Shown here one piece after another: positions 1 to 64,000 of a stretch of 64,000 bases of DNA. This DNA comes from Sycon ciliatum (Eukaryota > Porifera > Calcarea > Leucosolenida > Sycettidae), in assembly GCF_964019385.1 (NCBI RefSeq), contig NC_088650.1, positions 27,781,966 to 27,845,965 of the forward strand, in the 5' to 3' direction. Below the pieces are notes generated by a model. It had not been told where the DNA came from, made no database searches, and saw only the letters and a list, made by a program, of their open reading frames with translations. Each line of letters starts with the position of its first letter. The first letter of the stretch is position 1. Position numbers and translations under genes: made by a program.

Positions 1-91
1 TGAAGAGACCACCTTACAGTAGTGAGGGCATGTGTAAACATGTGTGTATTGTCACAGTGACGATGATGTGCTTTGGTTGGTATCGCTACAG

Positions 92-3000
92 GTCTACTTG
101 GCCAAGGCCGTGAAAGACTGGTATTCAGTTCCAGCCCAGCAGCTGGTGGAGCGTGCGTTTGTCAGCCCTCACCAATGTGCTGTGCTAGCCTTGCCTTACC
201 ACACGCTCATACTCACTGGCCAGCATTTCAGCTTTCTGAGCAAGCACCTATTACGCTCAGTGCAGACTAGACAAGTAAGTACCCTTTTCAGAATTTTTAT
301 GATGGAATTATTGTACTCTAAAGCAGAGCATTTTTGCTTTGTTTGAAGTTTGCGATTTCAGGTGGCAGGCACATCAGCAACAATCGAATGTAGCAAATGT
401 GATAATTGTGGGTCTGTGGTAAATTATGCGATGCCAACATGTCCCAACCATGTGCACTACAGCAGTATAATCGGATGTTTTTACTCCAGAACAGTACCCT
501 CCCGAATGCAGCAGAAATTTCCTTGGCACAAGTGGTGCCGGATTTTAACAACGAGGGACTACTAGATCGCTCATTTCTTATGCACATCTACTGTATGTGC
601 TATGCTTGCTGTGTGTGTGTTGTGCATACAGGCCGCTAGTATAGTGTGGCAAGGGTTGCTGCATGGGCAGAAGTACATTGCCGTGCACTGGCGCTTCAAC
701 TCTGAATGGGGCCGCTTTTGGTAAGAAATCCGTTTTTGATCCTGTCTTACTGGTGGACACTCCTCGCCCCCACATATTGGCTTACTATAGTGTATTGGCT
801 TACTAGCAGGGCTGTGTCAAAACACAGTACCCGGCTACCCGTGCACGGCTCTACTCACTAGGCACTTGTCCTGGCTAAATCAGGATTAGAATAAGAGGCT
901 ACCGGGGGGGGAGTGCATCACTGGACTGTTAACTGGTATTTAGAAGTAAAATAGTGATTGTCGCCTTTACCTTCATTGCCAACATCGTTAGTTGTGATGC
1001 TGCTTAGCAGTTACTGGTAACATTAGGCTGTACTGTAAATATACAAAATTTCGGCGCTTCAAAATTTCGGCACTTCACGATTTTTGACATTTCGGCGGCG
1101 ATTTATTTTCGGCGTGGGGTAGAGGGCATGGTATAGTGCGACAGATGCTGTGAAAAATTTCATCGGCGTTTTAATTTAGGCGTTTTGGGTCGGTGCCGAA
1201 TACTGTATAGCAGGAAATTTTCGGACGGAATTTATTTTCGTACGATTTCGTACACAGCCTCTTTTGTACTAAAATTAATTCCGTATTAAAATTTGCTGTT
1301 ATGTACTAGTAAACTATACATGTACATGCGCATGCAAACACGTGCATTTAGCATGAAGCACTGTACGAAAATATAATCCGTACGAAAGGTCGAAAATCGG
1401 CTTTGTCCGAAAATATTTCCGTCCGAAAATTTCCTGCTATACAGTATAGCCGAAATTAAATAGCTGCCGAAAATTTGTATATTTACAGTACTTGTAGTGA
1501 CACTAGTGTTCATGAACTTCGTAAGTTGCGGAGTGACGTCTTGTATATGAGAGTGCACGAATGCCACCGTACCACTACTCCTGGAGAAAGCCTGTAGCCG
1601 AGAGGAGTGTGCGTCTCTGGTCTTCGGTTGTCCTATGCGGCAATGCATTGTGTATGTTTTGAGTATTGTGACCTCCCATTTCCTGTACTGTAAACCGCCC
1701 AATATTCGCGTCACTAAATTTTCGCGATTTCTAAGAACCAGCGAGTTTGCGATGGCAAAAGTTCGCGAAGCACTGGGGCCACTTACATACACCCACTATT
1801 GAAGTTAGAGTTCACGATGGTTAATATTCGCGTTACGCTCTTCTCGCGAAAATAGCGAACATTAATCCGTCGCGAATATTAGGCAGTTTACAGTATCTCT
1901 TTGCCTTGCTTTGCCTTCTTTGCCTTCTTTACGTTCAGGTGCAAGCAGACAAACGCGTTCCGCTATAACGAGAGCCTTGTTCCCCTCAACATGCGGCCCG
2001 AATGCAAGGTGCTGGCAGCCACCAAGAAGCAAGTTCTGGACACGCTGCTTGCGATCATGCACAAGCACGAAATCTCGTATGTGTACATGGCAATCATGAC
2101 TGACTCTACGGTAAGCTGTGTCTGGTGGCATTGTGTCCCAATTGCTGTTCAATGGTTAGATTATGAGTATAGTGTACAGGCTGCTGAAGGGACGAGTCCT
2201 TGAAGACAAAATGTCAGATACCACACCTGATCTGCGGTGTACGGATCATGGCCACTGTCTTCATTGCCGTCTTATGATGCCATCTCATGCATGTAATCTG
2301 ACAGTTCAAGTGGGCTATGGTATGGCACTTGTACATGGATCGTGAACCTTTTAAAAGTATAAAGCAGGGGCATCAGAAGGTATTTTAGTGTGGTACGGTC
2401 AGCCATCTAAAGTACAATTTACTCGTGGGGGAGGGTTGGTTGAGCCGAAAATGTTGGAAAATTAGAGCCCAAATCAGTGCATTTGATTGATTCACGGGGT
2501 ACTTGGGTCAAATAGTGGTACGGTCGATACCGTAGTGACCGTACCGTGTGCGACGCCCCTGTAAAGTATCCCGAGTATAGCAATGCTTCGGGAATGAAGT
2601 ATTTTTCTGTGTTCGCTAAGTAGTAAATACTCTCTTCCAGTCATTTAGATGGAGAGTGTCCTGGTTATAACGTGCAGATTTGTATGGCTCTTGGAGGTAC
2701 ATTTAATATAATACTGAAGTTTCTCCAGACAGAACTACAATGTAATGGTTATGGTACCCCTAACGTAATCCTGGATGGCAACGTAAAATGCATTCCGCAT
2801 ATGCTGCACGGCGTACCTGAGACATCATGTGCTTTTGCATAGCAATGGCGATACCGGTACATGTTCTGTGTTTCCGCACCTAGGGTCTGGTTCAGTTGCT
2901 GAAGAAGCACATCAAGCACTTGATCTTACCGTCACATGTGCAGGGCAACGTAGACGTCTCGGGCAATTATGCACTCTCGTTGGTCGAGCAGGAGGTCTGC

Positions 3001-3123
3001 AGTGGTGCGGACGTTTTCATCGGCAGCACCAAGTCCTCCTGGTCGCAGAATATTGTGGACGAGCGCTACTCCTCAGGCAAGCAAAACCCAGAGCAGAACC
3101 AATGGTGGCATCGCATTCTGTGA
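92..3123 (+). CDS. GDP-fucose protein O-fucosyltransferase-like protein, C-terminal four exons (5' end outside window)
   Basis: I read four exons: 92-274, 632-720, 1939-2110 and 2884-3123 (stop TGA 3121-3123). All have AG acceptors and GT donors (gtaagt, gtaaga, gtaagc) and compatible phases (0, 2, 0), giving about 227 residues. The second exon encodes YIAVHWRFNSEWGR. This matches the H-x-R motif of the O-FucT superfamily, whose arginine binds GDP-fucose. The last exon encodes EQEVCSGADVFIGSTKSSWS, the C-terminal 'x-C-x-x-A-x-x-F-I-G-x-x-x-S-x-x-S' signature of the same fold. Such enzymes sit in the ER or Golgi lumen and add fucose to Ser/Thr of secreted proteins. The N-terminal part, including any signal anchor, is off the left edge. 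The motif is nearer POFUT1 style than POFUT2, but I cannot assign an orthologue. Intron 2 carries two small MITE loci. Confidence 0.72.
1031..1490. mobile_element. MITE with TACTGTAAATATAC ends, host of a nested MITE
   Basis: The left end reads TACTGTAAATATACAAAATT and the right end is its near-perfect reverse complement finishing TATATTTACAGTA-like at 1490. Inside, blocks of AAAATTTCGGC repeat in both orientations. No transposase is present, so this is a non-autonomous element. It lies in intron 2 of the fucosyltransferase gene. A second element occupies 1201-1446. Confidence 0.7.
1201..1446. mobile_element. Nested MITE with TACTGTATAGCAGG ends
   Basis: The ends are TACTGTATAGCAGGAAATTT at 1201 and its reverse complement ending at 1446, with about 30 matching terminal bases. 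Outer-element sequence (GCCGAA on both sides) resumes directly beyond each end, so it inserted into the element at 1031-1490. It belongs to the same TACTGTA-type superfamily as its host. Confidence 0.68.
1686..1895. mobile_element. MITE with TACTGTAAACCGCCC ends
   Basis: Terminal repeats TACTGTAAACCGCCCAATAT (1686) and the matching inverted copy ending CAGTTTACAGTA (1895) enclose about 210 bp rich in TTCGCG. It lies just 43 bp before the acceptor of the third visible fucosyltransferase exon, so it occupies the branch-point neighbourhood of that intron. Confidence 0.68.
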
Positions 3124-5323
3124 CCTTGATGGAAGCAAACCCCAGAAGCACTCCGATTGCAGCGCTTTAGTCGGGTGTGCAACTGAACGACGTCGAAGCA
3201 GCCGGCCTCCCGCATTGATATGCACTTCCCAAGACGGTTGCTGATGTCTGCAGGTGATTCCTACCCGAGCTGGTCTGCGCCCTGCAGGAATCCACTGACA
3301 TTGACAGGAACACCTCCACGTCATTAACGTCAAAGTTTCCATATGTCCTGCATCGCATCTTGGGAGGATTGTCATCACCCTATTGGGCTATTGCAGCATG
3401 TATCTCCTCGGGAAAATCCTCTACCTACTAGCCACACTTTCCTTCTTCTTCTTCTTTTTTTAATCAAAGAGGTGTTTATCTCCCTGGTCAGCAGATGTCT
3501 TAGCCAACAACTATTATTTATGTTAGCAATTTTTTTATCATCTATTTTCACTGGCTTTTTTCACTGGCTCCGCTTCGGAGAAAAATAGATTTTAAAATGC
3601 AAATGTGCTCAAGGATTAACAAGATGGAAATGAACGCTTGGTGTTGTTGAAATAAGTTTGCACATATCCGCCTAGCTTGCAATGCTAAGAATTATTAAAA
3701 CGAAAACTAATGGTCTTTGTGTGAAGAAATATAGGACTGGCTCTCTTTTATAGTGCATGTGCTCTGTGTGCAGAACAAACAGTCTCTAACAAACTGAAAA
3801 GGAATGAATACTTTTTGGCACTGCAGAAAATACTCTTGTGAATATTGGCCACAACTTGATGAAATTAGTTTGGAGTGTGTGAAAATAACGGTATATCTCG
3901 AGTTCGCCCTGGAGTTCTGACCTGGCCTGAACTCAAAAAAGGGGAGAAAGAAGCCCCGGCACTGTTGAACGTGTTCTTGCAGATCTATTCTCGGAAAGGC
4001 TGCAATGAAATGATTTTGTAAGACTAAGGTTTTCGTATGGGTTGGTTCTGTTTTGGAGTGCGCTGTGTGCTGAATTCTACATTATCAGCTGGCCGTGAGA
4101 TGTACAACCACCACACAATAGAATTTGAATAAATATTTATGAAAAGAATAGCACTCGGCCGGAAACTAGTAAAGACATACCTGCTCTTACTGCTGCGGAT
4201 CAATGAGACCGCAGTGAGTTTGTTTACTACCAAGAGAACATCTGTCAGTTCCCCTAACGTTACTTGCCTGACATAGGCGCGGCCTGAATCCAGTCCGTTG
4301 GGTGCTTCTCGACGAGTGGCTGCTTGTTGCTTGCCCGTTTCTTGGCTATCGTGCAAATTGGCTCCATCTTGGCAAACAGTGCTAGCATAGGGCACGGCGT
4401 GTAGTCCTGCATAAAAAACCAGCACAGACCATCTGCCCCTTGCTATTTCTCGGTCACATGACACAGGCGCATGCATAATCGACAAGAGAGGACTCAGATG
4501 ACTGGCAAGTCACATGTATGACGAGTAGCAGGTTATGTGATTAAGTTCCCCACGTGTACACGTCAATAGATCAGTAGAATCGACTATGTGTGTGACGAAA
4601 AAATCACGGTTCACCACACTGGCCAACCCTCCCGTTTTTCCCGGGAAAATCCCGGAAAATCAACACTCCTCCCGGGGTCCCGGGGATTTCAAGCAAACTC
4701 CCGGAAATACCACAGTTTTGTCTGATACAGGATTTTCCTGAAAACTCCATGGATTCGCCCCGAATGTCCCGGTTTTTTGAACTTTTTTCAAGGTATGTAC
4801 GGTGTTCATTCGCACTTCGAACTGTGCACAGCACTTTGAAGACCTGACCATGCCTAGCCTGCAAGATCTGCACTGACAAAGTGACAGGCGGGCGCCGACT
4901 GATCAAACTGCACTACAGAGTCGAACTATGCTGTACGTAGAGCTGCAGAGTCGAAAGTTTTTTTTGGCGGGAAAAGATCTTTTTCACTTGTTTTTGTGCC
5001 ATCCAGGGATTTTGAGAGAAATCCAGGGATTCTGCATGTCTTGTCAAGGGATTGAGATTGTGGTGGTTGGTCAGTATGGGTTCACGTGAGACTCAGCTGG
5101 TTTTCCGCATCCGTAGGAACGCCACCGCCCTCCATGAATCAAGGCCTCATGGCCTGGCACGAGGGAAGCATGGATGCAGCGAATGGGATTTTCGGTCTTT
5201 GACCACTTTGTGGTGGGTCTGGTCTACTCACTTCCCACCACTTTAGGAGTTGCATATGCGCCATGATCCATAGAGGGTGTGTGACCAAAGAATAGCCCAA
5301 GCTCGTTATTATGTGATCAAACA

Positions 5324-5510
5324 TACTGTGAGTCTACACATTTTCGGCCCATTCAAATTTCGGCCTCCCAGGGCTAAAACACATTTCGGCCGCATCAAAT
5401 TATTGGCCTGTACGGCCGCTGACTGTATACACTGAACCTTGCAAAACAAAATTTCGGCCCGAAAAATAGCCGAAAATAAATATGCGTCGAATATTTGTTG
5501 ACTTACAGTA
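5324..5510. mobile_element. MITE, TACTGTg/TTACAGTA type
   Basis: The left end TACTGTGAGTCTACACATTTTCGG and the right end CGAATATTTGTTGACTTACAGTA are imperfect inverted repeats; internal blocks of TTTCGGCC recur. It looks like an older copy of the same superfamily as the element at 1031-1490. Confidence 0.55.
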
Positions 5511-6264
5511 GCCATTTTCTAATGGCACTACATACTGTTCTGATGTACATTACCGTCATTAGCCAGTAAATTCACTGTTCATTAATTTGAGGGAAAGGTG
5601 CAAACAGGAAAAAGTCCGAAGAAAATATTAACTGTATGCACCATCATTCTGAAAATACTGGTTCTCGCTCATTCCCACCGTTTCACTTGTTATGTATATA
5701 TAGCTCACACTATTTGTTAGTGCTATGCGTACAGTAAAACATCGAGACAAGTGCCACAGCTCTTTGTGGCGCTGCTATGGTCAATCCAGGGGATTAAATG
5801 ACCTATTTAACATCATTTGCCTATCCTCCTGCTACCGGGACCTACAGTCCCACAGTGGTACGCGGGGTGCTGTGTACTCGTGGTCTGAACTTGACAGTGA
5901 CCGGGCAGAGAAACACCATAGACCAGACACACCAGAGAAACGCCACAGACCAGAGAGTATGTGAGCACCACGATTGTGTCGGTCCTCCGTCATTATTCAT
6001 TGCTAGCCACTTCTGCAGGTCGCTTACCACTTCCGGAACAGCACACTTTCTAAGCGGCGGCAGAGCACGTTCTCCATCACTCGGCGAACTTGGTGCTTCC
6101 TGCCAGCTATCACTGTCTGGAACGCTCAAGTCACCACTTGCTTCCTGTGAAAGAACACATTACAGCCATTGTATCAGCTGAGGGGTTTGGAAAATAACCA
6201 GCTTTCACAACATCGCGAGCGGGCTTACTGCCAGCCTTAGCGTTCACCCACTGTGAATGCACAT

Positions 6265-6573
6265 CAGGGTTCTAGCCAAAGGGGGGTAGGGGGGCGCAGC
6301 GCTCCCCTACTCTGTTTGCGCACCACCCCCCCCCCCCCTACTCATTTTCCGATTTCTGTGTTTTTTCACGCCATTCAACGAAAATGCAGTCGATAGTCAC
6401 TACTAGAGGGTTCATAAAGGCACATTTGTGAGGGGTGAAGTCGGGGTTCACCCTGTATGTTGCATTTTGCATTGCAAGGCAATTTTGGACAATGGAAAAA
6501 ATGGGTCACGGGGTAACTTTTTCCCATGCCCGCCCCCCCCCCCCCCTACTATACTGACCTGGCTAGAACCCTG
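6265..6573. mobile_element. hAT-like MITE with CAGGGTTCTAGCC ends and poly-C tracts
   Basis: The ends CAGGGTTCTAGCC (6265) and GGCTAGAACCCTG (6573) are perfect inverted repeats of 13 bp. CAGGG...CCCTG is the usual hAT terminus. A direct repeat TGCACAT is found at 6258-6264 and 6572-6578, overlapping the right end by two bases. The interior contains C runs at 6326-6338 and 6533-6546. There is no coding capacity. Confidence 0.62.
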
Positions 6574-7274
6574 CACATACTTGAAGTATTATCAATTGCA
6601 CGTGGTTTTTGGTGACCCTGGCTTTTTGAGTCATTTTCCTCATTGGTTGGACTAATTTTCAGTGGCAAGTTAATTTCCGGTGCCTTGATGTACAAATAGG
6701 GTATTACACTCCCTTGCCTCATCTTGGCCGAGCACTCTTTCTGGTTTGCATCAAAGACATCTGCATCAGTGAAGACCTCACTGTCTGTGCGAGTATTTCT
6801 CGCAGCTACATGACATTGTATGTTCAGATAAGAAGTACGTCTTATCAGAGTTCCACTATAACAAGTCAACGAGTCATTTTGCCATGCAGACTACTGTAGA
6901 ACGGGTAATTTTTTTAGTGTTTTCTGAATCTGGACCAATTCACGATGAAATATTTTTTTGCGATCCGAGTTTCAGACTTTTAAAAGAAGGATGACTTGTA
7001 CTGTACATGCAGATTTTCGATTGGCGCGGAAAAACTTTGGCGAAAACACTCCTTTCGCTAAAGTCGCTAAAATATCACCGTCGCTAAAATTAGCCGTTTT
7101 ACGGTAATGCCCAAACGACTGGGAATCCCCATGTGCTTGACGGGTTTTTCCCCGAGTCACTGATTTGCTCGTTGTGCACTCATGTTACAAGTTGTTAGTA
7201 GTACGGTAAACATGTTTAGTGTATATGTGTGTGTGTGTATGCGCGCATTGCAGCTGCGGCATTGAGCCTAGACA

Positions 7275-10137
7275 TCATACTTCGAAGTAGATACGCACCG
7301 TGTTCTTCAGTGTACTTGACATTGATGGTGAACTCTGTGGGGACTGCGAGTCGTATTTGCTCACAGCTGGCTCGAACGGCTCGCAGTGGTGGATTGAACT
7401 AATATGTCCACCCGTTGATGTCGCTGGCGAGGCAATGCGTGTGCTGCACATCAGAGGCTCGCGCCTGAAGCTTCCTACCAGCAGTTGCTGTGTTGTGGAG
7501 TCACCGATGCTTGCATCTGGTGATGCTCTTCGTCGAGTATTTCGGGAAGAAATGCGCGTGCTGCACATCAGCGGCTCTCGACCGAAGTGTTTCATTGCTG
7601 CTGCCTCTTGTTGTACTGATGTACCTTTGTTCTGTGCGAGGGTACTATTTGGGCTTGTGTGCTGGCCCGGTGAGGATGCTGTTTGGCAAGTACTTCTAGA
7701 AGGAATACGCGTGCTGCACATCAGCGGCTCTCGACCGAAGTGTTTCATTGCTGCTGCCTCTTGTTGTACTGATGTACCTTTGTTCTGTGCGAGGGTACTA
7801 TTTGGGCTTGTGTGCTGGCTCGGTGATGATGCTGTTTGGGAAGTACTTCTGGAAGGAATACGCGTGCTGCACATCAGTGGCTCTAGACTGAAGTGTCCCA
7901 TTGCTTCTTCCTCTTGTTGGCCGGGGGCATAGTTATTCTGCATGATTATACTAATATTTGGGCTTGTGTGCTGCTGCGGTGGTGGTGATGCCCTTTGCTG
8001 AGCATTTCTGGAAGAAATGCGTGTACTGCACATCAGCGGCTCTTGACTGAAGTGTTCCGTTGCTGCCACCTCCTGTTGGTTTGGGGTATCATTGTTCTGC
8101 AAAGACGAGGAGTGGATAGACTGCGTTGGCAATACGGCCGCATCCTGCTGTTCTGAACCACCGTTGTTCTGCAAAGAAGAAGAGCGGATAGATTGCATTG
8201 GGAATAAGGTAATGCCTAAGAAAGTTTGACGCCTCTTACCTGGGCCAACATCAATACAAAAGGGCACCAACAAGACAGAGACTATGAACACGCCATGGGG
8301 GGTTTCTCCCAGATATATCATAGCGTTGATTGAGTCTTATACAGCTGTCATTTTGGGCCTCGAAAGAGTCCAGCTTGAACCAGAGCGGACTCAAAATTCA
8401 AGTCCACGGACCATGACAGTGCCAGTTTGATAAAACGAAGCAACAAAGAAACAAAGCAAGGAAAGGTCAATGCAAAATGAAGGCTCAGGCATCCAGAAAG
8501 ACTATTTTAGCGGTATTTGTCCAGATCAAAGCAGCCCATCATACCAGTGACAGGCACTGCAAGTAAAGCGCTCGATTCTGTTTCGACTGTTGCCGAGCAA
8601 TACCCCCCCCCCCCCCCCCACACACACACACCCACACAAACATCCAGATGTTAATACAGCATTCCTGAGGCAGTATGACCATGGCCTTAGCTCACCTGTG
8701 ACGATAGCAATTGTTCTGAAACAAAGCTAGCATGACAGCTGCTGCAGAGAACTGGCGCTGTGTTCTGTGCGGCAAGCAAGCTTGGTGCCTATTGGAATAG
8801 AACGTAAGGAAAGAGATTGTGGACCAATCATAGACAACACACCCACGTCTAATATCTGAGAGTTGAATACACGCGCGTGCGTGCACGCGCACACACACAC
8901 ACACACACACACATACGGGACCTGGGACCAGGGACCAGTTACATCGTAATGACACTAGTGTGGGCTTTTTTGCTTTTTTCAAATCAGGCTTGGGCTATTT
9001 GGCTAAAACCAGATTGGATTGGGCCAGCATGTCTGTGCATTTACCGTTGTACGTGTGAACTGTTTGAAGGAGAAGTCTCAGAATGTCTATGGTTTGTACG
9101 ATCCGCTAAGAGAGGCTCTACTGTATACAGTCGTCCCTCTCTAATCCGGCACTTGTTTATCCGGAACCCTTGCCAACCGGCGCACTTTCTGACGAAACCG
9201 ATTTTTTTCGTTCAATTCCTACATCTTAATCCGGCACTTGAATTCCGCCTCCGGCAGTGACTTTTTGAAACGAATTGCTCAAACTGCACGTAGTTTGATT
9301 TCATAATCCGGCAGTCGTAAATCGCGTGCCGTACAGGTGCACTCCTTGCCAGGCCAGGCTAGGCTTGTCCAGGAGACAACGGCAGTCATCCATACTTTCT
9401 TATTTTAGCAAGGAGTAGTGTCCTGCCAATTTTCAGGTGTGTGTGTGTGTGCGTGTGTGTGTGTGCAAGAGTACATGTGAACATGTTCTCTGTTTTACTT
9501 TATCACTTTATCACTGTGTATATTCCCGGAGAACAATTGAGAATATAAAGCCGTGCACCAAATACTTGGGTCGACACGGAAGAACCCTGCGTTTTGACGT
9601 ACATATGATACATGCATGCAATTGGGTAGGGCCGGGTCAGAGGGCAGGATTTCTTAATCCAGCACCCTCGTTAATCCAGCAGAAAACGCCGTAGCAAAGG
9701 GTGACGGATTAGAGAGGGACGACTGTATTAGACAAGATAATGATAGTGACAATTCGACAAAGTTCATATGGCTCTCACGTCTGCGGTTGTGGCCGGAGAG
9801 AGATGATGAGATTTACCAGGATCGTGCTGAGATGGCAGATAGGTGAGGCCAGACCGTGATATCGAATGGTCCTCTTCCCTGGCTGCTGAGGTGCTATAGA
9901 CATGCAGCTCAACTGCAGGCGACGGTACACTGATATCCAGATGTTCAACCACTGGTGGTGATGATGATGATGAATCGGTGTCGCCCTGCAGTGATATTGC
10001 CCGTGCACAGAAGAGAAGGAATGTGTTTTTCTAGGACACAAGAAAGTTAACTGGGTATGGATTTCTTGCTGCAAGTGCATCAAGACGAGAAACCACCTTC
10101 AGCCGCACAGCCACACACACGCGCGCACCTACATGTG

Positions 10138-10215
<78 letters not shown>

Positions 10216-12803
10216 ATGTCAAATCACCTTACCGAATTGAATATAGCTGACGTCACCGAAGGCAAAGATCTCATCAATGATTTTCTTTTCTGCGTTCACA
10301 ATCACCAACACACATTCAAAATACAATGTACTCACAGTAAAACCTGGTTTAAACGACCACCCTACGGTGCAAGCGAAAGCAGTCATTAAAGCCAGGTGGT
10401 CTTTATAACCAGGTCCCATGCATTCCTGGCATATTGGATCGTGTACAGACATGTACATGATTGTACTTCCATGTACTCATATTGACAGGCTTTGAGCATC
10501 GAATACTTTCGTGCAGGCAAAGAACACCTCACTCAAGTGCATGCAGTGCATCCAGCAATGTCATGCGTCACTTCTGTTGAATGCATGCACTTGCTTCAGA
10601 GGTCACTTCAACCCTGTTGCAGTCAGCCAGGATGGCACTTTTGGCTGGTGTTGGTCCCTGTGTGCAGGTCCAATAATATGGCACTTGGTACATACAAGTA
10701 AGTCGCTGGTCGCTGTATCCAGTGCAGTTTCTGTGTAAAACTGTCCGTGCATGGAAAACAGTCGGTAAAAGCAGGTGGTCGCTAAAACCAGAGGTCGCTT
10801 ACACCAGGTTTTACTGTTACTGAGGGAGTTGAATAGAATTGCATTTAATCACATAATCAGTGGTGGATTCAGGATTGCCCGAGGAGGGGCCCATTGTAAA
10901 AGCGTGCACGTCTAATTTGCCATGACAGACACCCATGCAGAAAAAGTCACAAGCCGCACATTCTGGGTTTGATGTACAGTGGTCCCTCTATAATCCGGCA
11001 CCATTTGTGCCAAGAAAATCTGCTGGATTAGGGAGGGTGCTGGATTAACAAATCTGATTTACTGCTGCAATGTGCATGAAGAGGACATTTTGGCTACTGA
11101 AAATTGTGCTGGTTTATCGAGGGTGCTGGATTATAAAGTGCCGGATTAGAGAGGGACGACTGTACTAGTACTCTTGGTGTGCATGGATGTCAACTCCTGT
11201 GCATGTCTATGGCGTACCGGAGTTGCCTGGAACTTGGTCAGCACCGACGGTGTCCTGTCGTCCGAGTCCTCAGATGCACTGTCTGATCTGACGCAGGGTG
11301 TAGCGCCTGCAGGATCAGTCAGATCCATGGACTGGATGCTCCTCAGCGTGCTCAGCGCGCCTGGGGAGGCTCGACGGCCACGAGATCCTGGTGAAGTCGA
11401 TGCTGCAGAGCAGTGGAAATTAATTACATGCGTTTACACTTGAAAGGCAGAAGAGAACAGAGAGAACCGGCTAGATCATTGTTGTAGTGCTGCGTTTAAT
11501 GCACATAGCAAGGCTAAGGCAATCCTCAAACAACTGATAATCTGTACATCATCTGGCTACAGACTTATATCCAGACAGTTGTGAATTCTCGCTATTGTGT
11601 TTACAATTGATGTATGAGCTGCACTTGGACTGTTTACGCTTAGGGGTCATCCGTAAATATAGGTATATATTTAGAAACGAAAACTAGTCGTTTGGGGGGG
11701 GAGGAGGTTGAGCGCCTGTACATTCTGCATGCATGAGCATGTCCAGAAAAAAGATCAAAAATATCGATACTATGTACCATTTGTACGTGTTCGTTTCTCG
11801 GGGGGGGGGGGGGGGAGGGCGGTTGAAGAGAAATGACTAGTTTTCGTTTCTAAATAAATACCGGTATTTACGGAAGGCCCCTTACATGTCAGTTGTGTTG
11901 ACTAAGCATATTCGAGGTGGTGCTCACAAGCCCAATACTAGAGTGCAGTGTGTTACTGGAATGTACGAGTACACATGCCGTAAAGTACCGCCAGAGTGCC
12001 CAATTTCGAGAGAGCACCCCACCTTGATTTTATAGCCACGGAAAAGAAAATCGTATGGCAGAGTGCAACGAAGTTTGTATGCTGTGAGAACCTTAGTGCG
12101 CTAAGGTCACACTTAGCGGGTTTTGGTGTGGAGCTCGTGTCCGCTGGAAGGTACGGATTGACTGCACAACGTGCAATGTGCGTACAAGGTTCGTTTCGTG
12201 TGACCTACAGACAGGAGACCACCTCCACAATACGACCACGAAAGCATGGGATGGTGGGGCGCTCTCGCGGTACTTTAAGGTATACAGTAAAACCTGTCAT
12301 GGCGGCCACTCGGATAAGGTGACCACCTGTCCTAGAAGACCACTGAAACCAGGACCAAGGGATGCTATTTCCACTCAAAAGACCCTGGATAAGGAGAACA
12401 CCTGGTAACAGAGACCATGTTTTGAACATTCCTTGAGTGGTCGTCTTAGACAGGTTTCAGTGTATGTAGTGATGTACACATGTATGTAGACGTGCTACAG
12501 AATTGCACTTGTACTCTACTGGAAGTAGACCCCTGCCCCTGCTACATGTATTTTCACAATGCCTTCCATCTTTGATTGTTACCTGCCCGGTTCTCTCTCT
12601 TCCTGAAAGAGGACTTGCTCAATGACCGGCTGGAGTCCTGGATGATGCCTGTCATGGATCGGAGTGGCTTCGGCAGGTCTTCTGTCAGGAACGACTCGTG
12701 GTGATGTGAAATGCAAGAAGCATCGCGTCCCCTCTCAACCGACGGCGGTGAGTTCATGTCAAATGCTGCTCCGGACCGTCTTGACCTTGGGGTCTTCACC
12801 TTC
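7275..12803 (-). CDS. Unrecognised Ser-rich protein with 51-residue tandem repeats (four C-terminal exons)
   Basis: Four minus-strand exons fit in phase: 12803-12583, 11402-11218, 9985-9817 and 8215-7275 (stop TGA). Carried bases match at every junction: G+CA, phase 0, then G+GC. They encode about 505 residues. The protein is rich in Ser, Pro, Gln and acidic stretches such as SDSASEDSDDRTPS, with basic SR clusters, and is probably disordered. The last exon repeats HFxxEPLMCSTRIxSR five times; three adjacent units are spaced 51 residues apart. I know no family with this motif and see no catalytic domain, signal peptide or membrane segment. Further exons upstream are likely (see 14.2-15.94 kb). 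The exon structure is well supported; the function is unknown. Confidence 0.6.
7551..8050 (-). repeat. Coding tandem repeat, about 153-bp units
   Basis: The conserved block (reverse complement of CGTGCTGCACATCAGCGGCT and variants) starts near 7551, 7704, 7857 and 8016, at spacings of 153, 153 and 159 bp, all multiples of three. Units at 7551-7703 and 7704-7856 are nearly identical, so the array was recently duplicated; a fifth, diverged unit starts near 7435. Each unit codes for EPLMCSTRI plus a Ser/Gln/Thr-rich linker. Confidence 0.8.
8603..8640. repeat. Poly-C tract followed by (CA)n
   Basis: Seventeen C residues at 8603-8619 run straight into a CA repeat, within an intron of the minus-strand repeat-protein gene. 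Confidence 0.9.
8888..8912. repeat. (CA)n microsatellite
   Basis: About 12 AC dinucleotides, preceded by a GCGTGCGTGCACGCGC alternating purine-pyrimidine block. Confidence 0.9.
9128..9725. mobile_element. Tc1/mariner-pogo-like element, CAGTCGTCCCTCTCTAATCC ends
   Basis: The ends CAGTCGTCCCTCTCTAATCC (9128) and GGATTAGAGAGGGACGACTG (9725) are inverted and flanked by TA on both sides. Sub-terminal motifs TAATCCGGCA are repeated in both arms. No transposase frame is visible in 598 bp, so it is non-autonomous. It lies in an intron of the minus-strand repeat-protein gene. A shorter relative is at 10977-11162. Confidence 0.8.
10141..10213. repeat. (CA)n microsatellite
   Basis: An almost uninterrupted AC array of about 73 bp in the intron 3' of the 11402-11218 exon of the minus-strand gene. 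Confidence 0.95.
10335..10816. mobile_element. Tc1/mariner-pogo-like element, CAGTAAAACCTGG ends
   Basis: Left end CAGTAAAACCTGGTTTAAACGACCACC and right end ACACCAGGTTTTACTG are inverted repeats. Sub-terminal blocks of the type GGTGGTC(T/G)(T/C)TAAAACCAG recur. It belongs to the CAGTAAAACCTG family, which has further copies at 12285, 15065, 19444 and 29257. Confidence 0.72.
10977..11162. mobile_element. Short MITE, CAGTGGTCCCTCTATAATCC ends
   Basis: TA-flanked inverted ends match the 9128-9725 family with a few changes. It is 186 bp long and ends 56 bp beyond the 3' boundary (11218) of a minus-strand exon, inside the intron. Confidence 0.78.
11641..11884. mobile_element. hAT-like MITE, TAGGGGTCATCCGTAAAT ends
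   Basis: About 49 terminal bases are inverted between TAGGGGTCATCCGTAAATA (11641) and TATTTACGGAAGGCCCCTTA (11884), including the shared block TAGAAACGAAAACTAGTC. Similar GGGGTCATCC ends are known in hAT elements of many animals. I see no clear 8-bp duplication. The centre carries a 16-G tract at 11800-11815. Confidence 0.68.
11978..12280 (-). mobile_element. MITE family TAAAGTACCGCCAGAG, inverted copy
   Basis: The ends CCGTAAAGTACCGCCAGAG and GCGGTACTTTAAGG are inverted. The body matches, in reverse orientation, the elements at 20703-20994 and 61538-61839, including the block around CGAAACGAACCTTGTAC and the TTGATTTTA...GGGGCGC sub-terminal sequence. The right end abuts the TA that begins the next MITE at 12285. 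Confidence 0.75.
12285..12462. mobile_element. MITE, CAGTAAAACCTGTCATGGC ends
   Basis: TA-flanked ends CAGTAAAACCTGTCATGGCG (12285) and TTAGACAGGTTTCAGTG (12462). The interior (ACTCGGATAAGG, CCCTGGATAAGGA, CACCTGGTAACAGAGACC) matches the copy at 29257-29460 closely. Confidence 0.8.
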
Positions 12804-13469
12804 CTGTCCAGAAACAAAGGTTGTACCATGTACTATCAAAGGGCAACACGAATAACTATCGTGGAATGTGACTGCATCACAGGTTTCCCCCAGCTTCTAT
12901 GGGCATCATTCTAAGTTATGATGTCAGCCCACCCACCACTGACTTTTGAGCTTTGACCACCAGATTCCGATAATGTCAGTCATGATCAACAGAACTACAG
13001 GCCTGCTCAAGGGAACCCAGTCGTGTAACTCAAGCATGTGCCGGGCGCTGCGCAGCCCTAGACCTGCAAATACTGGGCTGCGGAATGGTGCAACAGGCAG
13101 CCCAGGAGAAATGCCTATCATGTAGTGTATTCATTAATTTGAGGTAGTTGCAAACGGGAAAAGTCTCAAGAATAAAATGACTGTCACCACCAGGATTTGC
13201 ACCAGGGACCCTCGCTTGTGGCTAGCGACGCCATTGCCAGCCACTGGCTACGCCTCTCTGTGTTGTCTTGTGATGTGCCAAACGTTTGGAGCACAAAGGC
13301 TCGATTCCGAATTTGACGCTTGCCGCTTTTTGCTACCCAAACCTTCACGTACAGAATGGTGACATGCAGGTACATGTACTGTCATTATTGTTGGCACCCA
13401 CTCTCTAACCTTGCTTTTGACCTGGACATCTCCACTGCAGAACATGAAGATATATAGGAAGTAAAAGCA

Positions 13470-13572
13470 AACACACACGCACGCACGCACACACACAACA
13501 CACACACACACACATACACACACATACACACACACATACACACACACATACATACACACACACACAACACAA

Positions 13573-13642
<70 letters not shown>
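13470..13642. repeat. (CA)n microsatellite with interruptions
   Basis: About 170 bp of AC repeats broken by occasional CATA and CAACA units. Confidence 0.95.
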
Positions 13643-13644
<2 letters not shown>

Positions 13645-14254
13645 TACAGTGTTAATGTGCAGTGTTCCAGATGAAAGCAGTGCAGCAAAGTGTCTCACAC
13701 CGTGGTCCGTCCCTGTCTTGTCACAGAATTATAGAATTATGTTGTCAATTACGTTGTTGTGTGTGGCGAGCCTGATGTGGGGAGGCTGGGCCCCTGACGC
13801 CTGGAGCAAATGTGCGGGTGCACAAAACACCGATTGCAAGTCTTGAGAGAAGGAGACATTTTTGTTCAACATCACCTGATGGAACAACGCATTTACGGTG
13901 CTGAACAGTCGGTATTAATAATACAGTTCCACCGGCACGCGTACATGTTGTACAGCTCACTTCACACTACAACTGCCAGCTCAGTCATTAGAAGTGATCT
14001 AGCTCTGAGCCACAAGAATATCGGGAGTTGAATGTCAAAGGCCAGACTTGCTTGCACTCAGGCTAGTGAATTCATTCCCAGGTTTAGACCCCAGCCTCAG
14101 GCAATGTAACGTAGGACAGCAGGGGGCGTAGCTGGTCCCCTTTTGGGAGGGGGGGGGGGTGCACGGACGCATATGTGTAGGATGGTAGGTGCAGGTCATT
14201 CATGGTCAAATTATGTGCATGCTGAACCCCACCCGTGCTCCCGGATGATGCAGG

Positions 14255-15942
14255 CTACTCGCCTGGACAGCAACAGTTGACCCAATGGTCCATGCTGGGA
14301 CAAGCTATCTGATAAAGCAGGCGTGTGTCTAGTCTTGTCCAAGTACGAACCGTTGCTTTACCAGCCAACTGTCCTGCTATGGACAGCGTCAGTTCAACGT
14401 GCACAGTTGGCGTCAAATCTGGCCTGACTAAATCATCTTGGGAATATCGGAGATCATGAAAGGCATATGACTGGACACATTGCTCTCTGACCTTCTTGTT
14501 AGTCATGATGGCTGATCTTGCCTATGAATTCTACTTCAGTACCCTTTTCCCACAACCTTCAACTGTCCTGACCTCCAGAGCAGGCCTGGTCCTATAGACT
14601 ACCCCCCCCCCCCCCCCCCTGCTCGCATTGGTACTGTCGCAAGCCAGGCATTGCAGACATCTAGGTGAGTTGTGACAGGAGTGCATAACAATTTCACAGT
14701 GAGTCCGACTTGAGATGAACTCGTCAAGCACATCAGAGTCTTGTCCCCAGTCATCTGGACCTGGCTCGCTATGCGAAAACAAATCATCGCTTCATTCTGT
14801 GCTCGTTGTATGAGTGGCTAAGACCTCTCGATTGTCCCACATCCTTACCAGTACTTGGCATGGCTGTAGCACAACTCGTTCCAGATGACCCATCCGTGGA
14901 ATCCATTGGGAAACGCACGGTTGTGGCTGAGGAGAAGAGGTCAGTCTCCACGAGGTGCTGAGGCTTCTTCCGCGAGTAGGTCACAACAGTGCCTGCTTTT
15001 GCTCTTCCCTTCCTCCTCCTCTTCCTGCATACAGAATAGGGAGCAGACATGGCACTTACTGGTACAGTAAAACCTGTAACTAAAGACCACCGTGACTAGC
15101 GACCAGCCTGCTACTACAGACCACTTCGCCAGGCACAGACGGTCTCACATTATGGTTGTGCGTTGCAAACCTCCAACTAAGGACCACCTGTCCCTAAAGA
15201 CCACTTTCTCTGGCCCCGGCCCCAAGGGGTGATCGTTAGTCACAGGTTTTACTGTAGCCCTATACTCTAATGCCGTAACAGCTAGTACTGTAAATCTTTG
15301 CAGTGACTACATGTCACTGAGTGTCGGACCGCCTTCTGTGCACTACATTTGTATGTTACTGAATAAACTGCATAGGTAAACGGTTGTACCGCAAAACTAC
15401 TCATGCACAGCGGGCATAATCTTGACATGGTGCTTCGCATGGTGGCTAACACCAAGTCCTGCTTTTCGCCACAGTGGCATATTATTGCTTTACGGTACCA
15501 CGATAAATAAACACCAGTAAAAGTCTTGTTCTCGTGCTAGCTGAGCGTGTGACAAGGGAGCGTGTGACAAGGGAACTAGCCGGTGCTTCTCCCTACGCCA
15601 CCAAATGCAATGAAAGGCATCATGCCTCGCCTCCAAGCCAATCAGCCCAAAAGCAACGGAAGTGCCGGATCATGGATGCGCCACTTGAAAAGCCTTATGG
15701 CTTATGCAGCGCAGGCGCCGGTCGTCGAAGCACAGTAAGAAGAGAATGGACGTACCGTGTCCGGGGTTTGGCCTCCATCGCTTGCAGTCCAACTCCTTGT
15801 CCAACAACTCCGTGCCCAGCTCCTCGTACGACTCCTCAACCAACTCCTTGCGCAACTCGCGCATGGCTAACGTTACTTGCAGGCTATCTTTGCCGGAACA
15901 GCCATCGCATGTGATGATCAGCGATGTTATGCCCGAAATCAA
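14255..15942 (-). CDS. Candidate upstream exons of the minus-strand repeat-protein gene
   Basis: Three minus-strand segments look coding but could not be joined with certainty. (a) About 15861-15758 starts at an ATG (MRELRKELVEESYEELG) and ends at a GTACGT donor. (b) About 15029-14853 follows a CTGTATGCAG acceptor, encodes a basic segment RKRRRKGRAK and ends at GTAAGG. (c) 14787-14620 encodes an acidic stretch SEPGPDDWGQDSDVLDEF. The frame at 14506-14255 is also open. The acidic, Ser-rich style resembles the downstream exons. Phases of (a) and (b) do not fit directly, so an exon is missing or one boundary is wrong. Confidence 0.3.
15065..15254. mobile_element. MITE, CAGTAAAACCTGTAACTAAAG ends
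   Basis: TA-flanked inverted ends CAGTAAAACCTGTAACTAAAG and GTTAGTCACAGGTTTTACTG enclose repeated CTAAAGACCACC motifs. It belongs to the CAGTAAAACCTG family. Confidence 0.8.
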
Positions 15943-16944
15943 GTTCTTACCTCATTCGCATAACGTTGGGAAGCCGTGAGGCTTGGGAGAAAATGAAAAG
16001 CCGGGCGAGAAAACCCTCGGAGTCATTATCCAACATAACTGCAAGAACTGTTACCGTAGTTTTTCTTCCTCGAAGACGACTTCGCTTGACTAGCATCATC
16101 ATGACTGAAGAAACCAATGCTCAGGATAGGTGGAATTTGGCAGGGTTATCCCGAACAAGCCAAAACGTTGATTGACCTCTGTCACTCAGGGTCAAAAGGT
16201 CAAGGAATAGTCATCGATATGCCAGCAGCAGCCGTGACTTCAACTGCAAGTAGATCTACACCACTACGGCCGGATTCCAGCAACTGCTTTATTTTAGAAT
16301 TTAGTAAGTGACTCAAGTAATTTATTAGTTACACTTACAGTGGTGGGTAGCCTATATAACTCGTATCAAATTGTCCTAACTTCAGTTAGTCTTTTGTTAT
16401 CATTTGCACAAGCAAGAGTGCCCACACCAACCAAAAATCCACTGTCTGCTATCTCAACCCTACAGCCTCCCATTAGGCCACACGTTTTTATTTCTATGTT
16501 TCTCGTCACCTGAAAATCTAAAAACGTATGCGAGAGGTGGAAAAAAATAAAAAAATGACCGAAAAATAAATTTAAAAAAAGGTTATTAGACCTTTGTTCA
16601 CACTAAAATCCACCAATACACCATGCAAAATAGCATCCATAGTTTGCAACTAGTATGTGGTAGGAGCTTCTGTCACAATCTGTGCATATGCAGCTAGATT
16701 GCGCACAATAATTGGTGACCTCGCATCATGTGTCGCGTAGGCCAGGCCACATTATGTACATGTGCATGAGTGTGCTGGTCCCCACATGCACAGTCAGTGC
16801 AGCACATTTTTTTTTCTTTTTTTCCTCCAGACTCCTGAATCGTATGCGCGCGGGTGACGAGAAACATAGATATAAAAACGTGTGGCCTTATAATGGAACT
16901 CCCTTCAATTTAGACTACGTCTTTAGGAAATCCTCAAATACATG

Positions 16945-17326
16945 TACCATATTTCCACAAATAGTACGCCGGTCTACTATTTTTTCAACCTCGTCCTAAC
17001 CCGGCCTTATAATCGAGGACGGTCTTGTATTCGAGGACGGTCTTTTATTCTTTCAACCCAGTTTGACCCCGGTCTTCTATTTCTCGCCACACAGTTTTAC
17101 CCCTGTTCTTCCATTTTCTTCTACACAGTTTGAGCACGGTCTTCTATTTTTTCCCACAGTTTGAGCACGGTCTTCTATTTTTAACACAAGATCAAAGACT
17201 CATTTAGTAGGCCCGGTCTTCTAATCGGAGACGGTCTTCTATTTTTTCAATCGCCCCCTGCCCCGGCCTTGTATACGAGGAAGGCGTTGTATACGAGGAC
17301 GGCCTTTTATTTGCGGAAATACGGTA
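16945..17326. mobile_element. MITE with TACCRTATTTCCRCAAATA ends and internal tandem repeats
   Basis: The left end TACCATATTTCCACAAATAG (16945) and the right end ATTTGCGGAAATACGGTA (17326) are inverted repeats. The middle holds at least five diverged copies of a 30-40 bp unit built on GGTCTTCTATTTTTT...CACAGTTTGA, plus GAGGACGGTCTT blocks near both ends. Confidence 0.7.
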
Positions 17327-17508
17327 TATAAAATAATAAAAAGCATGAGAACATTGATGCTTCCACAATGTTTTCTGGCAAACCTCCCCAGATAGTGACA
17401 GACTGGCCATCCAATCTTCTTTTTACTATCCCTGACCATTGAATTCAGTCAAAGAAAAAGGATTATGGGAAGTTTCAGCCAGGTTTCACTAAATCTGGAC
17501 AGGTGCTA

Positions 17509-18629
17509 CAGTCGACTCCGCTTATAACGAACTCGCGTAACTAGTTAATCGCGAAGTTCGTGATATATCGAACCAGTGTCCAAGTCCCTGTTTTAACCCA
17601 TACAAAATTGACCTTTTGTGGAACAGTTTCCGCTTTTAAGCGCCATACAAGACATGCATGGTTTTGCTTTAAAGGGGAAGTTAAGGCTAAAATCAAAATT
17701 TCACCAGTTGTAGTCTTCGGGGTGCTGAGTCGAATGGTCTTGGTCCGAGAAAGCTGAGACGCTCCCTTCCTACTTTAATCCCAATCGAACTCGCGCACTT
17801 CCACCGAAACTGGGTGACTGCGCCCTACTAGATGGGGATTTGTTTGCAAAATGTCACTAAAAGCGCCATTTCGTTCTTATAAAATCACGGATGACCGCGA
17901 TTGCCCAAATCACCCGGTCACCGCGCCAGCAGGCGACAACTTTCACACTCCTGAAATAAAGATTATACACCAAGGTTCAACTCGAGTTCAACTCGAGTGA
18001 CAGGACTGCACCCAAAAAAGGTCAAACAGGCTAGTAAGTTGTACCCTGCAGGCACGGTGACCAGGTGACTGGTGTGCGCAGGAGCACGTGACCGCTTGTT
18101 CAACCATGTTCGATTGGGAATAAAGGAGGAACGCTGCATCGCAGCCTTTTCGGACCAAAACCAGTCGACTCAGCGTCCAAAAGACTACAACATACTGTGG
18201 GCCAATCGGGGTCATCCGTGCTTTTATAAGAACGACATGGTGCTTTTAGTGACATTTTGCATACAAATCCCCAACTAGGAGAACGCAGTCACCCAGTTTC
18301 GGTGGAAGTGCGCGAATTCGATTGGGATTAAAGTAGGAAGGGAGCGTCTCAGCTTCCTCGGACCACGACCATTCGACTCAGCACCCCGAAGACTACAACT
18401 GGTGAAATTTTAATTTTAGCCTTAACTTTCCCTTAAAAAAATGAACCATGTCTTGTATGGCCGTATGTAAATTCAGTGCAATCATACTATCATGGGCCAC
18501 ATGCCAGTCGTGACGTGTCGCTTGTATGATGTGAGTGCATTTCGGTTAAAAGAACTTCGGGCTATAAAGAACAAATTCTCCTGCATGCACAATGGTGTTC
18601 GTCACAGTATAATTATGAGGAGTCGACTG
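17509..18629. mobile_element. Large foldback element, CAGTCGACTCCGC...GGAGTCGACTG ends
   Basis: The termini CAGTCGACTCC (17509) and GGAGTCGACTG (18629) are flanked by TA. Between them lie long inverted arms, about 17640-17900 and 18210-18465, which match over roughly 250 bp (ACCAGTTGTAGTCTTCGGGG, GGGTGACTGCG, TTTGCAAAATGTCACTAAAA and their complements). A further diverged copy of one arm lies at about 18105-18195. No transposase is present. The structure suggests a foldback insertion inside, or grown from, a pogo-like MITE. Confidence 0.78.
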
Positions 18630-19443
18630 TATGTAGATCTTGATAATTATGCAGAGTTGGGTGGCCCAGTGGTCACTTCGAGCCACTGATTGGAAACCAG
18701 GTTTCGAGCGTAAACTTTTGGCCGCTATTACCATGATCACTGACACCCAGGGTTTCCAGTAGCAGACTGCAGAGCTCTGGGTCGGCCCCGCCCCTAATTT
18801 GAAGATCTGGACAATCTACCATTGTACCGCTGTCCTTATGATTTACACATGATCATGCACACTGAGGCACCAGTAACCCGATTTGGGCGGGGAGTAATCA
18901 GCGGCTAGTATAGTGGTCACTGACTTGGAGTAAAACAGGTAAATGAGAAGTCGTTCGTCTTCTGTTCCGGGGAACTCACAACGGTTGCTACTAAACACCC
19001 GGAATAACCCAGCCAATAACTCGGCGGCAGGCACAATGGGTTGGTCTAAGACCACAATTGAAATGTGAGACTCAGCACGGAAGAGTATAATAAGGAGGTG
19101 AAAACAGGTGGTTTACATGCACATGTAGTGCAATCTACTCTTCTCTACACATCAGCACAGTCATGCTCAATACTGAGACACTCATCGCAACAGGTGCTCA
19201 AAATACGGTTTGCCCCAGTTGTGTTCATGAGTGAATCGCGCATACATGAAGCTGTGGATATAATTAATGAGGATATGTAGTGTACAGTATTGCTTTTTCT
19301 TCTAAAATCTCTGGTTTCGTCTTCACAGTGGGTGCTCCATTTTGCCACAAGTCTATGTACATCAAAACATCTCCTTATCACTGGGACACCATTATTGCTC
19401 CGGCTGAGACCAGTAGAACCTGCCAAGGCGACCACTACAATTA

Positions 19444-20232
19444 CAGTAAAACCTGTCTGCAACTAAGACTAAGTAAGACCAAGGCCCGGGCAAGGGGTTT
19501 TATTTCCAGTCAAATTCTCCTGGATAAGGAGACCACTGTACAGTCTGTATCGGCTATAGAGTGACCGGATATAAGAATATATCGGCTACAGTGATATTGG
19601 TACGAAATATCAAAAGCATAACGTATTTTATCCAGTAAAAATATCACTATAACCAATATTATCGGATGTAATGATATATCGGATATTATGATGGCAACAA
19701 AGAATCAAAACATGCATAACGCACTATATTATTATCGGCTATAGTGATAACTTTAAAATACATGTAGCAATAATATCAAAGGCCCTATTTTTTTTTTACT
19801 TTCTTCACGTTGCTTATTTTTATAGGGATACATGTACATGCTGCTGCACGCGATCGATTTTTTATGGCGCTCGCTTGTTCATACTTGCTCTGTGACGCCC
19901 CGACGGCCTTAGGGCTATGGGCTTGTGATGATGATGATGTACATGTACATAACAGAATTTTTTGTATGGATATGCGGGAACTGTCAACTACTAGTATGCA
20001 GCATGCTCATTTGTCAAAACGCCATGCTGGAAGACTGGTGGAAGTATTTCCTTGCCTTTCATGTGTCGATCGGAAAAAAAAGAAAAAAATCGATCGTATC
20101 GCATATAGTGATGCATCGGTTATAGTGATAAAATCACGGAAATCAAAAGGGTACGATATAGCCGATACAGACTGTACATGGGGACCACTTTCTGAAAGTC
20201 ACTGGAGCGATCGGCTTAGATAGGTGTCACTG
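19444..20232. mobile_element. CAGTAAAACCTGTC MITE split by a nested element
   Basis: The left half (19444-19538) and right half (20177-20232) together make one member of the CAGTAAAACCTG family, with TA at both outer ends (19442-19443, 20233-20234). The halves are separated by the element at 19541-20174. Confidence 0.8.
19541..20174. mobile_element. Nested element, CAGTCTGTATCGGCTATAG ends
   Basis: Perfect inverted ends CAGTCTGTATCGGCTATA and TATAGCCGATACAGACTG are flanked by TA at 19539-19540 and 20175-20176, the target-site duplication in the host MITE. The interior repeats ATCGG(A/C)TATA(A/G)TGAT-type motifs many times in both orientations. It is 634 bp with no transposase. Confidence 0.82.
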
Positions 20233-20422
20233 TAATCATGCACTACGCTAGACAAGATTTCCCATATTTTGGGGTATACATGTAGTCACTTTAGTACAAT
20301 ATACCATATATTGACCTTTGATAAATACCCACACTCATTAGTGACCACACCATCAACGGTATCAAATTCGAATAAATTTGCTTGACTCAATAAATACCAC
20401 TGTACTTTTCCATGCAGCACTG

Positions 20423-20554
20423 CACTTTTCCCTAAAAAGGAGTATTTTATAAACAGTATTTATTGGCTTTTGGGCCAATAAATACTGTTTATAAAATACC
20501 ACTATTAAAGGCCAATAAATACTGTTTATAAAATACTCCTTTTTAGGGAAAGTG
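20423..20554. repeat. Hairpin with three copies of a 25-bp motif
   Basis: The arms 20423-20470 and 20507-20554 are reverse complements (48 bp, beginning CACTTTTCCCTAAAAAGGAG). A third copy of the TATTTTATAAACAGTATTTA portion lies inverted at 20474-20501 between them. Confidence 0.8.
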
Positions 20555-20568
20555 AAGGTCAACATATG

Positions 20569-20703
20569 TATAATAAATGTAGTAGCCTCAGGATTTATTG
20601 CAATTACATACCAGTTATAAAAACCTCGGGGGACCTCGGTTTTTATACTGGTATGTACTTCAAGTAATTGCAATAAATCCTTCGGCTCTACATTTATTAT
20701 ATA
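20569..20703. repeat. Second long hairpin
   Basis: Arms of about 65 bp starting TATAATAAATGTAG and including GGATTTATTGCAATTA and ACCAGTTATAAAAACC fold on each other around 20636. It directly follows the first hairpin and directly precedes the MITE at 20703. Confidence 0.8.
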
Positions 20704-20994
20704 CGTAAAGTACCACCAGAGCGCCCCACCATCTCGTCCTTTCGTGGCCGCCTTGTGGAGGTGGATTCCTGTCTGTAGGTCATACGACACGGACCTTGTA
20801 CAAACATTGCACATTGTGCAGTCAATCCGTACCCAGTTTATCTTCGAGCTCCACATAAAAGCATACCAAGTGTGACATTAGTACACAAAGGTTCTCATAT
20901 CGTACAAACTTAGTAGCATTCTGACCTACGATTTTCTTCCCTTGGCTGTAAAATCAAGGTGGGGCGCTCTCGCGAGACGGGGCGCTCTGGCAGC
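20703..20994 (+). mobile_element. MITE family TAAAGTACC(A/G)CCAGAG, copy 2
   Basis: Begins ACGTAAAGTACCACCAGAGC and ends GGGGCGCTCTGGC. The interior (TCCTTTCGTGGCCG, CAGGTCATACGACA-like, TGTGACATTAGTACAC, GGCTGTAAAATCAAGGTGGG) aligns along its length with 61538-61839. The last bases of the right end are degraded. Confidence 0.75.
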
Positions 20995-21031
20995 GCATTA
21001 CATCTCAAGGAAGGGCCCTTCCATGGCCCTT

Positions 21032-21045
<14 letters not shown>

Positions 21046-21062
<17 letters not shown>

Positions 21063-21068
21063 GGGGGG
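21046..21068. repeat. 23-base poly-G tract
   Basis: A GT-dinucleotide run passes straight into 23 consecutive G, the longest homopolymer of G or C in the window. Confidence 0.9.
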
Positions 21069-21742
21069 TGGTAGGAGGTGCACTGAGTATTATGGTCCAT
21101 CATCCTTATCAAAACTGTTTTATCATCTTGGCGGGAAAAGCACACAAATGCATGAAATCTACCATTACTCAACGAGACTCGTTTCTAAACTCATTGCAAA
21201 CTCCAGGCATCATGCATGCTCCAGAGCCAGTCTTCTTTCAAAGACAGTGTGAAGGAAGGTCTTAAATCAAGAAAATATTATGCTTGCAAATAGTAACCAG
21301 CAACAAATGTTGCGTCACTAAATTGTACGCAATTTCTTGAAATTCAAGCGAACCAGATCCAGCTGCATATGCTCAAGAGTACAGGGGTAACTACAGATAA
21401 GAACAGCACAGGCAACTAAGAAATAACAAACAAACAACAACAACACCCAGAGATCTAAAAATGAAAAAAAAATGGTTAATTTCGGTACCAGGTGAAGGAT
21501 ATAAATAAACGCGGGACAGCAAAGTCTCAAGTTGAACACAATGAACAAGCCGGTGTGCCACTGATACATACAATCTAGCTATGAGTTAGAGCGACCTGCA
21601 CTTCAACTGACGGCTACACGCCTTACAAACTACAAGGCAAACCAGCATGCATGCCCCCCCCCCCACACACACGCGCGGACACACACACACACACATTCGT
21701 AGAAACGTGTGTATGGACATGCACCGAGACGTGGCAGGTCCA

Positions 21743-23871
21743 CTACTGCTTATCGCCTTCATCGTCCAGCTCATAGTCCTCATCATCCTGGTCCTCAACG
21801 ATATCTGGGATAATCTCCCCCTTCAGGTCGTACTGAATGCCGCGGCTGGTTTCCAACGCTTCAGAGCCATCCTGGACCGGCAATGAGTCAAGGAGGCGAC
21901 TGCGTTCGGTTTTGTCATTGCAATCCGCCCACTCATCATGTGGAACCTGTCAGCGTGCAAGCCAACCCGAAGCAAAACCAGGCAAACAACCATAATTATG
22001 ATGAGTAGGATCGTCAGAAACATGAAACTCATCTCAGACTTGTAACAGAACTAACTTCCTGTCACCTTACTGTGTGGAAAAGCTCTGTTTCAGGGCATAG
22101 AGCACTCGTCGAGCAGTGGACCTAACTCTAATTGCTTATTCCAATCCTATCCAGACAGCGCTGTGAAAAAAAGCTCTCTGTATTCTCCCAGTTAGAGTAC
22201 TGAAACTTGGTTGCTTTAAGCCGATTGAAATGCTTGCTTGTTCACTGGACTTTGCGATCGATTCAGCTTTGTAGTCAATCGGAGCTTCGCTGGTGAAAAC
22301 TAAAGGGGATTCACACGAGCAATTTTTTGCGATGCGAGATGCAACGGGCACAAAACCTGGGTAGTTCGTATCTAAATCCATATTCGGTCGACAGTGTTGA
22401 AGGGGTTCGAATCAGATCTTGAGTGTGACATTTTGCCTGAAGGTGCCCCTAGACCCCTTGATTCCACTGATTTCAAAATCTTAAATTCTCAAATTTGGTG
22501 CTTACAGCGTTTTGCACTGAAACTCTTCATTTCAAGATCATAGATGCCCAGTTCCTCTGACGTCAGGTAAGGTCTTTGATTTCAGCCGGGTTTTTAGGAT
22601 TCTGTCACATTTTAGTGGTTTCGAATGGATAAAGTACATGTATGACATTCAAGGATTCGGATGCCTCTTTTTTTTACTAGGTAGGCGTACAACATGTACA
22701 AAGGCGCACAAAGGGTGCACTGTATGATTTCTCTTGAAACTTTTCGGGGCGGGTACATTAAAATCTGGGTCCGAGGGCACAGCAGAAGTATGCACTGAGC
22801 TCTCATGCACAGGTAGGGTCACATATCCAGGTTTTTATCGGCCCGTGACCCCTTCGTTGTTTGAGATTATTAGTGTGAGTAATGGCTACCGAGGGTAGCA
22901 ATGGTCGGCTTTAGAGCGCATGGAGGAGGAGAGTTTTATGTATACATGTATAACTATAAGACTTAATTAAAGCATTCCATATTCTCGGTTTACAAATCTT
23001 CCCAAAAGACTTATTGACCGAACCCCACAAGCAGCATACCACCTTACCTGTATGACCTTCCAGCCAAGCGCGCATAGAGCGCGAACTTGCATGGTGGACA
23101 CTGCAAGACGACGCTTGGATCTGAACACACGGTCGGCGGGCGTGTCCACGAGAACCGCCACCGGCGTGAAGCCAACGCGGTTCAGCTCTTTCGCCGATAT
23201 CTTGAGCTTCTGCTCCAGCGTGGGAATCCACTTGACCATGCGTCCGTCGCGAAGCAGCATGGCATTCGCCGCAGAGCAGCCGTCGCCAGTCCGAGCCATT
23301 CTCACACCGTGCATGCCAAGGTGCTCGCCCATCTCCTTGGAAAACTGCTTCTCCGCGGAGCTGAGCGAAGTATGAGCGGTGCACGACTGCACCGCGTCCA
23401 AAGTCTTGCGCGGCATATCAAACGTAACCGTTCCATCCTCCACTTGTTTTTGCTTGGCCAAAGCGTACAGCTGAAATAGGTACATAACTCTCTTTTGGGG
23501 AAGATTTCGGACCTGCAGCAGAGTTGGAGAAAGAGAGCTGATTAATACGGAGGATTAGCAAGACGAAATTCGCGTTCGCAAACATTTTTCAGTTCGCGAA
23601 CTGGATTGCGAACTTTCGCACTTTTCATTCGGAAAAGTAGTCGGAACACGAATCGCGGATTCGTGTCAGGGCAGTCAAAAAAATTACCACGCTGTACTGT
23701 CTGTACACAATGTACGTCGTGTCAACGTCATGCATGTGCGAATTCTGTTTGCTAATCCTTCTCATAACGCGAATTCCGTCACTGAGTTGGACTTTCCTTG
23801 GAGAGCGAAAGCGAACGCGAATTTCGTCTTGCTAATCCTCCGTAATAAGTGACTTGTTGGTGACACGTGGA

Positions 23872-23902
<31 letters not shown>

Positions 23903-26900
23903 GAGGTGTGGGGGAGGGAGGAGGATGAGAGCGCCCGGGGGCTAAGTAGACAAGACGTTATAGAATAAAAATGGATCGGGAGATCCTAGGAGCACTGCAA
24001 ACACAGTAATTTTCAACATCAAGGGCTAGCCAGCTCAACTCGACAAATACAAGCACTTCAATATCTTGTAGGTGCATGCTGCTATTTTACAATACAGTCA
24101 GACCTTGCTTATCCAGTCCTCTTTTATCCGGATCCCTCGCCATCCGGAAGAAAATCGCTGGTCACCGATGTGCAGCATATGCTAGACAAACAACATAACC
24201 GGACCTCGCAATCCGCATGCCGGTGCATGATTTTGTGTACAGACTGGTTGAAATGTGTACAAAAAGCTTTGTCGTATCCGGTTGCACGTGGCTTGCAGAA
24301 GCTAGAATCAGGGAGTTGTACAACAAATGAGGTCCTTGACCTGCTGGATGCACACGGATAGCACTCAGTTGCACGCACTTGCCATTTTTCTCGCCTGTTT
24401 TACATATTGTGCACGCTAGTTGTACTGCATAGGACCCATCTACATGTACATGTATGTACGATGCCACTCCTTTTGATATGCCACATGCATAATACAGTAC
24501 CGGTATGTGTGTTCGTTATCCGGCTCCCTCGCCTATCCGGATATTTTTGTGGAAAACGGATGTGTGCGGTTAAGCGAGGTCTGACTGTAGTTCTGTACTA
24601 CTAAGCAGGTGTATTAGACACCACCCCCATACCATAACATCAGCATCTTGAGAAACATTATGAAACAACACAAATCAATCCAAGTAAGCCACTTTTCAAC
24701 ACTGTGTCCCCCAGCAGAATTTCTGGTGCTGAATGTGCCAGGGTTTCCAGACAATTACAAGTGTGCACGAAATCACTGACTTTGAAATCACAACTGCATT
24801 CATGCATAGGATCACATCAGGGGGGGGGGGATAGTCTATGCACAGTACGCATTCACATGTTAGTTACTGCACTGTACCTGTTCTGGTGTTATCTGGCACA
24901 ACGCCTGGACAGCCGGCTGCGGTATCACACCTTGCACCGCACACGCCCACACAACGTCGATCATCCACTGGCTCGTCGGCTGGATCTTGTAGTAGAGCTC
25001 CGGGTACTCGACTTCACGCGTCGCCGAAACGCTGGACCGATTCCCCTGCAGCGGTGTGCAAGTATTGGTAAGATGCTTACTGACCTGCTGGTAGAGTCGA
25101 GGTACGCCGTAGTTCAACTCGGACAATGCGGTCAGGGTTTCTATTGTACGATGTGGATTGTTCGTCAGCAGGTCCAACCAATTCATTATGACAAACTTAC
25201 CAACGGCATCCAGCATGCTGGTCCAGTAGATACCTAGCGTGGCGGAGCCCATGGCAAGACGGTGAGCATGAATGTCGTTCATGAGAGCAGCGTTGAAGGA
25301 CGTCTTGGGCAGCATCTGCGTCACCATGCGTTTCAGCCGGCGGCGAGGATCCACAGCATGTTTCAGCTCCTCCTTGGCAGTAGTCTTCTTCTTCTTGTCG
25401 CCAGACTGCTTCGCCTCGGCACGGTAGGCTGTATGCGCATTGGCTAGCGTGTAAAGCAGCTGGCTGCATTCAGCAAGGGATGCTTCTGGCGCTGCATCGC
25501 ATGCTTCCCTGGCAAGCTTGACGAGCTTGCGTGGCTCCAGGTGGCTGTACCGAGTCAGGAATGCAAGCAAAGGCACACACCCCGTGCCAGTCAGGAGCGG
25601 CCTGCGCTCTACCTCTGCGGCCAGCTCAATGGCAAGTGCGGCAACTTCGGGCCGTTCACACAGCACAGGCGTAGAGAGCAGCTGGCCGAGAGAGCCCATG
25701 TCATCGACGGAGTATTGCGACAGCGAGTACGTGATGTGCACCAGGGCATCACACAGAGCTCGGTCTGAAATTCTCTTAGAACGGTACAGGAAGGCGATGA
25801 TGCTGTGAAACATAGGTGGCTGCAGCTGACTGTGCAGGCTACTCAGGCGTTGCACAAAGTCAAACTTGAAGCCAACATAATTGGATCGCGAGAAGAGTAT
25901 TGCTAAATTATAGATCGTTCGTACACCAACATCCAGGCCACGAACACTCAGCATCGTGTCAAACTTCTTCAAGATATCTTCGTCAAATGTTTCCTGAGAA
26001 CACAACATGCATGCGCGCGCACGCACACACACGCACACACACACACACACACACACAGAAACGTGCCTTTGGCATTGGCTCCACTGTGCACTGAAAGTGG
26101 TGTTTCAGCACAGCACGTACTTCAGTCAGATAATTGGTCTATGGATTCTATGAAGACATGTACGTTTCTGCAATCTTCACGTACAGGTTTTACTGTCCAG
26201 TGTCCACATCCCCCAAACCATCCCCCAAACCATAGCAAAATAACAAACAAACAAACAACAAAGTCCGAAAGCTGCTGCTTACCTTCCTGGTAAACAAACA
26301 AACATAGCAACACAATTCACAGCAGCAAAAACATGACGAGAGTACTCCGTGACCTACCTCAATAGACATCATCTTGGCGAGCATGTTCACAAGCGGGCTG
26401 ACCGGGACAGAATCGCCGCGAGACTGTAACTCCTGCAGCAGGGCACGGATCAACTCCTTGCCACCCGCCGAGTCTTTCTTCCAGCTGGACCACTGCTCAA
26501 AGCCATCAACCGCCATAGTGCACAGCCACTGCATTGCGCGAACGTCGAGCTGGCTCATATGGGATAGGCACGCCATGTTTGTGTATGTCATTATGGCACC
26601 AAACTGAACATTGCCTTTATAGCAGCCGTACGCCGCGGACACGACGTCATTCGGCGAGGCAAGGTGCCGGACGGTGTTCAGCTTCTGAAGATAGACCAGC
26701 ATGCACTGGTGAGCACTCGTGTGCACCGCCTGATTGGCGCTGTTCACAAGTGGACCTAGTTTGCGCAACGTGTAGCAGATATCGGCTACGTCGGCCCGGT
26801 TAACTCGATCCGCCATTGCTTCGTACACAATTATTTCCATATCTACGGAGCGGTCGAGCTTGAGGAACTCTTTACTGGATAATACACTAACCATATCACC

Positions 26901-27485
26901 AGACTTAACATCATCAGCTCGTAATGACGAGTCCAGCCGGCGCAGGAGCTTGCTATGGCACAAGTCCAATGTGCGCTGGTGTTTCCGGATGCCCGAGCGA
27001 CTCAAGCGCGAGTACAGTGCCCACACGCCTTTCCAGTCCGACGTTGTCTCAAGCGCGGTTTTGAATGCATCGCGCTTTTCCCGCACAGCTGCAACTTCGG
27101 CGCTGCTAGCCGTCGCCGAGCTGCCAATCTGATATCTCACAGGCTCTGGCTCGTACTGCTGCTCTTGCTGATGCTGCTCTTGCCACGGTTGCTCCAGCTG
27201 CTGTTGTTCTTGGTGCTGTGGCTCCTGCTGCTGCTGCAGCAGGTGTTCTGGTTCCTGATGCTGTTGGTGATGCTCTGGTTCCTGATGATGTTGGTGGTGT
27301 TCTGGTTCCTGATGCTGTTGCTGATGCTCTGGCTGGTCCTGGCGTGCTAGTTTAGGAAAGAGCACACGTTGCCGACGGAAACGCACTGCGCCCACCGCCG
27401 ATCCATGTTGGAGCTGGCCCAACAGTGGTCTCAGGGCTCCACTGCGAGCTGACAAGAGAAATGCAACGGAGCTCATGCAGCTCAT
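21743..27485 (-). CDS. FAST kinase domain-containing (FASTKD) family protein with RAP domain
   Basis: A complete gene of four exons: 27485-26358, 25993-24878, 23512-23048 and 21946-21743 (stop TAG). All junctions are phase 0 with GT-AG sites; the total is 2913 nt, 970 residues. The N-terminus MSCMSSVAFLLSARSGALRP lacks acids and has Arg, as in mitochondrial presequences. Residues about 49-112 are Gln/His/Glu-rich (EPEHHQQHQ repeats). The centre is helical-repeat-like, as in the FAST_1/FAST_2 region. The C-terminal RAP domain (from about residue 860: TPVAVLVDTPADRVFRSKRR, then ALGWKVIQ joined to VPHDEW) is the clearest match. FASTK proteins bind and mature mitochondrial RNA. An acidic tail (EDQDDEDYELDDEGD) follows the RAP domain. 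Which paralogue it represents is unclear. Start: first ATG in the frame. Confidence 0.85.
22047..22940. other. FASTKD last intron, no recognised feature
   Basis: Most of the 1.1-kb intron between 23047 and 21947. A minus-strand open frame at 22381-22136 is not flanked by good splice sites and has no motif. I see no MITE ends here. Confidence 0.4.
23546..23844. mobile_element. MITE, TACGGAGGATTAGCAAGACG ends
   Basis: About 35 bp are inverted between TACGGAGGATTAGCAAGACG (23546) and CGTCTTGCTAATCCTCCGTA (23844), continuing into AAATTCGCGTTCGC. The interior is rich in TTCGCGA-like words in both directions. It lies in intron 2 of the FASTKD gene. Confidence 0.8.
23871..23905. repeat. (GA)n microsatellite
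   Basis: Short GA array next to the preceding MITE in FASTKD intron 2. Confidence 0.9.
24095..24587. mobile_element. pogo-like MITE, CAGTCAGACCTTGCTTATCC ends
   Basis: TA-flanked ends CAGTCAGACCTTGCTTATCC (24095) and GGTTAAGCGAGGTCTGACTG (24587). Sub-terminal ATCCGGATCCCTCGCCATCCGG and CTCGCCTATCCGGATA recur. It is in FASTKD intron 2, and shorter siblings lie at 50349 and 56381. Confidence 0.82.
26021..26057. repeat. (CA)n microsatellite in FASTKD intron 1
   Basis: AC array 28 bp upstream (in the gene's sense) of the exon beginning at 25993, so it forms a TG-rich, pyrimidine-poor stretch before that acceptor. Confidence 0.9.
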
Positions 27486-27800
27486 CGTAAAGGCGTTCAG
27501 CGATACATTCCCTTCCGATCTGCGACCAACAGTCCCCGATATACTAGCATATGTACGATATGTTACGAACACTTTCAAACAAACTTTCCTTGTGTTTCCT
27601 ATTAGTAGCTCCCAAGTTGAGATTCAAAGAAACTCAGAACAACACCCTATTACAAAAGTCAAAAGCAGAAAAATTCAAAAACTACTTTCAATCATTAATT
27701 TTTGATTGAAAAGCTAGAAAAAGCGAAGCTTTCGGACGCCATTGTTGGTTTCCTAGACGATACGAGATATGCCGACAATGCGCGCCCGCGGCCCGAAATA
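27486..27800 (-). promoter_or_regulatory. Putative FASTKD promoter / 5' UTR
   Basis: Sequence directly upstream of the FASTKD start. On the minus strand it contains CAATGGCGTCC (27744-27734), similar to the YY1-type ATGGCG element common near nuclear genes for mitochondrial proteins, and a GC-rich patch with GGTCTCGCGATA near 27800. There is no TATA box at a fixed distance. This is a position-plus-motif inference only. Confidence 0.3.
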
Positions 27801-27859
27801 TCGCGAGACCCCGGGTGATGCCCCCCCCCCCCGCCCGGGCCGCGGGGTACCCTGTTGTA

Positions 27860-27897
27860 CAGGGAGTCGTAAAATACCGGTATTTTACGACTCCTTG
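27860..27897. mobile_element. 38-bp palindromic hAT-like micro-element, copy 1
   Basis: CAGGGAGTCGTAAAATACC is followed by its reverse complement with one change near the end (CTCCTTG). The flanks CTGTTGTA (27852-27859) and CTGTTGTC (27898-27905) match at seven of eight bases, as expected for an aged hAT 8-bp duplication. The same palindrome occurs at 40340-40377 and 60180-60233. Confidence 0.75.
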
Positions 27898-27919
27898 CTG
27901 TTGTCCGTTGCCTATGCGT

Positions 27920-28444
27920 TAAGCTGTGTTCACAACTGGCGCGTGTACGCGTGAAACCACGCGTTTGTGCGTATTTTTGCTGGCTTTTGGGGCGCCATGC
28001 GTACGGAAACGCGCCGAAATGGAACTTCCAACATGTTGGAATTTTCAGCGCGTATCAGGCGCGTATCAGCGTACATGCCAGTCACTTTGACTGGCGGGGT
28101 CAAAAAATTAGTACTTGAAGGTGTCGCACGCGCTAAATACGGCTCGGATTGCTGTTTTTTGTGAAAGGCTGAGCGCGCGTTTGGGGGCGCATGAACCGCA
28201 AGCGTACCGCGTCCACGCGCCAGTTGTGAACACAGCTTAAGGCCTTGGCGGATAATAATGCTCGAAAAGGTGGCAGATTCTGCTTTTTTTGCACCGAAAT
28301 TGGCAGAACCATAAAAACCTTATGGCGGGCAATTCCTCGAATTCTGCTCCATTTCTTTGTCCACATACCAAACATGCATGAAACTTACCAGAAAAAGTAC
28401 CGAATTCTGCCAATTTTTCTGCCGGCATTATCCGCCAAGCCCTA
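27920..28444. mobile_element. hAT-like MITE interrupted near its left end by a second MITE
   Basis: The outer element begins TAA|GGCCTTGGCGGATAAT, is interrupted at 27923-28240, and ends ATTATCCGCCAAGCCCTA at 28444. Its ends are inverted. An exact 8-bp duplication, CTATGCGT, lies at 27912-27919 and 28445-28452, outside the composite. Confidence 0.82.
27923..28236. mobile_element. PIF/Harbinger-like MITE, GCTGTGTTCACAACTGGCGCG ends
   Basis: Inverted ends GCTGTGTTCACAACTGGCGC and GCGCCAGTTGTGAACACAGC, flanked by TTAA/TAA on both sides. A three-base TWA duplication and a GCTGTGTTCACA-type terminus fit PIF/Harbinger; a TTAA target would also allow a piggyBac relation. It sits inside the hAT-like MITE at 27920-28444. 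Confidence 0.72.
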
Positions 28445-28769
28445 CTATGCGTACCTATAATAGTTATACGGCCAGCTATGGCAGTGGTCGCCTTGACAGG
28501 TTTTCCTGTGCCTGGTCGGAGGTGTCCGATGGATATTACTAGTCTTTAATTGTAGACCAGTCACCTACACTCTGCTGTTCCACTGCAAGTTTCAGACATG
28601 GACAACGCTGCCATGTCAGAGCCTCACAGGCAGTCAGAAAGCCACCGCCACGGCGCTACACGCCTGTACATGTACTGTGGCATGAGAAAAGCCACGCATG
28701 TTTTCTGCCACCCAAAACAGTGCCATTGACCGCAACCAGGACCGAGGATGCTACAATCAGCATGTACAA

Positions 28770-28870
28770 TCATGTATTTCCAGTAAAATGACCCTGGATA
28801 AGAGACCACCTGGTAGCAGAGACCATGCTTTGAAGGTCCCTTGAGCGGTCATCTTAGACAGGTTTCACTG
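28770..28870. mobile_element. Truncated CAGTAAAACCTG-family MITE
   Basis: Only the right part is present: CCCTGGATAAGAGACCACCTGG, GAGACCATGCTTTGAAGGTCC and AGACAGGTTTCACTG. It matches the right half of the copies at 12285 and 29257; the left end is missing. Confidence 0.65.
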
Positions 28871-29256
28871 AGCATGTAAGCTCCCGCTGGGAGCTTAGTC
28901 ACTCTAGATAGTCGTCATCTTTATTGTTCAATTCCGGCACAAGATGTGATACAGAAAGTGAAGAACCATCCAAGGTATGATAGCCATTGTGAATATGAAA
29001 AGATGTTACACAAGTTATGCCATGCCAGCCGGCTAGTATTAAAAGTCAGTGTATGAACCCACAAAGGTGCAGGCAAATACATGTAGCACTACTACCAACC
29101 TACTACTAAAAAGTGTTTTATTGAACGCACAAACCACTGATGTTGTGAATGCAGGGAGAGCAAAGAATTCGAAAAGAGAACAGCCGCTGAAAATGATTGA
29201 AACTTGAAAATGTGAATTGCAGTAACAAACTACATGTAGCTACCAAGCTACTACTA

Positions 29257-29460
29257 CAGTAAAACCTGTCATGGCGACCACTCGGATAAGGCGACCACTC
29301 GGATAAGGCGACCACCAGTCCCAGCGTACCATTGCAACCAGGACCAAGGGATGCTATTTCCAGTCAAATGACCCTGGATAAGGACTCTAAGGAGACCACC
29401 TGGTAACAAAGACCCCGTTTTGAAGGTCCCCCGAGCGGTCATCTTAGATACGTTTCACTG
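29257..29460. mobile_element. CAGTAAAACCTGTCATGGCG MITE
   Basis: TA-flanked inverted ends CAGTAAAACCTGTCATGGCG and TTAGATACGTTTCACTG. The unit CGACCACTCGGATAAGG is tandemly doubled near the left end. About 204 bp. Confidence 0.82.
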
Positions 29461-29749
29461 TAGTGCCGGACTACACTGAGATTTATACCCAAATGGACTC
29501 ATCCTTGCTATGATCATTCGATGAGACTGTGCAAAGCTGAATGTAAACTCGATTAAATGCCCTCTTTGACAAACTGCTACTGCTGAGAAAGAAGGAAGGA
29601 AGGAGGGGGTTAATAACAATACCATACGGTGGCTCTAGGGCAACTCTGTAACAGCTGTGTGAGTTGTTCTCGCACGGAGCGAGAGATGGAGAGGTAGAGG
29701 GAAGATAGATGCGGAGGGGGGGGGAGAGAAAGAGAGACTGGGACTGAGA

Positions 29750-30031
<282 letters not shown>

Positions 30032-30327
30032 GGTTGGAGGAAAGATACCATCTAGCTGCCGCTGACTGGATAAAAGGTGCATTTGTACAGTGGTCAAACA
30101 GCCGGTGCTCTCACACACCGCCCCTTTGTACACCCGCTTCGGACAGATTCCTGTGCTGGAACGAGCTGAGTGCAAACTCCGCTCCCTCATGCACCGGCCG
30201 TATTCATTTGTTGAATAAGCCTCTTATACGGGCAATCACAGTACATGATACCACTGGCCTGACACAACTAAAGAAAAAGAAAAAGAAATTCATAACCTTA
30301 GGATAAGCGAACTGATCCACCATGTAG

Positions 30328-30549
30328 ATCTACCAGCGATTGTCTCATCTACCTGCTCGCACCACCCGTACCGTTTCGGTGACCATCTCGGATAATTATG
30401 GTGTCCCTGCGGCGCGCAGTCACTCATGCAGGTTACTGTCGCCCCTAGTTGCTGCCGTCAAGCTATGGAATGACTTGCCCCAGGAGTTTCAGTCTGCCGC
30501 AAATAATGCTCCGTTTAAACGCTACCTCGAAGCCTTCTATTATGGCTGA
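30328..30549 (+). pseudogene. 3' fragment of a non-LTR retrotransposon reverse-transcriptase ORF
   Basis: The frame ends with VAAVKLWNDLPQEFQSAANN followed by FKRYLEAFYYG and a stop at 30547-30549. The pattern 'A-x-x-L-W-N-x-L-P ... F-K-x-x-L' is the characteristic C-terminus of LINE ORF2 proteins. It is preceded by ARTTRTVSVTISDNYGVPAA, also typical of this tail. A stop at 30325 closes the frame upstream and no RT domain precedes it, so it is a dead 5'-truncated copy. The (CAA)n array at 31274 could be its tail, but a 700-bp gap makes this uncertain. Confidence 0.7.
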
Positions 30550-30849
30550 CCAATTATTCGACTTAGTTTTCTTTCTTTTTTTTCTTTACATCCACACAAG
30601 GAAACCCAACCTTTGCAAACAGAAACAAATCAAATTCACACTTAGGCTGTTAGGTAGGTCGTCAAAACCTCGTTAGTTACATGTATGTCCAGTGGTTGTC
30701 TCTTGTTGTCGCACTACATGTCGCGCTTATTGAGTTTTCTCGCATTTGCACCTTTGTGTCATTATTGCAATTTTCGCTGTTTACTTTAGCTATCTTCTTT
30801 CTTTCTTTCTTTCTTTTTTGCGCTGTTTTACCACCTTCTTACTGTATTT

Positions 30850-31255
30850 AATCCACTGTTCCTGTTCCTTTTCTCTTGCCTGTATTTCACCTGATGAGAA
30901 GGCTTGAAAGTATACTTGTGAAGACAAAAACTTTCAAGATGTTTGTAATGAGCCTGAAGTGTGTCCTTTTTATGAGTATTATCGCATTTTTGTCTCAGAG
31001 GAAACAGTTTTCTTTCTCTTAGTTCATCTTCCCCTGTCCTGCTTAGTGGTATAGAACCGAGTAGCCATCTTCCCGGCTGATATTTTTCCACATTACACTT
31101 TCTCTGTCCTCCTAGTGTTTGAACCAGCTCTTCCACTCGGTATTGAGCACTCTCTTGGACAGCCTGGAACCTCTCTGTGTTTTCCACATTGTATTGTTGC
31201 ATCTTTCCATCGCCATCATAATATTGGACAAGCCGTGCCCGTTTGGTTTGCGATG
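30850..31255 (-). other. Open minus-strand frame of about 130 residues, unrecognised
   Basis: The frame reads RARLVQYYDGDGKMQQYNVE, then ERFQAVQESAQYRVEELVQT and onward to a stop near 30828. Its composition is protein-like, unlike the shadow frames around it. It has no known motif to me. Upstream it runs into the (CAA)n and (AG)n arrays without a clear acceptor. It may be an exon, or a remnant of the retrotransposon nearby. Confidence 0.25.
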
Positions 31256-31272
31256 TTAAAATAGAAACAAAC

Positions 31273-31441
<169 letters not shown>

Positions 31442-31576
31442 CTCTTATTGGCGATGGTGCCATCGTGAGAATAAAGAATTCAAGCAAGCAAAACAACAAC
31501 ACAACAACAGGGGAGGGAGAGGGGGAGGAAGGAGGGAGGTAGGTGGAGGCAGAGAGGGAGAAAGGTTGGGAGAGAG

Positions 31577-32066
<490 letters not shown>

Positions 32067-32832
32067 GCCATGATAATGAGGAAGTGTAAGAGTATCCACA
32101 CATGATGACATCATGTGCATCGCATTAGTACAATGTACTTGAAGTATGTAATGCTGTCATGAATATTGAAAATGTACATAATAATGTGCATGTACATGTA
32201 CATGTACATGGTATAATTATTTCAATCATCAGACAGCGCTCCGAATCGTTGAAGAGGAGGATCGAGGACCAAGGCTGATGTGACGCAAATGTGTGACGCG
32301 AGCACAGTGCGTCTGTGCCATGTGGCAACATCCTATCCGCTTGTCAGCCATAGAAACTCAGCACACTGTATACCATTCTCTAGATGCTGGCGAGTTTAAT
32401 TGTTACAAATACCCGGGAAAACAAAGATACAGACAAGAAAACGTACATGTACATGTATCCGGAATATTGGGAGAGCTTCCAGGTGCATGTACAAACATGT
32501 ACAATGTACATGACTTTGTATTTTGTAGAATTAGTTCGTGCCACATTATTGTATCATTGATTACGTCATTGTAGTTGCAGTAAGCCAGTAACCCGCCGCA
32601 TTCCTGACTACGATCATGTAGCCGAACTGATGGAAAAGAAGACATACATGATATACATGTAACATGTAATCAGTTTTGATACTACAGTCTAGTATGTTTT
32701 AGGACTTACTACGGCTACGAGACCTCTTCGACGAGTATTCTACTTCACAATGCACAGTGTCAGTGTACAGTCAGTACTAGTATTGAATTTGACTCTGCTG
32801 CAAAACGTCATGCTCTTTCTTCTAAATACATA

Positions 32833-33058
32833 CAGTCAACTTCGCTTACTAGTAGTATATTATAACGACACTCGGCGGGGCATCAACAAGGTGTCGACAT
32901 GTCACATGTCCTTAATCGCGAAGTGTCGTTATACCCGAAGTCTCATTATAATAAGTATTACAGTGGGATGGGACTTTGCTCTGGGCATGGAAATTCTGTC
33001 GCTATTCGCGAATTGTCGTTATATCCGCAGTAACAGTCGTTATTAGCGAAGTTGACTG
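32833..33058. mobile_element. pogo-like MITE, CAGTCAACTTCGCTTA ends
   Basis: TA-flanked ends CAGTCAACTTCGCTTA (32833) and TTAGCGAAGTTGACTG (33058). Sub-terminal TATAACGACA and GAATTGTCGTTATATCCG words recur. 226 bp, non-coding. Confidence 0.82.
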
Positions 33059-33065
33059 TACATGG

Positions 33066-36020
33066 AGAAGCAAAAGTACTGTAATTTGTTTTCTTGTCAG
33101 CATTTCTCCTAACTGGGCAAGGACCTTCTGTTTCTACAAGTCCCCGTATTAAAACTTCCGAAACGTTCATCGCAACCTATAACTCCAACTTTCCTCGCTT
33201 ACCAATTACCAACTATTGCTTGCGGATTCTCGGTATCCAATGATTGGCCGGATACTGAAGATCTGCCTCCCCGATCCGTTGTGTAGTGCTCGTAATAGAA
33301 CAGGCGCAAGACTATCATCTTGCGGAATGTTCCGGGCAATCATCGTGGCATGTTCCACGAGCCAGGGGTCCTTTGAAACCTTGCCCAACTGGAATGGCAT
33401 TCGGCTTTCCCCAAATAGACCACCAACTGCACAGTCATGTAAAGCAGTTCCACTGTGCTGCCTGTAGCTGTGTTAGAAGTGCTACTAATACTATGTACAG
33501 CCAGCAACGGAGATTGGCATTGCATGCGGTAGAACTGCTATGCATGCAGTGGGGTTGAGCTTGAAGGGCCTTGGTTGTGGAGGGTCGGGGTGTTGCTCTC
33601 GAAGCCGGCGATTTGATCATGAACCCACAATGCCTCACTGTGAGAGGTGCTGCGAAGTGAAGTGATAACTGCTTGTGTTTATTTCCTTCACAGTTGTGAC
33701 ACAGCACTGGCGCTCGCACTGTGCTACACCTTCACCATATGATCTTGTAACGATATTATACTCCCGGCGGTGCAATAGGATGTGCCGAAGTGCCGATATA
33801 CGGACAGCGCACAGAGCCACAGAGGTCTCGGGGCGAAGCAGAGTGCTAAGGTTTTGATACAATGCATTATTGCACAATTGCGCATATCCTGTCTGAACTT
33901 GACATTACTTCACAGTGCGCCGCATAATTGTGCGATATGGTATTGTGCGTGGTGACTGATATGCATTGTGTGGTGCTTCTATAGGTGTATGTAATTGTGA
34001 GGTGTGGTATCCACAGTCATGTACATGTAACTGTCTTCCTTAGTGTCTGCCACTTCTCAGCCTGTAAGACAATACTCTCAGGGCTTGCACTTCGTCAATA
34101 TTGCAATGCAGAGATTCCAGAGATCTTAGAATGCGTGGTGCATGACCGACCTCGTGACCCATCGGTACGCGGTCATTTCCTGCCAGGCCATTTAAAGTCA
34201 AGGATGTCATTAGTTGCTTGCCCGCATGCAATGGACAACGTATAATGATGTGTTGTCGCCAGTACGCCTGTGCATTCCGGGGCGAGGCGCAGGAGGGAAC
34301 TGGACGGAGGCCTTCTACTCCTGGGAAGAATCAGGCGTGCAATGTGCTTTTAATATGTAGATTGAAAGCCCTGACTCCCTCCCAGTCCCTGGGCAGGTGG
34401 AGAACATCCTGGATAGCAATGTCTTCGTTCTACAAAATTCACATGCAGATGTGCCCTTCTGTCATAGACTGCAGTACATAACCGTCCAGTACATAGGCCA
34501 GTGCAATCTGTGATTGTCGCCGATGTCGGTCTGCGATTGGGCAATGCCCTTGCCTGCAATGATTATGTGTGTCCATCCGTATGCACCCCAAACACCACAA
34601 TTATTCATATCACAGGTAGATTATACAGAGTGACTGAAATGCAGACCACTCAACTAACTATGTTACTTGTAGTTGTACACTGGGCCTGGGGCTAGCACAT
34701 CTGCTTTTTCCCACTAGCTACAATGTACATTGTAGCTGTACCTTCACATGACCTGCACGCTGCACGGTTTAAGTCATGGGCACAACCGCAAACGCCGACT
34801 CGGGTCACTCCGCTCCGAGGAACATCCCACATGGAATGTGACACCGGAGGAAGCCTTCAAGGTCACAAGACTCACAACTAACTTCAGCCCGCATTGTCCA
34901 CAACATGTACTTGAACAAGATGTACGCACTATGAGGCATTGAGAGCGGCACGAAGGCATGTGCTGCGGTGGTGCTTGTGCAACGACGTGCATAACTCACT
35001 GTGATGATATCTCCGACTTCCAAGTCCTTCCCAGGCCAAGGAAACAAACAATCCATGCCATGATGGTGGACCAGCCTTGGCCGATCCCGAATTCCATGTT
35101 CGTCGTAAATGCACATCCACCTGTACCGGTATCTGTATGCTACATTGTAGTAAATGTCAATCTTTTAGTTTACCTTCAACTCTAGTCCTTCCTCAACGAT
35201 CTGACCCGGGATAATCACGATGGTGTAGAGCTAGGCGGATATAGCAAAAAAATGTAGCGTGCACTTACTCATGCATGTCCAGGTAAATGAGCATCGTGAG
35301 GGACATACTGATGGTGCTGTCAGGAGTTGGCGCCTATAATTCTACCTTGCAACTATTACTCGCTCTGAACTGTCAGGGCGTTGTCCTACCAAAGCGCAAA
35401 TAATTAATTCTGAATTACCAGTATCATTCCAAATAATTACCTCGAAATGACTAGTTGATTACTAGGTGATTCGATTGGCAACGATCAAATGATTTATAGA
35501 GAAATGATAGGAGTTGCCGTGGTCTTCTAGTACTGTACCAGGACTAGACTGTGGGCAGGAGGATGTTCTACTCCCAATAATGTTTTATTGAAAAAAGTCG
35601 GTTTCCTCTCTGCTGTGGTCGGTTGGTCACATGCGTTCAGAAGCTACTGGCGGTGCCATTACATGTGGACATGTACTGTACAATCGTGTCTGTCATGTAC
35701 ATTGTACATGTACATGTACGTGTACATGATTGTACAGTACATTGTACAGTAACATTGTAAACTACTAGTACTAGTACTAGTAGTAAGCCCCTGAACTTGT
35801 GTAAAAATTAATGTACATGTACTAGTACATGTACTTCCGCACAACATGCAGTGAGGGAATGTACAGCCATGCCGTATCAACATGCATCAGTGCTCGTTGA
35901 AGCAGCCACAGGCACTGGTCCTTGTTATTGGTCGAATAATTGCACTGTCCGAACGGATACGGAAATCCAGAACTGTGCATGGAATAGCAGCTCTGCCCAC
36001 CGAACTCCCCTGGCTATCCT
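33066..36020. other. Stretch without a recognised gene
   Basis: Minus-strand frames at 33400-33206 (SKDPWLVEHATMIARNIPQD) and 34231-34040 have protein-like composition but no motif, splice pattern or start context. They may be transposon debris. ACATGTAC-type palindromic repeats are frequent (35690-35720, 35810-35835), as are CTAGTACTAG runs (35762-35785). Confidence 0.4.
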
Positions 36021-36059
36021 TTTTCTTTCTTTTTTAGTAAGTACTAGCTGGTGCGCCCG

Positions 36060-36167
36060 CACAACCACTTCTATCTTTCTACCTGCTGTGCATTTTTAAA
36101 TGCACAGCAGGCAGAGAGATATCAGTGGTTGTGTTGAAACTGGATATTGAAGTATCCAGTTTCAATA
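36060..36167. repeat. Two consecutive perfect-type hairpins
   Basis: Hairpin 1 (36060-36132) has arms CACAACCACT...CTGCTGTGCATTT and their complement, meeting at TTTTTAAA. Hairpin 2 (36133-36167) has the 13-bp arms TTGAAACTGGATA and TATCCAGTTTCAA around TTGAAG. Confidence 0.75.
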
Positions 36168-36246
36168 CACACTCATGATGTCTCTCCGCTGCGAAAACAT
36201 CCGAAGTTCTCATCACCAAAATTTATATTGGTCTTGGCCCATCATC

Positions 36247-37245
36247 AGGGGTGAGCCGGGCGGATTATGCCGGCATAATATTTGGCATAATCACTCAGGT
36301 CCTTTTTGAGAAGGAGCATAATTTGGCATCCTAAAACAGGGGGCAGATGCCCAATGAGGCTGTTATACACACCTGCTATTGAAGGCAAAATTGAAGGCAT
36401 ACTTTTTTTGGCATAATCAGGTCCTTTTTGAGAAGGAGGATACTGTACATGTACATGTACATATGTACATGTATAATGGCATCCGAAAACAGGGGCAGAT
36501 ACCCAATGAGGCTGTTATACACACCTGCTATGGAAGGCATGATTGGAGGCATAATTGAAGGCATAATTAGGTCCTTTTTTGAGAAGGAGCATAAAATGGC
36601 ATCCGGAAAGCAAGGGCAGATGCCCAATGAGGCTGTTATACACACCTGCTTCGGAAGGTATTTGAAGGCATAATTGAAGGCATACAATGTACATGTAGAT
36701 GTAATTGATGGCACAATCAGGTCCTTTTTTAAAAGGAGCATAAAATGGCATCCGAAAAACAAGGGCAGATACCCAGTGAGGCTGTTACATGTACAGTATA
36801 GACACACCTGGTATTGAAGTACCATACATAGCGCTTCTTGTGGATTTGGATTTTGGAATAATATTTTAGCAGCCACAGGACATCTCCCAAAAGTTCAGCA
36901 TTTGCTTGTGAATTTGGTATTCCTCTTGCATATCATTGTCTTGTACTTCCACCGAAGGATGTACCCAGAGTGCTGACAGTGCTCAACACCAGAAAGGCAG
37001 AGCGTAATACACAACAAGCCTTGATTGTCCTTGTTGTTCTGTTGTGTCTTGTACTTCCACAAAGCTCCCAGTCCACATCATGACAATGATCAGGCAGAGT
37101 CCTTTTTTCATGTGACGATTATCTGTTCTTTTGAACTTTTTGGTGAAGCACATAAAAGCATAATTGGCTGCTTTTCTCCAGCATCCTGCGAGCATCCGCT
37201 AGAGCATAATCTGGTCATTTCCCGAGCATAATCCGCTTACCGCGA
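36247..37245. mobile_element. Candidate 1-kb element with 9-bp flanking repeats and internal tandem array
   Basis: CCCATCATC lies at 36238-36246 and again at 37246-37254. The left interior begins AGGGGTGAGCCGGGCGGATTATGCC and the right ends GCATAATCCGCTTACCGCGA, an imperfect inverted pair sharing GCGGATTATGC. A 9-bp duplication would suit a Mutator-like element. A third, inverted copy of the flank motif (CACCCCGATGGGTGATGGGTC, 37301-37321) leaves the true boundary uncertain. Confidence 0.5.
36297..36815. repeat. Tandem repeat, four copies of about 120-150 bp
   Basis: The unit runs from AGGTCCTTTTTGAGAAGGAG through CAGATGCCCAATGAGGCTG and TTATACACACCTGCTATGGA to GAAGGCATAAT. Copies begin near 36298, 36419, 36569 and 36719. 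ACATGTAC runs inserted in copies 2-4 account for the unequal lengths. Confidence 0.85.
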
Positions 37246-37321
37246 CCCATCATCGGAGTGACCTGTACACATGTACATGTACATGTACATGTATGTGTTC
37301 ACCCCGATGGGTGATGGGTCA
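37244..37321. repeat. Hairpin around an ACATGTAC array
   Basis: The arms GACCCATCATCGGAGTGA and TTCACCCCGATGGGTGATGGGTC enclose a self-complementary (ACATGT)n core, so the whole 78 bp can fold on itself with an extra 4-5 bases in the right arm. Confidence 0.65.
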
Positions 37322-38550
37322 AGATGGAAATTTGGCGAGGAGAAGTATGGCTTTGCAGCGGAGAGACCCATAGAAAATGCTTCCCGTTCAAAAATGAATT
37401 CACTTCTCGGTGATGTTTCTTGTGGTACCTTGGACATTATCACTCTCTGCATGGAGGCTCGCTTGTTGCTAGTACCGGTAGTACTAGTAGCCACCGATGG
37501 CATAATTAAAATCAAGGTCATGCGCATGCACATGTAATATTAAAAATAGTGCAGACAGATACACGAAGGCATACATGTATGGTCGATGGTGACGCTAGGT
37601 CCGTCCCACTTTAACCAACTCGACTAAATCAGTCCTGTTCTTGGACGGAATTTTTAACTGCCGACAAAGTCACCGACACCTCCAGCCAGAATACCACGTT
37701 GAGAACGTTTTTGCGGGCATTTTACTCTCACCATTCTAAACCTTCTTTATCTTTTATTCTAGCCCGTTTAGAACAGAAAATACCAAATTGCAATGCTTAT
37801 GGTGGTTCTGGTGAACTGGAGATCAGCGATCAACATGATTGTACCAGGACCACTAATAGTACTTGTCAATGTGTCCGTCTAACAAGAATGCAAATGTTTG
37901 AATTCATTCTGAGGTTGATTCTTCGGTCAACTCTTGGCTCTTTCAACACAGAACAGCTGGTACTTTTCGTCATCAACCAGTGGAGTCTGAAGCTGTCGGT
38001 TATCCACACATGGTGTTCGGAAGGTCACTGATAGGCGAATGGCCACCTAAGAGCCCCTCTGAGCACTGTCTGAAGACAGAAGTCTCATCTTTGATCACAC
38101 TGCACTGCTACTGCATGTAGATCTACTCACGTCCGACAGACTACTACAACTACTACTACTACTACTAGTACACTCTACAGGCATGTAGTGGATTGTGAGA
38201 GTAGATTAGTGGTCAGCGGGTGATGCAAGGTGGTGGCACACTCAGGGGCTTCTCGCCTGTTGCGGCTTTCTGTCAAGCGCCCGTCACTCTCTCTCTCTCA
38301 CTCTCTCGCGGCAGGTCTCTCTCCCCCTTTGCTCTGTACTAGCACACTTCGTGACTTGTCTTGATGCGGAGGCGCTTTGTGTGGCCCAAAACAGGACAAT
38401 GGCATTAGCAATAGATTCTCTGCATTGAATGTCCCCGCACTCCCAGCGCTTTTGTGGGCACGAGGAATTCCGAAAGCCATGGGACAGAGTCGCAGAGGGG
38501 CTGGCCAGTTTGCAGCCAGACAACAATGGATATAATCACACTTCACACTT

Positions 38551-38554
<4 letters not shown>

Positions 38555-38614
<60 letters not shown>
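38555..38614. repeat. (CA)n microsatellite
   Basis: AC array of about 60 bp with CATA interruptions. Confidence 0.93.
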
Positions 38615-38615
<1 letters not shown>

Positions 38616-38719
38616 TCGAACTCCCTCTCTCTTTCTCGCGCGCACATGGTAGAACTAGAAGTTACGACAACGAGCTGAGCTGTTTATCTTTCTCAAAGAC
38701 AAAGCCATCCGCGTGTGAC

Positions 38720-38756
38720 CATCCGTACATAATAAATTAATAATTATGTACGGATG
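38720..38756. repeat. 37-bp palindrome
   Basis: CATCCGTACATAAT and ATTATGTACGGATG are perfect inverted arms around a short AT core. I see no flanking duplication. Confidence 0.7.
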
Positions 38757-39452
38757 CGGCATAGCCTGCCATAGGGGCATAATTATTATGCCACTACACT
38801 TGCAAGCCCAATGCATGATAGTGCCATTTGTGGATAATCACTGGATACATGTATGCACAGCCACAGGTGCATATCATCTATTTTGTCCCAGGTCCGGTTG
38901 GATAGTTCCCGGAATGACCCCGCAGACCCAGTGGACCATGTACCATGTAGGTGGTGTACATGTACATGTAGATCCAGGGCTGCACTGAGCACGAGCGCTG
39001 ATTTGGTTGATTGAAGAACACAATAATTGCGCATTGCACAAACTGAAGTTACTGTAGTCAGGTACTAGGTGCCCAACTAACTTACTTGCAGCTGCAGCAC
39101 TGCAAACAGAAACACAAGAATGATCTCGCTCTGGCAAGTGGCATGCCTTCAAGTTCAACTAACTTGATGCTCCGGCCAGCCAGATTTGTTTTACAGTCCA
39201 CCTAGTACCTACATTGTGCTTCGAATAAGAAGTGCTTGAACTAACTAACTTTGAGCTCTTTCCACTTTTTTCTTTCCATACTACTACATGTACATGTACC
39301 TTCTTCTGGTTCTCTTCTTGCCTCGTTGATCGAATTGAAGTGTTGAGTCTTCGCCCTCTCTCGTACGCGATGTAGGAGTACTGACCTCACACCCAGGTCC
39401 GAGATGACGGCAAACGATCCTAGCAGTGGCCAGCCGCGGCCGAAGCCATGAT

Positions 39453-39527
39453 ACTTGATAGGCTCCTAGTCCTAGCCTAGGCCGCTAGGACTAGTAGTAG
39501 TACTAGTAGTAGTAGGAGCCTATCAAG
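39453..39527. repeat. Hairpin with CTAG-rich core
   Basis: CTTGATAGGCTCCTA (39453) and TAGGAGCCTATCAAG (39527) are perfect 15-bp arms. The core consists of CTAGTAGTAGTACTAG-type palindromic words. Confidence 0.75.
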
Positions 39528-40256
39528 ATCCTCCAGGGTTATCATGGTTATGTACGCGTGGAGGGGTTGAGTAGGCCATAGGCTGCAGGATGCCCTCTAG
39601 CCTAGGCCAGGATGAGCGACACAAACCATTGGCATTGTACTGCATAGTATAGATCTACATGACATTGTATTATGTGCGTGCACCGCTTGTGCTGTCTTGA
39701 TACACACGCTGGGTGCTGGGTACGAGTACAGTCTAGCTACCGACCGTTCACAGCAATGATGTCGTCGAGGCGCTAGGCGTGTCGTATCAGGATGGCGGAG
39801 GAGCGTGCCTCGTGTCTTCATGAAGCTCAGGCCGGCGCCGTCGTTGGTAATCAACTACACTGGGACTTGCGTGTGTGGTGAACTGGTACATGGTGCCAGC
39901 GGTGGTATGATCGTAGTCTGTACAGTGTACATACTACAGTACATAGCATTGTATACGATGATTATGTACATGAACTACACGCAGAGATGCCAAGGCACAC
40001 GATGGCCGTGTGACCACTTGACAAGCATAGCTACTGTACTTCGGTCGTGATCCTGACCATATGATAATATTATTAGTATCTCATGCTTGTTCAGTTTAGT
40101 TGTAGATACATGTAAAAGGTCTTCTTCTTCCGCTGAGCTGATTACACAATACACTGTATTCGGTGATGCTGTTTGCCTTTGCCCAACTAATATTACTTAG
40201 CATACAGTATGCGATTCTGTCCTCCAGTTACGTTACCTCCTCCACTGCTCCAGAGC

Positions 40257-40601
40257 TAGGCCTTTCCGGATTATGTGTTTGCATATTTTTGCATTTTGGG
40301 GGTCAAAATGCATTTTGTCCATTTTGACCCACTTTGGGCCAGGGAGTCGTAAAATACCGGTATTTTACGACTCCCTGCAAGCGATAGGTACTTCACGATC
40401 ACCATGAATGATCACCATGGTGCCAAATGTCACGCGACTAGCTGTCGCCATTTTGTTACCATGGCAACGGTGGCATTTTTTGTGCTTTTTGGGTAAATTT
40501 TTGCATTTTCTTTAGAAAAAAATTTGATTTATAGGGGTTTTTCAAAACACTTTCCATTTCCATTTTAGACCAAGAAAAAACGCATAATCCGGAAAAGCCT
40601 A
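40257..40601. mobile_element. hAT-like MITE with perfect 8-bp duplication
   Basis: The ends TAGGCCTTTCCGGATTATG (40257) and CATAATCCGGAAAAGCCTA (40601) are inverted with one mismatch and one indel. The 8-bp duplication TCCAGAGC is exact at 40249-40256 and 40602-40609. The element contains the 38-bp palindrome at 40340-40377. Confidence 0.87.
40340..40377. mobile_element. 38-bp palindromic micro-element, copy 2 (perfect)
   Basis: CAGGGAGTCGTAAAATACC is followed by its exact reverse complement GGTATTTTACGACTCCCTG. The flanks CTTTGGGC and CAAGCGAT do not match, so this copy either lost its duplication or came in as part of the host MITE. Confidence 0.75.
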
Positions 40602-42777
40602 TCCAGAGCTCAGCAGAAGAGTCCGAATGCTCGCTTCATACATGCCCCCCTCCCCCCTCCCCAACCCCTGCGCGTGCGTCAGAGATGGGTCGATCCCGAG
40701 CACTCACATAAACAGCGCATGGCTTGTTCTGACTGTTTATGTCACATGTCAGTGAGTTGTAGTTGCAGTCTCCACCGACTACACTCGGTCTACAGTACAG
40801 TGCCATAGATCTAGCGCGCTAGTGCATCACCATGATCACTGCATGCACGTCCCGTGGGGTTCACACTGCTTGGTGGGTCAGCTGTGAGACAAACCAGTGC
40901 TGTCAGTCACACACATACACTAACACAGGGTATGTCTAATATGGCCGTCAGGAGATTAGCTAGAGAGAGAGAGGCATGATGGTATGTCTGCAGATCTGCC
41001 CCATAAATGCATAATGGCCATATCGATGGAGCACATGGTCATATAACCAACTGAGCTATATGTACAGCTGCTTGCTAGGACAGGAGCCTGAGCCTGAGGA
41101 GGGCTAGAGCAGGGGCTGGGACCGGATACAGACTGAGCTGCTATCATGCTGACACTAGTTCAAGTCACGAGAGAGGACTCAGACTCAGAGTCAAACTCAG
41201 TTAGGAGGAGATCAGACTGGTCATGCAAGAGGCGAAAGATTCGATCGTGACTCGAACTATTACTAACTTACATGTACATGATTGCACTACATGTACATGC
41301 TGTAGAGTCTACCAAGACTTCGGCAAGAGATTGTAAATGTAAGCTCCCAGGGAGTGCAGTCTCCTATCAGCGAGGTCAGGACAGGAGGCATGATGGACTT
41401 GATGGTGTTGAGTCGGAGTTATGCACAATACAATATTTGCACAAGTACTACTAGTAGTACTAGTACTAGTATACCTACGACTAGTATAAGCCCTCACCAT
41501 GGCGGCTACTACAATGTACAACTGCATGAGGCTGTACTGATACTCTTTCCGGGGAGCACAACAATAACAAGTAATTAGTTTGTGGACAGACTAGTCTTGC
41601 TGACACCCCCTCCCCCAAACACACACAGTCACTCAATGATGTTTCAGGCATCCGCTGTCAGCAAGCCCTACCTAGCTACCTACAGCACGCACTGAGTGAG
41701 GGTATCGGTTTAGTGTACATCATGTACTGTACTAGCTAGACTCGACTAACACTGGAAGACAAGGAACTCAGATCTTTCCGTTCAGACTCTACACAAAAAG
41801 ACCAACCTCCACAACAAACAATGACGTGAAAGCACTACATGTAGCGATGTACTTTCTGACTGAAAATTCATGCAGGTGTCAGACGCTACATGAATGACTG
41901 TATCACTTACTTGCTCCCACCGCAGTGAACAGACGGTCTTCCCACTAAGTCTGTTATGTCTGTACACTGCACATGCATGGTGAACTCTGAAGGGTGAAAC
42001 ACGAAGTCAAGCACACAGCAGTAGCCTGAATAGGACCTTGTCCTTGTGCCAGGCCATCGCCATGCCTGGTATGGCCGATACTAGTAATAGTATGGGTGTG
42101 CTGGGTGCGAATCACCTCCATGCGTTTGAGGTCAGGGCCTGTGGCTATCAGTATGTGACGTAGCACACGACAATGCAATCTGATGCGACAGATAGATGGC
42201 CAGCACAGGGGGGTGAGGGCTGGTCCGGACGACGAGGCTAGGAGCTAGGCTGGAAAGGACTTGCACGTGCCACACTGTACTGACGGCTGACGCGTGCTGC
42301 CGAAGCTAGGCGATCTTTAGCAGGAGGATCTGTCCTCGAGATTGACTTCTCGTCCCTTTATATTCCGTTTCGCTAGTTCGGAGGGTGTGCAGCGGTTGTG
42401 GGCAAAGGTAGAGGAGGGTGAAAGTCTTGACCAAAAACTATTCTACTACTACTTCGCTTTCCTCCACCTCCTGTTCCCCGCCCTGCGCCACCCCGCACAA
42501 CCACAGAGCAATTCTCCGCTTTGTAATAGATTTTGTCTAGTTTTCGTATAGGTTATTCCAATTCTCTAAACCTAGTCTGGTATCATTCTCTTAGACATCT
42601 TCACCATTTTTATCACCATCATCATCATCGCCGCCGTCATCTTTATCATCATCAACCAAAGAAAAGCAACTATAATCCTCCCAGAACATTCGTCCTCAAA
42701 AGGTGCTCCAAATCTACTCCTAAGATTATAATCTTTCCCGTCCGGCCGTGCAGCGATTTGGTATTTGGGCATTTTCG

Positions 42778-55055
<12,278 letters not shown>

Positions 55056-55362
55056 AGCGTTGCAAATGAAAAGCAACGCCGATCTTCCAAGTTATGATGC
55101 TCCAAGCCAAGTCGCCAAGCGGGGTACTCTTGTGCTCAGCCTGGCCAGCCAATGTGAACTTGCTGCAGAAGACGCGTGCAGCCATGTAGAACACACCATA
55201 CTGGCTAGCTTCACACAGGCTCAAGTTGCTTGGCGGGCAGCAGTCAGCAAGTCCGACTTGCCCGCCTGCATCTCTCCGATTTGTCCCCCACACAACTTTG
55301 TCTTGTTTTGCCCTATATACCCCTATTTAACCCCCTACCCCCCCCCCGGCCCCCATCAAAAT

Positions 55363-55368
55363 AATAAA
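55363..55368 (+). promoter_or_regulatory. Candidate polyadenylation signal of cyclin D
   Basis: AATAAA lies 308 bp after the cyclin D stop, in an A-rich patch after a C-rich one, and is the first canonical hexamer downstream of the gene. Confidence 0.45.
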
Positions 55369-55594
55369 ATAAAAAACTTCAAAAAGAAATATTCTATGAC
55401 AAAAGACACTCAGCTATTTGAAGCTCATCTGTATATACATTGAGCAGCCAGGTACATTCCGTCAGTGTGACACAGAATCCCGCAGCCTATTACCAGATCC
55501 ACACCGGTCCTACGCACAGGATCGACTAGTCGCGCTAGCAAACTTTCCTCACGATTGCTCCGTTCTCGTCTATATTGCACCAGCAGCAGCAGCT

Positions 55595-56380
55595 GCAGCA
55601 GCTGCTGCTGCTGGTCATCAGCACATCTCGGTTTTCTTTAGCTTTTACTTTATTTCTGTTTTATAGTCGTCTACTTGTAATAGGTACTGTCTCAGCTGCA
55701 CATTGTATGGCTGCGAGTGTAGAGTTTAGCTTTCGTCAAGACATCGGTTCATTCTTCTTTTCATTAATTTTCTCAGTGGCGGTGGTGATAATTTCAAAAG
55801 CAATGATGGTTATAAAAAATTAAAATGGTGATACTACAAATATACACATCTGACCGATGCCTATTGTACGTGGCGCTGCGCCGTGATAAAGTGGCATGGC
55901 CGCCTGCAGTGCTTCGGCAGCACGCCTGCGACACCCAGGCCGGGCGGGTTGAACCTGGTGGCATGCATGGTATGGTAGCGTACACTTATCCGCTGGCGTG
56001 GTGTAGAGAGAGTAGTCTACACAGGCAACACTAGCTCTATCATGCAACCCGTACTGCGCGCAGCAGACACGTAACCCGTCAAGGGCACAGAGGGCATGCC
56101 TCCCCCCGAAAAAAACAAAAATCGTTGACCTTTGTTCAGAACGACGTTACGTGTATGTTTGGGCATAGCCCTGGGCCTAGGTATTGGATGTTGAACTATG
56201 CCTGCTGTGAAGCCGGAATACCGGTAGGGTACCGGGTGCCAATGTGCAAAGTTCACTTGTTTTGAAGCCATTTTGTTCGTTCATGCAATATTTACAGTAC
56301 GACCGATGTACGATATTTTGTGGAAACCAGCTCTCATGGTCACACAAGTACATGACTTGTATATAAATACTGCACCTCTA
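55595..56380. other. Stretch downstream of cyclin D without a gene
   Basis: A (CAG)n/(CTG)n palindromic patch at 55579-55613 codes for nothing evident. Nothing else is recognised up to the MITE at 56381. Confidence 0.45.
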
Positions 56381-56567
56381 CAGTCAGACCTCGCTTAACC
56401 GCATACATCTGTTTTCCACAAAAATATCCCGATAGGCGAGGGAACCGGATAACCGAACACCGGTTATGTTGGATGCACTATGCGTACTGTAAATCTGTAA
56501 TCAGCTATGTGCTTCCGGATGGCGAGGGATCCGGATAAGAGAGGACCGGATAAGCGAGGTCTGATTG
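56381..56567. mobile_element. pogo-like MITE, CAGTCAGACCTCGCTTAACCGC ends
   Basis: TA-flanked, 187 bp, the third copy of the family at 24095 and 50349. It is in the opposite orientation to 50349: CCACAAAAATATCCCGATAGGC is at the left here and the CCGGATGGCGAGGGATCCGG block at the right. Confidence 0.83.
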
Positions 56568-56942
56568 TACCAGCTACTACTTCAAAGAAGTACTTCTACC
56601 GACTTCTTCCAGCCTCAGACCAGGTAGAACCAGAAAGAGAAAGTAGAATCTACCGTTGCGGGTGGAAGAAACAAACACATCAACCGAAAGAAGCTCATGT
56701 AGCTAGTTTCTACCGACACCTTTAAATCACCCCCCCCCCCCCCATATTATCACTTTCGCCAGCAATGGATCCCTTGATATAGGGTTAATCTCACAACAGA
56801 GCGTGCACGCGCATGCAGTACCGAAAGTCCAAGCAAAAAAGAGAAAAGAATGGTGTACACATTGATTTCCAAGAGGGGAAGGAAAGTCGTTGAGTTGTAG
56901 TAAGACCGGTATGTCCAATTGTCTTGCTAGTTTGGTCTTCAT

Positions 56943-56984
56943 TAGGCACCGGTGGATTATGCCGGCATAATCCGCCGGTGCCTA
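56943..56984. mobile_element. 42-bp palindromic hAT-like micro-element with perfect 8-bp duplication
   Basis: It starts TAGGCACCGGTGGATTATGCC and ends with the reverse complement GGCATAATCCGCCGGTGCCTA; only one arm pair mismatches. GTCTTCAT is duplicated exactly at 56935-56942 and 56985-56992, and fits the hAT target consensus nTnnnnAn. No spacer remains between the two ends. Confidence 0.85.
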
Positions 56985-57080
56985 GTCTTCATCCAGTAAC
57001 TTCCGGCATTCTTTGTTGCCGTGGAACTTAGCTCGCATTCTCACATAATTTCAGTACATACATGTACATGTATGTGTATG

Positions 57081-57244
57081 CAATTGTTAGATTGGCAGCA
57101 TGAAACAAGGAGGAGGACACTGCGTTCGAAAACAGTGACCTTACTACAACCTTCCGCGGCTGGCAGAGCCCCGGTCCCAAGGATGGTCACTGTTTTCGAA
57201 CACAGTGTCCTCCTCCTTGTTTCATGCTGTCAATCTAACAATTG
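57081..57244. repeat. Long hairpin, arms about 58 bp
   Basis: CAATTGTTAGATTGGCAGCATG onward is repeated inverted at the right (CATGCTGTCAATCTAACAATTG), including GGAGGAGGACACTG and GTTCGAAAACAGTGACC. The loop is about 45 bp. It has few mismatches, so it is young, and its ends give no clear duplication. Confidence 0.82.
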
Positions 57245-57300
57245 CGTGAACTACAACAAGGTTTATCTAAATACTGGTTTACCAGTTTTGGATTATATCA

Positions 57301-57306
57301 TATGTA

Positions 57307-57367
<61 letters not shown>

Positions 57368-57368
57368 G
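57301..57368. repeat. (TATGTG)n hexamer array
   Basis: Eleven near-perfect TATGTG units 56 bp after the hairpin. Confidence 0.93.
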
Positions 57369-57804
57369 TACCATAAAGGTTTCACTTGCAGTGTAAAGTT
57401 ATAATGCATGATGTATTGTATCATTGTGTATGATAATACTGAGTTGTAAAAGAACAAATATGCGTATGATAGCTCACACGACTAAGGAACTCTGAACGCT
57501 GTAGGTCAAATCATACCGGAAATCAGTGTTGATATGCTCAATCTGCGGACAGAACTGTTTCGTCTTGTTGATATGCTCATTTGCTGCTGATTCTATACGT
57601 CTCCAGACTCTCCACACAAAGCCCACCACTGCTCGTAAGACAGTGCTTTCGATGAGATGTGATCCTTGTCAGGGTTTGGGAGCGTTGAATGCAGAGTGCC
57701 TCACTATCCCCCCCCCCCCCCCCATCTCTCTCTCTCTCTCTCAGTGGGGCAGTCCTGCATCTGACCGAGAGTTAGTTATACTTCAGTATTCACATTCATT
57801 ACTC

Positions 57805-57971
57805 AGGACCGCCGGAAGCAGTTCTTGATTGGTCCGTCCGGTAGTTTCAGTACTTTGTGTATGGAAATGGCGCGTACACAGTACACATGTAGTGAACATG
57901 ACTATTGTGTTGATGGTTAAAATGTTGGTCCGGTGATAACCTGACCAACCGGACCGGTTCCGGCGGCCCTG
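57805..57971. mobile_element. hAT-like MITE, CAGGACCGCCGGAA ends
   Basis: Inverted ends CAGGACCGCCGGAA and TTCCGGCGGCCCTG, with sub-terminal TGATTGGTCCGTCCGGTAG and GGTCCGGTGATAACCTGACC. The flanks TCATTACT and TCACTCTG match only in part. It is 167 bp and non-coding. Confidence 0.72.
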
Positions 57972-59008
57972 TCACTCTGAGCTCTGCTGATGAGGCCTAA
58001 CAAAGTCGAAACAACTATAATTATTACAATTTTTGAGTTTTTGTCACAGTTTTTTTGGGCAATCCACCATGGAATGAATAATAAGAATAGGATTTCGGCC
58101 AGGTTTTGCCCCCAAAGCACTGAATTGGGGAAAACCCATGAAAATCCAGGCCGTTCACTCCACTTGCATTACAGTACATTGCGTGGTTCGAACCCCAATT
58201 GAGGTACCTTTTTTGGACCCTTTATCAAATCTCGTGGCACTGCACCATGTACATGTACGACAAAATCATGAAAAATCACCAAAATACGGGGGCTCACCAG
58301 AGCCAGCGTTCTTCTTTTTCTGAATGGACTGTAGCGACTGCTTCCCCCCCCCCCCCTCTACCCTACTATGTTTTACCTGGCTAGATAGAACTCTGTGAAA
58401 GTAAATGCCCCCCCCCCCCCCCCCAATCGGGCTTGCACATCTCTGCTATCGAAATGCACGGGAGATTCGGCTCATATTCTAAGTGTGCAAGATACGTGTT
58501 TTGTAAATCTGGACTTGGCATCGAAAACGGAATCTATGCACACATGGAAATAGAGTGCTTGAGCTGTTCTCCAGTGCTCCATGACAGACGTGGTCGAGTG
58601 GCAAGTAGGCTCTCACATTGTCTGCGTTCTCTACTCTTCCAGTGACTTCCAGTCATGTTTCGGTCTGTTATTTCCTTTCTAGCCATGCTACAGGCCAGAG
58701 CACGTGTGACCTGTAATGAGTGGAGAACTGAGGTGGCATAGCGGTCGACTTTCACTTCTCGTGCAGGTGGAAGCGTGCAGGTGAGTCGATTACAAGCCCC
58801 GGTCTGACTGATCCAGTGGTGAGACCATCACGTCTGCTACAGTGGAACACGGATAGGACGCACCCCCACCAGCCAGGAATGGGAGAGTGTACTTTGACCA
58901 TAGTTCAACCGGGGCTCGTGATAGACTGACGAAAACCTGACACAATAATTTCAAGATCAAACCTCTTTGGAGGAGAAAACAGAATAGGTTCAGGTTTCTC
59001 TGTTCTAA

Positions 59009-59439
59009 GGCTGTGTTTACATGAGAAATTTCAACCCGGGTCGAGTTCAGCCCGGGTTGAAAGTCTGTACAATAGACAAAAGAGGTGAACGTTTACATGA
59101 AGACAGTTGATCCGGGTCAAATACTGATATGCCGCCAAAAGTCCACTTCTAGAATCCTGTATGATCACGTGAATCCGTTCGCGCGAAATTTGCATGTGCA
59201 GTGCTGTTCAAACCTGGCGCGAGATACGCACAGAAGTACGTTTGTACGATTTTCTTGACCCGGGTTGATTTCAACCCTCCCCTTGGGGAGAGGGTTGATA
59301 TCAACCCGGGGCGAAATGTCAACCCGGGTCAAGCGCAATGCGTCATGTAAACGCGCCATTCATTTTGTACACATGGCGGGTTGAAATCTGACCCGGGTTG
59401 AACTCAACCCGGATTGAAACGCCTCATGTAAACACAGCC
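59009..59439. mobile_element. PIF/Harbinger-like MITE, GGCTGTGTTTACATGAG ends
   Basis: Inverted ends GGCTGTGTTTACATGAG and CTCATGTAAACACAGCC are flanked by TAA at 59006-59008 and 59440-59442. The interior carries seven or more copies of AACCCGGGTT-like palindromes in both arms (TCAACCCGGGTCAAG, GACCCGGGTTGA). Confidence 0.83.
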
Positions 59440-59610
59440 TAAGTTATTCTCAGGCATGCATAGGCCCCAGGAGCTGATGTTGTGAAATGCACTAAATCGG
59501 CACTTTGGGGGCCTAGGAAAATTGCGTCAGGTCTTCGTGTTTTCAAGCTGCCGCAAGTACAGTAAAATGGACAAGCAACCTCCGTACGATTATCATCAAG
59601 TTCAGGATCA

Positions 59611-60042
59611 CAGGAGGAAGCAGCTATCAATTGGTCCGGTCGTACCAAAGTCTTTCATACTTTGTGTGTGATATGGCAGAGATGTACATGTACAGTCCAT
59701 TTCAAAACTATAGACGCGTAGGGTTTTTGAAATATTTCAAATTTGGCTGGAGCTTTTTGAGAATAGTTTTCGGAATATTGCTCAGGTCCGCTCCACAATT
59801 ACTCTCATATAGTTTCTAAACGATTGGATAACAGACGCCCAATTTGGAAAAAATTATGCACAAAGTGATCACAGATTTTATGTGGTATAGATGCTGGCAT
59901 AACGGTTTTTGCCTAGGTACGCGTCTATAGTTTTGAAATGGACTGTAATTACGCCCTCCTCACCAGTAAACATGCGTTCGTTGCCACAAAGTTGGTCCGG
60001 TGATAACCTGACCAACCGCCGGACCGGTTCCGGCGGGCCTGA
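59611..60042. mobile_element. Second copy of the CAGGACCGCCGGAA-type hAT MITE, split by a nested element
   Basis: The left part (59611-59692) aligns with the left of 57805-57971 (GGAAGCAG, ATTGGTCCGGTC, ACTTTGTGTGTGATATGG). The right part (59946-60042) aligns with its right (GGTCCGGTGATAACCTGACC, ACCGGTTCCGGCGGGCCTG). The two are separated by the MITE at 59693-59945. Confidence 0.75.
59693..59945. mobile_element. Nested Tc1/mariner-like MITE, CAGTCCATTTCAAAACTATAG ends
   Basis: A perfect 28-bp inverted terminal repeat begins CAGTCCATTTCAAAACTATA and ends TATAGTTTTGAAATGGACTG, with TA on each side. It is 253 bp and non-coding. It interrupts the hAT-like MITE at 59611-60042. Confidence 0.87.
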
Positions 60043-60179
60043 ATGTCTGGGGTCTACGAGAGCAACTTGGAACAGAGAAAACAGTACTTCTCCTGTAAAT
60101 TTATCTATTCTTTAGTCGAGTACTAGTATTGGGAGTCCTGAGCATTTCGCCGGAGACTGAACTAACACTTGATAAACAT

Positions 60180-60233
60180 CAGGGAGTCGTAAAATACCCC
60201 CCCCCCCCCCGGGTGGTATTTTACGACTCCCTG
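60180..60233. mobile_element. 54-bp palindromic hAT-like micro-element with perfect 8-bp duplication, copy 3
   Basis: Same palindrome as 27860 and 40340, but the central CCGG has expanded into 14 C followed by GGGTGG. ATAAACAT is exactly duplicated at 60172-60179 and 60234-60241 and fits nTnnnnAn. Confidence 0.85.
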
Positions 60234-60250
60234 ATAAACATGTACATTGT

Positions 60251-60537
60251 ATCAAGAGTACATAACCCCCAAGAGTGTGCAACTGCCTGCACAACCTCTA
60301 TACTATGCTGTGCTGCGACGGCAGAACTTCACATCACGTGACATGGTTCAAAAGGTTATGCTGGCAAACAGTGCAAAGTGACCACAAGAGAGTTGTACCC
60401 AAAGCTGGGCTGCGTACAACCCTGTATCTATCATGCACAGAGTGCAAATAATGTGTACGGGTTCATCACGTGATGTGAAGTTCTGCCGTAGCAGACCCCA
60501 TAGCTGGAGTTGCACACTCTTGGGGGTTATGTACTCT
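60251..60537. mobile_element. MITE, TCAAGAGTACATAACCCCCA ends
   Basis: Ends TCAAGAGTACATAACCCCCA and TGGGGGTTATGTACTCTTGA, continuing into AGAGTGTGCAACT, are a near-perfect 33-bp inverted repeat. The flanks share TTGTA. Inner sequence (GGCAGAACTTCACATCACGTGA) is also inverted, so much of the element folds. Confidence 0.8.
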
Positions 60538-60545
60538 TGATTGTA

Positions 60546-60898
60546 CAGTTGTGGCAAGTGAAATCCGACACTTGCCATAGGGGACAGCGCCTCAAATGGA
60601 CATCAATGATGTAATGCACTGCACCTAATTTGTACTATAGAGCCGTATGCATCCCAAACAGGTCGAAAGGTCACAGCGTTGATACACACAGTTCACAGAC
60701 ATGGTACACATAAGGATCCAATTCCCATTCATTTTTGCTAGCACCTTTTGAACCTTGACTGTGATGAGTACGAATTCTGTCATCAGACAGATAAAGTTGT
60801 ATGCAACACATGTACTGTACGTATGCAGGGCTGCAGAGGCTGCAGGATGCACGGTGCAGTCCCTTATGCCAAGTGTCGGATTTCACTTGCCACAACTG
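60546..60898. mobile_element. Tc1/mariner-like MITE, CAGTTGTGGCAAGTGAAATC ends, copy 1
   Basis: TA-flanked. The inverted terminal repeat is about 36 bp, CAGTTGTGGCAAGTGAAATC to GATTTCACTTGCCACAACTG. 353 bp, no coding capacity. Almost identical to the next copy. Confidence 0.87.
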
Positions 60899-60906
60899 TA
60901 CATGTA

Positions 60907-61268
60907 CAGTTGTGGCAAGTGAAATCCGACACTTGCCATAGGGGACAGCGCCTCAAATGGACATCAATGATGTAATGCACTGCACCTAATTTGTACTATA
61001 GAGCCGTGTGCATCCCAAACAGGTCGAAAGGTCACAGCTTAGATACACACAGTTCACAAACATGGTACACATAAGGAGTATTGGTATCCAATTCCCATTC
61101 ATTTTTGCCAGCAGCTTTTGAACCTTGACTGTGATGAGTACGAATTCTGTCATTAGACAGATAATGTTGTATGCAACACATGTACTGTACGTATGCAGGG
61201 CTGCAGAGGCTGCAGGATGCACGGTGCAGTCCCTTATGCCAAGTGTCGGATTTCACTTGCCACAACTG
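60907..61268. mobile_element. Tc1/mariner-like MITE, same family, copy 2 in tandem
   Basis: 362 bp, same orientation and over 95% identical by eye to 60546-60898. The main difference is a 9-bp insertion in this copy (AGTATTGGT near 61077). The two copies are separated only by TACATGTA. Confidence 0.87.
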
Positions 61269-61537
61269 TACATGTAGTAGAAGGTGCCGTGGTTTTGATT
61301 TATTTTTTCGAGAAAGAAAACCCCCAACAGCACCGATTGAAAAAAAGCGATTTTGTGTAATTTTCACTACATTCATATCTATCTTTCTTACCCGGGCAGT
61401 CCGGGACTGGGCGCTGCCCATAACTTGGAAAGTCCCGTAACTCTCAAGTCTGAATCATGTACATGTATGTGTTGATATCAAAAAGTAGTATGTGACATCA
61501 CTATTTCCACAAAAATTGGCAAGACAGTAGTAAATTA

Positions 61538-61839
61538 CCGTAAAGTAGCGCCAGAGCGCCCCACCATCTCATCCTTTCGTGGTCGTAGCGTGGAGGTGGT
61601 CTGCTGTCTGCAGGTCATACGACATGAACCTTGTACACATATTGCACGGTTTGCAGTCAATCCATACCTTCGAGTGGACACAAGCTCCACACAAAACCTG
61701 CCAAGCGTGACCTTAGTACACTAAGACTCTCACATCGTACACACTTCGTTGCACTCTGCCGGACGATTTTCCTTTCTCTGGCTGTAAAATCAAGGTGGGG
61801 CGCTCCCGCGAGACGGGGCGCTCTGGCGGTACTTTACAG
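61538..61839 (+). mobile_element. MITE family TAAAGTAGCGCCAGAGCGCC, copy 3
   Basis: TA-flanked ends CCGTAAAGTAGCGCCAGAGC and GCTCTGGCGGTACTTTACAG. About 302 bp; aligns with 20703-20994 and, inverted, with 11978-12280. Confidence 0.8.
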
Positions 61840-61971
61840 TACTAGTAATATTTCCAGTAAAATTTCTCCCACATGGTGTCCGGTAGACCATGTAGACGCG
61901 AGGTGTCCATAACTACATGTACATGACTATACATGTGCATGTACTTGGAGGTTCGGATAAGGGACTAGGAG

Positions 61972-62430
61972 TAGGCCCAGACAGATCCTGCCGGCAATTC
62001 TTTCGGCAAAATATCGAAGAATTGAAAGAGCGGAAATTGCTGACAAAATCGGAGCAAAGTATCGATATGTTGAGTAAAATCGATGCCTGATACTTGGATT
62101 TCCTTGTTTCTTGCCCATTAAAAGCAGGACACACTACCCAGGACGAGATCATGCCACGGAAATATCACTGGGATTCACTGTGGATCGACATGATTTTGGA
62201 AGAACTCAGGGACACGTGCGTGGAAACCCGCGTTGAGAAACCGATCCTGCGATTTTTATGAAACGTTGTACGGGATTGTACGGGAAGTGGATAAAATACA
62301 CGTTTTTCTTGAGCAAAATGGAGCAAATTATCGAGTTTCTTGTGCCAGGCTCGGCAAAATATCGAAGATTTCGCAGCAACATTTTGCGGCAAAATATCGA
62401 GGCGGGCGGAGCAGAATCTGTCTGGGCCTA
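61972..62430. mobile_element. hAT-like MITE, TAGGCCCAGACAGAT ends, perfect 8-bp duplication
   Basis: Inverted ends TAGGCCCAGACAGATCCTGC and GCAGAATCTGTCTGGGCCTA. ACTAGGAG is exactly duplicated at 61964-61971 and 62431-62438. The interior repeats CGGCAAAATATCGA in both orientations. 459 bp, non-coding. Confidence 0.88.
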
Positions 62431-62438
62431 ACTAGGAG

Positions 62439-64000
62439 TGTACATGTACCGTACAATACATCAGCCCGATAGTCGATACCAAGTAAGTGCCTTAGTTGTG
62501 GCTCATACACTGTACATACATGTACATTATTATGCATCGTGGATAATCAGGGATCGAAGTACATTGTAACATAAAAAAGTTACATACCTGTAATATTATG
62601 CAAGGGTTATGGACCGGTCCCTGATATTACATTGTACATGTACAAGCATTCTGGTAAAAATTCAGCATGATTTTCTCTCACCAGGTTTCTTCATGCAAAC
62701 CGCCTGTTGTCATTGAGTGGAGTCTCCACGTCACTGTCACTGCCCTAAACTGTGCGAGAGTACTCAGGACGAGCGGCTACTTGACCGTTGTAGAGAAACG
62801 ATCTACATCATCATACATGGATCTTCTTGCTTCATCGAAACTGTTCACCAATCCCATGTTCGCACATCGACCACCAAACGAAAGCTGATGACAGCACCCT
62901 ATTTTTCAAAACGACATGATCGTATTCAGTATTGTTGTGACGTGATCAGGACCATCACGGCATCAGGTGATCGTGACGTGTGGACCGGATTTCACCCACG
63001 AACGCCCAAAAAATGAAGAAAAGATGTGACGTGGCGCGAATATCTCCGCCGCGGGAGGAAGAAGAGTGAAAATGCAAAAAGTACGTGAAAGTCCTGTGCA
63101 AACCACCACCTGAACTGAGCTGTGTCGTACGTTGTAGTAAACACTCACTTGGCATCACTGTTTTTGTGAAAGGAATCCGTATCATTTTAGTCAGCAACCT
63201 AGCACACGTCCACCACAAGTAGTCCTCTCTAGTTCACTGTGCTCCTCTAGTTTGGCTGTTTAGGTTTGTTTGTGTGCTTCTACTGCAACTTTCGAAAGAC
63301 CTTATACTCGATTTGTGTAGCAATTTATTTGCTTCAGTGGCGAGATCTAGTATTTCATTGGTGAACACTTTCGGTCTGCTTTAGAGCGGACCCTTTAGTA
63401 CAAGTAATTTAGCTTTCACTCTACAGTCTCTAGATAGCAAAGTTATAATCTCTAATAGTAATAGTTCTGCAATCGATAGCTATATAGGTGCTTCATGGGA
63501 TTGTTGGAGAGGCAGGGAGAGTTGAGCTACATCCATGTCTCATTGTCACCAAGCGATTTCTGCGTAGGGTAAGTCCTTCAGCGTATGATCTGTCATTTAC
63601 CAGTAGTCCCCTTCTTTGTCGGGCTAGGTTGCGAAGCCTAGAATAAGAAAGTAGTTGTAGGTGAGTGGATCATGAAGTGTCGTGTTGTCGCTGTTGCTTT
63701 GCCGTGAGACAAGCTGCCCGTAGTGAGTACAGGGCACGATGGCAATGTAATGGTGAGACATACGAAACTTCAAACTCTGCTGGCTGAGCGGGGGTCTGGC
63801 AGAGTGGCGTCTCTGCGCTGATTGCGTTCCGCTTGAACACTGACCGTCGAAATGTTTAAGAGACTGACCACATCAGTAGTTGTTGCAACGATATCTCCCC
63901 GAGCAGAGTGAAGCCTCATCTGTGGACCGACCGTTCACTACCATAGCCAATTTCCTGGTTTGCTATAATTTTATCTGACGTAGACCAGGTCCTCCAAGTA
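62439..64000. other. Right end of window, no recognised gene
   Basis: Frames at 62667-62888 and 62717-63016 overlap each other and have no family motif, so neither is called. No terminal repeats were recognised after 62438. Confidence 0.45.

What the first reader, a model, noticed from the sequence alone, without database searches (positions are those of the whole stretch)
60172..60241. A repeated 38-bp palindrome family with hAT hallmarks in three places
Copies at 27860-27897, 40340-40377 and 60180-60233 share CAGGGAGTCGTAAAATACC and its complement. The third has an exact 8-bp duplication ATAAACAT, the first a 7/8 match, the second none. CAGGG...CCCTG ends and 8-bp duplications point to hAT transposase acting on a minimal substrate. 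Three copies in 64 kb implies thousands of copies per genome if density is even.
Basis: partly seen in the sequence, partly recalled or inferred. Interest (0 to 1): 0.88.

Follow-up and report, generated by a model that had tools for sequence, protein, structure and literature searches.

The report
Palindromic scars of departed P transposons
The little palindromes look like scars left where P-element-type jumping genes cut themselves out of a sponge genome, each holding the two stubs of the departed element rejoined by DNA repair.

Summary
The palindromes are real and far beyond chance, but they are not hAT minimal transposons. The window's assembly (538 Mb; inferred to be the calcareous sponge Sycon ciliatum) holds 10,399 arm matches (control 5) and 857 places with the 38-mer. 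Long elements with the same ends and 8-bp duplications exist; one (6.9 kb) encodes a P-superfamily transposase with conserved D, D, E. Drosophila P transposase leaves 17-nt stubs of the terminal repeat on the donor flanks. Two 19-nt stubs joined end to end give the 38-bp palindrome. Junctions fit: blunt cores (1,008 exact), trimmed joins (465), fillers (141; all 11 listed fillers of 5 nt or more differ). A second P family allowed a prediction: 97 scars found, control 0, blunt 20+20 the commonest listed form; 9 of 10 sampled have duplications of at least 7/8. Window copies 1 and 3 are such scars; copy 2 is a passenger in a dispersed repeat. Passengers inflate the genome counts. The staggered cut is inferred; no site with a full element in one copy and a scar in another was found.

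The parts
60172..60179 (.). Left 8-bp target duplication ATAAACAT of scar 3
   Evidence: Exact match to 60234-60241
60180..60198 (+). Left terminal-repeat stub (19 nt, CAGGGAGTCGTAAAATACC)
   Evidence: Identical to the first 19 nt of the long elements L013, L014, L015 and L107
60199..60214 (.). 16-nt repair filler CCCCCCCCCCCCGGGT between two intact stubs
   Evidence: same class as the 141 matches with 1-16 nt between the inner 9 nt of both stubs
60215..60233 (-). Right terminal-repeat stub (19 nt)
   Evidence: Reverse complement of the left stub
60234..60241 (.). Right 8-bp target duplication ATAAACAT
27852..27859 (.). Left target duplication of scar 1, CTGTTGTA
   Evidence: 7 of 8 to 27898-27905
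27860..27897 (.). Scar 1: two 19-nt stubs joined blunt, 38 bp, one mutated position near the right end
27898..27905 (.). Right target duplication of scar 1, CTGTTGTC
40340..40377 (.). Copy 2: perfect 38-bp palindrome carried as a passenger inside a dispersed repeat; no target duplication

Best explanation
The palindromes are excision scars of a P-superfamily DNA transposon. The transposase inserts the element with an 8-bp duplication. When it cuts the element out, it cuts one strand at the element's end and the other strand 19 nt inside the terminal repeat, after TACC and before GGGAGG. Each flank of the donor site so keeps a 19-nt 3' tail of the terminal repeat. The cell fills in and joins the two identical tails. 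A blunt join of full tails gives CAGGGAGTCGTAAAATACC|GGTATTTTACGACTCCCTG, the perfect 38-bp palindrome; trimming, often at a microhomology, gives 30-37 bp; added or templated letters give 39 bp and more (copy 3: 54 bp). Some scars were later carried along inside other repeats (copy 2). Shown here: long elements with these termini and exact duplications, the encoded P-type transposase with its catalytic triad, intact duplications at most sampled scars, the junction spectrum, and the same pattern for a second P family. Inferred: the staggered cut itself and the repair route, taken from Drosophila P work; no excision was observed.
For: (a) Long elements with the same 19-nt ends and exact 8-bp duplications: L013 (2,148 bp, GTGCTGAG), L014 (2,169, GTGTTCGC), L015 (2,153, CTAATCCA), L106 (4,910, ATGAAAAC) and L107 (6,926, GTTCGAAT). 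The 32-bp terminal repeat occurs 242 + 263 times at up to 3 mismatches, control 0. (b) Empty sites: joined flanks of L013 with one duplication copy match over query 1-400 at 94-99% in 29 of 40 listed matches (82 candidates); 24 of the 29 targets are exactly 400 bases, the others 389-409. (c) L107 carries a 1,002-aa open frame with TNP-like RNase H and GTP-binding domains; D619, D711 and E942 align with D230, D303 and E531 of P transposase (residues named in PMC7776569). Three intact frames of 99-100% identity in the genome. (d) Duplications at short copies: 32 of 49 exact, 11 at 7/8, 1 at 6/8, 5 at 4/8 or less (after dropping 3 from one tandem array); no exact match among re-paired flanks, 0.4% at 7/8. 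T at position 2 in 25 of 32 and A at position 7 in 22 of 32. (e) Reciprocal empty sites: L032 and L048 are paralogs with scars 5 bp apart, each uninterrupted where the other is interrupted. (f) Junctions: 1,008 exact blunt 18-base cores, control 0; 141 matches with 1-16 nt between the inner 9 nt of both stubs, control 2, 49 listed sites analysed: 28 with 1 nt, 11 of 11 fillers of 5 nt or more distinct, 3 sharing 10-12 nt with the tails, none continuing into the interior; 465 shorter, control 0, 17 forms among 50 listed. Of 20 such non-38 sites fetched, 10 usable: 9 exact duplications, 1 at 6/8. (g) Drosophila P: 17-nt 3' tails; repair products with blunt joins, TA or AT microhomology and templated fillers (PMC7776569 passages, PMC5466332 passages and section 9). 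(h) Out-of-sample test: the second family's terminus, CAGGGAGCCCTACACATACCGGGAGG, predicted its scars; 97 found, control 0; 50 listed: 10 blunt 20+20, 7 TA form, 27 forms in all; duplications in 10 sampled of 97: 7 exact, 2 at 7/8, 1 at 6/8.
Against: No locus was found where a full element in one copy matches a scar at the same site in another: none in register among fetched flanks of at least 60 bp, none among the 40 scored L013 paralogs. Blunt joins are a larger share in family 1 (1,008 against 141 + 465; arm lengths of the three patterns differ by one nt) than in family 2 (10 of 50 listed), which this reading does not explain. Passengers inflate counts: the copy-2 repeat (117 candidates, 40 scored), and of the 10 sampled 32-bp TA-form sites, the commonest short form, 7 lie in one larger repeat without duplications, 1 is complex and 2 have their own exact duplication. 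A GGGC middle recurs at three places with three different exact duplications. L016 has a doubled right end and its duplication is out of register. By my sum more than half of the 10,399 arm matches are not assigned to a class.
Confidence: 0.9

Rival explanations
1. The 38-bp palindrome is itself a mobile element: two joined terminal repeats that the P transposase moves as a unit (a repeat-only MITE).
For: One length dominates (46 of 52 distinct short copies are 38 bp, though most were fetched by a 38-mer search); hundreds of near-perfect copies, 27 of 43 sampled 38-bp copies with exact duplications; blunt share higher in family 1 than in family 2.
Against: Listed fillers of 5 nt or more are private to each site (11 of 11 distinct), and many junctions follow microhomologies of the tails, which a copied unit would not show. 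The second family behaves the same way with its own length. [quoted passage not shown] a 38-mer has no interior at all.
Confidence: 0.07
2. hAT minimal elements.
For: CAGGG ends, 8-bp duplications with T at 2 and A at 7; many hAT domains in the genome (150 scored of 422 candidates).
Against: The element that shares these ends encodes a P-type transposase. Among 30 fetched hAT loci none has the arm head at up to 2 mismatches, but they reach only 1.5 kb out. hAT excision leaves hairpins on the donor flanks and random footprints (PMC3878927, passages), not stubs of the terminal repeat.
Confidence: 0.02
3. Internal deletion of long elements during interrupted gap repair, with the CCGG shared by both ends as the joining point.
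For: Deletion between the CCGG of the left and right ends would give exactly the 38-mer (termini). Internally deleted elements exist (L016 and L107 are 99% and 96% identical over their main shared parts).
Against: Does not predict private fillers set exactly after TACC, nor the trimmed series below 38, nor the same in a second family. None of 49 listed filler sites continues into the interior GGGA.
Confidence: 0.04

Closest known systems
Drosophila melanogaster P element excision junctions (PMC5466332: passages and section 9 read; PMC7776569: passages read)
   Same: 8-bp duplication kept on both sides; terminal-repeat stubs kept in many products; blunt joins, TA and AT microhomology joins, templated fillers; P-type transposase with D, D, E.
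   Different: Stub 17 nt in the fly, 19 and 20 nt (inferred) in the two families here. The fly products come from an engineered assay, in which 14 joins used long microhomologies that removed the stubs; here the scars are natural and many in one genome. The transposase here has C2H2-type zinc-finger matches and no THAP match.
Zebrafish Pdre2 / THAP9 P-like elements (PMC7776569 figure legend, passage read)
   Same: P superfamily, 8-bp duplications.
   Different: 13-bp terminal repeats there, 32-bp here; scars of that family were not examined here.
hAT MITEs (e.g. Mar, PMC3517528, listing and abstract start only)
   Same: Short, inverted repeats; 8-bp duplications (recalled).
   Different: No hAT transposase was found with these termini; length, palindromy and junctions follow a P-type stub, not a conserved internal sequence.

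Membership tests
P superfamily (the source element) | Transposase with TNP-like RNase H and GTP-binding insertion domain | tested here: met
   PF21787 69.2 bits (cut-off 24.6), PF21788 24.9 bits (cut-off 24.8); PF21789 16.2 bits, below its cut-off 24; PDB 6p5a E 1.9e-6
P superfamily (the source element) | Catalytic D230, D303, E531 | tested here: met
   D619, D711, E942 in the alignment; residues named in PMC7776569
P superfamily (the source element) | 8-bp target duplication | tested here: met
   L013, L014, L015, L106, L107 exact; L016 not in register; empty sites for L013
P superfamily (the source element) | THAP DNA-binding domain | tested here: not met
   No THAP match at E up to 0.1; C2H2-type PF21816 at residues 445-468 instead. 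THAP is described for the fly and THAP9 proteins; I take it as typical, not as defining the superfamily
P-type excision scar | Stubs of the terminal repeat between two intact target duplications | tested here: met
   32 of 49 exact, 43 of 49 at least 7/8; 9 of 10 usable non-38 sites exact, 20 fetched, 10 set aside; family 2: 9 of 10 at least 7/8
P-type excision scar | Junction spectrum of two identical 3' tails: blunt, microhomology, filler | tested here: met
P-type excision scar | Long staggered cut inside the terminal repeat | not testable with these tools
   Inferred from where the stubs end; needs purified transposase
hAT element | hAT domain in the protein of the element with these termini | tested here: not met
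   None of the five Pfam matches at E up to 0.1 is hAT
hAT element | Some hAT element of this genome with the same termini | tested here: inconclusive
   30 of 150 matches fetched, 1.5 kb to each side: none at up to 2 mismatches, 7 single-ended at 3

The most novel reading that the evidence does not exclude
Besides being scars, some exact 38-mers are moved again by the P transposase, which would make a transposon consisting of nothing but its two ends. The higher share of blunt 38-mers in family 1 than of 40-mers in family 2 leaves this open.
Probability: 0.07. Interest if true: 0.85.

Novelty: new variant of a known kind. Interest (0 to 1): 0.62.

Why it matters
Stub-bearing repair products of P excision are documented in fly assays. 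If this reading holds, a sponge genome keeps a natural record of hundreds, perhaps more than a thousand, double-strand breaks of known structure (two identical 19-nt 3' tails), each with its repair outcome. That would let the balance of end-joining routes in an early-branching animal be counted from one assembly. It also suggests that the long staggered cut inside the terminal repeat is shared by fly and sponge members of the P superfamily, with the cut following the sequence (TACC before GGGAGG; 19 nt in one family, 20 in the other) rather than a fixed distance. For annotation it is a warning: such palindromes could be filed as MITEs although they are what remains after an element has left.

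Tried and rejected
hAT reading: tested through the protein of the element with these termini and, weakly, through fetched hAT loci; rejected. Prokaryote and viral collections: the 19-mer has 0 matches in viral contigs and 4 in bacterial and archaeal contigs; the best inverted partner within 1,500 bases has 8 mismatches in each; about two are expected by chance by my own estimate. RNA families and tRNAs in the window: none reported. Full-text search for the 15-mer: 0 papers. Papers on P excision scars genome-wide or in sponges: the searches showed capped lists; I recognised none from titles and abstract starts. Subscription papers are not held, so absence from print is not claimed. Scar and full element at one site: sought, not found. 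Copy 3 flanks: among 40 scored of 2,270 candidates the left flank matched only itself, and the right flank runs into a high-copy repeat, in most matches from about 6-12 bp beyond the duplication; no empty site. NCBIfam on the transposase: 0 families.

Rows dropped before counts: 3 copies of tandem array L031 from the 52. From the 20 sites: 7 in one repeat and 3 complex ones (L112, L126, L127). One overlapping row of the 50 listed filler rows. Two of the five low-match short copies (L065, L027) show an exact duplication if an extra stub or 5 outer nt are allowed; they are still counted as low. The duplication counts include the three window copies. Samples were taken in list order or by my choice, mostly from contig C1, not at random.

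Full report
Observation. The three copies are present at the stated places. Copy 1 is 38 bp with one mutated position and 7 of 8 matching flanks; copy 2 is a perfect 38-bp palindrome without a duplication; copy 3 is 54 bp, with 19-nt arms, a 16-nt C-rich middle and the exact duplication ATAAACAT. The copies share no flanking sequence with each other.

Genome. The window lies in G000:C9:27781966-27845965 of a 538,412,230-base assembly in 313 contigs. I infer the calcareous sponge Sycon ciliatum: a protein named LOC135816702 [Sycon ciliatum] is recorded with a longest contig of 38,951,906 bases, which is the length of contig C5 here. The arm occurs 5,092 + 5,307 times at up to 2 mismatches against 5 for the reversed control; the 38-mer 857 times at up to 2 mismatches against 0; the exact 18-base core 1,008 times against 0.

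Insertion hallmarks. Of 49 short copies (52 distinct less 3 from one tandem array; the window's three are included), 32 have an exact 8-bp duplication, 11 match 7 of 8, 1 matches 6 and 5 match 4 or fewer; for the 43 that are exactly 38 bp the counts are 27, 10, 1 and 5. Pairing left and right flanks of different copies gives no exact match and 0.4% at 7 of 8. Exact duplications have T at position 2 in 25 of 32 and A at position 7 in 22 of 32. Two paralogs of one repeat, L032 and L048, carry scars 5 bp apart with duplications AGCAGGAT and GATCAAAT; each shows the other's uninterrupted site.

Source element. Elements of 2.1-2.2 kb with the same ends and exact duplications share a 32-bp terminal repeat, CAGGGAGTCGTAAAATACCGGGAGGCGACACG, found 242 + 263 times at up to 3 mismatches. 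The joined flanks of L013 with one duplication copy match over query 1-400 in 29 of 40 listed matches (82 candidates), 24 of them with a target of exactly 400 bases; so its borders and 8-bp duplication are well supported. L107 (6,926 bp, GTTCGAAT on both sides) has a 1,002-aa open frame. Pfam finds TNP-like RNase H (5.8e-19), the GTP-binding insertion domain (2.9e-5, just above cut-off), a weak C-terminal RNase H match below cut-off and a C2H2 finger; no THAP and no hAT domain at E up to 0.1. By sequence its best PDB relative is the Drosophila P transposase (6p5a, E 1.9e-6), with D619, D711 and E942 aligned to D230, D303 and E531. Three intact frames of 99-100% identity exist (C5:19785409, C11:9286374, C5:12818599), and a 983-aa protein 99% identical over the searched region is held from EukProt, so the family looks young; activity is not shown.

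Why scars. [quoted passage not shown] PMC5466332 (passages and section 9 read) gives the donor after excision as acccagacCATGATGAAATAACATA / TATGTTATTTCATCATGacccagac and lists repair products: long and short microhomology joins, blunt joins and insertions, many templated. The 38-mer is the same object with a 19-nt stub. The junctions here fall into the same classes. Blunt: 1,008 exact cores. Filler: 141 matches with 1-16 nt between the inner 9 nt of both stubs, control 2; of 49 listed and analysed, 28 have 1 nt, 7 have 2 nt, all 11 of 5 nt or more are distinct, 3 share 10-12 nt with the tails, and none runs on into the interior of the element. Shorter: 465, control 0; of 50 listed, 15 are the TA microhomology form, 8 have lost one nucleotide, and 17 forms occur in all. 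Of 20 such sites fetched, 7 of the 10 TA-form ones lie in one larger repeat, and 3 sites are complex; of the other 10, 9 have an exact duplication and 1 matches 6 of 8. The TA form is therefore over-counted.

Out-of-sample test. tblastn showed diverged intact relatives. Comparing two copies of one (39% identical protein) gave its right end, reverse complement CAGGGAGCCCTACACATACCGGGAGGTGACACG. The scar reading predicts palindromes of 20+20 or 19+19 with this sequence; the prediction was noted before the search. The search found 97, control 0. Of 50 listed, 10 are the blunt 20+20 form, the commonest, and 7 the TA form, with 27 forms in all. Ten were fetched: 7 exact duplications, 2 at 7/8, 1 at 6/8. 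In the full-length joins the stub ends after TACC in both families, 19 nt in one and 20 nt in the other, so the inferred cut follows the sequence, not a fixed distance.

Copy 2 and other passengers. The joined flanks of copy 2 match 39 other places among 40 scored (117 candidates). In 38 of these the match spans the junction and the target is longer than the query stretch: by 37-40 bases in 26 (exactly 38 in 14) and by 47-60 in 12. The remaining one (C4:13604970) matches only the right flank. Letters were read at two places: at C4 the whole palindrome is there with two changed letters, and at C9:19605137 the stretch read shows its right 24 bases. Copy 2 is thus a passenger, not an event at this site. 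Passengers inflate the genome counts by an unknown amount.

What is not explained. Blunt joins dominate family 1 more than family 2. A GGGC middle recurs at three places with three different duplications. L019 has inverted flanks, L065 a doubled stub, and L112 looks like a scar inside a scar. More than half of the 10,399 arm matches are unassigned. I found no site with a full element in one copy and a scar in the other.

Noticed in passing
window 60870-60935 within 60542-61276: A 370-bp tandem duplication with a perfect 66-bp palindrome, close to a high-copy inverted-repeat element that begins a few bases beyond copy 3's right duplication.
   Followed up: partly
window 24093-24591, 50343-50540, 56384-56573: Repeats with ends like TACAGTCAGACCTCGCTTATCCGG, which I recall as pogo/Tigger-like.
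   Followed up: no
window 50557-50895 and 52769-53248 (+): A cyclin exon (PF00134 E 3.4e-14); the second frame reads like a further cyclin exon but has no Pfam match.
   Followed up: no
window 22967-27623 (-): A multi-exon gene that reads like a FAST kinase / RAP-domain protein; Pfam support is below cut-off (RAP E 0.036).
   Followed up: partly
window 7275-8336 (-): 353-aa open frame over a 153-bp tandem repeat, with no Pfam match.
   Followed up: no
L107:4642-6369 (-), also L016 and L013: Second open frames (420 and 141 aa) on the strand opposite the transposase, partly kept in copies without it; no family above cut-off.
   Followed up: partly
L006:282-319 and L006:2113-2150: Sister palindromes; the first has the same changes in both arms (CAGGGAGTAGTACAATACC) and an exact duplication, perhaps a scar of a related P family.
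   Followed up: no
L031:310-569: An 87-bp tandem array that carries the palindrome in each unit: a scar turned into a minisatellite.
   Followed up: partly
L108-L110, L113-L116: One dispersed repeat with a 32-bp palindrome inside, mostly bordered by TCGAC on the left and GTCGA on the right.
   Followed up: no
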